A stretch of DNA of 64,000 bases from Streptomyces sp. NBC_00775. Lineage in GTDB: Bacteria; Actinomycetota; Actinomycetes; Streptomycetales; Streptomycetaceae. The DNA lies in contig NZ_CP108938.1 in assembly GCF_036347135.1 (NCBI RefSeq), forward strand, positions 6,758,001 through 6,822,000, written 5' to 3'. The notes below the pieces were generated by a model. The model was not told the origin of the DNA. It was given only the letters and a program-made list of their open reading frames with translations, and did no database searches. The position numbers and the translations under genes were made by a program. Each line of letters opens with the position of its first letter. The first letter of the stretch is position 1. Positions 1 to 64,000 of the stretch are shown here, piece by piece.

Positions 1-223
1 GCAGCCAGGCCTGGGCGGAGACCGAGGTGTGCAGGGTGGCGACGGTGTCGGGGAGCGTGACCATCGGCGCCGTGTAGGTCATGAGGGCCACGGCGGTGGC
101 GGCGCTGGTCAGGGCGAGGGTGGGGGCCGCGCGCGGGGTGTCCGCGGCCGAGGGTGCGGAGGCGGAGGGCGCGTCGGAGGAAGTCGGGTGCGTGGTGGTG
201 GCGGTCCGGTCGAGCCCGGTCAT
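1..223 (-). CDS. MFS transporter, N-terminal part only (cut by window start)
   Basis: The complementary strand reads from an ATG at 223 into the window edge without a stop, giving 74 residues. A Thr/Ser/Ala/Pro-rich cytoplasmic tail of about 36 residues leads into a hydrophobic first helix and the segment VTLPDTVATLHTSVSAQAWL, which is typical of helix 1 and loop 1 of drug exporters of the major facilitator superfamily (proton-driven efflux across the inner membrane). It diverges from the HxlR-type regulator at 371 and shares with it a 147-base control region holding two matching operators, so it is probably that regulator's target. The substrate cannot be read. Most of the protein lies outside the window. 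Confidence 0.72.
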   Translation of the reverse strand, partial: MTGLDRTATTTHPTSSDAPSASAPSAADTPRAAPTLALTSAATAVALMTYTAPMVTLPDTVATLHTSVSAQAWL

Positions 224-278
224 GGCCTGCCCTTTCGGAACGGGTGGAACGGGTGGAGGGAGAGATGGACGCGCGGTG

Positions 279-295
279 GGTTCGGTCATTGAACC
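279..295. promoter_or_regulatory. operator 1 in the MFS/HxlR divergent promoter
   Basis: GGTTCGGTCATTGAACC has arms GGTTC and GAACC with near-symmetry inside, and it extends by one more G/C pair on each side. It lies 56 bases before the MFS start. A second copy with the same arms lies 45 bases further (324-340), about four helical turns away. Presumed binding site of the adjacent HxlR protein, which as a dimeric winged helix would read such an inverted repeat. Confidence 0.6.
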
Positions 296-323
296 CACTC
301 ACTGGCTCGACCGTAACACCCTA

Positions 324-340
324 GGTTCGTTCACTGAACC
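324..340. promoter_or_regulatory. operator 2 in the MFS/HxlR divergent promoter
   Basis: GGTTCGTTCACTGAACC matches operator 1 at 15 of 17 positions. It ends 30 bases before the regulator start. A TACAGT hexamer at 359-364 could be a -10 element of a nearly leaderless hxlR-type transcript, so binding here would overlap the promoter and suggests autoregulation. Confidence 0.6.
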
Positions 341-370
341 AAGAAGTCGAAAAGTGGCTACAGTGGGGGC

Positions 371-928
371 ATGGCTCTGGGCAAGGACTACGCGACGCAG
401 GAGTGCTCGATCGCCCGCGCGCTCGAAGTTGTCGGCGAGCGCTGGACGCTCCTCGTCATCCGCGACGCGCTCTACGGCGTACGGCGCTACAACGACTTCC
501 TGGGCCACCTCGGCATCCCGCGCGCCGTCCTGGCGGCCCGTCTCCAGACGCTCACCGCCGAGGGCATCCTCGAAAAGCGCCGCTACCAGGAGTCGCCGCC
601 GCGCGACGAGTACGTCATCACCGATCGGGGCATCGCGCTCTGGCCCACCCTGCGCTCGCTCGGCCTGTGGGGCCGCGAGCACTTCAGCGAGACCCAGCTG
701 CGCGTCTTCCGCCACGCGACCTGCGGCACGGAGCTCGGCCCGTACGGAGAATGCTCCGTCTGCGGAACCGTCGTACCCGTTCCGGACGTCGAAATGGTGC
801 CGGGCCCCGGGCTCGATCCGGACCCGGCGGATCCGATCAGCCGGGCACTGCTCAAGCCGAAGCGGTTGCTCGAACCGATCGCGATCGAGACGGATTCGGC
901 GAAGCTGGTCGCGGCGGATCCTGTATAA
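371..928 (+). CDS. HxlR-family winged-helix transcriptional regulator
   Basis: 185 residues. Residues about 10-105 match the HxlR (MarR-like winged helix) domain: Cys12 in the family's usual N-terminal QECS position, the core GERWTLLVIRDALYGVRRYN, the recognition region LGIPRAVLAARLQTL, and a wing ending in YVITDRG. The C-terminal part is longer than minimal HxlR proteins and carries Cys118, Cys128 and Cys131 with His115 nearby. That arrangement could bind zinc or sense oxidants (inference). Family members usually repress a divergent oxidoreductase or efflux gene in response to electrophiles or drugs. Here the divergent gene is an MFS exporter and two matching operators lie between them, so control of that exporter and of itself is the simplest reading. 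Confidence 0.88.
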   Translation: MALGKDYATQECSIARALEVVGERWTLLVIRDALYGVRRYNDFLGHLGIPRAVLAARLQTLTAEGILEKRRYQESPPRDEYVITDRGIALWPTLRSLGLWGREHFSETQLRVFRHATCGTELGPYGECSVCGTVVPVPDVEMVPGPGLDPDPADPISRALLKPKRLLEPIAIETDSAKLVAADPV

Positions 929-986
929 CGGCAGGACGTGCGGAGACGAATGCACGTGCGAGACACGAGAGGCGAGAGGAGCAGCG

Positions 987-1304
987 ATGATCCGTAGCTG
1001 GGCGAACATGCGTCCCGCCGCCGTGCTGCTGCTTCTGCTCCTTGAGGTCGCCCTGCTCGACACCGGCAGCCTCTCCGCCGCCGTCGCCGTGGCGTTCACC
1101 GCGACCGCCGCGGCCGGTTCCGCGCTCGCCGTCTGCGCCCTCATCGGCTCGCGCTGCGCGCCCGCCGTCCCCCGTACGCGGGTACGGACGGCCCTCCGCG
1201 ACCGTGAGCACCGTACGGCGTTCCTGCCCCAACGCGATCCCGACGCATCGGGGCGTACGCGCCCCCGAGCCCCCGGGCGTGCCCTCCTGACGGCCGCCGC
1301 GTAG
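987..1304 (+). CDS. small hydrophobic protein of the DUF6412 type, next to yidC paralogue
   Basis: 105 residues from an ATG at 987 preceded by the purine-rich GAGAGGAGC. The first 55 residues form two hydrophobic stretches (residues about 9-27 and 30-55) with little between them, followed by a basic Arg/Pro-rich tail. I recall small membrane proteins annotated DUF6412 directly upstream of a second YidC/Oxa1 gene in Streptomyces, and this fits that arrangement in length, hydropathy and position. The insertase starts 125 bases downstream on the same strand. Function unknown; a role in assembling or being inserted by the neighbouring insertase is inference only. Confidence 0.55.
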   Translation: MIRSWANMRPAAVLLLLLLEVALLDTGSLSAAVAVAFTATAAAGSALAVCALIGSRCAPAVPRTRVRTALRDREHRTAFLPQRDPDASGRTRPRAPGRALLTAAA

Positions 1305-1309
1305 GGACT

Positions 1310-1350
1310 CTCCGGATCTCCGGATCTCCGGATCTCGGGATCTCCGTAAT
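1310..1350 (+). repeat. tandem 8-bp repeat, about five units
   Basis: CTCCGGAT is repeated exactly three times (1310-1333), followed by one unit with one change (CTCGGGAT) and a degenerate fifth. It sits between the small membrane protein and the yidC paralogue. Each unit contains part of a BspEI-like palindrome, so the array can fold on itself. Slippage-prone spacer; no function evident. Confidence 0.7.
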
Positions 1351-1429
1351 TCCGTAGCTGGACCCCTGCGTGGGGCCGTCATGCCGCATTCCGTAACCCG
1401 GCACGACGAGACCCCCGGAGGGTTCACCC

Positions 1430-2194
1430 ATGTCCACGTTCATGTCCGCTTTCGCGAGCCTGGTCGAGCAGCTCGCCGATCTGCTCCAGCCCTTGTTCCA
1501 CGCCTCGGCGGCGGCTGCCGCGATCGTCCTGTTCACCGCGCTCGTACGGCTGCTCGTGCATCCCCTGTCGCGGGCCTCGGCGCGCGGACAGCGTGCCCGT
1601 GCGGCGCTCCAGCCGCAGATCGCGGAGCTGCGCAAGAAGCACGGCAAGGACCGTGAGAAGTTCCAGAAGGCGCTGATGGAGCTGCACGCACAGGAGAAGG
1701 TGTCGCCGCTGTCCGGATGTCTGCCCAGTCTGTTCCAGATGCCGGCCTTCTTTCTCCTCTACCACCTGTTCTCCAGCTCGACGATCGGCGGCGAGGCCAA
1801 CGCCCTGCTCGGGCACAAGCTGTTTGCCGCACCGCTCGGCGGCCGGTGGGCGGACGCGCTCGGCGACGGCGGGGTCTTCGGGGCGCAGGGCCTCGTCTAC
1901 CTCGCCCTCTTCGCTGTCGTCGCGGCCGTCGCCGCCTTCAACTACCGGCGTACGAAGCGGATGATGGCGACGAGCGCTCCGGTGGCCGTGGCCGATGGTG
2001 AGCAGGTGCCCGGGCTCGCCTCGGTCAACAAGCTCATGCCGTTCATGTCCTTCTTCACGCTCTTCACCGTGGCGGTGGTGCCGCTGGCCGCCGCGCTGTA
2101 CGTGGTGACGAGTACGACGTGGAGCGCGGTGGAGCGGGCGGTGCTGTACCGGGACATGCCCGGCGCGGGGCCCGCGACGGCGGCCCTCGTCTGA
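1430..2194 (+). CDS. YidC/Oxa1/SpoIIIJ family membrane protein insertase (paralogue)
   Basis: 254 residues, ATG start behind CGGAGGG. Matches the 60KD_IMP domain: a first helix at about 26-45, a charged hairpin with KKHGKDREKFQKALMELH, then SPLSGCLPSLFQMPAFFLLY, and further helices near 150-175 and 205-230. Arg40 in TALVRLLVHPLS sits where YidC proteins have the conserved arginine of the hydrophilic groove that accepts substrate helices. There is no large periplasmic domain and no signal-lipobox, so it resembles the shorter Gram-positive form. The family inserts membrane proteins with or without SecYEG. The main Streptomyces yidC lies near oriC with rnpA and rpmH, neither of which is here, so this is the second copy. 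Confidence 0.85.
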   Translation: MSTFMSAFASLVEQLADLLQPLFHASAAAAAIVLFTALVRLLVHPLSRASARGQRARAALQPQIAELRKKHGKDREKFQKALMELHAQEKVSPLSGCLPSLFQMPAFFLLYHLFSSSTIGGEANALLGHKLFAAPLGGRWADALGDGGVFGAQGLVYLALFAVVAAVAAFNYRRTKRMMATSAPVAVADGEQVPGLASVNKLMPFMSFFTLFTVAVVPLAAALYVVTSTTWSAVERAVLYRDMPGAGPATAALV

Positions 2195-2255
2195 GCTCGG
2201 CCCCTGGCCGCCTCGGTTCCCTGACCCCGGCCCCTGGCCCCGGCCGTTGGTTACG

Positions 2256-2289
2256 GTCCAGTCCGTGAACGGGGTATTGCGGACTGGAC
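2256..2289. promoter_or_regulatory. perfect 10-bp inverted repeat upstream of FAH gene
   Basis: GTCCAGTCCG (2256-2265) and its exact complement CGGACTGGAC (2280-2289) are separated by 14 bases that include TATTGC, a possible weak -10. Two further short inverted repeats follow at 2299-2318 (GGAGGA/TCCTCC) and 2318-2335 (CGATGG/CCATCG). This could be an operator or a structured leader of the gene starting at 2369. Confidence 0.5.
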
Positions 2290-2368
2290 GCCGAAATTGG
2301 AGGATCGACCAGTCCTCCGATGGCTGCACCCATCGGTCGACCGCCCGCGATCGAGGGAGATTGTGATC

Positions 2369-3226
2369 ATGAAGCTGCTGCGAGTCGGTACGGCTGGGTC
2401 GGAGCGGCCCGCGCTGCTCGACGCCGAGGGGACTCTCCGGGATCTTTCGGGCATTGTCCCGGACATCGACGGGGCGCTGCTCGCCGACGACGCGGCGCTC
2501 GGCCGGATCCGCTCCGCCGCCGAGGCCGGTGAGCTGCCCGCGCTGGACGCGACCGGGCTGCGCGTCGGGCCGCCGCTCGCGCGCATCGGCAAGGTCGTGT
2601 GCATCGGGCTGAACTACCACGACCACGCCCGCGAGACCGGCGCCGAGCCGCCCGCCGAGCCGGTGATCTTCTTCAAGGCCGCGGACACGGTGGTCGGCCC
2701 GAACGACACCGTGCTCGTACCGCGCGGCTCGGTGAAGACCGACTGGGAGGTGGAGCTGGCGGTCGTCATCGGCCGTACGGCCCGCTATCTGGAGTCCCAC
2801 GAGGAGGCGCTCGCGCATGTCGCCGGGTACGCGGTGGCGCACGACGTCTCCGAGCGCGAGTTCCAGATCGAGCGCGGCGGCACGTGGGACAAGGGGAAGA
2901 ACTGCGAGACGTTCAATCCGCTGGGGCCGTGGCTGGTGACCGCGGACGAGGTGCCGGATCCGCAGAACCTGTCGCTGCGGTTGTGGGTCAACGGTGAGCT
3001 GAAGCAGGACGGCACGACCGCCGAGCAGATCTTCCCGGTGGCCGAAGTCGTGCGGTACGTCAGCCAGTTCATGACCCTCTACCCCGGTGACGTCATCAAC
3101 ACGGGTACGCCGGCGGGGGTTGCCCTCGGGCAGCCCGAGCCGAAGCCGTTCCTGCGGGCGGGGGATGTCGTGGAGCTGGAGGTCGAGGGACTCGGGCGTC
3201 AGCGCCAGCAGTTCAAGGACGCCTGA
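2369..3226 (+). CDS. fumarylacetoacetate hydrolase (FAH) family protein
   Basis: 285 residues. The N-terminal ~65 residues form the small lead-in domain, and the FAH beta-roll fold starts at GKVVCIGLNYHDHA (residues 75-88). The acidic metal ligands expected for the family are present: Glu127 and Glu129 in DWEVELAVVIG, and Asp159 in AHDVSERE. The DKGKNCETFNPLGPW loop and the C-terminal NTGTPAGVALG are also standard. Members hydrolyse or decarboxylate 2,4-diketo acids or isomerise hydroxymuconates during aromatic catabolism (Mg2+/Mn2+, cytoplasm). The exact substrate cannot be told. I chose ATG 2369 because residue 2 onward (KLLRVG) is where family alignments begin and a GAGGGAGA lies upstream. 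It runs convergently into the LLM oxidoreductase, with 12 bases between the stops. Confidence 0.85.
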   Translation: MKLLRVGTAGSERPALLDAEGTLRDLSGIVPDIDGALLADDAALGRIRSAAEAGELPALDATGLRVGPPLARIGKVVCIGLNYHDHARETGAEPPAEPVIFFKAADTVVGPNDTVLVPRGSVKTDWEVELAVVIGRTARYLESHEEALAHVAGYAVAHDVSEREFQIERGGTWDKGKNCETFNPLGPWLVTADEVPDPQNLSLRLWVNGELKQDGTTAEQIFPVAEVVRYVSQFMTLYPGDVINTGTPAGVALGQPEPKPFLRAGDVVELEVEGLGRQRQQFKDA

Positions 3227-3238
3227 GCCCCCCCGACT

Positions 3239-4105
3239 TCAGATCAGGAGGTCGGCTAGCCTGCGCCATGCCTCCCGCTGCAATCCGTCCCTCGGGCCGC
3301 CGTCCACCACCTGGATCGCCACATGGTCCGCACCCGCCTCGTGGAAGGCGTTGATGCGGTTGCGGATCCGGTCCTCGTCGCCCCATGCGTACAGCGCGTC
3401 GACCAGGCGGTCGCTGCCGCCGTCGGCCAGGTCGTCCTCGGTGAAGCCGAGGCGCAGGAAGCTGTTCGTGTAGTTGGGGAGGGAGAGATACATGGCGAGG
3501 GCCTCGCGGGCCAGGGCGCGGGCACGGGTCGGGTCCGTCTCCGGGACGACCTTGAACTCGGGGGCCAGCAGCGGGGCCTCGCCCAGGACCGCGCGGGCCT
3601 GGGCGGTGTGCTCGGGCGTGACCAGGTAGGGGATCGCGCCCGCCGCCCGGTCGGCGGAGAGTTGCAGCGTCTTCGGACCGAGGGCCGCCAGGACCCGGCG
3701 TTCCGCGGGGACCCCGGCCGCGTCCAGCGCGTCGAGGTAGGCAATCAGGGCCGAGTACGGGCGGCGGTACTGGTCCGCGAGCTTGGCGTGGCTCACCCCG
3801 AGGCCGAGCACGAAGCGGCCGGGGTGGGCCGCATCCACCTCGGCGAAGCCCGCCGCGCTCGCCTCGGCGTCGTACTGCCAGATGCTCTGGATGCTGGTGC
3901 CGACCGTGAGGCGCGAGGTGGCTTCCAGCAGGGGTACGGAGTGGTGGGCGGCGCTGCTGCCGCCCAACCAGACGGCTCCGTAGCCGAGCTGCTCCAGCTC
4001 GGCGGCGGCCTCGGCGATTTCAGCGCGCTTGGCGGGGTCCTCCGAGCGGAGTCCGACGCTCCAGATGCCGTAGCGGCCGACTGCTTCCTTCAGGGCGGTT
4101 GTCAT
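3239..4105 (-). CDS. LLM-class F420-dependent oxidoreductase
   Basis: 288 residues. The start at 4105 is set by GGAGGG eight bases upstream; the frame stays open further but without a ribosome site. A luciferase-like TIM barrel is indicated by GYGAVWLGGSS near residue 45, TSIQSIWQYDA, and GRFVLGLGVSH near the cofactor-phosphate loop. The short length and the opening GRYGIWSVGLR resemble the mycobacterial F420 subfamily (TIGR03620 type, by recollection). Such enzymes move hydride between F420H2 or flavin and small substrates; F420 is made by Streptomyces. Substrate unknown. Confidence 0.8.
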   Translation of the reverse strand: MTTALKEAVGRYGIWSVGLRSEDPAKRAEIAEAAAELEQLGYGAVWLGGSSAAHHSVPLLEATSRLTVGTSIQSIWQYDAEASAAGFAEVDAAHPGRFVLGLGVSHAKLADQYRRPYSALIAYLDALDAAGVPAERRVLAALGPKTLQLSADRAAGAIPYLVTPEHTAQARAVLGEAPLLAPEFKVVPETDPTRARALAREALAMYLSLPNYTNSFLRLGFTEDDLADGGSDRLVDALYAWGDEDRIRNRINAFHEAGADHVAIQVVDGGPRDGLQREAWRRLADLLI

Positions 4106-4182
4106 CGTTCCGTTCCCTCCGGGTGGGTGTCGTTCCATGATCGCTGTCTCGTACGACGATCCCAACCGGAGGGTTCCTCGAG

Positions 4183-4662
4183 TTAATCCCGCCGGTGCTG
4201 TTCGGCCAGGAACTGCTCCAGCGCCTCCACCACGAGGCGGTGGTCCTGGAGCTGGGGCAGGCCGGAGACCGTGACCGTGCCGATCACGCCGACGCCCTCG
4301 ACGTTGATCGGGAACGAGCCGCCGTGTGCCGCGTACACGTCGGGGTCGAGACGCGAGGACTCCTCGAACGTCGTGCCCTTGGCGCGGAAGCGGGAGCCGA
4401 CCAGGAGTGAGGAGCAGCCGTAGCGGTCGACGACACGGCGCTTGCGGTCGATCCAGGCGTCGTTGTCCGGGGTCGATCCGGGCAGCGCCGCGTGGAAGAG
4501 CTGCTGGCCGCCGCGGCGGATGTCGATGGCGACGGGGGCGTGACGGTCCCTGGCCATCTCGACGAGGCGTGTGCCAAGGGTCCAGGCGTCGTCGTACGTG
4601 AAGTGGGGGAGCGTCAAGCGACGCTCCTGCTCCTCGAGGTCGGGGATCTCCGGCGCGTTCAC
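4183..4662 (-). CDS. haem-degrading domain (UPF0303/DUF336-type) protein
   Basis: 159 residues from a GTG whose GTGA overlaps the stop of the upstream oxidoreductase by four bases, implying translational coupling. The order of motifs is that of the UPF0303 family (yeast YBR137W, Pfam haem-degrading fold): DAWTLGTRLVEMA, VAIDIRRGGQQLFHAALPG, a central IDRKRRVV, then AHGGSFPINVEGVGVIGTVTVSGLPQ with the glycine-rich loop, and a final DHRLVVEALEQFL. The biochemical role in bacteria is unclear; the fold also occurs in HbpS and GlcG. Its coupling to a Gfo/Idh dehydrogenase under a ROK-type operator suggests sugar or inositol catabolism rather than haem use (inference). Confidence 0.8.
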   Translation of the reverse strand: MNAPEIPDLEEQERRLTLPHFTYDDAWTLGTRLVEMARDRHAPVAIDIRRGGQQLFHAALPGSTPDNDAWIDRKRRVVDRYGCSSLLVGSRFRAKGTTFEESSRLDPDVYAAHGGSFPINVEGVGVIGTVTVSGLPQLQDHRLVVEALEQFLAEQHRRD

Positions 4663-5756
4663 AGGGACACCACCACTCCCTCGCGGGCGGAGCGGCGGGC
4701 CGCCTCCAGGACGTCGAGGGCGGCCGCGGCCTCGTGCGCGGTGACCGGGTTGGGGGCTCCGTCGCGGAGGGCGGCGGCGACGGCCGCGTAGTACGCGGGG
4801 TACGCGCCGGGGAGCGTGGGTTCGGGTCGGCCGCCGCCGGTCAGCGGGGACTCTCCGGAGCCGACGCGCCCCCACAGGTGCTCGGGCTCGACACCCCACT
4901 CGGCGACCGAGCCGGCGTCCGGGCCGGGCCGCTTGCCCTCGCGGAGGTCCGCCTCCTGCGGGTCGAGGCCGTACTTCACGTAACCTGCCCGCGAGCCCAG
5001 GACGCGGAAGCGCGGGCCGAGTTGGGCGGTCGTCGCGGAGACGTAGAGGTGGGAGCGCACCCCGTTCGCGTGCGTGATCGCGATGAACGTGTCGTCGTCG
5101 GTCTGCGCGCCCGGGCGGCGGATGTCCGACTCGGCGTACACCGAGGTCGCGGGGCCGAAGAGCACGAGGGCCTGGTCTACGACATGGCTGCCGAGGTCGT
5201 AGAGGAGACCTCCGATCTCTGCCGGGTCGCCGGACTCGCGCCAGCCGCCCTTGGGCTGCGGGCGCCAGCGCTCGAAGCGGGAGTCGAAGCGCTGGACGTC
5301 GCCCAACTCGCCCTCGGCGAGCAGCTTGCGGACGGTCAGGAAGTCGTTGTCCCAGCGGCGGTTCTGGAAGACGGAGAGCAGGAGGCCGCGTTCGTCGGCC
5401 AGGGCGGCCAGCTCGCGGGCCTCCGCCGCCGTACCGGCGAGGGGCTTGTCGACGACGACCGGGAGACCGGCCTTGAGGGCGGCCGTCGCGATCGGGACGT
5501 GGGTCTTGTTCGGGGACGCGATGACGATCAGGTCCAGCTCGTCGGCGCGCGCCCACAGCTCGTCGGGTGTGGCGGCGAACCGGAGGCCGGCGCCGAACTC
5601 GGCGCGGGCCTGCTCCTGCCGCTCCGGGCTGGACGTGACGACCGTGTCGAGGGTCAGCCCCTCGGTCGCGGCGATCAGCGGGGCGTGGAAGACGGAGCCC
5701 GCGAGGCCGTAGCCGACGAGGCCCACACGGAGGGGAGTACCAGTCATGCCTGTCAT
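4659..5756 (-). CDS. Gfo/Idh/MocA family oxidoreductase
   Basis: About 365 residues (ATG 5756; a second ATG nine bases later is also possible). The N-terminal Rossmann fold shows VGLVGYGLAGSVFHAPL, the GxGxxG dinucleotide motif, within the first 25 residues. The catalytic lysine sits in VVDKPLAGT, the family's EKP-type motif with Asp replacing Glu. The substrate domain has LLYDLGSHVVDQAL, the D-x-G-x-H-x-x-D signature. These enzymes use NAD(P) to oxidise or reduce sugars, inositols and related compounds. It is the first gene of a two-gene operon with 4183-4662 and diverges from a ROK repressor across a strong palindrome, so induction by a sugar-like ligand is likely. Confidence 0.88.
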   Translation of the reverse strand: MTGMTGTPLRVGLVGYGLAGSVFHAPLIAATEGLTLDTVVTSSPERQEQARAEFGAGLRFAATPDELWARADELDLIVIASPNKTHVPIATAALKAGLPVVVDKPLAGTAAEARELAALADERGLLLSVFQNRRWDNDFLTVRKLLAEGELGDVQRFDSRFERWRPQPKGGWRESGDPAEIGGLLYDLGSHVVDQALVLFGPATSVYAESDIRRPGAQTDDDTFIAITHANGVRSHLYVSATTAQLGPRFRVLGSRAGYVKYGLDPQEADLREGKRPGPDAGSVAEWGVEPEHLWGRVGSGESPLTGGGRPEPTLPGAYPAYYAAVAAALRDGAPNPVTAHEAAAALDVLEAARRSAREGVVVSL

Positions 5757-5763
5757 GGTCTCT

Positions 5764-5788
5764 ACTTTCGCAACGCTGTTGCCAAAGT
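5764..5788. promoter_or_regulatory. 25-bp operator palindrome between ROK and Gfo/Idh genes
   Basis: Arms ACTTTCGCAAC (5764-5774) and GTTGCCAAAGT (5778-5788) match at 10 of 11 paired positions around a GCT centre. This is the shape and AT-flanked core expected for ROK-family repressor sites. It lies 7 bases before the dehydrogenase start and 24 bases before the repressor start, so one bound dimer could block both directions. Confidence 0.75.
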
Positions 5789-5812
5789 GCAAGCGCGGGG
5801 GACAATGGTGGC

Positions 5813-7027
5813 GTGAACAGCAGTGATGGGGAGTCGGGCGTGGGGGTGCCGGGAGCGGTGCGGGGACCGGAGGTGCCTGGGACGGCGGCTGTGCCCGGAG
5901 CGGCGGATGCGCCGGGGGTGCGTGGTGGCCGGGGCGGGGAGGCGGGGGTGAATCTGCTGAATCTGCGGAGTCACAACGCCGCGCTCGTGCTCGATCTGCT
6001 GCGCACGGCCGGGCCGGCCGGGATCAGCCGGCTCGAACTCGCCGAGCGGACCGGGCTGACCCCGCAGGCCGTCAGCAAGATCACCGCGCGGCTGCGGGCG
6101 GAGGGGCTGGCCGTGGAGGCGGGACGCCGGGCGTCCACCGGTGGCAAGCCGCGTACGGTGCTGCGGCTGGTGCCCGAGGCCGGTCATGCGGTGGGGCTGC
6201 ATCTCGACCGGGACGAGCTGACGGTGGTGCTCTGCGATCTCACCGGGGCCGTGGTGGCTGAGCGGCGGGCTTCGTTGGGGCTGGGGGCTGGGACCGATGC
6301 GGTGGTCGAGGGGGCGGCCGGGGAGGTGGAGGCCCTGATCGCGGGGGTGTCCGTGTTGGGGGTGGGGGTGGCGCTGCCTGGGCCTCTCGATCATGTGCGG
6401 GGGGTTTTGCACCGGGTCACCGGGTTTCCGGAGTGGGACGGGTTTCCGTTGCGGGATGTGCTGGTGGGGCGGTTGGGGGTGCCGGTGGTGGTGGACAAGG
6501 ACACCAATGCGGCGGCGTTGGGGATTGCCTTGGGGGGCGGGAGTGGTGCCGGGAGTGGTGGCGGGTCCTTCGCGTATCTGCATTTGGGTACGGGGCTGGG
6601 GGCGGGGCTGGTGATTGGTGGGGGCGTGCATCGGGGGGCCCGTACGGGGGCGGGGGAGTTCGGGCATCAGGTCATTCAGTTGGGGGGGCCGGTGTGTGGG
6701 TGTGGGGACCGGGGGTGCATTGAGGTGTTGTGTCTGGAAGCGGTGGGGCGGGGGGATGTGGATGAGGCTGCGCGGGTGATGGGGGTTGGTGCGGCGAATC
6801 TGGTGGGGCTGTTGGACATTGATCTTGTGTTGCTGGGTGGGCGTACGGTCGCGGGTCATCCGGAGGCGTTTGTGGGGGGTGTCCGGGCGGTGCTGGGGGA
6901 GCGGGCTCGGCGGGAGGGGGTTGGGGCGGGGGTTCCGGTGCGGGTTGCCTCCGGCGGGGCGCGGGGGGTTGCGGAGGGGGCGGCTCAGTTGTTGTTGGCG
7001 CCGGTGTTTGGGCGGGGGGAGGGGTGA
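5813..7027 (+). CDS. ROK-family transcriptional repressor
   Basis: 404 residues from GTG 5813; a GTG near residue 46 is an alternative start after the Gly/Ala/Pro-rich head. A winged helix occupies about 47-110 (LRSHNAALVLDLL, then LAERTGLTPQAVSKITARL). The sugar-kinase-like ROK domain follows, with HLGTGLGAGLVIGGGVHRG and the zinc motif formed by His285, Cys295, Cys297 and Cys302 (CGCGDRGC). ROK repressors bind a sugar or glycoside and release DNA. The neighbouring divergent operon and palindrome point to local and self control. From about 6240 onward the coding strand is unusually G-rich, with many GGG runs and GTG/TTG codons, unlike its neighbours. Confidence 0.85.
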   Translation: MNSSDGESGVGVPGAVRGPEVPGTAAVPGAADAPGVRGGRGGEAGVNLLNLRSHNAALVLDLLRTAGPAGISRLELAERTGLTPQAVSKITARLRAEGLAVEAGRRASTGGKPRTVLRLVPEAGHAVGLHLDRDELTVVLCDLTGAVVAERRASLGLGAGTDAVVEGAAGEVEALIAGVSVLGVGVALPGPLDHVRGVLHRVTGFPEWDGFPLRDVLVGRLGVPVVVDKDTNAAALGIALGGGSGAGSGGGSFAYLHLGTGLGAGLVIGGGVHRGARTGAGEFGHQVIQLGGPVCGCGDRGCIEVLCLEAVGRGDVDEAARVMGVGAANLVGLLDIDLVLLGGRTVAGHPEAFVGGVRAVLGERARREGVGAGVPVRVASGGARGVAEGAAQLLLAPVFGRGEG

Positions 7028-7392
7028 GGGGGTTCCTTCGCCCCCGCCGCCCCTACCCGTCCCATCCCTGGGGGCTGCGCCCCCAGACCCCCCCTAAAAG
7101 ATTGCGCCGTTCCCCGCGCCCCTAAAAGACAAAAGACAACAGCACCCGGGGCGGGCCGGGGGCGACGGGGCGCAGCCCCGCGCCGTCAGGGGCGCGGGGA
7201 ACTGCGCGGGCAACCCCCACCGGCCCGCAGTCGACGAATCGGCCCACGGGGTCTGGGGCGGAGCCCCAGAAGGATGGGACGGGCCGCCAGGTGGGGGACT
7301 TTCGGAGGGGAACGGGGCCGGTGCCGGGCGTGGCGGACGGGGCGGGGTGTGGGGGCGTGGCAGGGTCACGGGGGCCGTTGCCCGGTAGCGAG
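7028..7392. other. gene-free region with composite hairpin repeats
   Basis: No gene is evident. 7064-7123 holds a GGGGGCTGCGCCCCC hairpin followed by a one-mismatch copy of a 20-base sequence (7104-7123) that recurs in this window. The same 20-mer occurs exactly, inverted, at 7188-7207, and a further GGGGCGGAGCCCC hairpin lies near 7255-7268. The arrangement mirrors the element at 40429-40512. It probably acts as transcription terminator for the ROK gene. Confidence 0.6.
7104..7207. repeat. dispersed inverted repeat, copy pair A
   Basis: Left arm GCGCCGTTCCCCGCGCCCCT (7104-7123, one change from the common form) and right arm AGGGGCGCGGGGAACTGCGC (7188-7207, exact). They are reverse complements save one base and can form a 20-bp stem with a 64-base loop that itself folds. 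Other copies: 13021-13040, 33705-33775, 40438-40481. Confidence 0.8.
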
Positions 7393-7440
7393 TGATGTTT
7401 CCGGCTGCTGTTTCCCCTGCTGTTTCCGCCTGATGTTTCC
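7393..7440. promoter_or_regulatory. four iteron-like TGNTGTTTCC repeats
   Basis: TGATGTTTCC (7393), TGCTGTTTCC (7406), TGCTGTTTCC (7418) and TGATGTTTCC (7431) occur in tandem with 13, 12 and 13-base steps, ending 43 bases before the surface-protein start at 7483. The spacing is slightly more than one helical turn. It could be a multi-site activator or repressor array for that gene, or a slippage product. Confidence 0.6.
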
Positions 7441-7482
7441 GATCCCGATTCCTGCCGCTCTCGATCGGCCGAAGGCCCCCTC

Positions 7483-8313
7483 ATGCGACTGCGCACATCC
7501 CTCCCGCTCACCCTTCCCCTCGTCCTGACCGCCGCCGCCCCCACCCACGCTCACGCGCTCATCCCCACGACCCCCCGCCCCACCTGCGCCGCCCCCGACA
7601 CCCGGGACTTCCCCATCAAGACCCGGATCCATGGGGGGCCGGCCGCCTACGACGTCGGTGGTGACTACCGGACGTGGTACATCGACCTCAGCAACACCAC
7701 GGCGCACACCTGCGGCGGCATTCACCCGATCGTCGTGCTCGTGGACGGGAAGCGGGCGTTGCGGCCGGGGCAGGCGCGGCTGGAGTTCTATGAGGGGGAG
7801 CGGTCGCATCCGGTGAAGTTCGAGAAGAGTGACGAGGCCGAGAACGTGGGGGTGTTCGACGACGGGTTCCCGGGGTTCACCGTGGGACCCGGGCGGACGC
7901 TCACCGTGAAGGTGCGCCTCGCCGTGACCTCCGACGCGACCGCACCCAACGACGTCGTCGCCAACGCGGCGGTCGTGCAGCGCCACAACGACGACGGCGA
8001 CTGGGTGGGGGAGTCGAACGACTACCGGTTCCGTATCGAAGCCGAGGAGGAGGGCGAGGACGAGGGCGACGGGAACGACGGGAGTGGTGAGAACGACGGG
8101 AGCTACGAGAACAGCGACGGTGGCGGTGAAGGCCTTGACGGCACCGCCACCGGTGGCGGCGTAGGCGACGAGGCGACACCGTCCGCCGACGAGCTCGCGC
8201 GGACCGGGCCGGGTGCACCGCACCGGCTTGGCGCGGTAGCAGGCCTCGTGCTGTTCGTCATGGGAGCGACCCTGCTCGCTGTAACCCGCCGGGCACGCCT
8301 GCGTCGGCGCTGA
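7483..8313 (+). CDS. secreted, LARTG-anchored surface protein
   Basis: 276 residues. The N-terminal signal peptide has a short basic start, hydrophobic core SLPLTLPLVLTAAA and AHA cleavage. An extracellular beta-rich domain follows (about 30-185), then a low-complexity acidic linker (EEEGEDEGDGNDGSGENDG). The C-terminus has all parts of a sortase signal: LARTG at residues 238-242, a hydrophobic helix at about 249-266 and a basic RRARLRRR tail. LAxTG is the motif recognised by class E sortases in Streptomyces (chaplins). The window's own sortase is class F, so which enzyme anchors this protein is open. Domain family not recognised. The opening resembles other actinobacterial cell-surface proteins of unknown role. 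Confidence 0.75.
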   Translation: MRLRTSLPLTLPLVLTAAAPTHAHALIPTTPRPTCAAPDTRDFPIKTRIHGGPAAYDVGGDYRTWYIDLSNTTAHTCGGIHPIVVLVDGKRALRPGQARLEFYEGERSHPVKFEKSDEAENVGVFDDGFPGFTVGPGRTLTVKVRLAVTSDATAPNDVVANAAVVQRHNDDGDWVGESNDYRFRIEAEEEGEDEGDGNDGSGENDGSYENSDGGGEGLDGTATGGGVGDEATPSADELARTGPGAPHRLGAVAGLVLFVMGATLLAVTRRARLRRR

Positions 8314-8504
8314 CATCGACACCTGGGGAACCGCCGTACTCGTCAAGGCGATCCACGACTTCGGCTCCCCGCGCACCAGGGCGGGAAGCCCACCACCTCA
8401 CCCGGCTGATGGACGGCGTGGAGATCTTCGCACCGGACTGGACCGAGATCGACAAGAACCTGCAGAGTGACGTCCGAGACTGGAAAACCGCGACCGGCAG
8501 CTGA
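8314..8504 (+). pseudogene. frame-broken coding remnant
   Basis: One frame reads DIDTWGTAVLVKAIHDFGSP just after the previous stop and then loses sense. Another frame from 8403 reads LTRLMDGVEIFAPDWTEID and ends at a TGA at 8502-8504. The two pieces look like one protein split by a frameshift near 8380-8400. There is no convincing start. The parent family was not recognised. It sits directly before the HAD gene. Confidence 0.4.
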
Positions 8505-8622
8505 TCGAGAACGTTCGATCGGCTGTTCGCGGACGATCGCTAGGCTGGGATTCCGCAGCCCGGCGTGAGTCACCCAGCCCAGCGTGAGTCACACAGCACG
8601 GCGTACGTCAGGAGATCGGCAC

Positions 8623-9402
8623 ATGTCAGAGCGCAAGCCCATCGAATCGTGGCTCACCGACATGGACGGTGTGCTCATCCACGAGGGTGTGCCGATCCCC
8701 GGCGCCGATGCCTTCATCAAGAAGCTGCGGGAGTCCGGGAAGCCGTTCCTGGTGCTCACCAACAACTCGATCTACACCGCCCGCGACCTGCACGCGAGGC
8801 TCCAGCGCATGGGTCTGGACGTGCCGGTCGAGAACATCTGGACCTCCGCCCTGGCCACCGCCAAGTTCCTGGAGGACCAGCGCCCCGGCGGCACGGCGTA
8901 CGTCATCGGCGAGGCGGGTCTGACGACGGCGCTGCACGACATCGGGTACGTCCTCACCGACCACGACCCCGACTACGTCGTCCTCGGCGAGACCCGCACG
9001 TACTCCTTCGAGGCGATGACCAAGGCGGTCCGGCTGATCAAGGGCGGCGCCCGTTTCATCGCCACCAACCCCGACGAGACCGGCCCGTCCACGGAGGGCC
9101 CGCTGCCCGCCACCGGCGCGGTCGCCGCGCTGATCACCAAGGCGACCGGCAAGCAGCCGTACTTCGCGGGCAAGCCGAACCCGCTGATGATGCGGACCGG
9201 TCTGAACGCCATCGGGGCGCACTCCGAGACCAGCGCGATGATCGGCGACCGCATGGACACCGACGTGCTGGCCGGCCTGGAGGCCGGGATGACGACGTTC
9301 CTGGTGCTCACCGGTCTGACCACGCCCGCCGAGATCGAGCAGTACCCGTACCGGCCGTCGAAGATCGTGGACTCGATCGCGGACCTGGTCGAGCGCATTT
9401 AG
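8623..9402 (+). CDS. HAD-IIA family hydrolase (NagD-like phosphatase)
   Basis: 259 residues, ATG 8623 with GGAG upstream. HAD motif I is LTDMDGVL with Asp13 as nucleophile and Asp15 as acid/base. Motif II is VLTNNS (Thr46). The C2A-type cap lies between motifs, the lysine is in FAGKPNPLMM and motif IV is IGDRMDTDVLAG. This order and the TNNS motif define the NagD/4-nitrophenylphosphatase branch, which dephosphorylates sugar phosphates or nucleotides in the cytoplasm. Length is normal. The substrate is not deducible and no neighbour points to a pathway. Confidence 0.88.
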   Translation: MSERKPIESWLTDMDGVLIHEGVPIPGADAFIKKLRESGKPFLVLTNNSIYTARDLHARLQRMGLDVPVENIWTSALATAKFLEDQRPGGTAYVIGEAGLTTALHDIGYVLTDHDPDYVVLGETRTYSFEAMTKAVRLIKGGARFIATNPDETGPSTEGPLPATGAVAALITKATGKQPYFAGKPNPLMMRTGLNAIGAHSETSAMIGDRMDTDVLAGLEAGMTTFLVLTGLTTPAEIEQYPYRPSKIVDSIADLVERI

Positions 9403-9498
9403 TCCGGCACGGCGACCGCATCCGGTCCAAACCATTCAGAACCCGTACGGAGCAGTCGAGCCCCTCTGGAGATGCGGTCCGGCGCCCCGAGGAGGAGT

Positions 9499-9514
9499 CT
9501 CCAGATATCTGGAG
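9499..9514. promoter_or_regulatory. 16-bp perfect palindrome overlapping the ribosome site
   Basis: CTCCAGATATCTGGAG is fully symmetric, and its right end supplies the GGAGG used by the gene at 9522. A protein bound here would block ribosome access or the promoter. In RNA the site could pair with a second transcript. It is the only AT-centred perfect 16-mer noted in the window. Confidence 0.55.
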
Positions 9515-9521
9515 GTTCACG

Positions 9522-10079
9522 ATGCGCTCAATGCGACTCACTCTCTGTGCCGGGGCGGTGGTCGCGGCCGCGTTCACGCCCGTCGCGTACGCGGCCGAAC
9601 TCACGGGCGACCCGGCGGGCGGCGTCTCCGTGACGCCCGCGTCCCCCGACCCCGGCGGCGACATCCAAGTGCGGGCGTCGGGCTGCACGGGCCGGACGGG
9701 CACCGCGTCGTCGGCCGCGTTCGTCGCGGACGCGCAGCTCACGGGCCAGGGCGGTGGTGAGCTCGTCGGCGACACGCGGGTGCCCACCTCGCTCACGCCC
9801 GGCACGTACGACATCAAGGTCAGCTGCGACGGCGGCGCAGGCGGGATCACGGGCACGGTCACCGTCGGGCAGCAGAGCGGTCCGGGTGCGTCCGTGCCCG
9901 CGTCGCCGGTCGCGCCCGTGCACGCGGGCGGCGGCGGCACCGCGCACCTCGCCTCCGTCGACGCCCGGGCGGCCGGGCCCGGCACCAGGCAGGCGGTGAT
10001 CGGCCTCGTCCTCGCGAGCGTCGCCGCCGTCGCCGTGGCGGTGCGCAGTGCGCGCCGGGGCCGCGACAGCCGCGACTGA
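9522..10079 (+). CDS. exported Gly/Ala-rich protein with C-terminal membrane anchor
   Basis: 185 residues from ATG 9522, nine bases after GGAGG. A signal peptide (LTLCAGAVVAAAFTPVAYAA) is followed by a domain with VSVTPASPDPGGDIQVRASGC and GTYDIKVSCDGG, an Ig-like beta sandwich seen in many Streptomyces secreted proteins, with Cys pairs that could form disulfides. The C-terminus has a hydrophobic helix (about 158-175) and a basic tail, but no LPxTG or LAxTG motif. The class F sortase starts 10 bases downstream, so the two are probably one transcript. This protein is the natural partner of that sortase, though not an obvious covalent substrate. Confidence 0.75.
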   Translation: MRSMRLTLCAGAVVAAAFTPVAYAAELTGDPAGGVSVTPASPDPGGDIQVRASGCTGRTGTASSAAFVADAQLTGQGGGELVGDTRVPTSLTPGTYDIKVSCDGGAGGITGTVTVGQQSGPGASVPASPVAPVHAGGGGTAHLASVDARAAGPGTRQAVIGLVLASVAAVAVAVRSARRGRDSRD

Positions 10080-10089
10080 CGAGTCCGCC

Positions 10090-10764
10090 ATGTCTGAACG
10101 GGAAGAACGGGAACGTTCCTCCGGCACCGGGCGGCTGCTCACAGGTGTCGCCTGGGCGGTGCTGCTGCTCGGGCTGTGGCTGTGGGGCCGCGAGCTGACG
10201 GACGTACGGCAGGGGATATCGGCGCCGACGACAGGGGACATCGCGGCCGTCGGACGGCCGCCGGAGGTCCGGCTGCCGCCCGCGCTGAAACCGCTCGGGA
10301 ACGCGCGCCCGCAGCGCATCGACATCCCGTCGATGGGGGTGCAGGCGCCCGTCGTGGCCCGCGGGCTCGACGCGCAGGGGGCGATCGATCCGCCGCCGTT
10401 CGACCAGCCGGGAGTCGTCGGCTGGTACGCGAGCGGGGCGAAACCGGGGGCGGCCGGGACCGCGCTGTTCGTGGGGCACGTCGACACCGAGACCCGGCCC
10501 GCGGTCTTCTACAAGCTCAGCGCGGTACGGCCCGGCGAGACGGTCCGGGTGATCCGCGACGACGGGACGGTCGCCGAGTTCACCGTGGACGACGTCCAGG
10601 TGCTCCCACGCGACCACTTCGACGCCCAACAGGCCTACGGCGTACGGCAGTCGGGGCGGGCCGAGCTGCGGCTCATCACCTGCGGCGGCACGTTCGACCG
10701 GGCCAGCCGCAGCTACACGGCGAACGTGATCGTGTCGGCGTACCTCACGGGAAGCGGACTGTGA
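10090..10764 (+). CDS. class F sortase
   Basis: 224 residues from ATG 10090. One N-terminal helix (about 14-33) anchors the enzyme. The sortase beta-barrel then carries the catalytic triad: His130 in FVGHVDT, Cys198 in LITCGGTFD and an arginine in RASRSYTAN (probably Arg207). The TCGG.FD spacing and the RIDIPSMGV opening fit class F, the actinobacterial group whose physiological substrates are poorly known. It acts outside the membrane, transferring sorted proteins to the wall. A 185-residue exported protein precedes it by 10 bases, and an LARTG protein lies at 7483. Confidence 0.85.
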   Translation: MSEREERERSSGTGRLLTGVAWAVLLLGLWLWGRELTDVRQGISAPTTGDIAAVGRPPEVRLPPALKPLGNARPQRIDIPSMGVQAPVVARGLDAQGAIDPPPFDQPGVVGWYASGAKPGAAGTALFVGHVDTETRPAVFYKLSAVRPGETVRVIRDDGTVAEFTVDDVQVLPRDHFDAQQAYGVRQSGRAELRLITCGGTFDRASRSYTANVIVSAYLTGSGL

Positions 10765-10883
10765 GCCGTACCTGGCCCGGTCGACGGCCCGCTCCCCCGG
10801 AAACCGCCGACCGGGCTGGTCCTCGACCGCGCGCGCACGGGCTGCGGGAGTAACCCGGCGACCGGCGCGGGAGGTAGGTGGGA

Positions 10884-10910
10884 GCCGTCCGCGAGGGATG
10901 GGCGGACGGC
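10884..10910. terminator. hairpin terminator after sortase gene
   Basis: GCCGTCCGC (10884-10892) and GCGGACGGC (10902-10910) form a perfect 9-bp stem with a 9-base loop and no U-tract, the usual Streptomyces form. The rest of 10765-11037 shows no gene. It separates the convergent sortase and GAF-ANTAR genes. Confidence 0.65.
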
Positions 10911-11037
10911 GCAACTGGCCAGAGGCTGGGGCCATTTGAGGCAACTGTAGAACGAATGAGCGTTTTGGCCTAGAGGGTGTTTGACGCCAAGTCGACAGCC
11001 GGTGGCTCTGTGTCATTCACGCAGGTGGTGGGGGTCT

Positions 11038-11805
11038 TCACCAGAGTCGCGGCGGCCCGTCGCCCAGATCGTCCCGGTCCGCCGAGCCGTCGATCACCGC
11101 CGTCGCGACCGCGTCCAGCGGCAGCCCGTGCCGGCGGGCGTACTGGCGCAGCGCCAGGAACGCCTGGTCGACCCCCGTGTTCCAGCGCTCGGCGAGCACG
11201 CCCTTCGCCTGTTCGATGCGTACGCGGCTGGAGAGGGCGCCCTGGAACTGGCCTGCCAGGGTGCGGTATTGCGCGTACACCCGGTGGTTCTGCAGGCCGA
11301 CGGCCGCCGCGTCGGCGAGGACCTGGGCCAGCAGCACGCCGCCGTCCTCCTCGGGCGGTGCGCCATGCTCGGGGAGGGCGGGCACGAACACGTTGAGCGC
11401 GCCGAGCAGGGTCTCGCGGCGGCGCAGCGGGACCGCGAAGGTCGCGGCGATGTCGTGGCGCAGCGCCCGCTCGGTGAAGTCGGGCCAGCGGGACGCGGCA
11501 TGGGCGACGCTGATCGAGACGGGTGGCACGGGCCGCCCCGTGCTGTAACTGTCGAGGCAGGGACCGTGATGGTGCTGGACGGCCAACAGGTCCAGGGCGA
11601 CGTCCTGTTGGCGGCTGCTCACCGCGAGCGACACCGCCTCGCCGCCGTCGATCAGCATGATCCCGGCGGCCCGCGCGCCCAGGATCTCCACGCAGTGGTC
11701 GGACAGGCGCTGCAGATACTGCGCGGTGTCGAACCCGTCGGACAGGGTGTCCGAGGCCTCCAGCAGGGCCGACGCCAGCAGTATTTCCCGGCTGCCGTGG
11801 TGCAT
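11038..11805 (-). CDS. GAF and ANTAR domain protein (putative RNA-binding antiterminator)
   Basis: 255 residues if started at the ATG 11805 (MHHGSREILL), where the family's usual N-terminus begins; the open frame extends 29 codons upstream. GAF domain at about 20-165 (CVEILGARAAGIMLID, FAVPLRRRETLLGALNVF). ANTAR domain at about 190-245 (VRIEQAKGVLAERW, FLALRQYARRHGLPLDAVA). ANTAR domains bind paired hairpins in nascent RNA and prevent termination, and GAF supplies ligand control. This pairing is very common in Streptomyces with mostly unknown targets. It is convergent with the sortase and divergent from the GH6 gene at 11971. Confidence 0.85.
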   Translation of the reverse strand: MHHGSREILLASALLEASDTLSDGFDTAQYLQRLSDHCVEILGARAAGIMLIDGGEAVSLAVSSRQQDVALDLLAVQHHHGPCLDSYSTGRPVPPVSISVAHAASRWPDFTERALRHDIAATFAVPLRRRETLLGALNVFVPALPEHGAPPEEDGGVLLAQVLADAAAVGLQNHRVYAQYRTLAGQFQGALSSRVRIEQAKGVLAERWNTGVDQAFLALRQYARRHGLPLDAVATAVIDGSADRDDLGDGPPRLW

Positions 11806-11970
11806 GTCCCGTACCCCGATTCCGTTGTCCGGTCCTTCCCGCGTTCCGCCGCGCCTACCCGGAGGGCCAGGGCTGTAACAGCTCTCCGACAAGCGTCGGG
11901 CGATCTCGTGGGCGACGCGACACGTATGTCAGGATTGAGACTTAGGACGGTGCACCCAAGGGGGAGTTGG

Positions 11971-12990
11971 ATGTACGGCAGCAGGAGGGCCGGGGCACGG
12001 GCGTCCGTAGCGGTGGCGGGGGCGGCACTGCTGCTCGCGGGGTGTTTCTCCTCCGGGGGCGACAGCGGCAAGGGCGACGGATCCGGTTCCAAGGTCACAC
12101 AACAGCCCAAGAATTCGGACCCGTTCTGGGTCAACCCGGACGGGAACGCGGCCGAGCAGGTCGCCACCTATGTGAAGGCGGGCAAGACGGACGACGCCGA
12201 GCAGATCCGCAAGATCGCCGAGCAGCCGACCGGCGAGTGGATCGGCCCGGAGAACCCGGAACAGGAGGCGCGCGGCTTCACCGAGGCCGCCGAGAAGGCC
12301 GACCGCGCCGCGATCCTGGTCCTCTACAACATCCCGCACCGCGACTGCGGCCAGTTCTCGCAAGGCGGCGCCGCCGACGGCAACGCCTACCGGGCCTGGA
12401 TCGACGGGGTCGCCCGGGGCATCGAGGACCGCCCCGCCACGGTGATCCTCGAACCGGACGCGATCCTGCACCTGGTCAACCAGTGCACTCCGGCCGAGTA
12501 CCAGGAGGAGCGCTACTTCCTCCTCAAGAGCGCCATCACCAAGCTCAAGTCCCTGAAGAACACGAAGGTCTACCTGGACGCCGGCAACGCGGGCTGGGGC
12601 CATCCCGACCAGATCTTCCAGCCGCTCCAGCTGGCGGGCATCGACCAGGCCGACGGCTTCGCCGTCAACGTCTCCAACTTCTACTCGACCCAGGACTCCA
12701 TCGCGTACGGCAAGCAGCTGTCCGCCAAGGTGGGCAACAAACACTTCGTCATCGACACCAGCCGCAACGGCAACGGCCCCTACACGGCCGGCAAGGCCGA
12801 CGAGAACTGGTGCAACCCGCCCGGCCGATCCCTGGGCGAGACCCCGACGACCAAGACCGCCGATCCGCTCGTCGACGCCTATCTGTGGGTCAAGCGCCCA
12901 GGCGAGTCGGACGGCACCTGCAAGGGCGGCCCGAAGGCGGGCCAGTGGTGGGCGGACTATGCGCTGAAGCTGGCGAAGGCTTCCAAGTAA
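11971..12990 (+). CDS. cslZ: GH6 endoglucanase-type lipoprotein (CslZ)
   Basis: 339 residues from ATG 11971 behind GGGGGAG. Lipoprotein signal with lipobox LLAGC at residues 21-25, then a Gly/Ser/Lys-rich linker. Both GH6 signatures are present: VLYNIPHRDCG with Asp125 and Cys126, and VILEPDAIL with Asp163 as the expected general acid. DTSRNGNGP and the C-terminal WVKRPGESDGTC are also family-typical. GH6 enzymes cleave beta-1,4-glucan by inversion. In Streptomyces the cslA-glxA-cslZ set makes and processes a glycan at hyphal tips, and CslZ is the GH6 member, here tethered to the outer membrane face. It is convergent with glxA, its usual neighbour, so it is not in the same transcript. Confidence 0.88.
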   Translation: MYGSRRAGARASVAVAGAALLLAGCFSSGGDSGKGDGSGSKVTQQPKNSDPFWVNPDGNAAEQVATYVKAGKTDDAEQIRKIAEQPTGEWIGPENPEQEARGFTEAAEKADRAAILVLYNIPHRDCGQFSQGGAADGNAYRAWIDGVARGIEDRPATVILEPDAILHLVNQCTPAEYQEERYFLLKSAITKLKSLKNTKVYLDAGNAGWGHPDQIFQPLQLAGIDQADGFAVNVSNFYSTQDSIAYGKQLSAKVGNKHFVIDTSRNGNGPYTAGKADENWCNPPGRSLGETPTTKTADPLVDAYLWVKRPGESDGTCKGGPKAGQWWADYALKLAKASK

Positions 12991-13020
12991 ACGAACGACA
13001 GCAATCCCCACGCCCCTTTT

Positions 13021-13040
13021 AGGGGCGCGGGGAACTGCGC
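13021..13040 (+). repeat. dispersed inverted repeat, single copy B
   Basis: AGGGGCGCGGGGAACTGCGC is an exact copy of the 20-mer found at three other loci. A short CGCCCCTTTTAGGGGCG hairpin overlaps its start, giving a 7-bp stem with a TTTT-type loop. It lies between convergent cslZ and glxA and probably ends transcription from one or both sides. Confidence 0.75.
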
Positions 13041-13087
13041 GACCAGCCACGACGAACCCGCGGCCGAAAACCGAACCCGCGGAAGCG

Positions 13088-15025
13088 CTACGGCACCTTG
13101 ACCCACTGCGCCTTACTAGGCGTCCCCTGGTCATCAGTCACGAACAACATGTACCAACCGGACTCCACAAGATTCCGGTTCTTCGGCACGGTCACCGTAA
13201 TCCCGTCCTTCGTCTTCTTGAAGTCCAGCGCGATGGACCGCTGATCCACATCCGTGACATGCGTAGACGCACTCGGCCGAATCAGCCGAGCCGTCTTGAT
13301 GGACGACGCGTGCTGCGAGCTGAACGTCGCAGACCCCCCGCGGGCGATCGTCTTCGGCCCGCCCGACAGCGACGGCCGCGAATCCCGGTACAGATACGGC
13401 GGCGTATAGATCTCGATGCGCTGCTCGAACGTCGCGGGCTTGGTGTTGGCCTTGTCCGCGTAGAGCGAGTTGGAGCCGAAGAACATCACGCGGCCGTCGG
13501 GCAGCAGGATCGAGCCCGAGTGGTAGTTACGGCCGACCAGCGGGTCCGCGACCCGGTCGAAGGTGTTCGACGTGGGGTTGTAGATCCGCGCCTGGAGGAT
13601 GTTGGAGTCGCCGCGCCCGCGGTAGTCCTCGGAGCCGCCGGACACCAGGACGGTGTCGTCGGGCAGGATCGAGGACTGCGGGTAGCGGGTGCCCTTGTCC
13701 AGTTCGGGCCCGTCCACGAACTTCGGGTTCTTGTCCTTGAGGTCGATGAGCCGGGTCTTCTTGCTGGACAGCGCGGACTCGCCGACCCCGCCGCCGCCGA
13801 TCACCATGTACTTCTCGTCCTGCGCGGGCGGCAGCAGCACCGTGCCGGACGTCTCCATCATGTTCGGGTCGCTCAGGCCCTTGAGCTTGGTGAACTTGTT
13901 GGTCGCCACGTCCCAGATGCCGGGGTCACGGCCGATGTCGTCCGGTCCGTAGCCCGCGTTCGAGCCCGAGTAGAACATCTCGCCGTTCTGCATCAGGCTG
14001 ATCGCCGGGTAGGTCGGGAACTGGCGGATGCCCTTGGTGTACGTCCACTTCTTGGTCTTCGGGTCGAAGACCTCGTTCTTGCCCGGGACCAGCTGGCCGA
14101 TCTCGTCCAGGCCGGAGAGGCTGAGGACCTTGCCGTCCGACAGGGTGGTGAGCGTCGGGTACCAGCGGGCCTCGTTCATCGGGTCGACCTTGATGTACTT
14201 CTCGGCGACCGGATCGAACTCGTAGGCGTCCCGGATCCCCTGGAAGTCCTTCTTGTCCAGGGCGAGCTTCTGCGCGATGCCGTACGTGTTGCGGGCGTCG
14301 GCGCCGGTCAGGCCCTGGATCCGGTAGTTGTCCTGGGTGCCCGTCTCGTGCTTCTGGCCGCTCTTCTGCGCCTCGACGTAGATACGGCCGAGGCCCGGGT
14401 CGTTGCGCAGGAACTTGCCGGTCGCCTTGTCGAAGACCTTCTTGGCGCGCGGGACGAGCACCGGGTCCTTGGAGACGAACGTCTTGCCGTTCTTCTTGCC
14501 GGTGAACTTGGTGCCGGCGGGCAGAGTGATCGGCTTGTCGGGGTTCTCGTTGTGGACGACCATCAGGCCGCCGGCCTTGGTGACGTCACCCTTCAGCGTC
14601 TCGTACCGCTTGGTGCCGCCGGCGATCAGCAGATTGCCGTTGGCGAGCTGCGTGTGGCCCGTGCAGAACAGGTCGGCCGGCGTCGGGATCTTCTTGATGG
14701 TGCCCTTGACCGGGTCCCAGATCCGGGTGTCGAACTTCTTCGCGTCGAAGTTGTCCTGGTTGTTGCCCGAGCCCGCGATCAGCAGGATCTTGCCGGTGTG
14801 CAGCAGGGCCGCGTGAATGGTGTTCAGGCGGTATTCCTCGGGGAACTGAACGATGTCCCAGTGGCCGTTGTCGGCTTTGTACTCCGGTTTGTTGATCGTG
14901 TACTGGTGGTATTTGTCCGTTCCGAAGCGATACAGCCACGGCCCGTTCATCCCGGCCAGGGCGAGCACCACCACCCCGGTTATCCCGAGGCGGCGGGCAC
15001 GGCGGCGACGGGCACCGTCTTTCAT
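13088..15025 (-). CDS. glxA: radical copper oxidase GlxA (galactose-oxidase-like, kelch/DUF1929)
   Basis: 645 residues. A short basic cytoplasmic head and one N-terminal helix (about 12-32) anchor it outside the cell. A seven-bladed kelch propeller follows, with a C-terminal DUF1929 Ig-like domain. The active site is complete: Cys121 (DLFCTGH) and Tyr289 (ARWYPT) for the thioether cofactor, Trp288 next to it, and copper ligands Tyr501 and His502 (GRNYHSG) and His589 (STHVTD). Cys121 and Trp288 sit at the same numbers as in the published S. lividans GlxA. GlxA oxidises the CslA product to aldehydes and is needed for tip glycan deposition. Its ATG overlaps the cslA stop by four bases. Confidence 0.95.
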   Translation of the reverse strand: MKDGARRRRARRLGITGVVVLALAGMNGPWLYRFGTDKYHQYTINKPEYKADNGHWDIVQFPEEYRLNTIHAALLHTGKILLIAGSGNNQDNFDAKKFDTRIWDPVKGTIKKIPTPADLFCTGHTQLANGNLLIAGGTKRYETLKGDVTKAGGLMVVHNENPDKPITLPAGTKFTGKKNGKTFVSKDPVLVPRAKKVFDKATGKFLRNDPGLGRIYVEAQKSGQKHETGTQDNYRIQGLTGADARNTYGIAQKLALDKKDFQGIRDAYEFDPVAEKYIKVDPMNEARWYPTLTTLSDGKVLSLSGLDEIGQLVPGKNEVFDPKTKKWTYTKGIRQFPTYPAISLMQNGEMFYSGSNAGYGPDDIGRDPGIWDVATNKFTKLKGLSDPNMMETSGTVLLPPAQDEKYMVIGGGGVGESALSSKKTRLIDLKDKNPKFVDGPELDKGTRYPQSSILPDDTVLVSGGSEDYRGRGDSNILQARIYNPTSNTFDRVADPLVGRNYHSGSILLPDGRVMFFGSNSLYADKANTKPATFEQRIEIYTPPYLYRDSRPSLSGGPKTIARGGSATFSSQHASSIKTARLIRPSASTHVTDVDQRSIALDFKKTKDGITVTVPKNRNLVESGWYMLFVTDDQGTPSKAQWVKVP

Positions 15026-16974
15026 TTCTTATGTCCCCCAAGGGAAATCTGCATGGTCTGGTCGTTGCCGCCCTGCGCCGCGGCCCAACTGGGCTTGTGC
15101 TGCGGGGCATGTGGGGCGTGCTGCTCCTGCTGCGGCACAGAGGACTGTGCGGGCAGGTGCACCGGCTCCTCGGGTGGCACCGGCGGCTTCTTCCTCTCCT
15201 GGCGCATGGTCCAGCGCCAGGCGAAGATCGGCGACGCGGTGATCAGCAGGGCGAAGCACGCCCAGGTGATCATCGCGGGGTGGGAGTGCCCGAGGAGGAC
15301 GCCGGCCGCGATCGAGCCGGCGAAGACCAGAATGAAGAACAGATGGATCCGGAAGGTCCCGAACAGTGTGTCGGGGCTGGCCGAATCGCCCTTGGGGGTC
15401 ACCACGAACTTGCTCTTGCGGCGCAGCACGGCGTCCATCAGGGACCGGGCGTAGATGGGCGCGGACAGCGCCGACATCACCATGCCGGCCACACCGCCCG
15501 AACCCTCCGGCTCGTGCGGCGAGACGTTGTGCCGGCGGTTCCAGATGTACAGGCCGATCTGCAGCGCGGACGCGTTGCCGTAGAGCATCAGCCAGACCGT
15601 CGGGTCGATGTTCACGCCCGATGCGCCCAGGCCCAGGAACAGCGCGCAACTCAGCGCCGCGAGGATCCAGTTGAGGGCCGACATCGGGTAGAAGATGATC
15701 ATCATCGTGTAGTTGAAGAGCTTGCCCGGAGGCATCGAGAAGAAGCCCTTCCAGTACTGCTTGAGGATCGTCTCGTACGTACCTCTGGACCAGCGCAGTT
15801 GCTGGGTGAAGAAGTCAGTCCAGGCGTTCGGCCCCTCACCGACCGCGAGGACGTCCGGCGTGTAGACGGACCTCCACTTCTTGCCCGTCGCCGGGTTCTT
15901 CGCGCGGTGGATCTCGAAGCCGGTCGCCATGTCCTCGGTGATCGAGTCGTACAGACCGCCGATCTGCTTCAGCGCCTTGATGCGTACGGCGTTGGAGGTG
16001 CCCACGAACATCGGGGAGCCGTAGAAGTTGCCGGCCCGCTGGATCAGTGCGTGGAAGAGGAACTGCTGCGATTCGGCGGCCTTGGTGATGAACGAGTCGT
16101 AATTGCCGTACACCTGGGGGCCGATGACGAAGCCGACATTCGGGTCGCGGAAGAAGCCGAGCATCCGCTCCAGGTAGTTGGGCAGCGGTACGTGGTCGGT
16201 GTCGACCGAGGCGAAGTAGTCGTAGTCGTCGCCGTGCGCTTCCAGCCAGGCGTTGTAGTTGCCGTGCTTGGTCTTCGCGCGGTGCGGGCCCTTGGCCTGG
16301 TTCCACTTCGCGACGCCCTTGCGGGAGAAGTGGTGCACACCCAGGCGTGCGCAGACCTCCTTCACCTCCGGGTCGTCGCCCTCGTCGAGGAGCCAGACGT
16401 GCAGAAGGCCCCGGTGGCGCAGCTTGACGGCCGCCTCCAGGGTCTTCGTCACCATGGCGAGGGGTTCCTTGCCGGGCACGAAAGAGGTGAGGAAGGCGAC
16501 TCTGGTGCCGGTTTCGGGCACCACCGGGACCGGGTCGCGGGCGACCAGGGTGGCGTGCGCGTTCGACAGCACATTCATGCAGCGGAAGAACTCGATCAGA
16601 CCGATCGACACCAGCATCACGATGTCGAGTGCCGGCAGGAAGTCGTAGGCGGGATAGTCGCGTTCGGTCCAGTGCTCCGGCTGGAGCAGCCAGCCGAGCA
16701 GGATCAGTGAGAGCAGTGGCGCGGCGCCCAGCATGAGCGCGGCCCTTATGCGGTGCGGCTCCTGCGACAGCAGTGAGCGGTACTGCACCCGGTACGGCTT
16801 GTTCGGGTCGGGCTGCGTGAGGGGTCCCGCGAGTCGGCTGTAGTGCTCGTAGTCGTATTTCGGCAGGCTCTTCTTGATCCTGCGGAATCCGCCAGTCCGG
16901 TGCGATGGCACACGGAGCTGGGTCGTCTCGGACGGGTCGAAGTTCTGCCGGGCGCCCGTCGGCGTCGACGTCAT
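15022..16974 (-). CDS. cslA: cellulose-synthase-like glycosyltransferase CslA (GT2)
   Basis: 650 residues, ATG 16974 behind GGGGGGA. Two helices (about 77-97 and 116-133) precede the GT2 catalytic domain, which shows DEGDD at 197-201, Asp258 and Asp260 of VDTDHV, the base Asp348 in SITEDMATG, and Q391-x-x-R394-W395 (QQLRW). Further helices at about 418-480 and 530-590 form the export channel. The tail is Pro/Gln/His-rich. It polymerises a beta-glucan-type chain at the hyphal tip and passes it outward. The stop overlaps the glxA start (ATGA), so synthase and oxidase are coupled. In S. coelicolor CslA interacts with DivIVA at the apex. Confidence 0.95.
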   Translation of the reverse strand: MTSTPTGARQNFDPSETTQLRVPSHRTGGFRRIKKSLPKYDYEHYSRLAGPLTQPDPNKPYRVQYRSLLSQEPHRIRAALMLGAAPLLSLILLGWLLQPEHWTERDYPAYDFLPALDIVMLVSIGLIEFFRCMNVLSNAHATLVARDPVPVVPETGTRVAFLTSFVPGKEPLAMVTKTLEAAVKLRHRGLLHVWLLDEGDDPEVKEVCARLGVHHFSRKGVAKWNQAKGPHRAKTKHGNYNAWLEAHGDDYDYFASVDTDHVPLPNYLERMLGFFRDPNVGFVIGPQVYGNYDSFITKAAESQQFLFHALIQRAGNFYGSPMFVGTSNAVRIKALKQIGGLYDSITEDMATGFEIHRAKNPATGKKWRSVYTPDVLAVGEGPNAWTDFFTQQLRWSRGTYETILKQYWKGFFSMPPGKLFNYTMMIIFYPMSALNWILAALSCALFLGLGASGVNIDPTVWLMLYGNASALQIGLYIWNRRHNVSPHEPEGSGGVAGMVMSALSAPIYARSLMDAVLRRKSKFVVTPKGDSASPDTLFGTFRIHLFFILVFAGSIAAGVLLGHSHPAMITWACFALLITASPIFAWRWTMRQERKKPPVPPEEPVHLPAQSSVPQQEQHAPHAPQHKPSWAAAQGGNDQTMQISLGGHKK

Positions 16975-17364
16975 GAGTCATCCCCCCGCACGCACGTTCA
17001 GGTGCGTGTTCGTCGGTTCTTGTCGCCCGCTCAGGTCCCCCTCGACCGTCCCGGACGCATCACTGGCAGGCCGGCGTCACCACATCTTCCACACCGTATA
17101 GACATGGAACGACGACCTTCCGGTTGCATGATGCCCCCCTCGGCATCGATTCATGATCGGGGCCCCCAGCCCCCATGGTCGCAACCGGCCACGCCCCCAA
17201 CTGCCAGATATCGACAGTCCCTTGAAGCCCAGGGTTCTACGCCGTTCATCATGATCGCAAGATGCGAAACGCGGTGTTAACCGGTCATACGCGCTAATTG
17301 GGACGCGTGTACGAGCGTGGGGTCGACGCTCGGGTGGGGGGAGCGGGACGGTGCGCCCCCATGA
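16975..17364. other. upstream region of cslA, no gene seen
   Basis: About 390 bases between cslA and the tRNA terminator. No supported coding sequence. It must carry the cslA promoter on the complementary strand. It contains several ATGATC-type AT islands (17136-17160 and 17250-17265) but no box I can assign with confidence. Confidence 0.5.
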
Positions 17365-17398
17365 CGAAGGGCCCCTCGCTGCTGCGAGAGGCCCTTCG
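17365..17398. terminator. terminator 3' of tRNA-Lys copy 1
   Basis: CGAAGGGCCCCTCGC (17365-17379) pairs with GCGAGAGGCCCTTCG (17384-17398) at 14 of 15 positions around a 4-base loop, six bases past the tRNA 3' end on the complementary strand. Similar hairpins follow the other two tRNA-Lys genes. Confidence 0.8.
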
Positions 17399-17403
17399 GT
17401 CGG

Positions 17404-17477
17404 TGCGCCGCCAGGGACTCGAACCCCGGACCCGCTGATTAAGAGTCAGCTGCTCTAACCAACTGAGCTAGCGGCGC
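17404..17477 (-). tRNA. tRNA-Lys (CTT)
   Basis: The complementary strand folds as a full cloverleaf: acceptor GCGCCGC/GCGGCGC, D-arm GCTC...GAGC, anticodon stem GCTGA/TCAGC with loop CTCTTAA (anticodon CTT), T-arm CGGGG TTCGAGT CCCTG, discriminator A. No encoded CCA. Identical in the gene body to copies at 25896 and 39078. It lies between cslA and the peptidoglycan-binding protein gene. Confidence 0.97.
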
Positions 17478-17662
17478 CTGCTGACCCGAGAACTCTACCC
17501 GACCGGGAGGGGTGCTCCGGACCACGGGGAGGGGCTCCGGGCCAGGTCGGAGAGGCCCCGTACATCATTCGGACCGTCAACATGCGACACCGGAGGACAG
17601 TTGAGAAACTGACGACTGTGCAGAACCGCGGAGATTTTGCCCTGGAGTGTGAGGGGAATCGC

Positions 17663-19024
17663 ATGGAGGCTCCGGTATTCGAGGAATTCGATCCCGCGAG
17701 CGACTGCGACTGCGCCGGATGTGTTCACTGGCGCCGTGTCATGCCCCATTCCTCGAATGCCGGGCTGGTGAGCCATCCGGCCGCCTGCAAGGCCCTCGTC
17801 CTCGCCGCGGCGGCGGGCACCGTCCTCGGAATCGGCCAGCCGACGCCGGCGGTCGCAGCCGCGCACGGACCCGCCCAGCCGGGCATCCCCGCAGGTGACG
17901 AGCCCGACACCCCGCAAGGCGGCAAGGCCCCGCTGCACGGCCCCCAGGGCAGGCCGCCGGCGAAACCCGGGAAACCGTCGACCCTCACCAGGACGCCCGC
18001 CACCACCCGGGCCGAGATCATCAACCGGGCCAAGGGGTGGGTCGCCGCGCAGGTGCCGTACAGCATGGACGCCTACTGGTCGGACGGCTACCGGCAGGAC
18101 TGCTCGGGCTTCGTCTCGATGGCCTGGAGCCTGCCGGGAAACGAATGGACGGGCACTCTCGGCGCCTACGGCGTGCGGATTTCTCGCGATCAGCTCCAGC
18201 CCGGCGACATTCTTCTCTTCCACAATCCGGCGGACCCGGAGAAAGGCTCGCACGTCGTCATTTTCGGCGGCTGGACGGACTACACGCACACCTATTACCT
18301 CGCGTACGAGCAGACCCTCCCGCACACCCGGAAACAGGCCACCCCATACGGCTACTGGAGCAACTCGGACCGCTATCTGCCGTACCGCTACAAGGGGCTG
18401 GACGACGGCGCGAGCGGCGCGGTCGCGTCCTCGCAGGACACCAAGGTCACCCGCTACCCGGGGTACGCGTACTTCGGCTACGGCGCCAGCAACGCATACG
18501 TCACCCAGCTGGGCCGCCTGCTCGTGCAGCGGGGAGGGGGCCGCTTCTACACCTCGGGCCCGGGGCCGCGCTGGTCGGACGCGGACCAGCGGGCCACCGA
18601 AGCGTTCCAGCGGGCGCAGGGCTGGACCGGGGCGGACGCGGACGGGCTGCCGGGGCCCGAGACGTGGTCGTACCTGGTGGGGAACAAGGGCAACGACATC
18701 CCGGCGCCGTACGAGGCCGGATACCCCGGGCCGCAGCCGTCCGCCCCCTCCTCGCATCCCGCCTCGTATCCCTCCTCGCACGGGGTGCCCGGCTATCCGG
18801 GGCGCGCGATGTTCCGGCCGGGCGCGCACAACCCCTATGTCACCCGGCTCGGAAAGCAGCTGGTCAAGAAGGGGTTCGGCAAGTACTACACAGCGGAGCC
18901 CGGCCCGCGCTGGGGCGAGGCGGACCGGCGCAACGTCGAGGCGTTCCAGCGGTCCCAGGGCTGGCGCGGCGGCGCGGCGGACGGTTTCCCGGGCCCCGAG
19001 ACCTGGCGGCGGCTCTTCTCCTGA
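17663..19024 (+). CDS. NlpC/P60-like protein with two C-terminal peptidoglycan-binding repeats
   Basis: 453 residues from ATG 17663, six bases after GAGGGGA. The N-terminus is a short Cys motif (Cys15, Cys17, Cys20 in DCDCAGC) followed by a hydrophobic stretch (about 42-57) and a Pro-rich linker. A papain-like domain at about 114-260 has Cys147 in QDCSGFVSMAW and His197 in GSHVVIF, the NlpC/P60 dyad. Two similar repeats at about 287-345 and 392-450 share the pattern YVTQLGR...AFQRAQGW...GLPGPETW, a putative peptidoglycan-binding fold. It lies just before the SPFH gene in the csl/LPMO neighbourhood, the same order I recall for SCO2835-SCO2833. Likely a cell-wall hydrolase at growth sites (inference). 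Confidence 0.8.
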   Translation: MEAPVFEEFDPASDCDCAGCVHWRRVMPHSSNAGLVSHPAACKALVLAAAAGTVLGIGQPTPAVAAAHGPAQPGIPAGDEPDTPQGGKAPLHGPQGRPPAKPGKPSTLTRTPATTRAEIINRAKGWVAAQVPYSMDAYWSDGYRQDCSGFVSMAWSLPGNEWTGTLGAYGVRISRDQLQPGDILLFHNPADPEKGSHVVIFGGWTDYTHTYYLAYEQTLPHTRKQATPYGYWSNSDRYLPYRYKGLDDGASGAVASSQDTKVTRYPGYAYFGYGASNAYVTQLGRLLVQRGGGRFYTSGPGPRWSDADQRATEAFQRAQGWTGADADGLPGPETWSYLVGNKGNDIPAPYEAGYPGPQPSAPSSHPASYPSSHGVPGYPGRAMFRPGAHNPYVTRLGKQLVKKGFGKYYTAEPGPRWGEADRRNVEAFQRSQGWRGGAADGFPGPETWRRLFS

Positions 19025-19070
19025 ACCAGCCGGTCAGCACACTTCCAGGCGCGGAGGCATGGAGGCACGT

Positions 19071-20228
19071 ATGAGTACGACGACTTCACACACCCCGGAG
19101 TCCGAGGGGGCACCGGAGGGCGGCGGCGGTCCGCGGTCCGCACGGCTCATCCACAACGAGGTGACCACCGAGATCCCCGTCCACCTGCTCTTCCGCGACG
19201 ACCCCGAGCCGGTCGCCGTCCCGCTCGCGCCCGCCGTCGTGGGCCGGCGGCGCGGCACCGGCGAGCAGCCGCGGATCCGGCGGCCCGCACCCGGCCGGGC
19301 CCCGCGCCCGGTACCGGAGGTCGACCCCGAACTGGTGGAGCACCCCGCACGGGTGCTGCCCGGAGTGGCGGGCGTGCTGGCCGGGGCCTGTGGTGTGGCC
19401 GGATGTGTGTTCACCACCTGGTGGGCGGGCGCGCTGCCGCCTCCCGTGAGGGAGGCGTTGGAGCTTCCGGGGCACGCGGGCGCCGGGTTCGGGCCCGCGC
19501 AGTGGGCCGCGTACGCCGGGGCGGGCGCGCTCGGGCTGTTCGGCTTCGGCGGTCTCGCCCGCGGCCGGACCGGACGGGCCTGGGTGCTCGGTCTCTTCGG
19601 GCGCTACCGCGGCACGGTCCGGCGCACCGGGCTGATGTGGGTCAACCCGCTGGCGCTGCGCCGCCGGGTCGACGTACGGCTGCGGCACTGGCGCGGCGAG
19701 CCGCTGTCCGTGGTCGACGCGAACGGGGTCGCGCTGCGGGTGGTCGTGCTCGTCGTCTGGCGCGTCAAGGACACCGCGCGCGCCACGCTCGGGGTCGAGG
19801 ACCACGAGGCGTATCTGCGCGAGTGTGTGGAGGCGGCGCTCTCGCGGGTGCTCTCGCAGCTCCCGGCGGAGGTGCCGCCCGCCGTCGTCAAGGACGTGAC
19901 CCTGCGCAACACGGACGCGGTCGGCGAGGCGCTGACCCGTCTGGTGGCCGCGGACACCGCACCGGTCGGCCTGGAGGTGTTCTCGGCGCAGCCGACCCGG
20001 ATCGAGTACGCGCCCGAGATCGCCGCCGTGATGCAGCGCCGCCGGATCGCGACGCTCGACGCCCAGCACCGCGACTCCGTGCTCACCTCGGTCGTCGACT
20101 CGGTCGAGGACACGGTGACGCGGCTGACCATGCGGGGGCTCGTCGAACTCGACGACTACGAACGCAAGGCGCTGGTAAAGGACTTGACGGTGGCGTTCTA
20201 CACGGGGCGCAGGGAGGCGTCGTCCTGA
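19071..20228 (+). CDS. SPFH/band-7 domain protein
   Basis: 385 residues from ATG 19071, five bases after GGAGG; an ATG at 19059 is in frame. An N-terminal 100 residues of Pro/Arg-rich sequence leads to two hydrophobic segments (about 105-125 and 143-165), then the band-7 domain (YRGTVRRTGLMWVNPLALRR, VVDANGVALRVVVLVVWRV, DHEAYLRECVEAALSRVLSQ). The C-terminus is a coiled-coil-prone helical part. SPFH proteins form membrane microdomain scaffolds, and in S. coelicolor flotillin-like proteins affect tip growth. Placement 46 bases after the wall-hydrolase gene and shortly before the LPMO suggests a scaffold for the apical glycan machinery (inference). Confidence 0.8.
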   Translation: MSTTTSHTPESEGAPEGGGGPRSARLIHNEVTTEIPVHLLFRDDPEPVAVPLAPAVVGRRRGTGEQPRIRRPAPGRAPRPVPEVDPELVEHPARVLPGVAGVLAGACGVAGCVFTTWWAGALPPPVREALELPGHAGAGFGPAQWAAYAGAGALGLFGFGGLARGRTGRAWVLGLFGRYRGTVRRTGLMWVNPLALRRRVDVRLRHWRGEPLSVVDANGVALRVVVLVVWRVKDTARATLGVEDHEAYLRECVEAALSRVLSQLPAEVPPAVVKDVTLRNTDAVGEALTRLVAADTAPVGLEVFSAQPTRIEYAPEIAAVMQRRRIATLDAQHRDSVLTSVVDSVEDTVTRLTMRGLVELDDYERKALVKDLTVAFYTGRREASS

Positions 20229-20243
20229 GAGGCGTCGTCCTGA
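20214..20243 (+). repeat. 15-bp tandem duplication across a stop codon
   Basis: GAGGCGTCGTCCTGA occurs twice in a row, at 20214-20228 and 20229-20243. The first copy supplies the last codons and the TGA of the SPFH gene. The second lies just downstream. A recent slippage event is the simplest cause and the protein is unchanged by it. Confidence 0.85.
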
Positions 20244-20302
20244 GAGGGGCGGACATGTTCGCGATTGGTATGGACATGTTCAACTACTCGCAATAATCTG
20301 GG

Positions 20303-20319
20303 ACTTGGTCTAGACCTGA
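20303..20319. promoter_or_regulatory. DasR-like (dre) site upstream of LPMO
   Basis: TTGGTCTAGACCTG contains the perfect GGTCTAGACC core (20307-20316) of the dre element bound by the GntR-type chitin regulator DasR. TGGTCTAGACCT also differs by one base from the 12-bp direct repeat described in Streptomyces chitinase promoters. It lies about 55 bases before the LPMO start. Repression relieved by glucosamine-6-phosphate would be expected. Confidence 0.7.
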
Positions 20320-20373
20320 ACATCGCGCGCACAGCTCACGAGAACCTCCCCCACGTCCTCCAGGAGCGGCAGG

Positions 20374-20982
20374 ATGCGCAAAGCCAAGTTCTACGCGGCC
20401 GCGCTCGGCCTCGCCACCGTGGGCACCTTCGTGCTCTCGACCGGCGGCGCCAGCGCTCACGGCTACACCGACCAGCCCCTCAGCCGGCAGAAGATGTGCG
20501 CCGCCAGCGGCGGTACCGTCGCCAACTGCGGTGACATCCAGTGGGAGCCCCAGAGCGTCGAGGGTCCCAAGGGCTTCCCGGCGGCCGGACCGGCGGACGG
20601 CCAGATCTGTTCCGCGAACCACACCAACTTCAGCCAGCTCGACCAGCCCAAGACCCCCGCGGGCACGGACTGGCCGACGACCAAGGTGACGGCGGGTCAG
20701 AGCTACAGCTTCCGCTGGCAGTTCACCGCCGTGCACGCCACGACCGACTTCAAGTACTTCATCACCAAGACCGGCTGGAACCAGAACCACGCGCTGACCC
20801 GCGCGGACCTGGAGACCACCCCGTTCCTGACGGTCCCCTACAACGGAGCGCGCCCCCCGTCCACGTTCTCGCACACCGGCACACTGCCGACCGGCAAGAG
20901 CGGGCACCACATCATCCTCGGCGTGTGGACGATCAACGACACGGCGAACGCGTTCTATTCGTGCGCGGACGTCACGTTCTGA
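20374..20982 (+). CDS. lpmP: AA10 lytic polysaccharide monooxygenase (LpmP)
   Basis: 202 residues, no extra domains. The signal peptide ends ASA|HGY, so after cleavage His29 is the N-terminal residue. With His121 (FTAVHATTD) it forms the histidine brace that binds copper. The remainder fits a single AA10 domain, with disulfide Cys42/Cys52 and others near 79 and 198, and the ending NAFYSCADVTF. AA10 enzymes cleave chitin or cellulose oxidatively. The position downstream of the csl genes matches the LpmP described for S. coelicolor (SCO2833, by recollection), reported to act with CslA, GlxA and CslZ in tip glycan assembly. The DasR-like site suggests it is also tuned by aminosugars. Confidence 0.88.
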   Translation: MRKAKFYAAALGLATVGTFVLSTGGASAHGYTDQPLSRQKMCAASGGTVANCGDIQWEPQSVEGPKGFPAAGPADGQICSANHTNFSQLDQPKTPAGTDWPTTKVTAGQSYSFRWQFTAVHATTDFKYFITKTGWNQNHALTRADLETTPFLTVPYNGARPPSTFSHTGTLPTGKSGHHIILGVWTINDTANAFYSCADVTF

Positions 20983-21096
20983 GCCCCGCCCGGCGCAGGG
21001 CCCCACACCCGCTCGGGTAGGGTCCGCGTGCGCCGTGACCGATTCCGGTCGCGGCGCACGCGGGTTCCGTCTTCCGAGAGCACGGGGGTGCGCTTC

Positions 21097-21522
21097 ATGG
21101 ACTTCGTCTTCCACATACTTTTCCCGCTGATGATCGTGGGGATCATCTGGGCCGGCTACGCGATCGTGCGCAGGACGCGGGAGCGGCGGGCCGCCTGGGA
21201 GAGCGGGCTCACCGCCGAAGCGCGCGTGACGCGCGCCTGGGCCAGGACCCAGATGGTCAACAACGTGGCCCGGCGGATCCAGTACCACGAGTACGACTTC
21301 ACGGCGGCCGACGGGCGCGCGGTCCGCTTCGAGGAGGCGGGCGGCCCGGCGGGCCGGGGCGTGGGCGACCAGGCGCTCGTGTACTACACCGAGGACCGGC
21401 CCGAGAAGGCCACCGCGTCCGAGCCCCGGCCGGGCAAGGACATGGCGGGAGCGGTGTTCGGTCTCGTCTTCCTCGGGGCGGGCGTCATCATCCTCATCAA
21501 GGTGATCGTCCAGTACGGCTGA
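21097..21522 (+). CDS. DUF3592 domain membrane protein, copy 1
   Basis: 141 residues from ATG 21097 (MDFVFHILFP). A first helix at about 3-22, a basic hinge, then a soluble beta-rich segment with GLTAEARVTRAW, YEYDFTAADGR-type strands and VYYTEDRPEKATA, and a second helix at about 120-138. This is the DUF3592 layout of two helices with a beta sandwich between. Function unknown. The next gene is a paralogue of the same layout. Confidence 0.72.
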   Translation: MDFVFHILFPLMIVGIIWAGYAIVRRTRERRAAWESGLTAEARVTRAWARTQMVNNVARRIQYHEYDFTAADGRAVRFEEAGGPAGRGVGDQALVYYTEDRPEKATASEPRPGKDMAGAVFGLVFLGAGVIILIKVIVQYG

Positions 21523-21653
21523 GGACTCCGGCCCGCGGCAGAAGGTTCTGAGCATCCCTTGAGGCGCCCGCACGGCAGGTGGGGGTATGTTCCCCGCACG
21601 TCGACATGACCATGACGGCGCAAGGGGAGTCGTACGAACCTCGGGGGATCACG

Positions 21654-22124
21654 ATGGATTTCATCTTCTATGCCGTGCCGGGCCTGATCATGGCCGTGAC
21701 GATCCTGATGGCCGCCAAGGTGGTCCGCCGCTCGCTGGAGCTGCGGAGCGCCTGGAACAGCGGGCTGACCGCCGAGGCGCGCTGTCTGCGGTCGTACACG
21801 ACGACCAGCGGCGGCGGTGGCGACACCTCGGTCAGCACGACACTGCACCACGTCTACGAGTTCGCGACGCGCGAGGGCCGCAGTGTCCGCTTCGAGGAGG
21901 AGAACGGTCCCTCGACGATCGTCGAGGGCGACATCGTCACTGTGCACTACACGGCCCAGCACCCCGAGAAGGCCACCGCGCACGCGCCGAGCCCGGTCAA
22001 GGCCGCCGCGGGCACCATCGGCTGCCTGGTGTTCTTCGGCGTGATCATCGCCTTCTGCATCGGCTTCATGATCACGTTCCACGAGGTCTTCCAGGCGAAC
22101 GACGCGTTCCCCGACGGCTGGTGA
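21654..22124 (+). CDS. DUF3592 domain membrane protein, copy 2
   Basis: 156 residues from ATG 21654 behind GGGGGA. It shares with copy 1 the opening MDF-F, the segment W(E/N)SGLTAEAR, the strand RSVRFEEENGPS and the HPEKATAHAP motif, then a second helix at about 117-140. A tandem gene duplication that has diverged. It has a longer C-terminal tail and a Gly-rich loop (TTSGGGGDTS) not found in copy 1. Function unknown. Confidence 0.72.
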   Translation: MDFIFYAVPGLIMAVTILMAAKVVRRSLELRSAWNSGLTAEARCLRSYTTTSGGGGDTSVSTTLHHVYEFATREGRSVRFEEENGPSTIVEGDIVTVHYTAQHPEKATAHAPSPVKAAAGTIGCLVFFGVIIAFCIGFMITFHEVFQANDAFPDGW

Positions 22125-22177
22125 GCGGCCCCGGGGGCCACTTGGGTCGTACGGCCGGTGCCGTGCCCCTCCTCATC

Positions 22178-22190
22178 TGACGGTACGTCA
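22178..22190. promoter_or_regulatory. TGACG-GTA-CGTCA palindrome before acyl-CoA synthetase
   Basis: A perfect 5+5 palindrome around GTA lies 17 bases before the start at 22207, with a TATGGT hexamer directly after it. TGACGN(2-3)CGTCA-type sites are typical of TetR-family regulators of fatty-acid genes in actinobacteria. No TetR gene is adjacent, so the regulator would act in trans. Confidence 0.55.
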
Positions 22191-22206
22191 ATTATGGTGC
22201 GCCTTC

Positions 22207-23865
22207 ATGGGGTCCATCAGGCGTACCGTCGCGGAACTCGTACAGGAACGGTGGGACGACCACCGGCCGGGACTGTGGTTCGAGGGCCGGGTGCTCAGTC
22301 ACCACCGGGTGGCGGCGGGCGCGGCGGCACGGGCGGCGCTGCTCGCCGACCTGCTGCCGCCCGGCGCCGCACCGCACATCGGGGTGCTGCTCGACAACAC
22401 CCCCGAATATCCGATGTGGTTGGGCGCGGCCGCCCTCGCGGGTGCCGCCGTCGCAGGGATCAATCCGACCCGGCGCGGCCCCGAACTGGCCCGCGACATC
22501 CTGCACACCGAGTGCCGCGTCCTGATCACCGAGCGGGCTCATCTGCCGCTGCTCGACGGCCTCGAACTCCCGGGCGTACGCGTCCTGGTGACCGACACGG
22601 ACGCGTACGCCGACCTCGTGGGGGCGTACGAGGGCGCGAAGCCGGACGCCTCCAAGGCGACCCCCGACGCCCGCCTCCTCCTCTACTTCACCTCCGGCTC
22701 GACCGGCGCCCCCAAGGCCGCGATCTGCACCCAGGGCAGGCTCGCCGCCGCCGGGCGGTCGCTCGTCGACCACTTCGGGGTGCTCCCGGACGACACGCAC
22801 TACATCTGCATGCCGATGTTCCACGGCAACGCGGTGATCGCCGACTGGGCGCCCGCCCTGGCGGCGGGCGCGACGGTCGCGCTGCGGCGGCGGTTCTCCG
22901 CGTCGGGGTTCCTCGCCGACGTACGGGCCTGCGGGGCCACGTACTTCACCTATGTCGGCCGTGCCGTGCAGTACCTGCTGGCCACGCCCGTCCGCCCCGA
23001 CGACCGCGACAACCCGCTGCGGATGGGCTTCGGCACGGAGGCCGGCGCGGTCGACGCGGCCGCCTTCGAGGAACGCTTCGGAGTGCGCCTGGTCGAGGGG
23101 TACGGCTCCTCGGAGGGCGGCGCGGCCATCCAGCGGGCGCCCGGCACCCCGGCCGGGGCGATCGGACGGGCGGCACCCGGCGACGACCTCGCGGTGGTCG
23201 ACCCGCAGACCCGCGCCGAATGCCCGCCGGCCGTCTTCTCCGCCGACGGACGTCTCCTCAACGGGGCCGACGCGATAGGGGAGTTGGTGAACCGCGGCGC
23301 CAACCCCTTCGAGGGCTACTGGCGCAACCCGGACGCGGACGCCGCCCGGAAGCGCGACGGCTGGTACTGGACGGGTGACCTCTTCTACCGCGACGCCGAC
23401 GGATTCCTCTACTTCGCCGGCCGCACCGACGACCGGCTGCGCGTCGACAGCGAGAACCTCGCCGCCGCGATGATCGAGAACATCATCGCCCGGTACGGGG
23501 ACGCCGCCGCCGTGGCGGTGTACGCGGTGCCGGATCCCGTCGCCGGGGACCAGGTGATGGCGGCGGTGGCGCTGCGGCCGGGGCTCTCCTTCGACCCGCT
23601 CTCCTTCGGCGAATTCCTGCTCACCCAGCCCGACTTGGGCACCAAGATGGCGCCCCGCTTCGTACGGGTCGTGGAGCGGATGCCCGTCACCGCCACCAAC
23701 AAGATCCACCGGGTGGGGCTGCGGAGGGAGGGTTTCCGGTGCCCGGATCCGGTGTGGTGGCGGCCGGCGGGGCAGTGCGCGTACCGCAGGCTGGAGGCGA
23801 CGGACGTCGTGGGGCTGGTGGCCGAGTACCGGGCACGCGGGCGGGAGGAACTGCTCGCGAGGTAG
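22207..23865 (+). CDS. AMP-dependent acyl-CoA synthetase/ligase
   Basis: 552 residues. The adenylation motifs are in order: phosphate loop YFTSGSTGAPKAAI (about 158-171), VEGYGSSEGG (about 297), the hinge YWTGDLFYRDADGFLYFAGRTDD, and the C-terminal lysine in TNKIHRVGLR (about 503). The enzyme activates a carboxylic acid to acyl-AMP and then acyl-CoA in the cytoplasm. The closest familiar type is the long-chain fatty-acid ligase FadD17 group of actinobacteria, but chain length cannot be judged. Nothing near it encodes other beta-oxidation steps. A TGACG palindrome covers its promoter. Confidence 0.88.
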   Translation: MGSIRRTVAELVQERWDDHRPGLWFEGRVLSHHRVAAGAAARAALLADLLPPGAAPHIGVLLDNTPEYPMWLGAAALAGAAVAGINPTRRGPELARDILHTECRVLITERAHLPLLDGLELPGVRVLVTDTDAYADLVGAYEGAKPDASKATPDARLLLYFTSGSTGAPKAAICTQGRLAAAGRSLVDHFGVLPDDTHYICMPMFHGNAVIADWAPALAAGATVALRRRFSASGFLADVRACGATYFTYVGRAVQYLLATPVRPDDRDNPLRMGFGTEAGAVDAAAFEERFGVRLVEGYGSSEGGAAIQRAPGTPAGAIGRAAPGDDLAVVDPQTRAECPPAVFSADGRLLNGADAIGELVNRGANPFEGYWRNPDADAARKRDGWYWTGDLFYRDADGFLYFAGRTDDRLRVDSENLAAAMIENIIARYGDAAAVAVYAVPDPVAGDQVMAAVALRPGLSFDPLSFGEFLLTQPDLGTKMAPRFVRVVERMPVTATNKIHRVGLRREGFRCPDPVWWRPAGQCAYRRLEATDVVGLVAEYRARGREELLAR

Positions 23866-23881
23866 GGCCGGCCCTACCTCG
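23858..23881. terminator. 24-bp perfect palindrome over the synthetase stop codon
   Basis: CGAGGTAGGGCC (23858-23869) is followed at once by its exact complement GGCCCTACCTCG (23870-23881). The TAG stop of the acyl-CoA synthetase lies inside the left arm. With no loop it is a poor RNA hairpin but a strong dimer site. It could be a terminator or an operator of the two-component operon starting at 23937. Confidence 0.6.
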
Positions 23882-23936
23882 ATCACACCCCCTGCTCGTA
23901 TGGTCCGGCGTGCCGGGCGCCGCCTAACGTGGCCGC

Positions 23937-25175
23937 ATGATCAGCAGAGACGGGCCGTGGCGTGCGGCCGGGTATCTCGTCACCGGCGTACTGGTGGGCG
24001 TTCCGCTGCTCGTCGGGCTGCTGGTGCTCGGCGTCGTGGGCGCGGCCCTCACCCCCGTGCTCGTCGGGCTGCCGCTGCTGGCGCTGCTCGCGCTGACCGG
24101 CGTACCCGTCGGGGCGGTGGAGCGCCGGCGGCTGCGGCTCATGGACCCGGCGCGGGTGCCCGACCCCCACCGCACCCCGGACGAGCCGGGCCTCACCGCC
24201 TGGGCCAGGCTCCGGTTCGGCGAGCCGGTGACCTGGCGGGAACTGGCGTACGCCGTGCTGCTCGCCTGCGTGCTGTGGCCGCTGGACCTGCTGGTGCTGG
24301 CGGCGGCGCTGGGAGTGCCGGGCGCCATGCTGGGGGCGCCGGTGCAACTGGCCGTCTCCGGCGGTGACACCCGCATCGCCAAGCTGTGGCTGATCGACTC
24401 GTACGGGCAGGCGTTCCTGTGCGCGGCGGGCGGGCTCGTCCTGCTCCTCGTCATCCTGTGGCCGCTCGCGCTGTACGCCCGTGCCCGCGCCGCCCTCGCC
24501 CGGCTGTTCCTCGCCGCGCGCGAGCCCGAACAGCGGCTCGCCGAGGTGACGAAGTCCCGGGCCCGGCTGGTGGCCGCCTTCGAGGCCGAGCGGCGCCGGA
24601 TCGAACGGGATCTGCACGACGGGGCGCAGCAGCGGCTGGTGGCGCTCAGCATGAAACTGGGCCTCGCACGACTCGACGCCCCGCCCGAGCTGGCGGCGAG
24701 GCTCACGGCCGCCCATGAGGAAGCCGACCAAGTCCTCGGAGAACTACGGGAGTTGATCCACGGCATCCATCCGCAGGTGCTAGCCGACTACGGGCTCGGG
24801 GACGCCATCGCCGACGCCGCCGACCGGTCCGCCGTACCCGTGGAGGTGGACGTGCGGCTGCCGCGGTTCGCCGAATCCGTGGAGGCCGCGGCGTACTTCG
24901 CGGTGCGCGAGGCGCTCGCGAACGTGGGCCGGCACAGTGGGGCGGGCCGGGCGTGGATCAGCGGGCGGTACGGGGAGGGGCGTCGCGGGGAAGGCCATGG
25001 CGGGGAGGGGCTGCTGCGGATCGAGGTGCGGGACGACGGCCGCGGAGGTGCTGATCCGCTCGCCGGCTCCGGACTCACCGGTCTCGCCGACCGGCTGGCC
25101 GTCCTCGATGGAACACTGACCGTCGACAGTCCGCCCGGCGGTCCCACCGTGCTGTGTATGGAGATCCCTTGCTGA
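23937..25175 (+). CDS. NarL-system sensor histidine kinase
   Basis: 412 residues. Four or more N-terminal helices (about 12-60, 100-130 and 160-185) form a membrane sensor of the type with the [17 protein letters not shown] opening found in Streptomyces. The HisKA_3 dimerisation helix has [11 protein letters not shown] with His227. The ATPase domain has [14 protein letters not shown] (N box) and VRDDGRGG (G box). Between them sits a Gly/Arg-rich tract ([14 protein letters not shown]) that lengthens the usual loop. It autophosphorylates His227 and passes phosphate to the response regulator whose start lies inside this gene's last codons. Signal unknown. Confidence 0.88.
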
Positions 25176-25813
25176 GAGTCGTGCTCGCCGAGGACAGTGT
25201 GCTGCTGCGGGAGGGGCTCGTCGGGCTGCTGGCCCGCTTCGGACACGAGGTCGTCGCGGCGGTCGGCGACGCGAGGGCGCTCACCGAAGCCGTACCGGAG
25301 CACGCCCCCGACCTCGTCGTCACCGACGTACGGATGCCGCCCGGCTTCCAGGACGAGGGGCTCCGCGCGGCCCTCGCCCTGCGGACGGCGGATCCGCGCC
25401 TGCCGGTGCTCGTCCTCAGCCAGTACGTCCAGCGGGCGTACGCCGCCGAGCTCCTCGACACCGGGGACGGCACCGGCGTCGGCTACCTCCTCAAGGACCG
25501 CGTCGGACAGGTCGAACAGTTCGCCGAGGCGGTGGAACGGGTGGCCGCGGGCGGGACGGTCGTCGACCCCGAGGTCGTACGGCAGCTGCTGCGCCGCCGC
25601 CGCGATCCGCTGGAGGCGCTGACGCCCCGCGAACGCGAGGTTCTCGGTCTGGTGGCCGAGGGGAAGTCCAACGGGGCGATCGCGCGTGAGCTGGTGGTCA
25701 CCGAGGCTGCCGTGGGCAAGCACATCGGGAACATCCTGGGGAAGCTGGAGCTGCCTCCGGCGGAGGACACGCATCGGCGGGTGCTGGCCGTACTGGCTTA
25801 TCTGCGGGGTTAG
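25169..25813 (+). CDS. NarL/LuxR-type response regulator
   Basis: 214 residues from TTG 25169, about seven bases after GGAG and overlapping the kinase stop by seven bases; ATG 25154 is the alternative. REC domain with Asp53 as phosphate acceptor (VVTDVRMPP), the switch Ser/Thr region in VLVLSQYVQ, and Lys in LLKDRV. LuxR HTH at about 150-205 ([15 protein letters not shown], then [17 protein letters not shown]). It is cotranscribed with the kinase 23937-25175. Targets unknown. The adjacent palindrome at 23858-23881 is a candidate own operator. Confidence 0.9.
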
Positions 25814-25860
25814 GGAGTGGGTCAGGGAATGGGTCGGGGAGTGCCCGCTCGGACATGCGT

Positions 25861-25890
25861 GAAGGCCCCCCACTTCAGTGGAGGGCCTTC
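25861..25890. terminator. terminator 3' of tRNA-Lys copy 2
   Basis: GAAGGCCCCCCACT and AGTGGAGGGCCTTC form a 14-bp stem with one mismatch around a TC loop, directly past the tRNA 3' end on the complementary strand. It may also stop the two-component transcript coming the other way. Confidence 0.8.
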
Positions 25891-25895
25891 TTCTG

Positions 25896-25969
25896 TGCGC
25901 CGCCAGGGACTCGAACCCCGGACCCGCTGATTAAGAGTCAGCTGCTCTAACCAACTGAGCTAGCGGCGC
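25896..25969 (-). tRNA. tRNA-Lys (CTT)
   Basis: Same 74-base gene as 17404-17477, with anticodon CTT, acceptor GCGCCGC/GCGGCGC, discriminator A and no CCA. It follows its own terminator hairpin and precedes the IclR gene. The 5' flank differs from the other two copies. Confidence 0.97.
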
Positions 25970-26104
25970 ATGACTCCCGCCTCCCGCTCTCGCGGTCGGC
26001 GACAAAAGAAATACTACCTGGTCCGCAGGGGTGCTTCTGACCACCCGGCGGTGGCGCCCCGGTGACCGCCCGGGGCGCTGGGGAGAGGCCCGAAAGGCCT
26101 GTTC

Positions 26105-26863
26105 CTAGATCGCCAGGGAGAGCAGGACCGGGGCGGCTCCCCGGTTCAGCGAGTCCGCGGCCTGGCGGAGCCGGTGGGCGTGCTCGACCGGGAGGGAGAG
26201 GGCCAGGCAGCCGACGGAGGAGCCCGCCGTGATGGGGACGGCCGCGCAGACCGTGCCGATCGCGTACTCCTGGAGGTCCAGCACGGGCACGGTGGGCGGG
26301 TGGGAGTCGAGGCGGGACAGGAGGAGCCGCTCGTTGGTGATGGTGCGCGAGGTGAGGCGGGCCATCCTGTGGCGGGAGAGGTGGTCGCGGCGGCCGTTGT
26401 GGTCGAGCTGGCCGAGAAGGCTCTTGCCGATCGCGCTGGCGTGGGCGGACGAGCGGAAGTCGACCCACTCGTTGACCGCCGGGGTCGCCGGGCCGGTGGC
26501 GCACTGGGTGACGTGGATCTCACCGTCGACGTACCGGCTGATGTAGATCGCGGCACCGACCGAGTCGCGCAGCTGGTCGATGGTCTGCTGGAGCTTTTCG
26601 CGCAGTGCCTGGTCGCGGCCGTGCGCGGAGCCGAGCCTGCTGAGGGCGGCGCCGGTCACGTACGCGCCGTCGGCGATCTGCTCGACGTACCCCTCCCGGC
26701 GCAGCATCCGCAGCACTGCGGTCAGGCGCTCGGTGTCGAGGCGGGTCTGGCGGGCGAGTTCGGCGTCGGTGACACCGGTGGAGTGCCGCGACACTGTCTC
26801 CAGGACGCGGAGGGCGTCCTGGGCCGAGTGGTACGGCGCGGTCGGCTCGTGCTTCAGCGCCAC
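26105..26863 (-). CDS. IclR-family transcriptional regulator
   Basis: 252 residues from GTG 26863, behind GGGGGAAA. The frame is open further upstream but there is no ribosome site. N-terminal winged helix about 12-70 (ALRVLETVSRHSTGVTDAELARQ). The effector domain is at about 80-250, with DFRSSAHASAIGKSLLGQL and the final AVPITAGSSVGCLALSLP, as in IclR proteins that bind small acids. It lies at the 3' end of the ehu-type transport operon with all genes on one strand, so it is a likely regulator of that catabolic locus. Palindromes at 27017-27028 and 27041-27057 lie in its upstream region. Confidence 0.85.
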   Translation of the reverse strand: MALKHEPTAPYHSAQDALRVLETVSRHSTGVTDAELARQTRLDTERLTAVLRMLRREGYVEQIADGAYVTGAALSRLGSAHGRDQALREKLQQTIDQLRDSVGAAIYISRYVDGEIHVTQCATGPATPAVNEWVDFRSSAHASAIGKSLLGQLDHNGRRDHLSRHRMARLTSRTITNERLLLSRLDSHPPTVPVLDLQEYAIGTVCAAVPITAGSSVGCLALSLPVEHAHRLRQAADSLNRGAAPVLLSLAI

Positions 26864-27016
26864 GGTTTCCCCCTGCGCTTCATGGGCCCGGCTCAAAACA
26901 AGACACAGCCCGGACAGCTGGGCTCCCTCCACGATACCCACCAAAGGGCCTGCTGTGAGCGTCTGTTGACGAGATTGATGGCGCGTTCCAACCCTCTCAG
27001 CAGGAACGCGCCACCC

Positions 27017-27057
27017 TGGCATATGCCAAAGTCATGGCACATTGGGCATGCCCCAAT
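27017..27057. promoter_or_regulatory. two palindromes upstream of IclR gene
   Basis: TGGCATATGCCA (27017-27028) is a perfect 12-bp palindrome. ATTGGG-CATGC-CCCAAT (27041-27057) has perfect 6-bp arms. They lie about 155-195 bases before the IclR start and just after the transporter operon's last stop. The first motif recurs, extended to 14 bp, at 39921-39934 before the MerR gene. Confidence 0.55.
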
Positions 27058-27105
27058 TGCCGGACCTCGCACCTTGCCGTGTCCGCCGTCATTCACTCCC
27101 CGTCA

Positions 27106-27861
27106 TCACAGCACCGCACCGAGAAATTCCCGGGTCCGGTCGTGCTCCGGATCGCTGAAGATCTTCTCCGGCGGACCGGACTCGATGACGCGGCCGGAAT
27201 CGAACATCAGCACCTGGTCCGAGATGTCCCGGGCGAAACTCATCTCGTGGGTCACGCAGAGCATCGTGATGTCCGTGGTGCGGGCGATGTCACGGAGAAG
27301 GTCGAGGACGCCCGCGACCAGCTCGGGGTCGAGCGCGGACGTCACCTCGTCCAGGAGCAGCACCTGAGGCCGCATCGCCAGCGCGCGGGCGATCGCGACG
27401 CGCTGCTGCTGGCCGCCGGACAGCCGGCTGGGACGCTCGTCGCACTTGTCCGCGAGACCGACCAGGTCCAGCAGCTCGCGGGCCCGCGCCTCGGCCTCGT
27501 CCCTGGACAGGCCGAGGACGGTGACCGGCGCCTCGGTGATGTTCCTGAGCACGCTCATGTTCGGGAACAGGTTGAACTGCTGGAAGACCATCCCGATCTT
27601 CTTGCGGACCTCGCGGATCTGCTTCTCGCCCGCCGGGAAGAGCTGCTCCCCGGCGACCGTGATCGTGCCCTCGTCCGGCTCGGCCAGCGTCATCAGCAGC
27701 CGCAGGATCGTCGTCTTGCCGGAGCCGGACGGGCCGATCAGCGTGACGTGCTTTCCGGGGTCGACGCGGAAGTCGAGGCCGTCGAGGACGGTGTTGTCCC
27801 CGAAGCGCTTGGTGACCTTGTCGAAGCGGATCAGCTCTTCGGTCTTCGTATCAGCGGACAA
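27106..27861 (-). CDS. ehuA: polar amino acid / ectoine ABC transporter ATPase (EhuA-type)
   Basis: 251 residues. Walker A is GPSGSGKTT, the Q loop is MVFQQFNLFPNM, the signature is LSGGQQQRVAIARALAMRP, Walker B is VLLLDEVTSALD and the H loop is CVTHEM. It energises the two permeases encoded just upstream and overlaps ehuD by 11 bases. The subfamily is polar amino acid uptake (GlnQ/HisP type). The ectoine-specific name rests on the binding protein and on gene order, so the substrate could be another amino acid. Confidence 0.72.
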   Translation of the reverse strand: MSADTKTEELIRFDKVTKRFGDNTVLDGLDFRVDPGKHVTLIGPSGSGKTTILRLLMTLAEPDEGTITVAGEQLFPAGEKQIREVRKKIGMVFQQFNLFPNMSVLRNITEAPVTVLGLSRDEAEARARELLDLVGLADKCDERPSRLSGGQQQRVAIARALAMRPQVLLLDEVTSALDPELVAGVLDLLRDIARTTDITMLCVTHEMSFARDISDQVLMFDSGRVIESGPPEKIFSDPEHDRTREFLGAVL

Positions 27862-28501
27862 GACGTCGCTCCAGGGCTCGCAGAAGCAGGGAAGCCGGAT
27901 AGGAAATGAGGATGAAGGCCACGCCGATGACGGTGAGCGGCTCGGTGAACTGGAAGTGCTGCTGCGAGTACAGCCGCGCCTCGCCGAGCATCTCCATCAC
28001 GGTGATCACCATCAGGATCGGGGTGTCCTTGAGCATCGAGATGACGTAGTTGCCGAGCGGGGGCACCACCCGGCGGATCGCCTGCGGCAGGATCACCGCG
28101 GTCCAGGTGCGCCGCACGGGCAGGCTGAGCGCCGTGGCCGCTTCCCACTGGCCGGCGGGCACCGCCTCGATACCGGCCCGGTAGACCTGCATCGTGTACG
28201 TCGAGTAGTGCAGCCCGATCGCGACGACACCGGTGGTCAGCGCGGAGAACGTGATGTCCCACTCGGGCAGCACATAGAAGAGGAAGAACAGCTGCACCAG
28301 CAGCGGGGTGTTGCGGATGAACTCCGTGACCACCCCGACCGGCCAGCGCACCCAGCGCGTCGGCGTCCGCATCAGCAGCGCCCACACCAGACCGAGGGTG
28401 AAGGAGATCACCGAGCCGAGGGCCAGTGCCTGCAAGGTGACCAGCAGCCCGTCCCAGAAGTACGGCATGAAATCACCGACCGTGCTCCAGTCCCACTTCA
28501 T
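27851..28501 (-). CDS. ehuD: amino acid / ectoine ABC transporter permease (EhuD-type)
   Basis: 216 residues, five predicted helices. The ATPase-coupling EAA loop is VPAGQWEAATALSLPVRRTW (about 113-133). The start ATG overlaps the ehuC stop by four bases (ATGA), and the 3' end overlaps ehuA. HisM/GlnP-type inner-membrane subunit. Named by operon position. The opening MKWDWSTVGDFMPYF is typical of EhuD-like permeases. Confidence 0.7.
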   Translation of the reverse strand: MKWDWSTVGDFMPYFWDGLLVTLQALALGSVISFTLGLVWALLMRTPTRWVRWPVGVVTEFIRNTPLLVQLFFLFYVLPEWDITFSALTTGVVAIGLHYSTYTMQVYRAGIEAVPAGQWEAATALSLPVRRTWTAVILPQAIRRVVPPLGNYVISMLKDTPILMVITVMEMLGEARLYSQQHFQFTEPLTVIGVAFILISYPASLLLRALERRLVR

Positions 28502-29226
28502 GAGGCACCTCCGCTCGCGGCTCCCACGCCGGTCGTCTGCGCGCGCTTGAGCTCACGCGCCGCCGTCTCCGTCCCGGGGTCCTTGCCGGCCTCGGCCTTC
28601 AGCCGCTTCTCCAGACCGCGCATCAGCCGCGTGAGCAGGAAGGCGATCACGAAGTAGATCAGCAGGACGTACGTGTAGACCTCCGCGCTCTGCTGCAATG
28701 CGAGCCGCACCAGGTTGGCGCTGAACGACAGATCGCCCATGCCCATGACGGAGACCAGGGCCGTGGCCTTGAGCAGCTCGACCAGCAGGTTGCAGAAGGA
28801 GGGGATCATCTCGGGCACCGCCTGCGGCAGCAGGACCAGCCGCATCCGCTGCCAGGGCGTGAAGCCGAGCGCGATCCCGCCCTCACGCTGCGCCGGGTCG
28901 ACCGCGTTCAGGGCGCCGCGCACGATCTCGGAGCCGTACGCCCCGTACGTCAGTCCCAGCGCCAGCGTGCCCGCCCACATCGGGACGAGCTGCCAGCCGA
29001 AGGCGAGCGGCAGCACGAAGTACACCCAGAAGATCATGATCAGCGCGGAGGTGCCGCGGAACACCTCGGTGTAGAAGCCCGCGAGGAAGCGGACGATCCA
29101 CCACCGCGAGGTGCGCGCGATCCCGGCCGCGAAGGAGGCCGCACCGGCCAACAAGGCGCTGAGGAACAGCAGTTGGACGGTGATCCAGATCCCTTTGAGT
29201 ACGAGTTCCCAGAGTCCCGAGGTCAT
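28498..29226 (-). CDS. ehuC: amino acid / ectoine ABC transporter permease (EhuC-type)
   Basis: 242 residues from ATG 29226, which overlaps the ehuB stop by four bases. Five or six helices. The EAA loop is AVDPAQREGGIALGFTPWQR (about 108-128), and the opening GLWELVLKGIWITVQLL is typical of the HisQ/GlnP group. The C-terminal tail (about 210-242) is charged. It pairs with the second permease to form the channel. Confidence 0.7.
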   Translation of the reverse strand: MTSGLWELVLKGIWITVQLLFLSALLAGAASFAAGIARTSRWWIVRFLAGFYTEVFRGTSALIMIFWVYFVLPLAFGWQLVPMWAGTLALGLTYGAYGSEIVRGALNAVDPAQREGGIALGFTPWQRMRLVLLPQAVPEMIPSFCNLLVELLKATALVSVMGMGDLSFSANLVRLALQQSAEVYTYVLLIYFVIAFLLTRLMRGLEKRLKAEAGKDPGTETAARELKRAQTTGVGAASGGAS

Positions 29227-30137
29227 CCGCGGCACAGCTCCTTCGCGGTCATGTCGGTCATCTCCGCCTTGGTGAAGCCGAACGGCCGGAGGATGCGGAA
29301 CAGCTCGCCGCTGTCCTTCAGCTTCCTGAGCTCCACGTTGAAGGCGTCCCGCAGCCTCGTCTCCGGCGACCGGAACGCGAAGCCGCCGCCGTCGACATGC
29401 GGCTTGCCCTTCACCAGCGGTGTGAAGGGCTTCGTACTCTCGGCCTTGCCGGACTTCTTGACCACCTCACGCGTGGTCAGCGCCGTCCCCGCGAAGGCGT
29501 CGACACGTCCCGCCTCGACGGCGTTCAGCCCGGCCACCTGATCCGGCACGATCAGGATGTCGCTCTCCTTGTACCCGGCCTCGACCGCGTGCTGGATCTC
29601 GGCGTATCCGGTGCCGGTGGCGAACCTGGCCTTCTTCCGGACGACATCCTCGTAGTTGTGCAGCCCCTTCGGGTTGCCCTTGCGCACGATGAACGCGTCG
29701 AGCATCCGGTAGTCCGGATCCGCGAAGATGACCTGCGCACAGCGCTCGGGGTTGATGTACATCCCGGCGGACACGACGTCGAACTGCTGCGAGTTGAGCC
29801 CGGGTATGAGCGAGCCGAACTCGGTCGGCACCGGCTGGACGCGATCGACCCCCAGCCGCTTGAAGACGGCCTTCGCGAGTTCCGGCGCCTCGCCCGTCAG
29901 TTCGCCGTTCCTGTCGATGTATCCGAAGGGGACCTCACCCGCGATACCCAGTCGTACGACACCCTGCGCTTTCAGCCGGTCGAGGAGATCACCGCCGTCC
30001 GTGCCGGCCGCCGTGGCGACACGACTGCAGCCGGCTGAGCCCAGCGCCCCGACGATGCCGAACGCGGATGCACCCGCGAGCAGCGACCGTCGGCTGGGTC
30101 CTCGTTTCTCTGTGCCATTCCCAAGTGGTGGAGCCAT
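29223..30137 (-). CDS. ehuB: ectoine/hydroxyectoine-type ABC transporter binding lipoprotein (EhuB-like)
   Basis: 304 residues from ATG 30137; ATG 30161 is the alternative and neither has a strong ribosome site. The signal combines a twin-arginine motif (SRRSLLAG) with lipobox GSAGC, so it is probably a Tat-exported lipoprotein. The solute-binding domain is type 3 (SBP_bac_3): GVVRLGIAGEVPFGYIDRNG, then TGEAPELAKAV, and the C-terminal VDGGGFAFRSPETRLRDAF. The phrase GIAGEVPFGYID is what I associate with EhuB. It captures the osmolyte or amino acid and feeds the EhuCD permeases. First gene of a four-gene overlapping operon. Confidence 0.72.
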   Translation of the reverse strand: MAPPLGNGTEKRGPSRRSLLAGASAFGIVGALGSAGCSRVATAAGTDGGDLLDRLKAQGVVRLGIAGEVPFGYIDRNGELTGEAPELAKAVFKRLGVDRVQPVPTEFGSLIPGLNSQQFDVVSAGMYINPERCAQVIFADPDYRMLDAFIVRKGNPKGLHNYEDVVRKKARFATGTGYAEIQHAVEAGYKESDILIVPDQVAGLNAVEAGRVDAFAGTALTTREVVKKSGKAESTKPFTPLVKGKPHVDGGGFAFRSPETRLRDAFNVELRKLKDSGELFRILRPFGFTKAEMTDMTAKELCRG

Positions 30138-30240
30138 GGCCGCGCGACTACCCGGGGCCATGTGATGTATGCGGATCGATTTTGAGCCCCGTCCGTCACC
30201 GAGGCCACATCGACCCCCGCGGGACCTTGGAACGCAGGGC

Positions 30241-31650
30241 CTAGACCCTGACCCTGGTGGGGGCATCGATTCCGGCGACCCCCGCCTCGTACAGGGCGTG
30301 CGCCGTCCGCAGGACCAGGTCGTCGCGGTGGCGGGCGGCCACGATCTGGAGGCCCACGGGGAGGCCGTCGGGGGCGAGGCCGACGGGGACGGTCGCCGCG
30401 GGCTGCTGCGTCATGTTGAACGGGTACGTGAACGGGGTCCAGCCCGTCCAGCGCCGGTGACCGGCGCCGGCCGGGACCTCGGCGCCCGCCTCGAACGCGG
30501 TCAGCGGCAGGGTCGGCGTCACCAGGATGTCGTACGACTCGTGGAAGCGGCCCATCCGCCGTCCGAGCCCCATCCGGACGTCCACCGCGGCGAGATAGTC
30601 CAGCACGCTGATGCGCGCGCCGAGGCCGGATATCTCGCGCAGGCCCGGGTCGAGCAACTCCCGCTGGTGGGGCCCGAGGGGCTGGGTCAGACGGGCCGCC
30701 GCGCCGAACCAGAGCGTGTGGAAGGCGTCCAACGGGTCGGTCAGGTCGGGGTCGGCCTCGGTGACGTACGCGCCGAGCCCCGCGAGCCGCTCCACCGCAC
30801 GCCGTACGGCCGCCGCGACGGCGGGGCGGACCGCGACCTGCCCGCCCAGCGAGGGCGAGTACGCGACCCGCAGGCCCCGCACCCCGCCCTCCAGCGCGCC
30901 CACGAAGGAGCCGCCGACCGGCCCGAGCGCCGACCAGTCCCGCGCGTCGGGGCCGCTGATCACATCCATCAACAGCGCGGCGTCGGCGGCGTCCCGCGCC
31001 ATCGGGCCCACGTGCGTGAGCGTCCCGAAGGCGCTCGCGGGATACAGCGGCACTCTCCCGTACGTCGGCTTCAGCCCGAAGATCCCGCAGAAGGCGGCCG
31101 GTATGCGGACACTCCCGCCGCCGTCCGTGCCGAGGGACAGCGGGCCCGCGCCGAGCGCCACGGCCGCCGCGCTGCCACCGCTGGAGCCGCCCGACGTGCG
31201 CGAGACGTCGTACGGATTGCGGGTCACCCCCGTCAGGGCCGAGTCCGTGACGCCCTTCCAGCCGAACTGGGGCGTCGTCGTCTTGCCGAGGAAGACGGCA
31301 CCGTGCTCCCGCAGCCGGGCCACGGACGGCGCGTCCTCGTTCCAACGGCCCTGCGGATCAACGGTCCTGGAGCCGCGCAGCGTCGGGCGGCCGCGCAGCA
31401 GGAGGACGTCCTTGACGGTGACCGGGACGCCGTCCAGGAGGCCCGCGGGCTCGCCCCGCCGCCACCGCTCCGCCGACTCCTGGGCCTGGGCGAGCGCTTC
31501 CTCCGCGTCCAGCCGTACGAACGCGTTCACGGCGGGCTGGACGGCGTCGGCCCGCTCCAGGGCCGCGCGAGTCGCCTCCACGGGGCTGAACTCGCCCTTG
31601 CGATAGCCATCGACGAGTCGCGCCGCGGTCAGCTCGGTGAGTTCCGACAT
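30241..31650 (-). CDS. amidase (amidase-signature family)
   Basis: 469 residues from ATG 31650, behind GGAGGGG. The Ser-Ser-Lys triad is visible: Lys80 (VPVTVKDVLLL), the cis-serine near 156/157 (RTSGGSSGGSAAA) and the nucleophile Ser180 (GTDGGGSVRIPAAFCG). It hydrolyses amides to acids in the cytoplasm. It lies about 100 bases upstream of the transporter operon on the same strand, so it may act on the imported compound or an N-acyl derivative, for example in ectoine-type ring-opened amide catabolism (inference). Length is normal for the family. Confidence 0.87.
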   Translation of the reverse strand: MSELTELTAARLVDGYRKGEFSPVEATRAALERADAVQPAVNAFVRLDAEEALAQAQESAERWRRGEPAGLLDGVPVTVKDVLLLRGRPTLRGSRTVDPQGRWNEDAPSVARLREHGAVFLGKTTTPQFGWKGVTDSALTGVTRNPYDVSRTSGGSSGGSAAAVALGAGPLSLGTDGGGSVRIPAAFCGIFGLKPTYGRVPLYPASAFGTLTHVGPMARDAADAALLMDVISGPDARDWSALGPVGGSFVGALEGGVRGLRVAYSPSLGGQVAVRPAVAAAVRRAVERLAGLGAYVTEADPDLTDPLDAFHTLWFGAAARLTQPLGPHQRELLDPGLREISGLGARISVLDYLAAVDVRMGLGRRMGRFHESYDILVTPTLPLTAFEAGAEVPAGAGHRRWTGWTPFTYPFNMTQQPAATVPVGLAPDGLPVGLQIVAARHRDDLVLRTAHALYEAGVAGIDAPTRVRV

Positions 31651-31669
31651 CGGCCCCTCCAAAGGGAGT

Positions 31670-32632
31670 TCAGCGTCCCGGTACGTACCCACGCTTCTTG
31701 TCGACGACGTTCAGGAGCTGCTTCCCCGCCGACCAGCGCTCGTACAACTCCACGAACTGCTTACCCAGTTCGTCCCGCCAGCCGACCGTGTCCCCGCTCA
31801 TGTGCGGCGACACGATCAGCCCCGGGACATCCCACAACGGGCTGTCGGGGCCGAGTGGTTCGTGCTGGAAGACATCGAGGGCCGCGCCCGCGATCCACCG
31901 CTTCGACAGCGCCTCGGCGAGCGCGTCCTCGACGACGAGCTGCCCGCGCCCGACGTTGATGAAGCGCGCCGACGGCTGCATCATCCCGAAGTGCCGCGCG
32001 TCGAACATGCCGCGCGTGGCCTCGGTGAGCGGCGCCGCGGACACCACCCAGTCGGCGCGCGCCATCAGCCGGCCCAGTTCCTCGGGTCCGTGGATACCGG
32101 TCCGCGCAGTGCGCCCCACCAGGGCCGTCGTGACGTCGAGCGCCTTGAGCATCCTGACGATCGCCCGCCCGACCGGCCCGGTACCGACCACGCACGCCCG
32201 GGTCCCCGCCACGCGCTGCGCGTCGCGGTGCCGCCACTCGCGGCGGCGCTGGAGATCCCATGTCCGCGGCAGATCCTTCGCCATGGACAGCACCAGCGCG
32301 GCGACGTACTCCGCGATCGGCTGGTCGAAGACGCCACGCGCGTTGGTCACCACCGTGTCGGACGCGGTGAGCTCGGGACACATCAGATGGTCCACCCCCG
32401 CGCTCGCCGTGTGCACCCAGCGCGGCCGCGGACCCTCGCCGGGCCAGGCACGGCGTACGGCGCCCGAGGTGAAGTCCCATACGAGCAGAACGTCCGCGTT
32501 CGGCAGCCGCTCGGCCAGCGTGGAGTCGTCGGCGTGCTCGATCCGCACCCGGCCGGTGAGGCTGCCGAGGCGGGGGAGAGGCTCGGCGTCCAGAACGAGG
32601 AGCGTGGTCATCGAGGGCAGCCGTTTGGCCAT
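31670..32632 (-). CDS. D-2-hydroxyacid dehydrogenase family protein
   Basis: 320 residues from ATG 32632; ATG 32611 is possible. The NAD-binding domain has VVGTGPVGRAIVRMLKA, and catalytic elements follow: NVGRGQLVVEDALAEAL (substrate-carboxylate Arg region), the Glu in DVFQHEPLG and the His in VSPHMSGDT. It reduces 2-keto acids to D-2-hydroxyacids or the reverse with NAD(P)H. The ends are 19 bases from the amidase start, same strand, so they are probably cotranscribed. Divergent from the racemase-fold gene at 32859. Its step in the pathway is not known. Confidence 0.83.
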   Translation of the reverse strand: MAKRLPSMTTLLVLDAEPLPRLGSLTGRVRIEHADDSTLAERLPNADVLLVWDFTSGAVRRAWPGEGPRPRWVHTASAGVDHLMCPELTASDTVVTNARGVFDQPIAEYVAALVLSMAKDLPRTWDLQRRREWRHRDAQRVAGTRACVVGTGPVGRAIVRMLKALDVTTALVGRTARTGIHGPEELGRLMARADWVVSAAPLTEATRGMFDARHFGMMQPSARFINVGRGQLVVEDALAEALSKRWIAGAALDVFQHEPLGPDSPLWDVPGLIVSPHMSGDTVGWRDELGKQFVELYERWSAGKQLLNVVDKKRGYVPGR

Positions 32633-32858
32633 GCGGGTCCGCTCTGCCGGGGGGAGTTCCAGCCGTCTGAGATGCGCGGATTGACCACGCTCGCACCCGA
32701 ACCTACCTTCGTCAACACGGGCCCGCGTACGGTCCGTTGCCACCCTTTTCCGTCTCGGCCAACCAGGTGACGTACTCGGCCGACGCGGCGCCGCCGGCAC
32801 TCTTGGACGAATCGGCTCGTCGGGGCCCCGTACTGTCGGAAGATCAGGAAGGTGGGGC

Positions 32859-33650
32859 ATGACCGCACTCGGATTCCTCTACCCCGGTCACGCGGCCGAG
32901 GACGACTACCCGCGCATGGAGCAGCTGCTCGGCAGCGACATCCGCATGACCCTCGTCCACACGGAGATCACGGAGATCACGGAGACCAGCGAGATCACGG
33001 AGACCGGGGAGGCCGGGGACCCCGGGAAGGCCGCCCGTCGCGTGGACGCGCTCCGCGAGATGGGCTCGGCGGACCGGCTCGCCGCGGGCGTCGAGGAGCT
33101 GCGCCTCTCGGGTGCCGAAGCGGTGGTGTGGGCCTGTACCAGCGGCAGCTTCGTGTACGGCTGGCAGGGCGCCCACGAGCAGATCCGCGGCCTTGCCCGG
33201 GCCGCGGGGCTGCCTGCCTCCTCCACGTCGCTCGGTTTCGCGCACGCGGTACGGGAGATCGGGGCGCGGCGGGTCGCGGTCGCGGCGACGTATGGGGATG
33301 AGGTGGCTGGGCTCTTCGCGGCGTTTCTGGGGGATGCGGGGGTGGAGGTGGCGTCGGTGCGTGGTGCCGGCGGCGGCGGGAGGGGGGCGGCGGAGGTCGC
33401 GAGCTGGGGCTACGACCAGATCCTCGCCCTGGCCCGGGCGGCCGACCATCCGGACGCGGCGGCGCTTCTCCTCCCCGACACCGCCCTCCACACGGTCTCC
33501 CACCTCCCCGCCCTCGAAAAGGCCCTCTCCAAACCGGTCCTCACCGCCAACCAGGTAACCGCCTGGGAGGCCCTCCGCCTCTCCGCCCGCCGCGTCAACG
33601 CTCCGCGCCTCGGCACCCTCTTCACCAAGGAACCCCTCGTGCAGGTGTAG
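32859..33650 (+). CDS. Asp/Glu racemase-fold enzyme (maleate isomerase/EutA-like)
   Basis: 263 residues, ATG behind AGGAAGG. Shows the first catalytic Cys93 in WACTSGSFVYG and the phosphate-like loop STSLGFAHAV. The second catalytic position, Cys in true racemases and maleate isomerases, appears as LLLPDTALHT with no Cys. That fits the arylmalonate-decarboxylase or EutA branch rather than a two-Cys racemase. EutA-like proteins are found with ehu transport genes in ectoine utilisation, which matches the neighbours. Residues 36-51 are an unusual Glu-Ile-Thr repeat (EITEITETSEITETGE) that looks like an expansion inside an otherwise conserved fold. Confidence 0.75.
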   Translation: MTALGFLYPGHAAEDDYPRMEQLLGSDIRMTLVHTEITEITETSEITETGEAGDPGKAARRVDALREMGSADRLAAGVEELRLSGAEAVVWACTSGSFVYGWQGAHEQIRGLARAAGLPASSTSLGFAHAVREIGARRVAVAATYGDEVAGLFAAFLGDAGVEVASVRGAGGGGRGAAEVASWGYDQILALARAADHPDAAALLLPDTALHTVSHLPALEKALSKPVLTANQVTAWEALRLSARRVNAPRLGTLFTKEPLVQV

Positions 33651-33704
33651 CCGGTGGGGGTGGGTCGGGGTGGTGTTTCGGCTGCGGGCCGGTGGGGGTT
33701 GCTC

Positions 33705-33775
33705 GCGCAGTTCCCCGCGCCCCTTAAGGCGCCTGGGGCGGGCCGGCGGTTGTTCAGGGGCGCGGGGAACTGCGC
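33705..33775. repeat. dispersed inverted repeat, copy pair C
   Basis: GCGCAGTTCCCCGCGCCCCT (33705-33724) and its exact complement (33756-33775) surround a 31-base loop. The similarity continues outward, with GCTGCGGG...GTGGGGG left and CCCCCAC...CCCGCAGC right, so the full inverted repeat spans about 33681-33800. It fills the gap after the racemase-fold gene (33651-33932) and no gene is seen there. Probable terminator. Confidence 0.82.
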
Positions 33776-33932
33776 GCCCAGCCCCCACCCACCCGCAGCC
33801 GATGAACGACCCAGGGGGGCTGGGGGCGAAGAACCCCCGAGGTCAGCCCCTGTGCCGGGTGCCCGGGAATAACCGGGGACTGCCTCCTGTTCTCCCCGCG
33901 GACGCGCCACGCACAAACCGCAGGAGGCACTG

Positions 33933-35042
33933 GTGAGCGAGACGGACGAGATCCGAGGCAAGGCGGAGGGCACCGCGCCGGTACCCCTCTCCGTACTGGA
34001 CCTGGTCACAGTCGGCGCAGGCCGCACCGCCACCGACGCCCTGCACACCAGCGTCAAACTCTCCCGCCTCGCAGAGTCCCGCGGCTTCCACCGCTACTGG
34101 GTGGCCGAGCACCACTCGATGCCGGGCGTGGCATCGTCCTCGCCCGCCGTGATCCTCGCCCACCTCGCCGCCCACACCACCCGCATCCGCCTGGGCTCGG
34201 GCGGAGTCATGCTCCCCAACCACGCCCCCCTGGTCATCGCGGAGCAGTTCGGCACCCTGGAGGCGATGGCGCCGGGCCGCATCGACCTGGGCCTGGGCCG
34301 AGCCCCGGGCACGGACGGTGCGACCGCAGCCGCCCTGCGCCGCACCGAGCGCCTGGGCGAAGGTGCCGACGACTTCCCCGAGCAGCTCGCGGAGCTCACC
34401 CGCTTCCTGGACGACGACTTCCCCGACGGTCACCCCTACGCCCGCATCCACGCGGTCCCCGGCCCCGTCCAGTCGACCTCCCCCGGCGGCGTACAGTCCC
34501 CGCACCGGCCCCCGGTCTGGCTGCTCGGCTCCTCCGGTTTCAGTGCCCGCCTCGCCGGAATCCTGGGCCTCCCGTTCGCCTTCGCCCACCACTTCTCGGC
34601 CCAGAACACGGTCCCGGCGCTGGACCTCTACCGCGAGTCCTTCCGGCCGAGCGCCGTGCTGGCCGCCCCGTACGCCCTCATCGGCGTCTCCGCCCTCGCC
34701 ACCGACGACGAGAAGGAGGCCCGCCGCCAGGTCCTGGCCGCCGCCCTGAACATGGTCCGCCTGCGCACCGGCCGCCCGGGTCTCGTCCCGACGCCCGAGG
34801 AGGCGGAGGCGTACGAATTCAGCCCCATGGAGCGGGAGTTCATCAACACCTGGAACTCCAACGTCATCCACGGCACCGCGGACGAGGTCCGCTCCGGCCT
34901 CGACGACCTGCAGAAGCGCACCGGCGCCGACGAGTTGATGATCACGGGCAACGCCCACAGCGGCGACGTACGCCTGCGTTCCTACGAACTCATCGCGGAC
35001 GCCTACGGGTTGCCGAAGGCCCCGACGACCGAGGCCCGGTAG
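33933..35042 (+). CDS. LLM-class flavin-dependent oxidoreductase (MsnO8-type)
   Basis: 369 residues from GTG 33933, eight bases after AGGAGG. Bacterial-luciferase-like fold: VLDLVTVGAGRTATDAL, FHRYWVAEHHSMPGVASSSP (the AEHH motif), IRLGSGGVMLPNHAPL and GRIDLGLGRAPGTD. The AEHH plus GGVMLPNHAPL pattern is that of the MsnO8 group. These FMNH2-using monooxygenases or reductases act on varied small molecules. Substrate unknown; single-gene transcript by layout. Confidence 0.87.
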   Translation: MSETDEIRGKAEGTAPVPLSVLDLVTVGAGRTATDALHTSVKLSRLAESRGFHRYWVAEHHSMPGVASSSPAVILAHLAAHTTRIRLGSGGVMLPNHAPLVIAEQFGTLEAMAPGRIDLGLGRAPGTDGATAAALRRTERLGEGADDFPEQLAELTRFLDDDFPDGHPYARIHAVPGPVQSTSPGGVQSPHRPPVWLLGSSGFSARLAGILGLPFAFAHHFSAQNTVPALDLYRESFRPSAVLAAPYALIGVSALATDDEKEARRQVLAAALNMVRLRTGRPGLVPTPEEAEAYEFSPMEREFINTWNSNVIHGTADEVRSGLDDLQKRTGADELMITGNAHSGDVRLRSYELIADAYGLPKAPTTEAR

Positions 35043-35053
35043 CCCCGGAAGCC

Positions 35054-37024
35054 TCAGGTCTGATGGCAGTCGGGCCCCGTCAATAGTGCGGAGATACGAT
35101 CCGGCGCCACCGGCCGCGAGTACAGCCAGCCCTGCCCGGTGTCGCAGCCGATGCCGCGCAGCCGGGAGGCCTGGGAGGCGGTCTCCACACACTCGGCGGT
35201 GACCGTCAGGCCCAGCCGGTGGGCGAGTTGGATGAGGGCCTCGACGATGACCTCGTCGGCGGGGTTGGGGTGGGCGGACGTGCCGTCGGCGTTCTCGTAC
35301 TGGAAGCCCCGTACGAAGGAGCCGTCCAGCTTCAGGACGGAGACCGGGAGACGGCTGAGGTAGGCCAGGTTCGAGTAACCGGTGCCGAAGTCGTCGATCG
35401 CGATGCGTACGCCCATGTCGCTGAGCGCTTGCAGGGCTTGCAGCGGCCGCCCTGCCGAGCCCATCACCGCCGACTCCGTCAGCTCCAGCTGGAGGAGGTG
35501 CGGGTCGAGGCCGGTCTCCGCGAGGATCTCCGCCACGTCGGCCACCAGGTCGGAGTCCCAGACCTGGCGCACCGCCACGTTCACACTGACGAAGATCGGC
35601 GGTGCGTCCGGGTGGTCCAGCTGCCAGCTGCGGGCCTGCCGGCAGGCGGTGGCCAGCACCCAGCGGCCGAGCTGCACGATCGAACCGTCTTCCTCGGCCA
35701 ATCCGATGAACCGATTCGGCGTCAGCGTTCCGAACTGCGGATGATTCCAGCGGACGAGGGCTTCGACCCCGCGCACCCCGCCGTCCTCCATGCCCACCAA
35801 CGGCTGGTACTCCAGCGCGAACTCGCCGCGCTCGACGGCCGCGCGGAGGGTGGAGGAGAGGGCCTGGCGGGTCATGCGGTGGGCGTTGCGCTCCGGGTCG
35901 AAGAGGGTCCAGCGGCCCTTGCCGTCGGCCTTCGCCCAGTACAGCGTCGTGTCTGCGGCCTGCATCAGACCGGTCGCGCTGGTTCCGGCGGCGCGCCGCT
36001 CGACGACCCCGATGGACGCGGAGAGGGACAGCCGCTGACCGGAGAGGTCGAAGGGGGCCTGGAGGGCCTTCAGGACGGAGTCGGCGAGGTCCGCCAACTG
36101 GTCCGTCCCCGTGGAGTCCTCGACGAGGAGCGCGAACTCGTCGCCGCCGAGTCTCGCCACCAGGGGAGTGGCGGCTCTCGCGTAACCCGCCTCGTCGGCG
36201 CAGCGTGTCAGGCGTTCGGCGACGGCCGAGAGCAGCCGGTCCCCGACGCGGTGGCCGAGCGTGTCGTTGACCGCCTTGAAGCCGTCCAGGTCCAGATAGC
36301 AGAGCCCGATCCGGCCGGTGCCGCCCTCCTCGTACGCCTCCGCCTCCAGGGCGGCCGAGAGGCGCTCGAAGAACAGGGTGCGGTTGGGCAGCCGGGTCAC
36401 CGGGTCGTGCATCTGCAAGTGGCGCAGCCGCGCCTGGAGTTCACGGCGGGCGCTGATGTCGGCGACGGACAGCAGGACCGCCTGCTCCTGCGGGGGCAGC
36501 GGCGCCACGGTGATCTGGACCCAGAGCGAGTGGCCGTCGGGATGCTTGAGGCGGCGGGTGCAGCGCAGCCGGGCCTGCCGGCCGCGCAGTACCTCGCGGT
36601 ACGAGTGCCAGGTGCGGGCGTCGGAGGCCAGGTCCACCAGATCGGCGGCGATCCGCCCGGCCAGCGCGTCCGCGCCGGGACCGAGCAGCGCGCCCAGTGA
36701 CTCGTTGGCGGTGACGACGAGTCCCTCGCGGTCGACGACCGCCATGGCGAGCGGCGCCGTGGCGAAGGCCGCCTGGAAGGTACGGGGTGACGCTCCGTCG
36801 GATGCGGGCGTGTCGGGTGGCGTCCCGGCCGGGACATCGGTTGCGGCGTACGGCTCTGGAGGCGTGTCGGCAGAGGCGTACGGGTCTGGAGATGACCCTG
36901 GGGCGATCGACACACCGGGAGGCGCCCCGGCGTACATACGAGGAGATGTGCCGATGTGACGCTCTGTGACGGCCGACCGGACGAGATCTGCCGTGGGCAC
37001 CGGCCCTTCGGACGTTCCGCTCAC
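35054..37024 (-). CDS. cdgA: PAS-GGDEF-EAL cyclic-di-GMP enzyme (probable CdgA)
   Basis: 656 residues from GTG 37024 behind GGGAG. A PAS domain at about 80-200 (FATAPLAMAVVDREGLVV) is followed by GGDEF at about 210-370 and EAL at about 385-640. The cyclase motif is intact (RLGGDEFAL), with no RxxD inhibitory site just upstream. The phosphodiesterase motif is intact too (VEALVRW), with the expected ELTESAVM, DDFGTGYSNL, KLDGSFV and AECVET. It therefore may both make and break c-di-GMP. No membrane helix. The architecture and its place some 15 kb from the csl cluster match the BldD-controlled CdgA of S. coelicolor (SCO2817, by recollection), which affects development. Confidence 0.85.
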   Translation of the reverse strand: MSGTSEGPVPTADLVRSAVTERHIGTSPRMYAGAPPGVSIAPGSSPDPYASADTPPEPYAATDVPAGTPPDTPASDGASPRTFQAAFATAPLAMAVVDREGLVVTANESLGALLGPGADALAGRIAADLVDLASDARTWHSYREVLRGRQARLRCTRRLKHPDGHSLWVQITVAPLPPQEQAVLLSVADISARRELQARLRHLQMHDPVTRLPNRTLFFERLSAALEAEAYEEGGTGRIGLCYLDLDGFKAVNDTLGHRVGDRLLSAVAERLTRCADEAGYARAATPLVARLGGDEFALLVEDSTGTDQLADLADSVLKALQAPFDLSGQRLSLSASIGVVERRAAGTSATGLMQAADTTLYWAKADGKGRWTLFDPERNAHRMTRQALSSTLRAAVERGEFALEYQPLVGMEDGGVRGVEALVRWNHPQFGTLTPNRFIGLAEEDGSIVQLGRWVLATACRQARSWQLDHPDAPPIFVSVNVAVRQVWDSDLVADVAEILAETGLDPHLLQLELTESAVMGSAGRPLQALQALSDMGVRIAIDDFGTGYSNLAYLSRLPVSVLKLDGSFVRGFQYENADGTSAHPNPADEVIVEALIQLAHRLGLTVTAECVETASQASRLRGIGCDTGQGWLYSRPVAPDRISALLTGPDCHQT

Positions 37025-37377
37025 CGCTCGCTCCCGCAGTGCACTCGTTCTTCGTATGGGTTCTCGGGGTGGTCGGCCGGTGATGGACGGCCGCACAAGC
37101 CGTGTCCGTGCAGGAAAGTGTGCCGATCATAGAGGGTGGCCTCGGGGAGTTGCAGCCACTGTCCAGTGTCCCGGAACAACGGCCTCTTCTGACAGATCGT
37201 TTCTGCCTGCATCTGGACGGGTTCCCTCCCCCGCCGATCGGCTGTGACGTTCCGTGAGTGTTCGGGGTGTCGGCCCCGCGTGGCCCCTCACTCTTCTGGT
37301 GCAGACAAACAGGGCGAAGCGTGACGAACTCACACAGGCTGAGTGCGGTGTCCTGAAAACCGCATCCGGAGGTCGAC
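37025..37377. other. divergent promoter region of cdgA and M6 protease gene
   Basis: 353 bases with no supported gene. It contains TGACGTTCCGTGAGTG near 37245-37262, GTGACGAACTCAC at 37321-37333 and the BldD-box-like sequence at 37329-37343. Several AT-richer islands (near 37185-37205) may be promoters. It drives both cdgA (left) and the protease (right). Confidence 0.5.
37329..37343. promoter_or_regulatory. BldD-box-like sequence
   Basis: CTCACACAGGCTGAG matches 8 of the 9 fixed positions of the BldD consensus nTnACnC(A/T)GnGTnAn; only the second-half G is changed to C. cdgA is a known BldD target in S. coelicolor. This box lies nearer the protease start (35 bases) than the cdgA start (305 bases). 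Confidence 0.4.
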
Positions 37378-38916
37378 GTGCCGCGTCCGCTGCCCCTGAG
37401 GGGTCTCGCCCGTGAGGCCCTGCGGGGTTGCACTCGTGAGGCTTTGCCGGGTGTGGCGCGTGCGGCTTTGTTGGGTGTGGCGCGTGAGGCCTTTCGGGGT
37501 CTGGCGCGTGACGGGGCGCCGCGCCGGCGCCGCACCGCGGCCGTGTTCACCTCGGTGACCGCGCTCGCCGCGACCTGCCTGATGCCGGGCCCCGCACTCG
37601 CCGAACCCCGCTTGGCCTCATGTGCCCTCACACGGACCGACGCACACCACTCGGAGGGCGTCGACACCTGGAACTCCGCCTATGTGCGCCCCAATCACCC
37701 CCTCGACGCGGTGCTGGTCTTCTTGTCCTTCCCGGATTCGGCGCCGCGGACCACTCCGGCGGAACTGACCTCCGACTACTTCCCGGCCACCAGCCAGTTC
37801 TTCGCGCGTGCCTCGTACGGCAAGTTCACGGTGCGCCCGCATGCCCAGCACGACTGGATCCGGATGCCGCACACCTCCACGTCGTACGCCATACAGCGTG
37901 ACTGGAACCCCGAACGCCGCGCCGCCTATCTGCGCGACGCGCTCACCGCCGCCGACAAGCGGGTCGACTTCTCGCGCTACGACATCGTCTACTTCGTGGC
38001 CGATCCGGACGCCCCGGGCGTCGACTCGGACGCCACGAAGGTGGTCAACCTCGACACGCCGCTGCGCGCCGACGGCAAGGACATCAGCCGCGTGGTCACG
38101 GTCTTCGAGAAGCATCCGCCGGACCGCCTCGTCCTCGCCCACGAGACCGGCCACGTCTTCGACCTGCCCGATCTCTACCACCGCCCCTCCGACGGCAAGG
38201 GTGACTGGGACACCTACGTCGGCGACTGGGACCTCATGGGCAGCCAGTTCGGGCTGGCCCCCGACCTGTTCGGCTGGCACAAGTGGAAGCTCGGCTGGCT
38301 GGAACCGCGCCAGGTGGCGTGCGTACGGGGCGCCGGCGCCACGCGGCTGACGCTTGAGCCGCTGGGGTCGGGGGAGGGCGGTTCCGGTTCCGGGACGGGT
38401 ACGGCCGGTGCGGGAGCCTCCGGTGCGGGTGCCTCCGGCTCGTCCGGCTCTTCTGGCTCGGGCGTGTCGTCCGGCTCGGGCGTGTCGGGTGGCACGGGTG
38501 TTCGGTCATACGACTCGGGCGTGTCGGATGTGGCGGGTGGTGTGCCGTCGTACGGGTCGAGTGAACAGATGTTCGGTTCTGGGCGGGGCACCAAGCTGGC
38601 GGTGGTCCGTACCGGTCCCGACAGCGTGGTCGCCTTCGAGGCGCGCGGCCCGGCGGGCAACGACGACTCGACGTGCACGCAGGGCATCCTCGTCTACCGC
38701 GTCCGCAGCGAGGCCGAGTCGGGCGGCGGCCCGATCGAGGTCCTCGACGCGCACCCCCACTCCGAGTCCTGCTGGGAGGGCTCGGTCTACCCGGCACTCG
38801 CGGACGCGCCCGTGGCACTCGGGGAGACGTACACGGTGCCCGGCGAGAACGTCCGGATCGAGGTGGACGACCGCACGGCTTCCGGGGCGTGGACGGTGAA
38901 GATCACGACAGGCTGA
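37378..38916 (+). CDS. M6-type secreted metalloprotease with repeated N-terminus
   Basis: 512 residues from GTG 37378, seven bases after GGAGG. Zinc motif H255-E-T-G-H259 (LAHETGHVFDLPDLYH) and the FARASYGKF region mark an M6 (immune-inhibitor-like) protease. Catalytic Glu256 is present. A signal peptide (RRRRTAAVFTSV...PALA) lies at about 48-75 and is preceded by an unusual 47-residue cytoplasmic extension made of five 8-residue units (GLAREALR, GCTREALP, GVARAALL, GVAREAFR, GLARDGAP). A Gly/Ser-rich insertion (about 330-395) interrupts the domain that follows. It diverges from cdgA. Degrades extracellular proteins, possibly during development (inference). Confidence 0.82.
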   Translation: MPRPLPLRGLAREALRGCTREALPGVARAALLGVAREAFRGLARDGAPRRRRTAAVFTSVTALAATCLMPGPALAEPRLASCALTRTDAHHSEGVDTWNSAYVRPNHPLDAVLVFLSFPDSAPRTTPAELTSDYFPATSQFFARASYGKFTVRPHAQHDWIRMPHTSTSYAIQRDWNPERRAAYLRDALTAADKRVDFSRYDIVYFVADPDAPGVDSDATKVVNLDTPLRADGKDISRVVTVFEKHPPDRLVLAHETGHVFDLPDLYHRPSDGKGDWDTYVGDWDLMGSQFGLAPDLFGWHKWKLGWLEPRQVACVRGAGATRLTLEPLGSGEGGSGSGTGTAGAGASGAGASGSSGSSGSGVSSGSGVSGGTGVRSYDSGVSDVAGGVPSYGSSEQMFGSGRGTKLAVVRTGPDSVVAFEARGPAGNDDSTCTQGILVYRVRSEAESGGGPIEVLDAHPHSESCWEGSVYPALADAPVALGETYTVPGENVRIEVDDRTASGAWTVKITTG

Positions 38917-38955
38917 GCCCTGGGGTATCTGGCGACTGCGGTCACGCGGCGAAGC

Positions 38956-39031
38956 CGTGCGGAAATGACGATGGCGTGCGGAAATGACGATGGCGTGCGG
39001 AAGTAGCGATGCCGCACGGAAATGACGATGG
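38956..39031 (+). repeat. four tandem 19-bp units
   Basis: CGTGCGGAAATGACGATGG is exact at 38956-38974 and 38975-38993, with degenerate copies at 38994-39012 and 39013-39031. It starts 40 bases after the protease stop and runs into the terminator hairpin of tRNA-Lys copy 3. Tandem drift suggests slippage. No protein-coding role. Confidence 0.8.
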
Positions 39032-39071
39032 CGAGGCCGGTTCGCGTTTCCGCGAACTTGCCTCGCCATCG
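39026..39071. terminator. terminator 3' of tRNA-Lys copy 3
   Basis: Long hairpin: CGATGGCGAGGC...GTTCGCG-TTTC-CGCGAAC...GCCTCGCCATCG, about 19 paired bases with one symmetric internal loop, ending seven bases before the tRNA 3' end on the complementary strand. Confidence 0.8.
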
Positions 39072-39077
39072 CTAGCG

Positions 39078-39151
39078 TGCGCCGCCAGGGACTCGAACCC
39101 CGGACCCGCTGATTAAGAGTCAGCTGCTCTAACCAACTGAGCTAGCGGCGC
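39078..39151 (-). tRNA. tRNA-Lys (CTT)
   Basis: Third copy of the same 74-base gene, anticodon CTT, discriminator A. Its 5' end overlaps the last ten bases of the preceding coding sequence on the same strand (39142-39151), so the mRNA and tRNA must be processed from one or from two transcripts. Confidence 0.97.
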
Positions 39152-39831
39152 CTGCTGACGTCGTAGACCTTAGCATCCTGATCGGCGGGAGGAAAAATCG
39201 ATATCCGCACCGCCACGGAGGCGGCCGCGCGGGCCGCCCGGACGGCCGCCCAGAGCATGATCTCGGGCCCGGGAAGCCAGGGGTGCCGGGTGTCGGGGGC
39301 GACGAGCCAGCGGGATTCCAGGCGGGCGGCGGCGCTGGGCCCGGTGCCGTCGGCGATCGGCGCGGGGACGGTGACCGCGTCGCCCGTACCGTGACAGAGC
39401 AGCGGCGGAACCGCCTCGCACCGCCCCACGTGCCCGGCGGCCTCCTGGTCCCCGGCGCCCCGGGAGCCCCATTCCTCCCACTCCAGGAGCGACGGCAGCC
39501 GCTGAGCCGTACCGGGCGCGGCGAACAGCAGCATCCGCCCGCGGTAGGTCGCTACCGGGCCCGAGCCCGGCCCCTCGTCCCACAGCCGGTCGAGCATCCG
39601 CCGCCCGAAGATCGCCGGAGCGTTGACGACGTCGAAGGTGCTGCCGCAGGGCAGTACGACCGGGGCGTGCGGCCGCTCCTGCCAGAGGGCGAGCGTGCTG
39701 CGCGGATGGGTTCCGGCCGAGGCGAGCCAGGTGGCGCCCTCGGAGGTGACTCCCGCGATGTCGGACCGGTGGGGCAACGGTGCGCCGGGGCCGTGGGGGA
39801 TGGTGCGTGCCGGGTTCCGTGTGCTGCTCAT
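39142..39831 (-). CDS. bifunctional DNA primase/polymerase N-terminal-domain-like protein
   Basis: 229 residues from ATG 39831. The segment SEGATWLASAGTHPRSTLALW followed by VVLPCGSTFDVVNAPA resembles the small prim-pol-like proteins common in Streptomyces. The catalytic aspartates of true prim-pol enzymes are not obvious, so activity is doubtful. The stop codon lies inside the 5' end of tRNA-Lys copy 3. Probably one transcript, with the tRNA released by RNase P. The divergent neighbour is a MerR regulator. Function unproven. Confidence 0.55.
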   Translation of the reverse strand: MSSTRNPARTIPHGPGAPLPHRSDIAGVTSEGATWLASAGTHPRSTLALWQERPHAPVVLPCGSTFDVVNAPAIFGRRMLDRLWDEGPGSGPVATYRGRMLLFAAPGTAQRLPSLLEWEEWGSRGAGDQEAAGHVGRCEAVPPLLCHGTGDAVTVPAPIADGTGPSAAARLESRWLVAPDTRHPWLPGPEIMLWAAVRAARAAASVAVRISIFPPADQDAKVYDVSRRR

Positions 39832-39920
39832 GCCGATATATCTACCGGTGGTGACCATTCCGTCTCGGAGGGTTGCCGGAAATCGAGACAGGGCGGGGTG
39901 GGGTGGAGTATCTTGCCCGG

Positions 39921-39934
39921 CTGGCATATGCCAG
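39921..39934. promoter_or_regulatory. CTGGCATATGCCAG palindrome before MerR gene
   Basis: A perfect 14-bp palindrome about 107 bases before the MerR start and 90 bases before the divergent gene. Its 12-base core also occurs upstream of the IclR gene (27017-27028). It is too short for a typical 19-bp MerR spacer site, so the binding protein is uncertain. Confidence 0.5.
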
Positions 39935-40041
39935 GGGGTGTGTGACGCTCGGGCCAAGGGGGGCGTATGCCGCCCGCCCACGTACAGTCGTTCAAGCCCT
40001 TCAAGTACTTCAAGTCTCGTGGCCGGCAGGCGAGGTGGGGA

Positions 40042-40398
40042 ATGCGGATCGGTGAACTGGCCCGGCGCACCGCGGTGAGCGAGCGGTCGTTGCGCTACTA
40101 CGAGACGCAGGGGCTGTTGCGGGCCGAACGCACGCCGGGTGGTCATCGCGACTACGGCGACTGGGCGGTGGACCGCGTCATCCGCATCCAGGCGCTCTAT
40201 GCCGCCGGCCTCTCCAGCAAGAAGATCGCCCGACTCCTCCCCTGCATGCGCGACACCGACGGCCGCCCCTCCGCGATCGCCACGCCGCGGCTGGTCGCCG
40301 ACCTCACCGCCGAACGTGACCGTATTGACCGCACGATCGCGGATCTGGTGCGGTCGCGGGAGGTGCTGGACGAGGTGATCGACGCGGCGACGGATTGA
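40042..40398 (+). CDS. MerR-family transcriptional regulator
   Basis: 118 residues from ATG 40042, behind GGTGGGGA. N-terminal winged helix MRIGELARRTAVSERSLRYY and the wing HRDYGDWAVDRV are diagnostic. A coiled-coil dimer helix at about 84-112 (LTAERDRIDRTIADLVRSRE) follows, and there is no extra ligand-binding domain. The single Cys in LLPCMRD is not a metal-site pattern, so it belongs to the small-molecule or redox group. Target unknown; it may control itself and the divergent gene. Confidence 0.87.
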   Translation: MRIGELARRTAVSERSLRYYETQGLLRAERTPGGHRDYGDWAVDRVIRIQALYAAGLSSKKIARLLPCMRDTDGRPSAIATPRLVADLTAERDRIDRTIADLVRSREVLDEVIDAATD

Positions 40399-40428
40399 GC
40401 CGTGCGCCCGTTCTGGTGGGGGCGCGCC

Positions 40429-40490
40429 TAAAAGATTGCGCAGTTCCCCGCGCCCCTTTTTAGGGGCGCGGGGAACTGCGCAATCTTTTA
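40429..40490. repeat. 62-bp perfect palindrome, 29-bp stem with TTTT loop (copy D)
   Basis: The left arm (40429-40457) starts TAAAAGATTGCGCAG and the right arm (40462-40490) is its exact reverse complement, with loop TTTT at 40458-40461. It contains both orientations of the 20-mer shared with 7104-7207, 13021-13040 and 33705-33775. A GGGGGCGGAGCCCCC hairpin follows. It lies between convergent MerR and 40570-40953 genes, so it is a bidirectional terminator or a REP-type element. Confidence 0.9.
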
Positions 40491-40569
40491 GGGGTCTGGG
40501 GGCGGAGCCCCCAGGGATGGGACGGGTAGGGGCGGCGGGGGCGAAAACCCCTGCGCTCGCCTCCGTGGC

Positions 40570-40953
40570 TCAGGCGTGGTCGCTCACCCCATGGCCATGT
40601 CCATGCCCGTTCCCCTCCACCCCCCGAAGCAGATCCCGCCCGAACTCGACCATCTTCTTCGCGTAATCCTCGGTCCATTCGGCCCGCTCGGCGATGGCCG
40701 CCGCAGTGAGCCGGTCAAACCGCCGAGGATCAGCCAGCTGCGCCGCAGCGATCGCCTGAAACTCGACAGCCCGATCCGCCGCGGCCCGAAACGCAAGCGT
40801 CAGCTCCGTCGCCCGATCCAGCAACGCACGCGGATCATCGATCGACTCCAGATCGAAGAAATGCTCCGGATCCCCGGCGGCCTCCGCGGGCTCGAAGAGC
40901 AGGGGCGCGGGGCGTCGCCGCGGTTCGTTCCGACGCGGCGTGGGCTCCGCCAT
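40570..40953 (-). CDS. conserved small protein with His-rich tail
   Basis: 127 residues, ATG 40953 behind GGAGGAG. Basic N-terminus, then an all-helical body (LDRATELTLAFRAAADRAVE, AAIAERAEWTEDYAKKMVEF) and a C-terminal NGHGHGHGVSDHA that could bind nickel, zinc or cobalt. I do not recognise a family, but codon use and the ribosome site support a real gene. It is separated by 151 bases from the end of the helicase operon upstream on the same strand. Confidence 0.65.
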   Translation of the reverse strand: MAEPTPRRNEPRRRPAPLLFEPAEAAGDPEHFFDLESIDDPRALLDRATELTLAFRAAADRAVEFQAIAAAQLADPRRFDRLTAAAIAERAEWTEDYAKKMVEFGRDLLRGVEGNGHGHGHGVSDHA

Positions 40954-41104
40954 GTCTTCTCCTCCTCGTACGGTTCAGGGGCCCGCCTCGGAAGGGGGCC
41001 ACCGTCTATTGTCCCCCGCCCACGCAAGTGGGCCAGAGATCCCAGGCAGATCCGCAGAGCTGCGCGCAGAGCCGTAGGCCCCTCCAAAGACCGCTCCCCA
41101 CGAT

Positions 41105-42439
41105 CTACGGCCGCCAAGCCACCCGATGCTCCCCCAGATGCGACAACACCGCGTGATTGGCCTCCCAACCGTCGGGGAACTTCACGGTGACCCCCAGCTG
41201 CACCGGCTCCGTCGACGGGTGGTCGTCCAGCAGCTCCGTCACCCCCGCCCGGCACACCACGATGCACGCGTGCCGATGCCGGGACGCGAGCACGCACAAG
41301 CGGCCCGTCTCCAAGTGGAACGCCGTCGCGTCGGGCCGCCCCGACAGCGGATGCAGCACCACCGTCACATCGAACTCCCGCCCCTGAAGCCGGTTCGCCG
41401 TGTCGACGGTGACGTCCAGAACGCCGAGCTCCGCCAGCGCGGCCCGTACGGCGGCGGCCTGGTCCCGGTGCGCCGTGCCGACGGCGATCCGGTCGGCCGT
41501 CAGCGGCACCGGATCGTCCGCCCGCTCCGACGTGGCCGCGCCACCCCGGTCCAGCAGTCGGCGTACGACCTGCGCCACGGCCCGTACCGCCTCGGGATCC
41601 GTACGAGGCGTGTGCCGGGCCGGCAGCTCCAGCAGCCCCCAACCCGCCTCCGCCGCCTCGTCGATGACCCGGTCGGGACCCGAACCGTCCGAGACGACCG
41701 CGAAGTTGAGGCGCCGGTCAGCGTGCGCCGTGCCACTGCGGAACGGCGTATACGGGTAGAACGCGTCCGAGACCAGCGGTGCCGCCGACGCGGGCAGCCG
41801 CCAGGACACCGGAAGGCGGTGCTGCGGCAGCTCAGGATTGTGGGCGAGCAGTGTCGTCACCGCGGACGCTGACGGGTCGTAGGACAGCCCCGCCCACTGC
41901 TCGGAGCCCACGGTCGCGAAGGGGTCCAACTGCCCCGGGTCGCCCACGAACAGCGCGCGCTCGAAGAGCCCGGCCACGGCGAGCAGCGCGTCCGACCGCA
42001 TCTGGTACGCCTCGTCGACGATCGCGTGCCGCCACGGCTCGACGCCCTTGACGTGAGCCCACTTGGCGGCGGTCGAGATGACGACGTCGAGGCCTGCCAG
42101 GTCGGCCGCCTTCGTCGACTTGCGGACGTTTGGAAGGCCGTCCAGCGCCTTGTCGTAGGGGTCGCTGTCGCTGCTGTGCAGCCGTCCGACGGGCAGCTCG
42201 GGGTCCTTTTCGGCGAGCCGCACCACCAGGTCGTCGACCTGAGCGTTGGTCTGCGCGATGACCATCAACGGGCGCCCGGCGGCGGCCAGTTCGAGGGCCG
42301 CGCGTACGACCAGAGTCGACTTTCCGGCACCGGGCGGGGAGTCGACGACGACTCCGCGATGCGTGCCGTGGAGGGTGTCGTGCAGGATCGCGTCGGTGGC
42401 GCGGGTCGCGGCGGCACCCGGGTCGAAGACGGTGGTCAT
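41105..42439 (-). CDS. Upf1-like superfamily 1 helicase/ATPase
   Basis: 444 residues from ATG 42439, overlapping the previous stop (ATGA). Motif I is DSPPGAGKST with Lys40. Motif Ia-like is VIAQTNAQVDDLV. Motif II is AIVDEAYQM (Asp142, Glu143) and motif III is VGDPGQLDPF. The C-terminal RecA domain has VGTAHRDQAAAVR, VDTANRLQGREFDV and VLASRHRHACIV (motif VI). This is the SF1B/Upf1-like (DNA2-type) arrangement, lacking the long accessory domains of RecB. It is the last gene of a three-gene operon with a Cas4-like nuclease and a 542-residue protein, and together they could process DNA or RNA ends. Start and coupling are clear. Confidence 0.85.
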   Translation of the reverse strand: MTTVFDPGAAATRATDAILHDTLHGTHRGVVVDSPPGAGKSTLVVRAALELAAAGRPLMVIAQTNAQVDDLVVRLAEKDPELPVGRLHSSDSDPYDKALDGLPNVRKSTKAADLAGLDVVISTAAKWAHVKGVEPWRHAIVDEAYQMRSDALLAVAGLFERALFVGDPGQLDPFATVGSEQWAGLSYDPSASAVTTLLAHNPELPQHRLPVSWRLPASAAPLVSDAFYPYTPFRSGTAHADRRLNFAVVSDGSGPDRVIDEAAEAGWGLLELPARHTPRTDPEAVRAVAQVVRRLLDRGGAATSERADDPVPLTADRIAVGTAHRDQAAAVRAALAELGVLDVTVDTANRLQGREFDVTVVLHPLSGRPDATAFHLETGRLCVLASRHRHACIVVCRAGVTELLDDHPSTEPVQLGVTVKFPDGWEANHAVLSHLGEHRVAWRP

Positions 42440-44064
42440 AGGACGTCCTCCTCCGTCACCGGGTCCGGCAGGGGTACGGCGTCGGGTTCGCCCGGCGGCC
42501 CTCCGTGCGTCCACGGTGTCTCCTCCGGGTCGGGCAGTTTCGCCCCGCCCCGCTGCTCGTGCTCGAAGAGCGTGAAGCAGACGAGGTCGCCCTTCTCCGG
42601 CACGGAACCGCTCTCGGGCTCCTTGCCGCGCCCCATCTTGTCGACGATCCGCAGCACGACAGCGGCGCTCCCGTCAGCGGCGCCCCCGCCCCCGTCCTCG
42701 TAGGCCCCCTCGTACCCCACGAACTCCGCGGCCTGCGGCTTTCCTCCCAACGACCGGTACACCTTGGCCCGTTCCCCCAGATGCGGGCGGTCCTCCGTGC
42801 GGACGGTCACCAGGGGGCGCGGGCTGGGGCGCTTGCCTTCGCTGTACGCCATCACGACATCCGTGACCTCGCCCGCGAACGCCTCCCCGGCGAGCCGTCG
42901 CCCGGCCATGACGAGCGGGTCGTCCAGGGCCTCCTGGGCTTCCAGGCGGGCCTGTTCGCGCTCGCGCGTGGCGAGCTTGTTGGCCGCGGTGACCGCGTCG
43001 TCGCGGCGCGGCTGCGGGGGCTCGCCCGCGGTGATCCGGTCGCGGTGGCCGGTGAACGACCAGCGGTCGCGGGTCCAGCGGTCGGTGGCGTGCGCGCCCT
43101 CGGGGAGCGTGCGCAGCAGGTCGAGTCCGCGCCACACCGCGTCCCAGGTGGGCCGGGTGACGCTCGCGACGAGGGCGTGGATCTCCCGCTCGGCGGCGGT
43201 GAGCGCGCCGAGCCGGTCGTCCGCCTCGATGCCGTCCTCGGCGGCGGCGAGCGCCGTACGCGCGCGGTCGTAGCGCTCGATGGCGGGGGCCAGCAGCGTG
43301 TTGTCGAAGGCGGGGTCGGTGGCGGGTCCGGCCGGCGGGCAGACGAGCTGGCCGCGGGAGTCCCGACGCAGCTCGGCGTGGAGCGCGGCCGCCGCACCCG
43401 ACTCGCCGTCCGGTGGGTCGATCCAGGCGAGCAGCGCGCCGAGGTGCTGGTCCTCCAGGCTGCTCTGTCCGGTGGCCCAGTGCCGGGACAGTACGTCGGT
43501 GAGGGCGAGGAGGAGGGCGGAGCCGGGCACCCGGGACCGCTCTCCGTAGTGCGTCAGCCAGCGCCCGAGCAGCGGCACGCGGGGCGGCGCCGGATGGGGC
43601 GCCTCGGGATCTTGCTCGGCGGTGCGCCTGAAACGCATGGAGCGCCCGAGCAGCCGTACGAACTCGATGCCCGACCGGCTCGGCACGATCAACTGGGGCG
43701 CGTCCGCGCACAGTTCGACCTCGACCTTGACCCGCTTGCCGGTCTCCGGATCGGTCTCGTTGCGCTCGGCCGCCTCGACCACGTCCGCGAACGAGTCGAT
43801 GTACGGCAGGACGACATCCGCCAGCTCGGTGAGGAACGCGAACCGCAGATCCCGGTCCCGGGGCTGCGGCACGACGAGCAGCCGGGGCGCGTCCCGGTCC
43901 GTGCCGACGAGTGCCCCGAGGGGGGCTCCCGCCTCACCGGCGGTGATCAGCGGCACGAACACCAGTGGCCGCTCGGTGAGATGCCGGTGCCGCACGGTGG
44001 CGGCGGCCTGAGCCCGTCCGCTCTCGACGGCTTCCAGACGGGCGAGGGTGGCGATCAGCGACAT
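42436..44064 (-). CDS. 542-residue protein of unknown function in nuclease-helicase operon
   Basis: 542 residues from ATG 44064, overlapping the nuclease gene by ten bases and the helicase gene by four. The N-terminal 120 residues are mixed alpha/beta (PLVFVPLITAGEAGAPLGAL). The middle (about 150-400) is helical, with many Arg/Trp motifs (WDAVWRGLDLLR, RWTRDRWSFTGHRDRI). The C-terminal ~110 residues are beta-rich (VLRIVDKMGRGKEP, KGDLVCFTLFEHEQ) and could be the beta-barrel part of an SF1B helicase encoded separately. No motif for nuclease or ATPase seen. Probably an essential subunit of the three-gene machine (inference). Confidence 0.75.
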   Translation of the reverse strand: MSLIATLARLEAVESGRAQAAATVRHRHLTERPLVFVPLITAGEAGAPLGALVGTDRDAPRLLVVPQPRDRDLRFAFLTELADVVLPYIDSFADVVEAAERNETDPETGKRVKVEVELCADAPQLIVPSRSGIEFVRLLGRSMRFRRTAEQDPEAPHPAPPRVPLLGRWLTHYGERSRVPGSALLLALTDVLSRHWATGQSSLEDQHLGALLAWIDPPDGESGAAAALHAELRRDSRGQLVCPPAGPATDPAFDNTLLAPAIERYDRARTALAAAEDGIEADDRLGALTAAEREIHALVASVTRPTWDAVWRGLDLLRTLPEGAHATDRWTRDRWSFTGHRDRITAGEPPQPRRDDAVTAANKLATREREQARLEAQEALDDPLVMAGRRLAGEAFAGEVTDVVMAYSEGKRPSPRPLVTVRTEDRPHLGERAKVYRSLGGKPQAAEFVGYEGAYEDGGGGAADGSAAVVLRIVDKMGRGKEPESGSVPEKGDLVCFTLFEHEQRGGAKLPDPEETPWTHGGPPGEPDAVPLPDPVTEEDVL

Positions 44065-45281
44065 ACGGCCGCCCCCTCCCGGTCGAGGGGGAGCGCCAAC
44101 GCCTCGGCCTTCGCGGCCTGGGTTCCCAACGCCTCGGCCCGCAGGTGCGCCGCTCTCCGCAGCGCCGCGACCGCGGGGTCGTCCGGATCTCCCGTCTCAC
44201 CGTGGGCCGCCGCCAGGACGTCGCCCACCGTCGTCAGCCCGCCCAGTTCCGCGCGCAGTGAGCGGCCCAGGGACGTCACCGCGCCCTGCGCGCGCGAGTG
44301 GTCGCGGCAGTGGAAGGCCAGTTCGCAGGCGGACAGGCACTCGGGGGCGTAGGTCGCGGGGACGGATTCGACGGCCGTGGTCAGATCGGCGGCGGGGAGG
44401 TCGGTGGAGAAGCAGGTGCCCTCGGGGAGGGTGGCCGCGATGTCCTCGACGCGGGTGAGACGGGCGAGCTGGCGGCGGGTGACCGCGCGCTGCTTGCGGA
44501 CGTCGACGGCGGACGCGGTCGGAAGGTTGGAGAAGTCCTTGGGGCAGACCAGGAGGACCCGGTGGCGGACCTCGGGGACGGGGTCCAGATGGGCGGCGAC
44601 CTGCTCCAGCGCCAGGACGTACACCGCGGACTGGCGCGCGGCCGCGCCCACCTTCGCCGGGTCCGCCGAACCGTCGAGCATCGGGAAGGACTTGATCTCG
44701 ACGACCGTCCAGCCGCCGTCGGGGTGCACGACCACGGCGTCCGGCTCCAGGAAGGCGGGGGAACCCGCGACGTCGAGAGCCAGCATCGGGTGGTCGAGCA
44801 GGGTCCAGGTGGCGGCCGCGGTGGCCTCGCGCAGGGCGAGGGCCGTACGCGCCGCGCGTCCCTCGGGGCCGACGGCGCTCAGGTCGGGGACGACACCCGC
44901 GGCGGGCGGTTCGGCGCCGGGGTCCAGCTTTTCGTGCACGAGCCGCAGCAGCTCCGCGCCGCCGTCCGCCTTGACCCGCGCCTCGAACGCGTTGCCCCGC
45001 ATGAAGGCGAACTGCGACATACCGAAGCCGGACGGCGAACCGAGCGCACCGGCCAGCTTCGCCTTGTCGACCCCCGCGCCGTCGAGGAGGGCGCGGCGGT
45101 CGCAGCCGGGGTTGGCGGCGAGCGCCGCGAGGGCGCGCGCGTCGAGGGCCTTGGGCGGTACAGCCGGACCGCGCAGGTCAGCGAGCCGCTGCCGGAGCGC
45201 CGTCCCCCGCGTCCGAGGGAGAGGCACCCGGCTCGGCTCCCGGCCCGGTTCGGGACTCGCGCTGTCGGGGAATTCGCTCAC
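44055..45281 (-). CDS. Cas4/AddB-like PD-(D/E)xK nuclease with Fe-S cysteine pattern
   Basis: 408 residues from GTG 45281; GTG 45227 is possible and would remove half of the overlap with the PAP2 gene. Nuclease core: Asp181 (FLEPDAVVV), Glu195-x-Lys197 (WTVVEIKSF) and the QxxxY motif Gln217-Tyr221 (RQSAVY), as in RecB, AddB and Cas4. Cysteines at 60, 290, 315, 319 and 325 give an N-terminal Cys plus a C-x3-C-x5-C cluster, the pattern of Fe-S-clasped nucleases. First gene of a three-gene coupled operon ending with an SF1 helicase. It should cut single-stranded DNA ends. Not fused to a helicase, unlike AdnAB. Confidence 0.78.
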   Translation of the reverse strand: MSEFPDSASPEPGREPSRVPLPRTRGTALRQRLADLRGPAVPPKALDARALAALAANPGCDRRALLDGAGVDKAKLAGALGSPSGFGMSQFAFMRGNAFEARVKADGGAELLRLVHEKLDPGAEPPAAGVVPDLSAVGPEGRAARTALALREATAAATWTLLDHPMLALDVAGSPAFLEPDAVVVHPDGGWTVVEIKSFPMLDGSADPAKVGAAARQSAVYVLALEQVAAHLDPVPEVRHRVLLVCPKDFSNLPTASAVDVRKQRAVTRRQLARLTRVEDIAATLPEGTCFSTDLPAADLTTAVESVPATYAPECLSACELAFHCRDHSRAQGAVTSLGRSLRAELGGLTTVGDVLAAAHGETGDPDDPAVAALRRAAHLRAEALGTQAAKAEALALPLDREGAAVCR

Positions 45282-46179
45282 CCGTGGAAGTCTGGCACCC
45301 CGCACTGACAATTGAGGAACCCGCGCCCCGCGAGGCACCCACGACCCGCGGGAAACGGGCGCCCAGCCGTGTCTTCAGCCGGTCCGCCAGCCGCATCACC
45401 AACGGCGTCAGCAGCAGCCCGATCCCCATCACCGACGCACCCGCGACGGCGTCGAGGAAGTAGTGGTTCGCCGTGCCCATCACGACGATCGTGGTGAGCA
45501 GCGGATACGCGACACCCGCGACCTTGGCGGCAGGCGTGCGGCCGTACCGCCACAGCATCACTCCGCACCACAGCGCCCAGCCCACATGCAGGCTCGGCAT
45601 CGCCGCGTACTGGTTGGTCATTCCGCCCATACCCCGCGGCGCGCTCGCCTCGCCGCCCCACCAGCCGTACGAGCTGTACTGGGCCATCGTGTCGACGAAG
45701 CCGTGGCCGGGGGAGAGCAGCCGGGGCGGGCAGGTCGGCAGCAGGGTGAAGCCGATCAGGCCGATGAACGTGGAGGTCATCAGCCAGGTGCGGGCCGCGC
45801 GGTAGCGCACGGTCCGGGAGCGGAAGAGCCAGATCAGGATCGCGGGCGTCACCAAGTAGTGCAGCGACGCGTACCAGAAGTCGGCGGGCACACCCAGCCA
45901 GGCCTCACGGGTGAACAGCCGGTTCAGCGGGTGTTCGGCGTTGAGGTGGAGCGCCTTCTCGACGCGCAGGATCTCCAGGCCGTGGTGGACGGCGCTCGAG
46001 GTGTCGCCCCGGGCGAGCAGCCGGCCCGCCGAGTACGACGCGTACACCATCACGATCAGCGGCAGCTCGGTCCACCAGCGGAGCCGGGCGTGCGGTGCCC
46101 CGGCGTTGCGCAGGTCGGTCCACCGGCGAAACCGGGCGCGTGGTGCCGCCTCGGTACGCAGTGCATCGGTCTGCGGCAT
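45178..46179 (-). CDS. PAP2-family membrane phosphatase (inositol phosphorylceramide synthase-like)
   Basis: 333 residues from ATG 46179, behind GGAGGG; ATG 46197 is in frame. Five to six helices. Phosphatase motifs are PSLHVGWALWCG (PSxH) and TANHYFLDAVAGA (H-x3-D), and the first lysine/arginine motif is weak, as in the AUR1-like subgroup. It acts on lipid phosphates or transfers phospho-headgroups at the outer membrane face. The last ~50 residues are a low-complexity tail that overlaps the nuclease gene by 104 bases, an unusual overlap length. Confidence 0.82.
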   Translation of the reverse strand: MPQTDALRTEAAPRARFRRWTDLRNAGAPHARLRWWTELPLIVMVYASYSAGRLLARGDTSSAVHHGLEILRVEKALHLNAEHPLNRLFTREAWLGVPADFWYASLHYLVTPAILIWLFRSRTVRYRAARTWLMTSTFIGLIGFTLLPTCPPRLLSPGHGFVDTMAQYSSYGWWGGEASAPRGMGGMTNQYAAMPSLHVGWALWCGVMLWRYGRTPAAKVAGVAYPLLTTIVVMGTANHYFLDAVAGASVMGIGLLLTPLVMRLADRLKTRLGARFPRVVGASRGAGSSIVSAGCQTSTGERIPRQRESRTGPGAEPGASPSDAGDGAPAAAR

Positions 46180-46445
46180 CCGATCGCCCTCCCCCATCTG
46201 CTTGCGGTGACCCGCCTGTCCGCCCCGTCAGTCTTCACAGTCTGCTGACGACGATCTGTGGCCACATCCGATTTTACGGTGTATGTGAACGCCTTAAAGA
46301 GGCGCCCCCGGTCCTCAAAGACGCGGAGATCGCCCGGCGGGTTGCCCGTCGCGCCGGTGAGCGATGATGGAGTGACCCACCCCTCACCCCTCGTCGGGTG
46401 ATTCACCCCTCACTCGTACCACTCGTCCCGGAAAGGCTCCTCTTC

Positions 46446-47042
46446 ATGGCACCGCGCATCCTGCTGGCCCGGCACGGACAGACGGAATGGTCGCTGTCCG
46501 GCAAGCACACCGGCAGGACCGACGTCCCGCTCCTGGAGGAGGGCCGGCGCGGCGCCAAGCTGCTGGGGGAGCGGCTGCACCGGGCACCCTTCGACGGCCT
46601 CTCCGGGCTCGAGGTGCGCACCAGTCCGCTGGCACGCGCGCGTGAGACGTGCGAACTCGCCGGCTTCGGCGAGCGCGCCACCACCTGGGACACGCTCATG
46701 GAGTGGGACTACGGCGCGTACGAGGGCATGACCCCGGCCGAGATCCAGGGGATCCGCCCGGGCTGGTTCATCTGGCGCGACGGCGTCCCCGAGGGCGAGA
46801 CCCTGGAGGAGGTCTCCGCGCGCGCGGACGAGGTCGTCGCCTGGGCCCGCGCCGAGGACCGCGATGTCCTCGTATTCGCCCACGGCCACATCCTGCGCTC
46901 CATAGGCGCCCGCTGGCTCGGCCTCCCCCTCGACTTCGCGGCCCGCATCCGGCTCAACCCGACCTCGCTGTCGGTGCTCGGGTGGGCCTACGGAGAGCCC
47001 GCGATCGAGACGTGGAACGACTGCGGACACCTGACCGCGTAA
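46446..47042 (+). CDS. histidine phosphatase family protein (phosphoglycerate-mutase-like)
   Basis: 198 residues from ATG 46446, behind GGAAAGG. Catalytic RHG motif in [11 protein letters not shown] (His8 from this start), Arg in the [12 protein letters not shown] segment and the second His in [10 protein letters not shown]. Substrate loop Glu in [10 protein letters not shown]. Broad-range phosphatase or phosphoglycerate mutase-like enzyme (acid phosphatase, GpgP or CobC branches). The short length fits a phosphatase rather than the glycolytic mutase. Single-gene unit. Confidence 0.85.
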
Positions 47043-47062
47043 ACCCCTGCCGACGGCCGCGC

Positions 47063-48622
47063 TCACGCCATGCGCGGCAGGCTCGCGTGGCGTTCCAGGA
47101 ACGTCGACACACCCGAGGCCCTGCGGTGCGGGAGCAGCACACGGGCCGTTCCCGCCAGCATGGTCTGGATGCGGGACGACTGGACCTCGCCCAGCAGGTC
47201 CAGGACGCGCAGACCGGCGAGGGCGGCCTCGTCGGGGCGGCCGCCGCGCGCGAGGTCGTCGGCGAGTTCGGCCATGTAGAGGGCGATGTTGCGGGTGAAG
47301 TGCGGGTCCTGGAGCTCGGCGGCGCGGCGCGCGTGGCGGGCCGCGCGGGGCCAGTCGCCGAGCGTCGACCAGCACTGCGCCTCCAGACCCTCCAGTTCGG
47401 CCTCTCCGTAGAAGGTCATCCACTCGGGATCCGTCTCCGAAGGACCTCTTTCGTAGAGTGCCTGCGCGCGCGCCAGTGCCTGTTCGCACCCCGCGCGGTC
47501 GGCGAGCCCCGCCCAGCCGCCCGCCTCGCGCAGCGCGAGCAGGGACAGCAGGCGCGGAGAGCCGAGGGGGCGCGCGGCGCGCTGTGCCGCCTGCGCCGCG
47601 CGCACGGCCTCACGCGGGCGCCCCGCGTCGCGCGCGAGAAACGCGGTGTTGCAGAAGGCGTGCGCCTCCAGGCCCGGGTCGCCCGACATACGGGCGGTGG
47701 CGAGCGCCTCCGCGTAGTGCGAACGCGCGTCGTCGAAGCGCCCGGAGTCGTGTGCCAGCCAGCCCACGGAGATGGCCAGTTCGCCCGCGCCCGAGTACAG
47801 CCGGTCGGTGGTCGACTGCCGGGTGGTGCCCGCGTCGAGCAGCGCGTACGCCGTGCGCAGCGGGGCCGCCGCGCGCCGGTAGAGGCCGTCGGCCCCGTGC
47901 CGGTCGTCGAGCAGCCGGATATTGCGTACGGCCTCTTCGAGGGCGCCCGCCTCGGACGTACCCGCCCGGTGGACGCGCCGTTCCGCGGTCGCGGAACGGC
48001 CGCCGAAGGCGACCGCGAAGGGGCCCAGTGAGGCCGCCGCCACGGTGGCGGTGCCTCCGGTCATGAATGCGCGACGTTGCACGTCGCTCTCCTCGTGGTT
48101 CTGATCGTGGTCCTCGTACGGGTCGTACGTGTCATGCGTGCCGTGTGGGTCGTACGGGATCTGGCTGTGGTGCGGGTCGTGCGGGTCGTGCGGGATCCGT
48201 GTGTGATCCGGGATCTGCGGGTGGTGCGGATCCGGCGTTTCATACGTCTCGTGCGCCCCCCGCGTCTCATGCGAGGCGTGCGAAAGGCTCGTGGAGTGCA
48301 CAGGGGGCGCCTCGTCCGTGTCGCGCGCCCCACGCCCGCGTACCGATGAGCGGGGCGCGAAGCCCAGGTCGGTGAGCGTGCGGCCGGGGAACATGTGCAG
48401 GAACACCCGCTCGTACGCGTAGTTGGGACAGCGGATCTCGCCCGCCTCGACGCGCCCGATGTAGCGCGCGTCGCAGCTGACCCGCTCGCCGATCTCGCGC
48501 GCGGCCCGCCGCACCGCCGCGGCGAACTCGCCGGGCGAGCGCTGTGCGCGCAGCCGCCGGAAGGCGAGGTTCGGCCGCGGTGGCCGGGGGGACTGGGACG
48601 AGGTCACCATTGACGACGCCAT
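47063..48622 (-). CDS. NsdA-like XRE/TPR developmental regulator
   Basis: 519 residues from ATG 48622 (ATG 48610 is in frame). An N-terminal helix-turn-helix (about 20-75: FAAAVRRAAREIGERVSCDA, YIGRVEAGEIRCPNYAYE) is followed by a low-complexity His/Asp/Pro-rich linker (about 100-185), a Tat-like or hydrophobic segment with RRAFMTGGTATVAAASLG, and C-terminal tetratricopeptide-like helices (SHYAEALATARMSGD, FCNTAFLARDAGRPREA). The layout is that of NsdA/NsdB-type negative regulators of development and antibiotic production in Streptomyces. This is a paralogue and its target is unknown. Confidence 0.75.
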   Translation of the reverse strand: MASSMVTSSQSPRPPRPNLAFRRLRAQRSPGEFAAAVRRAAREIGERVSCDARYIGRVEAGEIRCPNYAYERVFLHMFPGRTLTDLGFAPRSSVRGRGARDTDEAPPVHSTSLSHASHETRGAHETYETPDPHHPQIPDHTRIPHDPHDPHHSQIPYDPHGTHDTYDPYEDHDQNHEESDVQRRAFMTGGTATVAAASLGPFAVAFGGRSATAERRVHRAGTSEAGALEEAVRNIRLLDDRHGADGLYRRAAAPLRTAYALLDAGTTRQSTTDRLYSGAGELAISVGWLAHDSGRFDDARSHYAEALATARMSGDPGLEAHAFCNTAFLARDAGRPREAVRAAQAAQRAARPLGSPRLLSLLALREAGGWAGLADRAGCEQALARAQALYERGPSETDPEWMTFYGEAELEGLEAQCWSTLGDWPRAARHARRAAELQDPHFTRNIALYMAELADDLARGGRPDEAALAGLRVLDLLGEVQSSRIQTMLAGTARVLLPHRRASGVSTFLERHASLPRMA

Positions 48623-48921
48623 GGCCGGGCCCTCTCTTGCGAACCGTCGAACCATGCCGGATGCAAGGCGAGTTACCCCGGGTTGTGCCCAGTAGGTGCC
48701 TTGCTTCCAGCGCGGCAAGAACGTACCTGCTGTCACAGCGCCGCCACGCTGGGTTTGGCTACAAACCGGATATCTCATCCACGATCCGCCATGAACTGCC
48801 ATCCTTTGCGGCGGTGTTCCGCCGTAGCCGTTGACGTCCTGGCGCGTTGAACCCTGCGGACCGGGAGCCGCCCGAACTCCCGACCCACTCGTCATGAGGA
48901 GGGGTTCCGTTGGAGGCCGGG
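48623..48921. other. gene-free divergent promoter region
   Basis: 299 bases between the NsdA-like gene and the small gene at 48922. It contains a GGCGG-TGTT-CCGCC hairpin near 48809-48822 and a conserved-looking ATGAACTGCCATCC segment near 48790. No coding sequence supported. Confidence 0.5.
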
Positions 48922-49359
48922 ATGGAGACCAGGCAGAGCATCGAGTTCCGTACTTCGCTGTCGACCGCGCAGCACCGGCCGTCCCCGGAGTACAGCGCTC
49001 CACCACAGCCGGTCGCCGAGTGCGACCTGGTGACCGTTCCCGCACGGCAGGGGCTGGAGGCGGTCGACATCCTGCGCCGTGGCTCCTGCGACGCCGTCGG
49101 ACCCGTACTGCACGACGACGGCTGCGACACCCTCGGCTTCCTGGTGCCGCCCGGCACCGCCGACGCCTGGGACGTGCCCGGCAGCATCTGCACACAGACC
49201 AACGGCCGCGGCCTCAGCCTGGCCCCGGAACCCCCGGTCGAGGGCTCGGACTGGCTGCTGCCGCCCGGCGAGGCGGACCTCGCCACCGACCCGGCCGTAC
49301 TGCGGGCCGCGCTGGGCGAGGCGGCCCGGCTGATCGAGGCCGCCGACAACTGCCAGTGA
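48922..49359 (+). CDS. conserved small actinobacterial protein, function unknown
   Basis: 145 residues from ATG 48922, five bases after GGAGG. A TTG at 48910 with its own AGGAGGGG is an equally good start. The body has a PARQGLEAVDILRRG helix, a Cys-containing loop (GSCDAVGPVLHDDGCDTLG) and a WLLPPGEADL motif. No known domain recognised. Four Cys residues could bind metal. It lies upstream of the spermidine-synthase-like gene, with the operator triplet between. Confidence 0.6.
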   Translation: METRQSIEFRTSLSTAQHRPSPEYSAPPQPVAECDLVTVPARQGLEAVDILRRGSCDAVGPVLHDDGCDTLGFLVPPGTADAWDVPGSICTQTNGRGLSLAPEPPVEGSDWLLPPGEADLATDPAVLRAALGEAARLIEAADNCQ

Positions 49360-49396
49360 CGTCCAACCGCCAGTGACGTCGGCGGACTGCCGCTGG

Positions 49397-49454
49397 GCTG
49401 TCCGGACAGCGCCACTGAGCCGTCTGGACAGCGCTGCTGGGCTGTCTGGACAGC
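49397..49454. promoter_or_regulatory. three near-palindromic operators at exact 22-bp spacing
   Basis: GCTGTCCGGACAGC (49397-49410, perfect), GCCGTCTGGACAGC (49419-49432) and GCTGTCTGGACAGC (49441-49454) repeat every 22 bases, about two helical turns, and end 52 bases before the gene at 49507. A dimeric repressor or activator could bind side by side on one face of the helix. Confidence 0.75.
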
Positions 49455-49506
49455 ACGAGGCAGCCGCTGCTGCGCCGACCTGCCCGTACGCCCCGATAAT
49501 GGCGGG

Positions 49507-50427
49507 ATGGCAAGGGCGAGGAACAAACGGTCGGACGACAAGCGGTCGGACGACGGGCGTGAGGCGGGGCGGAGCGCCCGGCGCGGGCAGGCGTCCGCCG
49601 AGGCCGTCGTCGAGCCGGTCGACGGCGGGCTCGCCCAGCTGCTGCCCGACCGGGACCGGGCGCGCGCCTGGACCCTGCTGATCGACGGCGCCCCGCAGTC
49701 GCACGTCGACCTCGACGACCCCGCGTACCTGAGCTTCGAGTACCAGCGCCGCCTCGGCCATGTCATCGACCTCGTCGCCCCGCCCGGCAAACCCGTGCAC
49801 GCCGTGCACCTCGGCGGCGGCGCCCTCACCCTCGCCCGCTACACCGCCGCGACCCGCCCCCGCTCCACCCAGCAGGTCGTCGAACGTGACGCTGCCCTCG
49901 TCCAACTGGTCCGCCGCGAGCTGCCCTTGGACCCGAACGCACGCATCAGGGTGCGCTCCATGGACGCCCGCGAAGGTCTCGCCAAGGTGCCCGACGGCTG
50001 GGCGGACCTGGTGATCGCGGATGTGTTCAGCGGTGCGCGGACGCCGGCGCATCTGACGTCCGTCGAGTTCGTCACGGACGTACGCAGGGTGGTGAAGGCC
50101 TCGGGCGTCTACGCCGCGAACCTCGCCGACGGGCCTCCGCTCGCCCATCTCCGTGGCCAGATCGCCACCGTGGCGACCTCCTTCCCTGAACTCGCCCTGG
50201 TCGCCGACCCGACGGTGCTGCGCGGCAAACGCTTCGGGAACGCGGTCCTCGTGGCCTCCGGCCACCCGCTGCCGATCGCCGAACTGACCCGCCGCGCGGC
50301 CTCCGACCCGCACCCCGGACGCGTCGAACACGGCAAGGAACTCACCGACTTCACCGGAGGCGCGACACCGGTCACGGACGCGGCGGCGGTGGCGTCACCG
50401 GCGCCCCCGCCGTCGGTGTTCCGCTAG
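49507..50427 (+). CDS. spermidine-synthase-like SAM-dependent protein
   Basis: 306 residues from ATG 49507. A basic N-terminal tail (about 1-35) is followed by a Rossmann-like aminopropyl/methyltransferase fold: SFEYQRRLGHVIDL, HLGGGALTLARY (SAM-binding glycine loop), VVERDAALVQLVRRE and DLVIADVFSGARTPAHL. The key Asp of polyamine-binding spermidine synthases is not clearly present, so it may not make spermidine. Cytoplasmic. Expression is likely controlled by the three operators just upstream. Confidence 0.78.
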   Translation: MARARNKRSDDKRSDDGREAGRSARRGQASAEAVVEPVDGGLAQLLPDRDRARAWTLLIDGAPQSHVDLDDPAYLSFEYQRRLGHVIDLVAPPGKPVHAVHLGGGALTLARYTAATRPRSTQQVVERDAALVQLVRRELPLDPNARIRVRSMDAREGLAKVPDGWADLVIADVFSGARTPAHLTSVEFVTDVRRVVKASGVYAANLADGPPLAHLRGQIATVATSFPELALVADPTVLRGKRFGNAVLVASGHPLPIAELTRRAASDPHPGRVEHGKELTDFTGGATPVTDAAAVASPAPPPSVFR

Positions 50428-50429
50428 GT

Positions 50430-50453
50430 CCTGTCGGCCGGCCTGCCGACAGG
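50430..50453. terminator. hairpin terminator after spermidine-synthase-like gene
   Basis: CCTGTCGGC (50430-50438) and GCCGACAGG (50445-50453) form a perfect 9-bp stem with a 6-base loop four bases after the stop codon. No U-tract. Confidence 0.75.
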
Positions 50454-50460
50454 CGGACCT

Positions 50461-50500
50461 GCATGCCTGCATGCCTGCGTGCCTGCGTGCCTGCGTGCCT
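50461..50500 (+). repeat. five tandem 8-bp units
   Basis: GCATGCCT twice, then GCGTGCCT three times, filling 50461-50500 exactly. It lies between the terminator of 49507-50427 and the 3' end of the convergent secreted-protein gene. A likely slippage-variable minisatellite. Confidence 0.85.
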
Positions 50501-50549
50501 GTCGTTCCCGTACGCCGGCAGTTGTCATCAGTAGTCATCAGCAGAGCCG

Positions 50550-51077
50550 TCAGTAGTTGCCGATTTCCACGTGCGGCGGGCCGTCGTGCCAGGTGCAGAA
50601 CACCGACACCCGGTCCGCGCCGGAGGCGAACTCCACGCGGATCCACGTCTCCGTCTTCCACACCTGCATCGACCAGCCCGAGCCCGGTGTCGCGGACACC
50701 AGCGTCGCGGACGTCTTGCCGAGATCGAAGACCGCCCGGCCGCCGTCGGTGTCGTAACTCTTGATCTGGCCGGACGAGGTGGGGGAGGTGGAGCGGGAGG
50801 GGGAGGCGCTCTGGGTCGCCGACTTCGAGGGAGTGGAGGTCGGCTTTTTGGTCGTGGCGGGCGGCTTCGACGCGCTCTTGGACGGCTCGGCCCGCTGCGT
50901 CGAGGAGGCGAGCGGCTTCGACTCCTGCGTCGTCGCGTCGCCCGCCGTGATGGGCAGGGCCCGCGGCGGGTCGTACGCCGTCCCCGCCATCACCGTGTGG
51001 ACACCCCACCACGACAGCGTGACCGCCGCGCCCGTGGCGAGCGACCAAGCCAGTACGTGTACGAGTCCTCTGCGCAT
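50550..51077 (-). CDS. secreted or membrane-anchored protein with Ser/Thr/Lys-rich linker
   Basis: 175 residues from ATG 51077. One N-terminal helix (about 6-30, LVHVLAWSLATGAAVTLSWW) without a clear cleavage site, a Lys/Ser/Pro-rich linker (about 50-105) and a globular end (about 108-175: GRAVFDLGKTSATLVSATPG, VEFASGADRVSVFCTWHDGP). Unknown family; it resembles many Streptomyces surface proteins. It is divergent from the OmpR-type regulator at 51211 with 133 bases between. Confidence 0.65.
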   Translation of the reverse strand: MRRGLVHVLAWSLATGAAVTLSWWGVHTVMAGTAYDPPRALPITAGDATTQESKPLASSTQRAEPSKSASKPPATTKKPTSTPSKSATQSASPSRSTSPTSSGQIKSYDTDGGRAVFDLGKTSATLVSATPGSGWSMQVWKTETWIRVEFASGADRVSVFCTWHDGPPHVEIGNY

Positions 51078-51210
51078 CGCGGGCCATACTGCACCACCAG
51101 CCCCACGGGTGTCGCACTGCTGCGTCACAGTCGGAGTTGTCCACAGGTGCCGGAACCAGGTTGTCCACAGGCACCGGACGGCATCGCCCGGATGGCGTAC
51201 GGTGCCGCCC

Positions 51211-51915
51211 ATGGCAAGTGTGCTCGTGGTCGAGGACGACCAGTTCGTACGCTCAGCCCTCATCCGGCATCTGACCGATGCCGCGCACACCGTGCGCAGT
51301 GTCGGCACTGCCCTTGAGGCGCTGCGCGAGGTCGCCCATTTCTCCTTCGACGTCGTCATCCTGGACCTCGGACTGCCCGATCTGGACGGGTCCGAGGCGC
51401 TGAAGATGCTGCGCGGAATCACCGACGTCCCGGTGATCATCGCCACCGCGCGGGACGACGAGACGGAGATCGTGCGCCTGTTGAACGACGGCGCGGACGA
51501 CTACTTGACCAAGCCGTTCTCGGTCGAGCACCTGTCGGCGCGGATGGCGGCCGTGCTGCGTCGCTCCCGGGCAACCGCGGGCGAGGCGCCCCCGTCGACG
51601 GTGATCCGGGTCGGCGGGCTCGCCATCGACCCGCTGCGGCGCCAGGCCGAACTGGACGGCGTACGACTGGATCTCACGCGGCGTGAGTTCGACCTGCTCG
51701 CCTTCCTGGCCGGGCGGCCCGGTGTCGTCGTGGCGCGCAAGGAGCTGCTCGCCGAGGTGTGGCAGCAGGCATATGGGGACGATCAGACCATTGACGTCCA
51801 TCTGTCGTGGCTGCGGCGGAAGTTGGGTGAAACGGCGGCCCGGCCGCGCTATCTGCACACCCTGCGGGGCGTCGGCGTGAAGCTGGAGCCGCCGAGAGTG
51901 GAGCCGCCGCTATGA
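51211..51915 (+). CDS. OmpR-type response regulator
   Basis: 234 residues from ATG 51211. Receiver domain with Asp52 (VVILDLGLPDLDG), Lys in YLTKPFSVEHL and the Thr switch in VIIATARDD. C-terminal winged helix about 135-228 (LTRREFDLLAFLAGRPG, DVHLSWLRRKLGE, TLRGVGVKLE). The sensor kinase starts 42 bases after its stop, and the chitinase at 53559 follows, preceded by CTTAAG-type direct repeats. Chitin- or wall-related control is inference from position. Confidence 0.9.
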   Translation: MASVLVVEDDQFVRSALIRHLTDAAHTVRSVGTALEALREVAHFSFDVVILDLGLPDLDGSEALKMLRGITDVPVIIATARDDETEIVRLLNDGADDYLTKPFSVEHLSARMAAVLRRSRATAGEAPPSTVIRVGGLAIDPLRRQAELDGVRLDLTRREFDLLAFLAGRPGVVVARKELLAEVWQQAYGDDQTIDVHLSWLRRKLGETAARPRYLHTLRGVGVKLEPPRVEPPL

Positions 51916-51957
51916 GGTGGGCAGCGGTCGAGGGGCGGACGTCATGAGGTGGACGTC

Positions 51958-53337
51958 ATGAGGTGGGCACTGGTCAAGGTGTGCGTGGCGGTGACGACCA
52001 TGGTCGTGGTCGCCTTCGCGGTCCCGCTCGGGCTCGTCATCAAGGAGATGGCCAGGGACCGGGCGTTCTCGAACGCCGAGCGGGAGGCCGCCGCCGTCGC
52101 GCCCGCGCTCTCCATCACCACCGACCGGGACCAGCTGGAGCGGGTCGTCGCCTCCGCCGGCTCGGACGAGGGTATGGCCGTGCACATACCGGCGGGTGAC
52201 GGCGCCAAGGCCGTCGACATCGGGCGGCAGCGCGCCGCGGGCAAGGACATCGCGACCACCCGGAAACTGGGCCGGGCCTCCACCGCCGAGGTCCCCGGCG
52301 GCTCCGCCCTGCTCCAGCCCGTCGCGCTGAGCTCCGGCGAGATCGCGGTCGTCGAGGTGTACGTCCCCGAGTCCGAGGTCAGCAACGGCGTCGGCACGGC
52401 CTGGGCGGTACTCGCCGCGGTCGGCGTCGCGCTCATCATCGGCTCGGTCGCGGTCGCCGACCGGCTGGGCGTACGGATGGTGCAGCCCGCGCAGCGCCTG
52501 GTCGAGAGCGCGCATGACCTGGGGGAGGGGAAGCTGGGGGCCCGGGTGCCCGAGGAGGGTCCGATCGAACTGCGCCTGGCGGCGGTCGCGTTCAACTCCA
52601 TGGCCGACCAGGTCGTACAACTCCTCGCGAACGAGCGTGAGCTGGCCGCGGACCTGTCCCATCGCCTCCGTACGCCCCTGACCGTCCTGCGCCTCAACAC
52701 GGCCTCGCTCGGCGACGGACCGGCCGCCGAGCAGACCCGGGCCGCCGTCGCGCAACTGGAGCGCGAGGTCGACACGATCATCCGGACGGCCCGCGAGGCC
52801 AAGCCGCAGACCGCGGCGATAGGTGTCGGCGCCGGGTGCGACGCGTCCGAAGTCGTGCGCGAGCGGATGGACTTCTGGTCGGCGCTCGCGGAGGACGAGG
52901 GCCGCAAGGTGCGGGTGGCCGGCATCGACCGTCCGGTACGCATACCGGTCGCCCGCGCCGACCTGGTGGCCGCGCTCGACGCGCTGCTCGGCAATGTGTT
53001 CCGCCATACGCCCGAGGGCACGGCCTTCGCGGTCGATGTGCACAACGGCGGGGACGCGGTGATCGTGCTGGTGTCGGACGCGGGGCGGGGGATCGTGGAC
53101 CCGGAAGCGGCGATGGCGCGCGGGCGGGGTTCCGGCAGCGACGGGTCCACGGGCCTCGGGCTGGACATCGTGCGGCGGCTCGCGGAGTCGACGGGTGGGG
53201 ATGTGCGGATCGGCTCGTCCGTGCTGGGCGGCACGGAGGTCCGTATCTGGATCCAGCTGGACGGGCGGGAGCCTCTTCGGCGGGGGCACCGGGGGAGGAC
53301 GGTGCGGGGGCGCCGGCGCGGGGCGACTGTGGGCTGA
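51958..53337 (+). CDS. sensor histidine kinase of OmpR-type system
   Basis: 459 residues from ATG 51958; GTG 51949 is in frame. Helix 1 at about 6-24, an extracellular domain of about 120 residues, helix 2 at about 145-165, HAMP, then HisKA with His235 (ADLSHRLRTPLTVLRL) and the ATPase domain (DALLGNVFRHTPEG, VSDAGRGI, STGLGLDIVRRL). The leader repeats ATGAGGTGG three times within 50 bases (51912, 51944, 51958), so a short duplication has made competing start codons. Partner of the regulator 51211-51915. Signal unknown. Confidence 0.9.
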   Translation: MRWALVKVCVAVTTMVVVAFAVPLGLVIKEMARDRAFSNAEREAAAVAPALSITTDRDQLERVVASAGSDEGMAVHIPAGDGAKAVDIGRQRAAGKDIATTRKLGRASTAEVPGGSALLQPVALSSGEIAVVEVYVPESEVSNGVGTAWAVLAAVGVALIIGSVAVADRLGVRMVQPAQRLVESAHDLGEGKLGARVPEEGPIELRLAAVAFNSMADQVVQLLANERELAADLSHRLRTPLTVLRLNTASLGDGPAAEQTRAAVAQLEREVDTIIRTAREAKPQTAAIGVGAGCDASEVVRERMDFWSALAEDEGRKVRVAGIDRPVRIPVARADLVAALDALLGNVFRHTPEGTAFAVDVHNGGDAVIVLVSDAGRGIVDPEAAMARGRGSGSDGSTGLGLDIVRRLAESTGGDVRIGSSVLGGTEVRIWIQLDGREPLRRGHRGRTVRGRRRGATVG

Positions 53338-53377
53338 GGCCCGGTTGTCCGCTCCGCGGCGTCTCCAAGCGGCCGAA

Positions 53378-53428
53378 TTGGTCTCTACCTTTAACCGACC
53401 CCGATGCCTTCCTTAAGCGCACCCTAAG
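53378..53428. promoter_or_regulatory. chitinase promoter elements: degenerate dre and CTTAAG direct repeats
   Basis: TTGGTCTCTACCTT (53378-53391) matches 8 of 10 core positions of the DasR dre. CCTTAAG (53411-53417) and CCCTAAG (53422-53428) repeat at an 11-base step, as expected for an OmpR-family dimer. They lie 130-180 bases before the chitinase start. Confidence 0.5.
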
Positions 53429-53558
53429 ATCCTCAACCCCCGTCCGGATGAAGCGGTTTGCCCGATTCCGGATCGCTAGCGTGCTGCCGCACCCACCCCT
53501 GGGAATCCCCTGTGGAATCTCATGTGATCCCCCGTGAATCCGCGAAGGCAGGCACGCG

Positions 53559-55055
53559 ATGAGCAGCACGCACCGGCGCAGCAAGGTCAGTGGCAGGAAC
53601 AAGGCGATAGGCGGCGTCGTCGCCGCGGCCGTGGTCGGCGGTGGCGCCTTCCTGTTCACCGGCACCGCGCAGGCGGCCGGCGTCGGCGCGGCGTACACCA
53701 AGACCAGTGACTGGTCGACGGGTTACACCGCGCAATACGTCATCACGAACGACAGCGGCCAGGTGAAGGCGGACTGGACGCTGGAGTTCGACCTGCCGAC
53801 GGGCAGCAAGCTCAGCTCCCTCTGGAACGGCGAGTCCACGGTCAGCGGGCAGCACGTCACGGTGAAGCCGCCGTCCTGGGACAAGGACGGTCTGACGGCC
53901 GGCGAGTCCGTCACCGTCGGGTTCGTCGTGAACGGCACCGCGGATCCGACAGGTTGTCTCATCGACAGCGTCAAGTGCTCGGTGGACGACGGCGCGACGC
54001 CCGAGCCGAGCGGCCGCCCCACGGAGTCCGCGACCCCGACGGCCACGCCCACCGCGACCGCCACCGCGTCGCAGAGCGCGACCCCGACCGCCACGGCTAC
54101 CGCGACCGCCACGGCCACCGCGACCGCCTCCCCCTCCCAGAGCTCCGGCAGCGGCAGCACGACGACCGCCGGTTTCGCGCCCTACGTCGACACCTCCCTC
54201 TACCCGGCCTTCGACCTGGTCGCCAGCGCCACGGCCACCGGCGTGAAGGACTACAACCTGGCCTTCGTCACGGACGGCGGCAGCTGCACGCCCAAGTGGG
54301 GCGGTGTGACCGACCTCGCCACTGACGGGGTGGCGTCGCAGATCGGTGCGCTGCGGGCCAAGGGCGGCGACGTCCGGGTCTCGTTCGGCGGGGCCTCCGG
54401 TTCGGAGCTGGCGACGACCTGCTCCTCGGCGGACGCGCTGGCGACGGCGTACGGGAAGGTCGTGGACGCGTACAACCTCACGAAGGTCGACTTCGACGTG
54501 GAGGGCGGCGCGCTGCCGAACACCACCGCGAACACGAACCGCGCGAAGGCCATCGCCAAGCTTCAGCAGCAGCACCCGGACCTGGACGTGTCCTTCACCC
54601 TCCCGGTCATGCCGGAGGGCCTGACCCAGGACGGCGTGAACCTGCTGTCCAATGCCAAGTCGAACGGCGTGAACATCTCCACGGTCAACATCATGGCGAT
54701 GGACTACGGCGCCTCGTACAGCGGTGACATGGGCACCTACGCCGAGCAGGCCGCCACGGCCACGCAGGCGCAGGTCAAGAGCGTGCTCGGGCTGTCGGAC
54801 AGCGCGGCGTGGAAGGCCGTCGCCATCACCCCGATGATCGGCGTCAACGACGTCTCGTCCGAGATCTTCAAGGTCGACGACGCCTCGCAGCTCGTCACCT
54901 TCGCCCAGTCGAAGGGCCTCGGCTGGCTCTCCATGTGGTCCGCGACCCGCGACAAGCAGTGCTCGGGCGGCGCGAAGAACTACGCCGACGCGACGTGCAG
55001 CTCGATCGTCCAGGACGACTCCGCCTTCTCGAAGGCCTTCGGCGCCTACAAGTAG
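53559..55055 (+). CDS. secreted chitinase: CBM2 plus GH18
   Basis: 498 residues. Signal peptide (about 1-40, ending GTAQA). CBM2 carbohydrate-binding module about 41-135 with conserved Trp residues (VKADWTLEFDLP, SSLWNGES, PPSWDKDG). A Thr/Ala/Pro-rich linker of simple repeats follows (about 145-200). The GH18 catalytic domain (about 205-498) carries VRVSFGGASGSEL and VDFDVEGG, the DxDxE motif whose last Glu is the proton donor. It cleaves beta-1,4-linked GlcNAc chains outside the cell. The two-component pair just upstream and the DasR-like site suggest it is induced by chitin oligomers. Confidence 0.88.
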   Translation: MSSTHRRSKVSGRNKAIGGVVAAAVVGGGAFLFTGTAQAAGVGAAYTKTSDWSTGYTAQYVITNDSGQVKADWTLEFDLPTGSKLSSLWNGESTVSGQHVTVKPPSWDKDGLTAGESVTVGFVVNGTADPTGCLIDSVKCSVDDGATPEPSGRPTESATPTATPTATATASQSATPTATATATATATATASPSQSSGSGSTTTAGFAPYVDTSLYPAFDLVASATATGVKDYNLAFVTDGGSCTPKWGGVTDLATDGVASQIGALRAKGGDVRVSFGGASGSELATTCSSADALATAYGKVVDAYNLTKVDFDVEGGALPNTTANTNRAKAIAKLQQQHPDLDVSFTLPVMPEGLTQDGVNLLSNAKSNGVNISTVNIMAMDYGASYSGDMGTYAEQAATATQAQVKSVLGLSDSAAWKAVAITPMIGVNDVSSEIFKVDDASQLVTFAQSKGLGWLSMWSATRDKQCSGGAKNYADATCSSIVQDDSAFSKAFGAYK

Positions 55056-55140
55056 TCCTTGTAGGACTTCGCCAGCCAGCGCCTACACGTAGGACCTTGC
55101 CAGTCGGCGCCTACGCGTAGGCGGTTCCACCACGGGGGAA

Positions 55141-55180
55141 GGCGCCCCGGCCGGAAATCCCCCCACCCGGCCGGGGCGCC
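55141..55180. terminator. terminator after chitinase
   Basis: GGCGCCCCGGCCGG (55141-55154) and CCGGCCGGGGCGCC (55167-55180) form a perfect 14-bp stem with a 12-base loop. Confidence 0.85.
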
Positions 55181-55181
55181 G

Positions 55182-55218
55182 ATTTACGATTGCCGAATTT
55201 CCCATTTACGATTGCCGA
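55182..55218 (+). repeat. 15-bp direct repeat, 22-bp period
   Basis: ATTTACGATTGCCGA at 55182-55196 and 55204-55218, right after the chitinase terminator. AT-rich for this genome. The region up to 55345 holds no supported gene. Confidence 0.75.
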
Positions 55219-55351
55219 TTTCCTTGGAACTCATGCGTTCTCGTCCTGGAAGCGTTCTTCGACGGTCTCGACCAGAGCGTCGATCAGACCGTCGGGCGAG
55301 GGGCTAGGAGAATCACCCAAACCGTTGTCGCCGGACAGCGTTTGATGGCGC

Positions 55352-55645
55352 ACTCGGACCAACGAGGCAGCAGTTCGACGAGAAGCCGCCGTGGAGAGCG
55401 CGATGGGTGTCGGCCCCGTCGAGGAACGTATCCGCACCGCACTGGAACTCCTCGTCGAACCGGACCGCTCCGACCCCGGCCGCAAGGGCTGCCTCGCCGT
55501 CAACGCGGCCACAGAGCTGGCGAGTTCAGATGCCGAGGTGGCGGAGGCGGCCGTGTTCTGGACCGCACGGGCCCTCTGCCGTGTGCCCCCGCGTGCCCAC
55601 TTTCTGCCGCCCGGCGAACGGCGCCCGCCACGCCGAATTCCTTGA
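55352..55645 (+). pseudogene. TetR-family regulator remnant
   Basis: The frame reads NEAAVRREAAVESA before ATG 55403, then ERIRTALELLVEP and GCLAVNAATELASSDAEVAE, which is the C-terminal effector-domain pattern of TetR regulators. The DNA-binding N-terminus is missing, and after about 55555 the sequence loses family resemblance. Probably a deleted relic of an older regulator of the region now served by the XRE-cupin gene. Confidence 0.5.
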
Positions 55646-55658
55646 CCGAGCCGCCAGT

Positions 55659-56258
55659 TCAGGCCGGGTGCTGCGGGTCGTGAGACGGGCTCGCGCGGAC
55701 GACGGCCTGGTCGCCTCGCGGTCCGAAGAGGTGGAGGATCTCTACGGCGCTGGTGTTCGCCGGGCCGAACCAGTGCGGTTCCCTCGTGTCGAACTCGGCC
55801 ACTTCGCCGGGGTGGAGCGTGCAGTCGCGTTCGCCGAGGATGAGGCGTAGTTCGCCGGCGAGGACGTAGAGCCACTCGTAGCCGTCGTGGGTTACCAGCT
55901 TCGGCTCGCGGGGGGCCAGTACCTGTTTGAAGACCTGCACCCGACCCGGGTACTGGGTCAGGGGTACGAGGACGCTGCCGTGGCTTTTGCGCAGGGGCTT
56001 GAGATGGACGCGGGGGTCACCGCTGGCCGGGGCGGCGACCAGTTGGTCGAGTGCGATGTGGTGGACGCGTGCGAGGGGGATGAGCAGGTCCAGGGTCGGG
56101 CGCCGTTTGCCCGACTCAAGGCGCGACAGGGTGCTCACCGACAGCCCGGTCGTGGCCGCGAGCGCTTCCAGGGTGAGTCCACGGTCGCGGCGCAGCATGC
56201 GCAGCCGGGGGCCGATGGCGTCGATGATCTGTTCCAGTTCTGCGTTCACGGAGTCCAC
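55659..56258 (-). CDS. XRE-family regulator with C-terminal cupin domain
   Basis: 199 residues from GTG 56258; GTG 56249 also possible. HTH at about 15-70 (LRMLRRDRGLTLEALAATTG, VSTLSRLESGKRRPTLDLL). Cupin at about 85-190 with two motifs around HDGYEWLYVLAGELRLILG and HPGEVAEFDTREPHWFGPA. This HTH-cupin class senses small polar molecules and usually represses a neighbouring transporter or catabolic gene. It diverges from the DHA2 exporter with a TTTGC/GCAAA palindrome between, so it is probably its regulator. Confidence 0.87.
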   Translation of the reverse strand: MDSVNAELEQIIDAIGPRLRMLRRDRGLTLEALAATTGLSVSTLSRLESGKRRPTLDLLIPLARVHHIALDQLVAAPASGDPRVHLKPLRKSHGSVLVPLTQYPGRVQVFKQVLAPREPKLVTHDGYEWLYVLAGELRLILGERDCTLHPGEVAEFDTREPHWFGPANTSAVEILHLFGPRGDQAVVRASPSHDPQHPA

Positions 56259-56267
56259 AGGGTCCAG

Positions 56268-56284
56268 TTTGCAGCCTTCGCAAA
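56268..56284. promoter_or_regulatory. TTTGC-N7-GCAAA inverted repeat between XRE and MFS genes
   Basis: Arms TTTGC (56268-56272) and GCAAA (56280-56284) separated by AGCCTTC. It lies ten bases before the regulator start and about 90 bases before the exporter start. A candidate site for the XRE-cupin protein. A 3 x 8-base GGCGCTCA repeat follows at about 56326-56350. Confidence 0.55.
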
Positions 56285-56371
56285 TTTGGTGGGCGGCGGT
56301 CGTCGTCCGGGCCGAGCCTGGCGGGGCAGGCGCTCAGGCGCTCAGGCGCTTCCGGACGTGAGAGGTAGACC

Positions 56372-57856
56372 GTGACCGCGACGACTCAGCCCCATCAGCC
56401 CCATCAGCCCACCCATCCGATCCAACCCGCTCAACCGATTCAGCCCCTTCTGAGCACGCGCAGGCGCTGGACCGTGCTGGCCGTCTGCTGCCTGAGCATG
56501 TTCCTGGTGGGCCTGGACACCACCATCGTCAACGTGGGGCTGCCGGCCATCGGGCGCGGTCTGGGGGTCGGGACCCGGGGGCTCGAATGGACCGTGGACG
56601 CCTACACCCTCGTACTGGCGAGTCTTCTGATCTCCTCGGGTGCGCTGGCGGACCGGTTCGGGCGTCGACGGGTGTTCCAGACCGGGCTGGCCGTGTTCGG
56701 TGCGGCCTCGCTCGTCTGCGCGGTGGCCCCTTCGGTGGGTGTGCTCATCGCGGCCCGTGCTGTCCAGGGGATCGGCGCCTCGATGCTCAGTCCGGTGGCG
56801 CTCGCGATCGTGGTGAACGCGATGCCCGACCCGAGGGAGCGGGCGCAGGCGATCGGTGTCTGGGCGTCGGTCTTCGGGCTCAGCATGGCCGCAGGCCCTG
56901 TCACGGGCGGCGCACTCCTCGCCGGCTTCGGCTGGCGGTCGGTGTTCTGGATCAACCTGCCGGTCATCGTGGCCGCCCTGGTGCTCAGCGCGGTGTTCGT
57001 GCCGGAGTCCCGGGCACAGCGGGCGCGGCGGCTCGACCTCCCGGGCCAGGCCCTGCTGACCGTGGTCATCGGGGTCTCGGTCGGCGTCCTCATCGAGGGG
57101 CCGCGCGTCGGCTGGGCGTCGCTTCCGGCACTGGGCGCGTACGTCGTCGCTGCCGTGGCGGCGATCGGATTCGTGTGGGTCGAGACCCGCCGGAGCGAGC
57201 CGCTGATGGATCCTCGGCTCTTCAGGCGGCCGGTCTTCAGCGGTGCGGTCCTCGGCGCCGTGGCGGTCTTCGTCGCCCTGAACGTGACGCTGCTGCTCAA
57301 CACCCTCTACCTGCAACACACTCGGGGATGGACGCCACTGGCCGCCGGGGTGGCGACCTTGCCCATGGCGGCCGGAGCGACCGTCTGCGCGCCCCTGTCC
57401 GGCCGTCTGGTCGGCCGTACCGGACCGAGGCTGCCGCTCCTCCTGGCCGGCGGCTTCATCACGGTCGGCGGACTCTGCCTGGTCGGGCTCGACCAGCACA
57501 CGAGCGTGCTGCTGCTGTTGCTGGCCTACCTGCTCATCGGCATTGGGTTCGGCTTCGCCAACGCTCCGCTCACCAACACCGCGGTGAGCGGACTGCCGCC
57601 CACCCGTGCCGGCGTCGCCGGAGCGATCACGTCCACCGCGCGTCAGTTCGGCGCCGCGCTCGGCATCGCCATCGCCGGCGGCCTGGTCGCGGGTACGACC
57701 CCGACGGGGCTCGCCCACGCGTCCCGTCCGGGCTGGTTCCTGGTCGCCGTCTGCGGACTGTCCCTGTTCCTGGTGGCTTACGCATCGCGGCCGAAGGAGG
57801 GGCCGACGGAGGGGCCGAAGGACGGCACCATCCGTCCCGCGTCCCCGCAGGGCTAG
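56372..57856 (+). CDS. MFS drug exporter, DHA2 (EmrB/QacA-like)
   Basis: 494 residues from GTG 56372. A His/Gln/Pro-repeat head (PHQPHQPTHP) precedes 14 predicted helices. Signature motifs: LDTTIVNVGLPAI (helix 1), the DRFGRRR loop 2-3 motif, WVDAYTL-type WTVDAYTL and motif C in GPVTGGALL. 14-helix DHA2 proteins export drugs, dyes or bile salts by proton antiport. It is divergent from an XRE-cupin regulator. Length and topology are normal. Confidence 0.88.
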   Translation: MTATTQPHQPHQPTHPIQPAQPIQPLLSTRRRWTVLAVCCLSMFLVGLDTTIVNVGLPAIGRGLGVGTRGLEWTVDAYTLVLASLLISSGALADRFGRRRVFQTGLAVFGAASLVCAVAPSVGVLIAARAVQGIGASMLSPVALAIVVNAMPDPRERAQAIGVWASVFGLSMAAGPVTGGALLAGFGWRSVFWINLPVIVAALVLSAVFVPESRAQRARRLDLPGQALLTVVIGVSVGVLIEGPRVGWASLPALGAYVVAAVAAIGFVWVETRRSEPLMDPRLFRRPVFSGAVLGAVAVFVALNVTLLLNTLYLQHTRGWTPLAAGVATLPMAAGATVCAPLSGRLVGRTGPRLPLLLAGGFITVGGLCLVGLDQHTSVLLLLLAYLLIGIGFGFANAPLTNTAVSGLPPTRAGVAGAITSTARQFGAALGIAIAGGLVAGTTPTGLAHASRPGWFLVAVCGLSLFLVAYASRPKEGPTEGPKDGTIRPASPQG

Positions 57857-57887
57857 GGCCTGTCCGGCGGGTCTTGCCGGACAGGCC
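57857..57887. terminator. bidirectional terminator between MFS and DUF1062 genes
   Basis: GGCCTGTCCGGC (57857-57868) and GCCGGACAGGCC (57876-57887) form a perfect 12-bp stem with a GGGTCTT loop. Both genes end into it. Confidence 0.88.
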
Positions 57888-57905
57888 CCTGGTCCCGAGG
57901 AGGGC

Positions 57906-58454
57906 TCAGCGCTTGAGCATGAAGGTGAAGTCGCCGGAGAGCTTGCCGCTCAGCCGGACTGCCGAGACGAGTTTCCCGTCCGTGATCAGTCTCTCGACCT
58001 CGGCCCGTGAAAGACCGCAACCTTCAGCGATCAGTCGCACCGGCCGGACGGGGATCCGCGCCGCAAAGCGGACCGAGACGTCGATCACCTCGCGGTCCAG
58101 GTGATCTGATCCGCCGGTGTCGAGACGCCAGGCGTTGTCCCAGTCGAGGGCTATGCGATTACGGCGCCGCACGACGGGATCCTGGAGCAACTCAGCTGCC
58201 AGACCCGGGTCGTTGTCATGCAGCCGGTCGAGCAGCTCAGGTCGTACGGAGCGCACATGCATCCGCTCCAGGACCGTGAGCTTTGTAGTTTCCCCGCAAC
58301 CAGTGCAGAGCGCGAGGAGCCAGGCGTCGATGAGCTTGTGGTTGGCGTTGACGCGAAATTTACCGCTCGTCCGGAAGCGCTCGGACGCGCACGCGTGGCA
58401 ACGGCGGAGAACGAGCGGCAGGCAGGTGGGCGCGACCACCCAGTTATTGAGCAC
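57906..58454 (-). CDS. DUF1062 domain protein
   Basis: 182 residues. Zinc-ribbon-like start with Cys residues in LRRCHACAS and again in ALCTGCGETTKL, then helices with SVRPELLDRLHDNDPGLAAE and a C-terminal S4-like segment (GCGLSRAEVERLITDGKLVS) resembling an RNA-binding S4 loop. DUF1062 proteins have no established function, and the zinc plus S4-like combination suggests nucleic acid contact (inference). Convergent with the exporter. Confidence 0.8.
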   Translation of the reverse strand: MLNNWVVAPTCLPLVLRRCHACASERFRTSGKFRVNANHKLIDAWLLALCTGCGETTKLTVLERMHVRSVRPELLDRLHDNDPGLAAELLQDPVVRRRNRIALDWDNAWRLDTGGSDHLDREVIDVSVRFAARIPVRPVRLIAEGCGLSRAEVERLITDGKLVSAVRLSGKLSGDFTFMLKR

Positions 58455-58647
58455 AGAAGTACACCGGTTTCAGTGAGAAGACCGCAGCAAAAAGGAGCGC
58501 GGCGCACATGCGCGTCGCGCGACGATTCATCGCTTGGGAGGTCTCACACGGTGTACAACGGGACGTCCTTGCCTAGACGACTTGGTCCGGCAGCACGGTA
58601 ATGGCGCACAGCGGCGCTGTTCCACTGGTTTTCGAGCCCCTCACCGC

Positions 58648-59739
58648 CTAGGGCGCCGTCGTGACCGACCCCAGCGCCCCCAGCACCCACCCCACGTTTT
58701 CCTTCTTCGTCACGATGACGACCTGCATTTCGCCGTCACGGCACTCGATCACCACGCTCTCGGCGGCGTAGTCGCCGCAGTTTGGGTCCGTCCAGTACGG
58801 CGGGCGGACGCGTACGGGGATGAGGGTGGCGGGGACGGGGCGGCGGGCGAAGGCGCCGGTCGGGTCGGGGGTGGTCAGGAGGAGGCCGGGGGCTGCTATC
58901 AGGTAGCCGCCGCCTCCGGCGCTGTAGCGGCCCTCGCCGAAGACGGAGCCCGGGAAGCACTGCTCCGAGGTCGGGACGGACGGCGTCACCTCGATCGTGT
59001 CGTCGGCTTTCTGTCGCCGCCGGAGCACGAGCGCGGCCACGGCGCAGCCCAGCAGGACGACGCCCGCGGCCACCGCGACGTACTCCAGCGCGGTCCAGAT
59101 CCCGTGGGTCACGAGGGCCACGACGGCACTGGTTGCGGCGAGCGTCAGTGCGCCCGTCATGGGGAGGCCCAGCTGCCAGGGGGCGCGCAGGGGAGACACC
59201 ATGGAGCGCCGGGCCCACCAGTACGCGGCCCAGAGCGGAGCCAGGCCGAAGAAGCCGATGCCGAGAGCCGCGGCCAGGCGGGGCCGGTAGCTGCCGCGCG
59301 GGTCGGCGTGCGTGGACAGGCGTCCGGCCGGGAAGTCGACGTACCGGATCTCGCCCCGCCAGAGGGTGACCTTGACGTGGGTTCCGGCCCAGGCGGTCGG
59401 GGAGTCAGGGGTGTGACCGCTGATCCAAGCGCTGTCCTTCTTGCCGCCAGGCTCAGTGACGTACAGCCAGTACGACGCCCCCTTGTGCTTCGTATCCCGC
59501 TCGGCGCGGTCTATGCGTGCCGTCACGGTGCGCAGGCAGTCGTCGGAGTTGGAGTTGGAGTCGGAGTCGGTCTGCGTCGTAGTGCAGGCGAGGGCTGCCC
59601 TGAAGTCCCGTTCCTCGTGCAGCGCGCCGCGCGTGGACACCAGCAGCAGCCACGCCGCGCTCAACAGGAGGACGCAGCCGATGGTCGCGGGCCCCCAGAC
59701 CGACGGGCGGTTTCTGCGAGGGGGTGGAGGTACGGGCAT
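58648..59739 (-). CDS. membrane protein, function unknown
   Basis: 363 residues from ATG 59739; the frame is open a little further from GTG 59793. One helix near 14-32, an extracellular segment with LACTTTQTDSDSNSNSDDC (a Ser/Asn/Asp microrepeat at its core) and GASYWLYVTEPGG, then three or four helices at about 155-260, and a C-terminal cytosolic domain (VIECRDGEMQVVIVTKKEN). It resembles actinobacterial DUF3592-like or unnamed membrane proteins but I cannot place it. It is divergent from the large secreted protein gene. Confidence 0.65.
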   Translation of the reverse strand: MPVPPPPRRNRPSVWGPATIGCVLLLSAAWLLLVSTRGALHEERDFRAALACTTTQTDSDSNSNSDDCLRTVTARIDRAERDTKHKGASYWLYVTEPGGKKDSAWISGHTPDSPTAWAGTHVKVTLWRGEIRYVDFPAGRLSTHADPRGSYRPRLAAALGIGFFGLAPLWAAYWWARRSMVSPLRAPWQLGLPMTGALTLAATSAVVALVTHGIWTALEYVAVAAGVVLLGCAVAALVLRRRQKADDTIEVTPSVPTSEQCFPGSVFGEGRYSAGGGGYLIAAPGLLLTTPDPTGAFARRPVPATLIPVRVRPPYWTDPNCGDYAAESVVIECRDGEMQVVIVTKKENVGWVLGALGSVTTAP

Positions 59740-60089
59740 CACCGGCCCATTCTGCGCCGACGGTCGCGCCGCCGACCGTGATCGGGCTGACAAGGATGCG
59801 TCAAGATGCCGGCGAGGGTCACAGGTTCGTCAAGATCCTTAAGGAGCGGATCCCTTCGCGAAAGGGACGCAGATGTATGTGTGAGGGGAGGGAATGAAGG
59901 AGATTTCCCGATACGCGTACAGGGCGCTCCCAACTGTCCCATCGACAGCACTCGGTAGATCCACAGCGGACGAACAGCCACCGTTCCAGGGCCCGTTGTG
60001 CGATCGGCCGACCCCACAAGAGGTGCCGCTACCTTCCGGCCAGCGGCAGTCGATTTCCGGTCGCCGTAAGGGACTTGAGCGAGGGGCAT
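59740..60089. other. divergent promoter region with GTCAAGAT direct repeats
   Basis: 350 bases without a supported gene; a frame from 59894 with a good ribosome site runs out of phase into the next gene and lacks protein-like sequence. GTCAAGAT occurs at 59800-59807 and 59829-59836 (29-base step), followed by CCTTAAGG. This resembles the CTTAAG pair before the chitinase. Confidence 0.5.
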
Positions 60090-63000
60090 GTGAACAGAGA
60101 CATTGGGGGGACGCCCGCAGGGCGGACATCCCGGTACAGACGGAGAGCGCAGGCCGCGGGGATGGCGCTGCTGCTCACGGGGCTGGTCGCGGCCACCGAC
60201 CCGTTCGGGGGCACGGCAGTTCTGACGCAGGCCACAGGAGCCTCATCCACGGCTCCCGGAAACAGCATCACCGCCACCACTCTCGAGGACAGCGGCAGCG
60301 AGGGCGCGGCGAAGGCGCTCTCCTTCCTGTCCGAGGACGAACTGGCGCGGCGCAAAGCGAAGTTGAGCGGCGAGCGGGTCGAGCTGACCTCGCAGCGCAC
60401 CGAGTCCTCCACCGTGTACGCGAACCCGGACGGCACGCTGACGGCCGAGAGCTACGCCGGTCCCATCAGGGTCAAGGACGACGGCGGGACGTGGCAGGCC
60501 ATCGACACGGACCTGTCCGACGCGGGCCCCGCGCTGGAGCCGGAGGCGGCGGCCGCCGACATCGCGGTCTCGGACGGCGGGGACAAGACCCTGGCCTCCG
60601 TCTCCGACGGTGATGATTCCCTGACCCTGGGGTGGGAGACGACCCTGCCCACCCCGACGGTGGACGGCGACACCGCCTCGTACGACCTCGGCGACGACCA
60701 GACGCTGACGGTCACCGCCCTTAAGCAGGGCATCTCCCAGAACGTCGTCCTGGACTCGGCGCCCGACGGCACGCTCTCCTACCGCATCCCCATCACCCTG
60801 GACGGGCTCACCCTCTCCCAGGCCGACTCGGGGCACCTGCTGCTGAAGAACGCCGACGGCGATCTGGTGGCCGAGGCCCCGGCGCCGATGATGTGGGACT
60901 CGTCCAAGGACCCGGCCTCCGGCGAGTCGCAGCACATCGCCTCCGTGGACACGGACATCGAGACGGCGGCCGACGGCCGGCAGACCCTCGTCCTCACCCC
61001 GGACGCGTCCTACTTCGACCAGGACCTGACCTACCCGGTCACCGTCGACCCCACCTCGACGCTCGCCGTCACCACCGACACCTGGGTCGCCACCAACTAC
61101 ACCGACTCGCAGATCTCCTCGGCGGAGCTGAAGTCGGGCACGTACAACGGCGGTGACACGATCGCCCGCTCCTATCTGAAGTTCGATGTCTCGGACTTCG
61201 CGGGCACGGACATCCTCGACACCAACCTGGCCCTGTACTCGTACTGGTCCTCGTCCTGCTCCACCTCGGGTTCGGGCACCCAGGTCCGCCGGATCACCTC
61301 GTCCTGGTCCTCCTCCACGATCACCTGGGGCAGCGAACCGTCCTCCACCAGCACCGGCGCGGTCACCAGCACGGCCGCCAAGGGCTATTCCGACGACTGC
61401 CCGGCCGGCACGGTCAACTTCGACATCGACGACATCGTCCAGGCCTGGGCGGACGGCTCGACCAACTACGGTCTCAAGATGAAGGGCACCAGCGAGACCG
61501 ACAGCCTGACCTGGCGTCGCTGGCGCTCGGCGAACTACGTCTCGGGAAGCGACGCCGCGACCGAGCCGCACCTGACCGTCACGTACAACTCGTATCCCAA
61601 GACACCGAGTTCGCTGACCCTCTCGCCGAGCACGACGAGCGGCAGCGAGAAGATCGTCACCTCGGTCAATCCGGTGTTCTCCGCCAAGGTGTCCGACGCG
61701 GACTCCGGGGCCAAGGCGCGGGTCCAGTACGCCATCGAGCCGGACCCCGACTACGCCGACACCACGTACACGCTGACCAAGTCCACCGCGTACGTCAGCT
61801 CCGGCAAGGCGGCCGCCCTGGCTGTGCCCTCGTCGTCGTCCCTGACCGACGGCACCCACCTGCGTGTCCGGGCCCGCGCCTACGACGGCACCGACTACTC
61901 GACGGCCTGGACGTCATGGCAGACGTTCACCGTCGACACCGGCGCCCTGGACATCCCCGACGTCCCGAGCGACTTGCAGACCGGGGCGACCGAGACCACC
62001 ACACCGCTGCTGACCGGTCTGGTCGGCGCGGTCGGGCAGGAGGCCGTGACCGCCGAGTACGTCCTCTACGACAGCACGGGCGCCGTCGTGGGCGACTCGC
62101 CCCTGGGGACGGCCACCGTCGGGAACGGCGAGCGCGCCGCTCTGGTGGTGCCGGAGACCCTCACCGACGGCAGTACGTACAGCTGGAAGATGCGCGCTTG
62201 TGTGGGGGACACCTGCTCCTCGTACACGGCGAAGAGCACGTTCACCGTCGATGTGGCCGCGGCGGACGAGGGCGACACGGGGGACACCGTCCCCACGGCG
62301 GTCCAGCACCTCGCCACCAGGGCCGGTGAGACGGGCGCTCTCGTGACCTGGGAGGCGCCCGAGAGCTGGGGTGTCACGGACGAGGACCTGAGCTACACGG
62401 TCACCGCCCTCAAGAGCGGCGCCACGGTGTCGACGACGACCACGGACGGCACGTCCGCGGTCATCAAGGGGCTGACCAACGGCACCGCCTACACCTTCAA
62501 GGTGACCGCGACCAACAGCGTCGGCACCGGCGCGGCCGCCACCTCCGGCGCCGTGACCCCCGTCGCCGTCACGGGCGGCGCCGCCGTCTACGAGGGCGTG
62601 GTGCAGGCCTACCTGGAGGCCCAACTCGGCCTGCTCACCGGTGACTACGCGTCCGCCGACTCCGCCGCGTCCGACAGTGACCAGGGCACGGGCTTCGCGG
62701 ACGTCCTCGACGCCGAGCAGTCCGACCCACTCGGTGACCGGGCCGTCCTAGGCGACGAGGACTCCGACACCTACGAGCCGGGAGTGACCCTCAGCGACGT
62801 GCTCGCCATGCCGTCCGGCACCACCGGCACCGTCACCTTGCGCGCCACGTCCAACCTCACCGACACCGTCGTCGCCGGTGAGGACACGGATGACCCGGAC
62901 TCCACGGACGAGGCCGAGGAGAGCACCCGGCTCTATACGCTCACGACCGCGAGCACCCCGGTGCTGACCGGCTACCAGGACGCGGCCGCGGCCGAGATCA

Positions 63001-63686
63001 CGGTCAGCGAGTCCGCGGACGCGCTGGCGGTGGCCGACACCTCGACCACGGACGACTCCACCGTGCCCGACGCGATGGAGACGGACGCCGACGGCAACCT
63101 CGTCAGCGGCACCGACAGCACCTCCACCACGGCCACGACCGTGTCCGCGGACGCCACCTACGCCGCCGACATCTCCTGGGGCGGTACGGCTGCTTGGGCC
63201 CGCGACCACTGGAACTCCAAGCACGACTACGACAACGACTGCACGAACTTCGTCTCCAAATCGCTGAACCGCGGCGGCGGAATGAAGATGAAGTCCGGCG
63301 GGACCCGCTGGACCTACGACGATGACGACTACTGGTGGCGCGACGACGACAACAGCTGGCCCAAGCGTTCGTACTCCTGGGCCAACGCCTACCACTCGGC
63401 CAACTTCATGAGCCGACAGGCCACTTACGCCTGGCACACGAAGAAGAGCCAGGTCAACGTCGGCGACATCATCTACTACAACTGGAACCTGAAGGGCGAC
63501 GACCACCCCAACGGATTCAAGGGGATCAGCCACGCCTCCGTCGTGACGAAGATCGACTCCCAGGGGAACATCTACATCACGCAGCACAGCACGAACCGCA
63601 AGAACTACCGGCTGTCCAAGCAGCGCACAGGAAGCTACAAGAACATGGATGTCTGGATCGTGTCCGTGTTCCCCTGGTACGAGTGA
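60090..63686 (+). CDS. large secreted DNRLRE/FN3 protein with C-terminal Amidase_6-like domain (candidate toxin)
   Basis: 1198 residues from GTG 60090 behind GAGGGG. Signal peptide about 15-45. The N-terminal 300 residues have the pattern found at the head of actinobacterial RHS and polymorphic-toxin proteins (VTALKQGISQNVVLDSAPDG, YRIPITLDGLTL). A DNRLRE domain at about 325-500 (TDTWVATNYTDSQ, RSYLKFDV) is followed by fibronectin-type-III-like repeats at about 505-830 and an acidic Asp/Thr/Ser linker to about 1020. The C-terminal ~165 residues carry Cys1051 (DNDCTNFVSKSLNRGG) and His1148 (GISHASVV), matching Amidase_6-type NlpC-fold peptidases. It could cut peptidoglycan cross-bridges of rivals or self. 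The next gene starts 13 bases later. Confidence 0.78.
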   Translation: MNRDIGGTPAGRTSRYRRRAQAAGMALLLTGLVAATDPFGGTAVLTQATGASSTAPGNSITATTLEDSGSEGAAKALSFLSEDELARRKAKLSGERVELTSQRTESSTVYANPDGTLTAESYAGPIRVKDDGGTWQAIDTDLSDAGPALEPEAAAADIAVSDGGDKTLASVSDGDDSLTLGWETTLPTPTVDGDTASYDLGDDQTLTVTALKQGISQNVVLDSAPDGTLSYRIPITLDGLTLSQADSGHLLLKNADGDLVAEAPAPMMWDSSKDPASGESQHIASVDTDIETAADGRQTLVLTPDASYFDQDLTYPVTVDPTSTLAVTTDTWVATNYTDSQISSAELKSGTYNGGDTIARSYLKFDVSDFAGTDILDTNLALYSYWSSSCSTSGSGTQVRRITSSWSSSTITWGSEPSSTSTGAVTSTAAKGYSDDCPAGTVNFDIDDIVQAWADGSTNYGLKMKGTSETDSLTWRRWRSANYVSGSDAATEPHLTVTYNSYPKTPSSLTLSPSTTSGSEKIVTSVNPVFSAKVSDADSGAKARVQYAIEPDPDYADTTYTLTKSTAYVSSGKAAALAVPSSSSLTDGTHLRVRARAYDGTDYSTAWTSWQTFTVDTGALDIPDVPSDLQTGATETTTPLLTGLVGAVGQEAVTAEYVLYDSTGAVVGDSPLGTATVGNGERAALVVPETLTDGSTYSWKMRACVGDTCSSYTAKSTFTVDVAAADEGDTGDTVPTAVQHLATRAGETGALVTWEAPESWGVTDEDLSYTVTALKSGATVSTTTTDGTSAVIKGLTNGTAYTFKVTATNSVGTGAAATSGAVTPVAVTGGAAVYEGVVQAYLEAQLGLLTGDYASADSAASDSDQGTGFADVLDAEQSDPLGDRAVLGDEDSDTYEPGVTLSDVLAMPSGTTGTVTLRATSNLTDTVVAGEDTDDPDSTDEAEESTRLYTLTTASTPVLTGYQDAAAAEITVSESADALAVADTSTTDDSTVPDAMETDADGNLVSGTDSTSTTATTVSADATYAADISWGGTAAWARDHWNSKHDYDNDCTNFVSKSLNRGGGMKMKSGGTRWTYDDDDYWWRDDDNSWPKRSYSWANAYHSANFMSRQATYAWHTKKSQVNVGDIIYYNWNLKGDDHPNGFKGISHASVVTKIDSQGNIYITQHSTNRKNYRLSKQRTGSYKNMDVWIVSVFPWYE

Positions 63687-63699
63687 TGGAGGGCATCGC

Positions 63700-64000
63700 A
63701 TGAAAGAGGTCGGGTTGCTTCGCCTGCCGCCGCGGTGGTCGGTACCGCTCGGAATCGAAGCCGTTCTCGCCGCTGCCACCGCGTACGGTCTCTACGTGCT
63801 CAGCGGGCACGTCTACTGTGATCAGGCGACCCAGGACAGCCGGGTCTGGATGGCCGGCGGGGTACTGCTGTCCCTGCCGCTGACCTGGTTCCTCGCGGGC
63901 CGCAGCAGCCGGGGCGCCCGTCCTGTCACCTGGCTGCTGATCGTCGTCCGGCTCCTCCTGGCGGCGTTCGTGTTCCTCCTGCTCCAGCCGTACTCGGCGG
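63700..64000 (+). CDS. small membrane protein, possible immunity partner (cut by window end)
   Basis: At least 100 residues from ATG 63700, seven bases after GGAGGG and 13 bases after the stop of the large secreted protein, so the two are cotranscribed. Three predicted helices: about 16-34 (LGIEAVLAAATAYGLYVL), 50-67 (AGGVLLSLPLTWFLAG) and 78-98. Membrane immunity proteins of this shape protect against wall-targeting effectors, but this is inference from position alone. The 3' end is beyond the window. Confidence 0.65.
   Translation, partial: MKEVGLLRLPPRWSVPLGIEAVLAAATAYGLYVLSGHVYCDQATQDSRVWMAGGVLLSLPLTWFLAGRSSRGARPVTWLLIVVRLLLAAFVFLLLQPYSA

Follow-up and report, generated by a model that had tools for sequence, protein, structure and literature searches.

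A candidate DNA2-like helicase-nuclease divided among three polypeptides and putatively linked to the DNA-damage regulon of Streptomyces

The window (the whole 64,000-nucleotide stretch of Streptomyces DNA that was analyzed) contains an unannotated operon carried by most Streptomyces examined. Its three minus-strand open reading frames, here called Nuc, Mid, and Hel, overlap by 10 nt (Nuc/Mid) and 4 nt (Mid/Hel), as a preliminary description had stated; coordinates, start codons, and stop codons agree. The locus has the following features:

45289..45311, minus strand: RecA-NDp / PafBC-type promoter motif, TTGTCAGTG-N8-CAGACT, with a -10 element that ends 7 nt upstream of the GTG of Nuc
44055..45281, minus strand: Nuc, 408 aa, GTG start, predicted 4Fe-4S PD-(D/E)xK nuclease
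45102..45104, minus strand: Cys60 of Nuc, predicted first Fe-S ligand, invariant in 22/22 sequences
44307..44339, minus strand: Cys315-x3-Cys319-x5-Cys325 of Nuc, predicted remaining Fe-S ligands, invariant in 22/22 sequences
42436..44064, minus strand: Mid, 542 aa, putative scaffold/barrel subunit, no sequence family
42904..43974, minus strand: Mid residues 31-387, predicted RNase H-like (family B polymerase 3'-5' exonuclease-like) part and long helices
42553..42903, minus strand: Mid residues 388-504, predicted barrel resembling domain 1B of Senataxin/Sen1, which Hel lacks
41105..42439, minus strand: Hel, 444 aa, two-RecA core, Upf1/DNA2-like SF1B helicase
42317..42340, minus strand: Walker A of Hel (PPGAGKST)
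40570..40953, minus strand: Gene4, 127 aa, downstream of Hel

The grouping of the three genes is not due to chance, because 3382 Nuc and 3673 Mid homologues were found at E 1e-3 (7996 candidates scored for each) and their linkage is conserved. Nuc, Mid, and Hel stay together across actinobacterial genera rather than occurring as unlinked single genes, which bears out their earlier description as a unit; the exception is genus g201, in which Hel lies 36-50 kb away. The copy in the window, termed the core copy, is present in 39 of the 40 same-genus genomes listed. The 80 core loci compared below were taken as the best 80 among 561 relatives and are thus the nearest ones, and 14 of them hold <20 kb; two weak pHyp281 matches (G660 and G823) and second copies in G622 and G696 were dropped before counting. 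Core loci are flanked by PAP2 (80/80) and a phosphoglycerate-mutase-like gene (78/80). Gene4 accompanies 72 of the 80 and none of the accessory loci tested, so that in Streptomyces it may be a fourth component of the core unit.

Nuc carries the RecB-family motifs together with the four conserved cysteines of an Fe-S nuclease, the combination expected of a DNA2/Bad-like enzyme. Asp181, Glu195-x-Lys197, and Gln217-x3-Tyr221 are all present. Across a diverse set of 22 aligned sequences, which extends to a relative with 25% identity, Cys60, Cys315, Cys319, Cys325, Asp181, and Tyr221 are invariant and Glu195, Lys197, and Gln217 are conserved at 90% or more, in agreement with the initial assignment to the Fe-S RecB/Cas4/AddB-type nucleases. 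Catalytic and cysteine residues are intact in 80/80 core loci, and Cys315, Cys319, and Cys325 are also retained in 18/18 loci linked to SbcD and 10/10 linked to pPIWI. The Fe-S pattern first proposed had five cysteines, of which Cys60, Cys315, Cys319, and Cys325 stand as the predicted ligands. Cys290 drops out as a candidate, because this position, although Cys in 80/80 core loci, is Thr or Ser in all 28 accessory loci. Family searches with Nuc (Pfam, PADLOC, NCBIfam, and PHROGs) gave nothing useful, with no NCBIfam match up to E 1. The core of a weak AF2 model resembles human EXO5, Cas4, and the nuclease domains of AdnAB/AddAB/RecBCD; this agrees with the PD-(D/E)xK fold expected in 44055-45281, which is weakly tested because the model is poor.

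Hel has an SF1B Upf1-like helicase core. Its SF1 motifs are complete, as noted previously: PPGAGK, DEA(Y/W)Q, GDPGQ, a motif V of QG(R/V)E type, and SRH recur in a 19-sequence alignment, and Pfam matches are to AAA_11/AAA_12. Among PDB profiles the best match is DNA2 (E 7.7e-15), above UPF1 and Senataxin. Hel aligns with SMUBP-2 from residue 198-208 onward and, because the matches begin there, lacks the N-terminal barrel of that protein. An NCBIfam match named ‘PLuB’ was also considered; the name led to no relevant paper among those listed from CC-licensed PMC.

Mid may supply what Hel lacks. It was first described as a protein without a known motif, and indeed no family or PDB profile matches it (Pfam, PADLOC, NCBIfam up to E 1, PHROGs, and PDB). 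Sequence matches of Nuc and Mid to PDB entries were discarded, as one set comprised two designed proteins, matched over 31 residues, and another stood at E 0.19 or worse. The AF2 model of Mid (pLDDT 87.6, pTM 0.86) shows an RNase H-like part without the acidic residues of motif I, together with a stalk and a barrel. The first of these is probably a dead nuclease fold, because its strand 34-40 has no acidic residue. The predicted C-terminal fold resembles the Senataxin/Sen1 barrel, consistent with the earlier suggestion that the end of Mid is the barrel missing from the helicase. Foldseek gave no match for Mid at E 1e-3.

The promoter motif was assigned by the RecA-NDp consensus. Scanning both strands of the 64 kb window gives a single match. 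The motif stands directly before Nuc in 75/80 related core loci and is absent from the rest of their 1.58 Mb, while a reversed-pattern control across these loci gave 0; by eye, the remaining five are one base off. Genome-wide, the window's genome has 70 sites versus 1 for the reversed pattern, and the sites precede recA, uvrB, ruvC, ung (uracil-DNA glycosylase), and genes for an MgsA/RarA-type ATPase, O6-methylguanine methyltransferase, ThyX, and a DinG-type helicase. The 7-nt spacing from the -10 element to the start codon is that of recA and uvrB in this genome, which supports the GTG start of Nuc at 45281 and suggests that the mRNA is probably leaderless. No LexA-type boxes were found within 1 kb before the start of Nuc or in the 70/70 core loci scanned. 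These sequence data suggest that the Streptomyces core operon belongs to a LexA-independent (RecA-NDp/PafBC-type) DNA-damage regulon and would be induced by damage. According to a published remark, S. venezuelae does not conserve the PafBC motif; comparison with the window's genome did not bear this out.

Taken together, Nuc, Mid, and Hel probably form a DNA2-like helicase-nuclease split into three polypeptides, with the core locus serving repair within that LexA-independent regulon. The stalk and barrel of Mid would complete the SF1B motor of Hel, and its inactive RNase H-like part would act as a platform on which the Fe-S nuclease Nuc is seated. The complex may thread ssDNA ends or flaps, translocate 5' to 3', and cut them for repair.

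Accessory copies of the operon have different neighbors. Of 23 sampled loci, 12 adjoin SbcD, 10 adjoin pPIWI-RE, and 1 adjoins neither. Genes of Wadjet, type III RM, HmaA, and PD-Lambda-1 lie nearby. In G165, the deepest relative, the operon sits next to a type III RM pair, and inspection by eye also points to integrase-like neighbors. SbcD-linked Nuc is intact in 18/18 loci; pPIWI-linked Nuc is broken in 10/10, yet keeps its four cysteines. It looks as if relatives of the core operon have moved into anti-phage and anti-plasmid islands, to which they would lend the Nuc-Mid-Hel engine. SbcCD is the bacterial Mre11-Rad50. We tentatively propose, as a conjecture that may well prove wrong, a three-part DNA2-type engine that serves core repair under the damage regulon and has been borrowed by immune islands. 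Beside SbcCD/Wadjet it would act as an active nuclease, a bacterial counterpart of MRN plus DNA2; beside pPIWI-RE it would be a nuclease-dead, Fe-S-bearing helicase platform, with a PD-(D/E)xK subunit of that system doing the cutting.

The same contexts speak for an unlikely alternative, in which the core operon too is primarily anti-phage or anti-plasmid, a damage-inducible nuclease-helicase degrading invading DNA: SbcD or pPIWI-RE is the neighbor in 22 of the 23 accessory loci sampled, with the other defense genes and the G165 neighborhood pointing the same way. However, the core copy is syntenic, monophyletic, and near-universal in the genus sample, and shares its promoter with recA and uvrB. 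None of 22 defense/island queries matched in the flanks of 80/80 related core loci, nor, apart from pHyp281, in 16/16 other chromosomal loci. Hel has no match in the phage records searched, and Mid and an accessory Nuc have none in the viral contigs searched. PADLOC component models do not match Nuc or Mid, and for Hel they show no more than a partial resemblance to helicases (best MkoC, E 8e-9). The defense system first suggested therefore holds as a label for accessory copies beside SbcCD/Wadjet or pPIWI-RE; given its core position, its flanks free of the queried defense genes, and its DNA-damage-type promoter, the copy in the window is most likely machinery for damage-inducible repair rather than chiefly a defense system.

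It is improbable that the genes share a promoter without forming a joint machine, with Mid an unrelated scaffold and its barrel match fortuitous. The 4- and 10-nt overlaps, a gene order kept even at 25-36% identity, and a natural Mid-Hel fusion of 933 aa (one of 124 non-redundant loci with both genes; no Nuc-Mid fusion was found) count against unrelated proteins. Less probable again is an RNA-processing stress machine in which Hel, like Upf1/Senataxin, acts on RNA with an RNase H-like partner. The Upf1-family core and Senataxin/Sen1-like barrel would suit this role, but DNA2 outscores UPF1 and Senataxin for Hel, Nuc resembles DNA nucleases (EXO5, Cas4, and AddAB), and both the promoter and the SbcCD contexts are those of DNA repair. 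Telomere maintenance on linear chromosomes or plasmids of Streptomyces is the least probable role, since, although certain accessory copies are carried by a linear plasmid or found close to contig ends, the unit also occurs in a replicon annotated as circular (Nonomuraea gerenzanensis) and the core copy sits at 6.8 of 11.1 Mb.

On the preferred reading, a split DNA2-like enzyme acting in repair, a near-universal unannotated operon joins the candidate DNA-damage response of Streptomyces, raising the question of a second end-processing pathway besides AdnAB. A DNA2-type enzyme would have been taken apart at a domain boundary, leaving the barrel of the motor on a separate protein. Moreover, the natural series of core, SbcCD/Wadjet, and pPIWI-RE loci, in which choice of partner correlates with integrity of the nuclease, offers a rare handle on how repair engines turn into immune components. 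A search of CC-licensed PMC found no paper on the trio, an absence that is weak evidence.

Several known systems resemble the trio in part. AddAB and AdnAB likewise pair a RecB-family nuclease with an SF1 helicase to act on DNA ends, and the Nuc core resembles their chains; however, they are SF1A UvrD-type fused subunits, whereas the trio is SF1B and encoded by separate genes. The TM0106-type RecB-like nuclease-helicase (TIGR03491) has a helicase homologous to Hel (hhalign probability 99.5%), and in G031, G038, and G040 the Hel matches fall in the same ORFs as TIGR03491. That protein is fused, though, and hhalign detects no profile similarity to Nuc or Mid; TIGR03491, the curated model of the TM0106 family, has no match in the window's genome (G000). 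Wadjet and pPIWI-RE are frequent neighbors of accessory copies, but the trio matches no PADLOC component model of either, and the available part of the pPIWI-RE paper does not mention it (PMC3702460). Bad, the Geobacillus bacterial DNA2-like enzyme, also combines a four-Cys Fe-S nuclease with an SF1B helicase; its central domain, absent from DNA2, and its type III-like methyltransferase neighbor are further likenesses, whereas Bad is a single fused protein, rare and sporadic, according to the accessible portion of its description, in which a second class is noted in Mycobacteria and a split form is not mentioned (PMC7430649). DNA2 itself is, in the available section of its structural account, one polypeptide with an OB domain (PMC4716839), whereas the trio comprises three polypeptides and adds an RNase H-like part. 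Nuclease and helicase are thus on separate genes here, unlike in single-chain DNA2 and Bad. Nevertheless, DNA2 and the trio have in common a predicted Fe-S RecB-type nuclease and an SF1B 1A/2A core and may share a stalk/barrel, and the gene order Nuc-Mid-Hel is collinear with the order reported in that section for DNA2: nuclease, stalk/barrel, 1A, 2A (PMC4716839).

The Nuc (408 aa; predicted Fe-S nuclease), Mid (542 aa; scaffold/barrel protein) and Hel (444 aa; SF1B helicase core) genes lie on the minus strand of the window, C1:6758001-6822000 in a single-contig genome of 11.1 Mb. They overlap by 10 and 4 nt, as the preliminary description had stated, and its complete SF1 motif set in the last gene was confirmed in Hel. 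The best named homologue of Nuc, at 97% identity, is from Streptomyces lutosisoli. Two further features accompany the trio in the window:

45289-45311: RecA-NDp/PafBC-type motif, TTGTCAGTG-N8-CAGACT, ending 7 nt before the Nuc GTG
40570-40953, minus strand: Gene4 (127 aa), behind Hel, kept in 72 of 80 core loci

The sole family match of Gene4 is a weak one to PADLOC HEC-01B. The window also holds three tRNA-Lys(CTT) genes on one strand within 22 kb (17402-17477, 25895-25969 and 39077-39151), identical across 75 shared bases.

The promoter was sought with the pattern TTGTCRGTG-N8-YANNNT, in what we take to be the RecA-NDp consensus letters. The pattern has a single match in the window, both strands searched. 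Of 80 core loci, the best 80 of 561 relatives among named Streptomyces records, 75 carry it within -150 to +60 of the Nuc match; in the remaining five the motif is, by eye, one base off. It was not found elsewhere on either strand of these loci (1.58 Mb), where the reversed pattern gave 0 matches. Exact motif-to-GTG spacing, measured in the window and 10 loci, is identical throughout, and in the 10 loci shown the motif varies less than adjacent bases. In the window strain the PAP2 ORF overlaps part of the promoter region with its 3' end.

Genome-wide, the pattern has 70 matches versus 1 for the reversed control. The stretches downstream of 36 of the 70, picked mainly for a TA-type -10, were inspected, and 10 interpretable-looking ORFs were then scanned. 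The products of these 10 are RecA, UvrB, RuvC, uracil-DNA glycosylase, O6-methylguanine methyltransferase, an MgsA/RarA-type ATPase, ThyX, a SUKH-4 immunity protein, a DEAD-box helicase and a helicase read as DinG-type from DEAD plus Helicase_C_2. Many of the other 26 inspected ORFs are not repair-like by eye. The 7-nt motif-to-start spacing is common to recA, uvrB and Nuc. In S. coelicolor, one account describes the RecA-NDp promoter at recA and at SCO6735, which is UV-inducible (PMC5087735), and another ties it to PafBC in mycobacteria (PMC8223512). Although a passage in an S. venezuelae study reports the M. smegmatis PafBC motif as not conserved there (PMC9380542), the pattern matches argue that the present genome would hold a Streptomyces RecA-NDp/PafBC-type regulon.

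The trio was earlier proposed as a candidate DNA-processing or defence system. The core copy reads as repair and the accessory copies, in other loci, as immune-island components. That the core copy is purely defensive is unlikely, given that its promoter motif is shared with recA and uvrB and that 22 defence/island queries (SbcC/D, Jet types I-III, pPIWI-RE proteins, type III Res and Mod, SF2-HA helicase, HmaA and pHyp281) matched in none of the 80 core loci (best 80 of 561 relatives). The same queries minus pHyp281 found nothing in all 16 chromosomal loci of other genera, 10 of which carry pHyp281. Core copies are flanked by a PAP2 gene (80/80), a phosphoglycerate-mutase-like gene (78/80) and an M6-type protease gene (67/80), and the nine included in a tree built from 53 Hel sequences form a single clade with support 1.0.

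Across the phylum, 198 genomes gave matches for Nuc in 11, Mid in 10 and Hel in 26, the last count including distant helicases. Within the class, Mid occurs in 70 of 394 genomes and 15 of 137 genera; it is present in 39 of 40 same-genus genomes listed (own genome counted), and the 304 unlisted misses appear sorted below these. Co-occurrence as a unit across actinobacteria was upheld by linkage in multiple genera, with two exceptions. Genus g201 (G377:C4, G278:C1) has Nuc and Mid adjacent and Hel 36-50 kb off, a natural test of whether separated subunits still cooperate; in genome G415 neither Mid nor Hel was found.

Outside the Streptomyces core clade, 19 of 26 loci have an extra gene upstream of the trio, pHyp281, of about 250-290 aa with no family match and a conserved SLRRDEERS...ARPYY stretch (e.g. 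L137:16002-16847). The other seven lack both pHyp281 and the RecA-NDp motif. In the core copy pHyp281 is absent (0/80) and the promoter occupies its place; a search of the own genome did not find it. Among 295 Streptomyces genomes it occurred in 25, of which two weak matches were dropped, leaving 23 accessory loci. SbcD is divergent and adjacent in 12 of the 23, though in L192 just a portion of it could be seen, and 11 also have SbcC, which in L137 bears the annotation 'SMC family ATPase'; 10 have all four pPIWI-RE proteins beyond pHyp281, the PIWI gene ~9 kb away, and one has neither. The pPIWI-RE assignment used PADLOC and Pfam for one representative and BLAST plus PF13032 for the others. 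If places were uniform, about 0.02 of 23 loci would fall within 10 kb of pPIWI-RE by our own arithmetic, a figure that is too low because defence genes cluster. The ten pPIWI-linked helicases form one clade (81-98% identity) and may represent a single event. SbcD-linked helicases come from deep branches and from three genera, with identity down to 45%, and this link is therefore not clonal.

Eighteen SbcD-linked loci were fetched, including two plasmids (SbcCD fragmentary in L138) and two other genera, and 12 contain Wadjet genes:

L137, L138, L171, L191: Wadjet type I
L162, L183, L187, L190, L192, L193: Wadjet type II
L194, L195: JetA3

Wadjet genes are missing from the remaining six, L172, L189 and L196-L199; the last four all have a Mu/Tn7-type (TnsB/Mu-type) transposase gene in place of Wadjet, and L197 and L198 a TniB-like gene near SbcC, which suggests a mobilised island. 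Several accessory copies lie close to contig ends. The unit occurs twice in G622:C1 and G696:C1, 24 kb from both ends, probably within terminal inverted repeats, and once within 5 kb of an end (G662:C1:4730); Wadjet enrichment at Streptomyces chromosome ends appears in one report (PMC10482375). Five of 29 accessory loci contain the strict promoter pattern:

L137:11887, minus strand: before Wadjet jetA
L171:6225, minus strand: before Wadjet jetA
L191:15506, plus strand: before Wadjet jetA
L170:12149, plus strand: before a type III Res gene
L203:5689, minus strand: before a Snf2-type gene

From motif position, Wadjet may be damage-inducible at the first three.

Nuclease integrity follows the partner. 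The catalytic motif residues D181, E195, K197, Q217 and Y221 are intact in 80/80 core loci (best 80 of 561 relatives) and 18/18 SbcD-linked loci, and are broken in 10/10 pPIWI-linked loci (L169, L170, L200-L207), with E195L+K197R in seven and D181Q+K197R+Y221S in three. All ten keep the four Fe-S cysteines. pPIWI-RE includes its own PD-(D/E)xK protein, PprPDDEXK, and the substitutions point to units in which nuclease function was handed over and scaffold and motor retained. E195 is missing too in L181, a chromosomal copy outside these groups.

A damage-activated three-part helicase-nuclease is, taken as a whole, the moderately favoured mechanism. DNA damage would act through the motif to yield a leaderless nuc-mid-hel message; the barrel fold of Mid would contact Hel and complete the SF1B motor, with Nuc docked on Mid; and the complex would thread single-stranded ends or flaps and then cut them, as one account describes for DNA2 and Bad, the DNA2-like enzyme of Geobacillus (PMC7430649).

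Against solved structures, a Hel profile of 19 homologues ranked DNA2 first (E 7.7e-15), SMUBP-2 second (3.2e-12) and UPF1 third (2.8e-8). Matches start at SMUBP-2 residue 198-208, which leaves Hel without the N-terminal stalk and barrel. Fused TM0106-type proteins are related to Hel (hhalign 99.5%), but hhalign found no likeness of Nuc or Mid to them. Mid and Hel are fused as one 933-residue ORF in L196 (genome G800; L196:5929-8730, minus strand), 1 of 124 loci with both genes within a non-redundant set of 129; the scan took in 168 loci, of which many were copies overlapping one another. Gene order is kept in G165 at 25-36% identity, its middle ORF falling in the Mid cluster by BLAST. In DNA2, as one structural account has it, a barrel on a two-helix stalk sits between nuclease and helicase (PMC4716839), the same order as Nuc-Mid-Hel, and the trio with SbcCD would resemble MRN plus DNA2.
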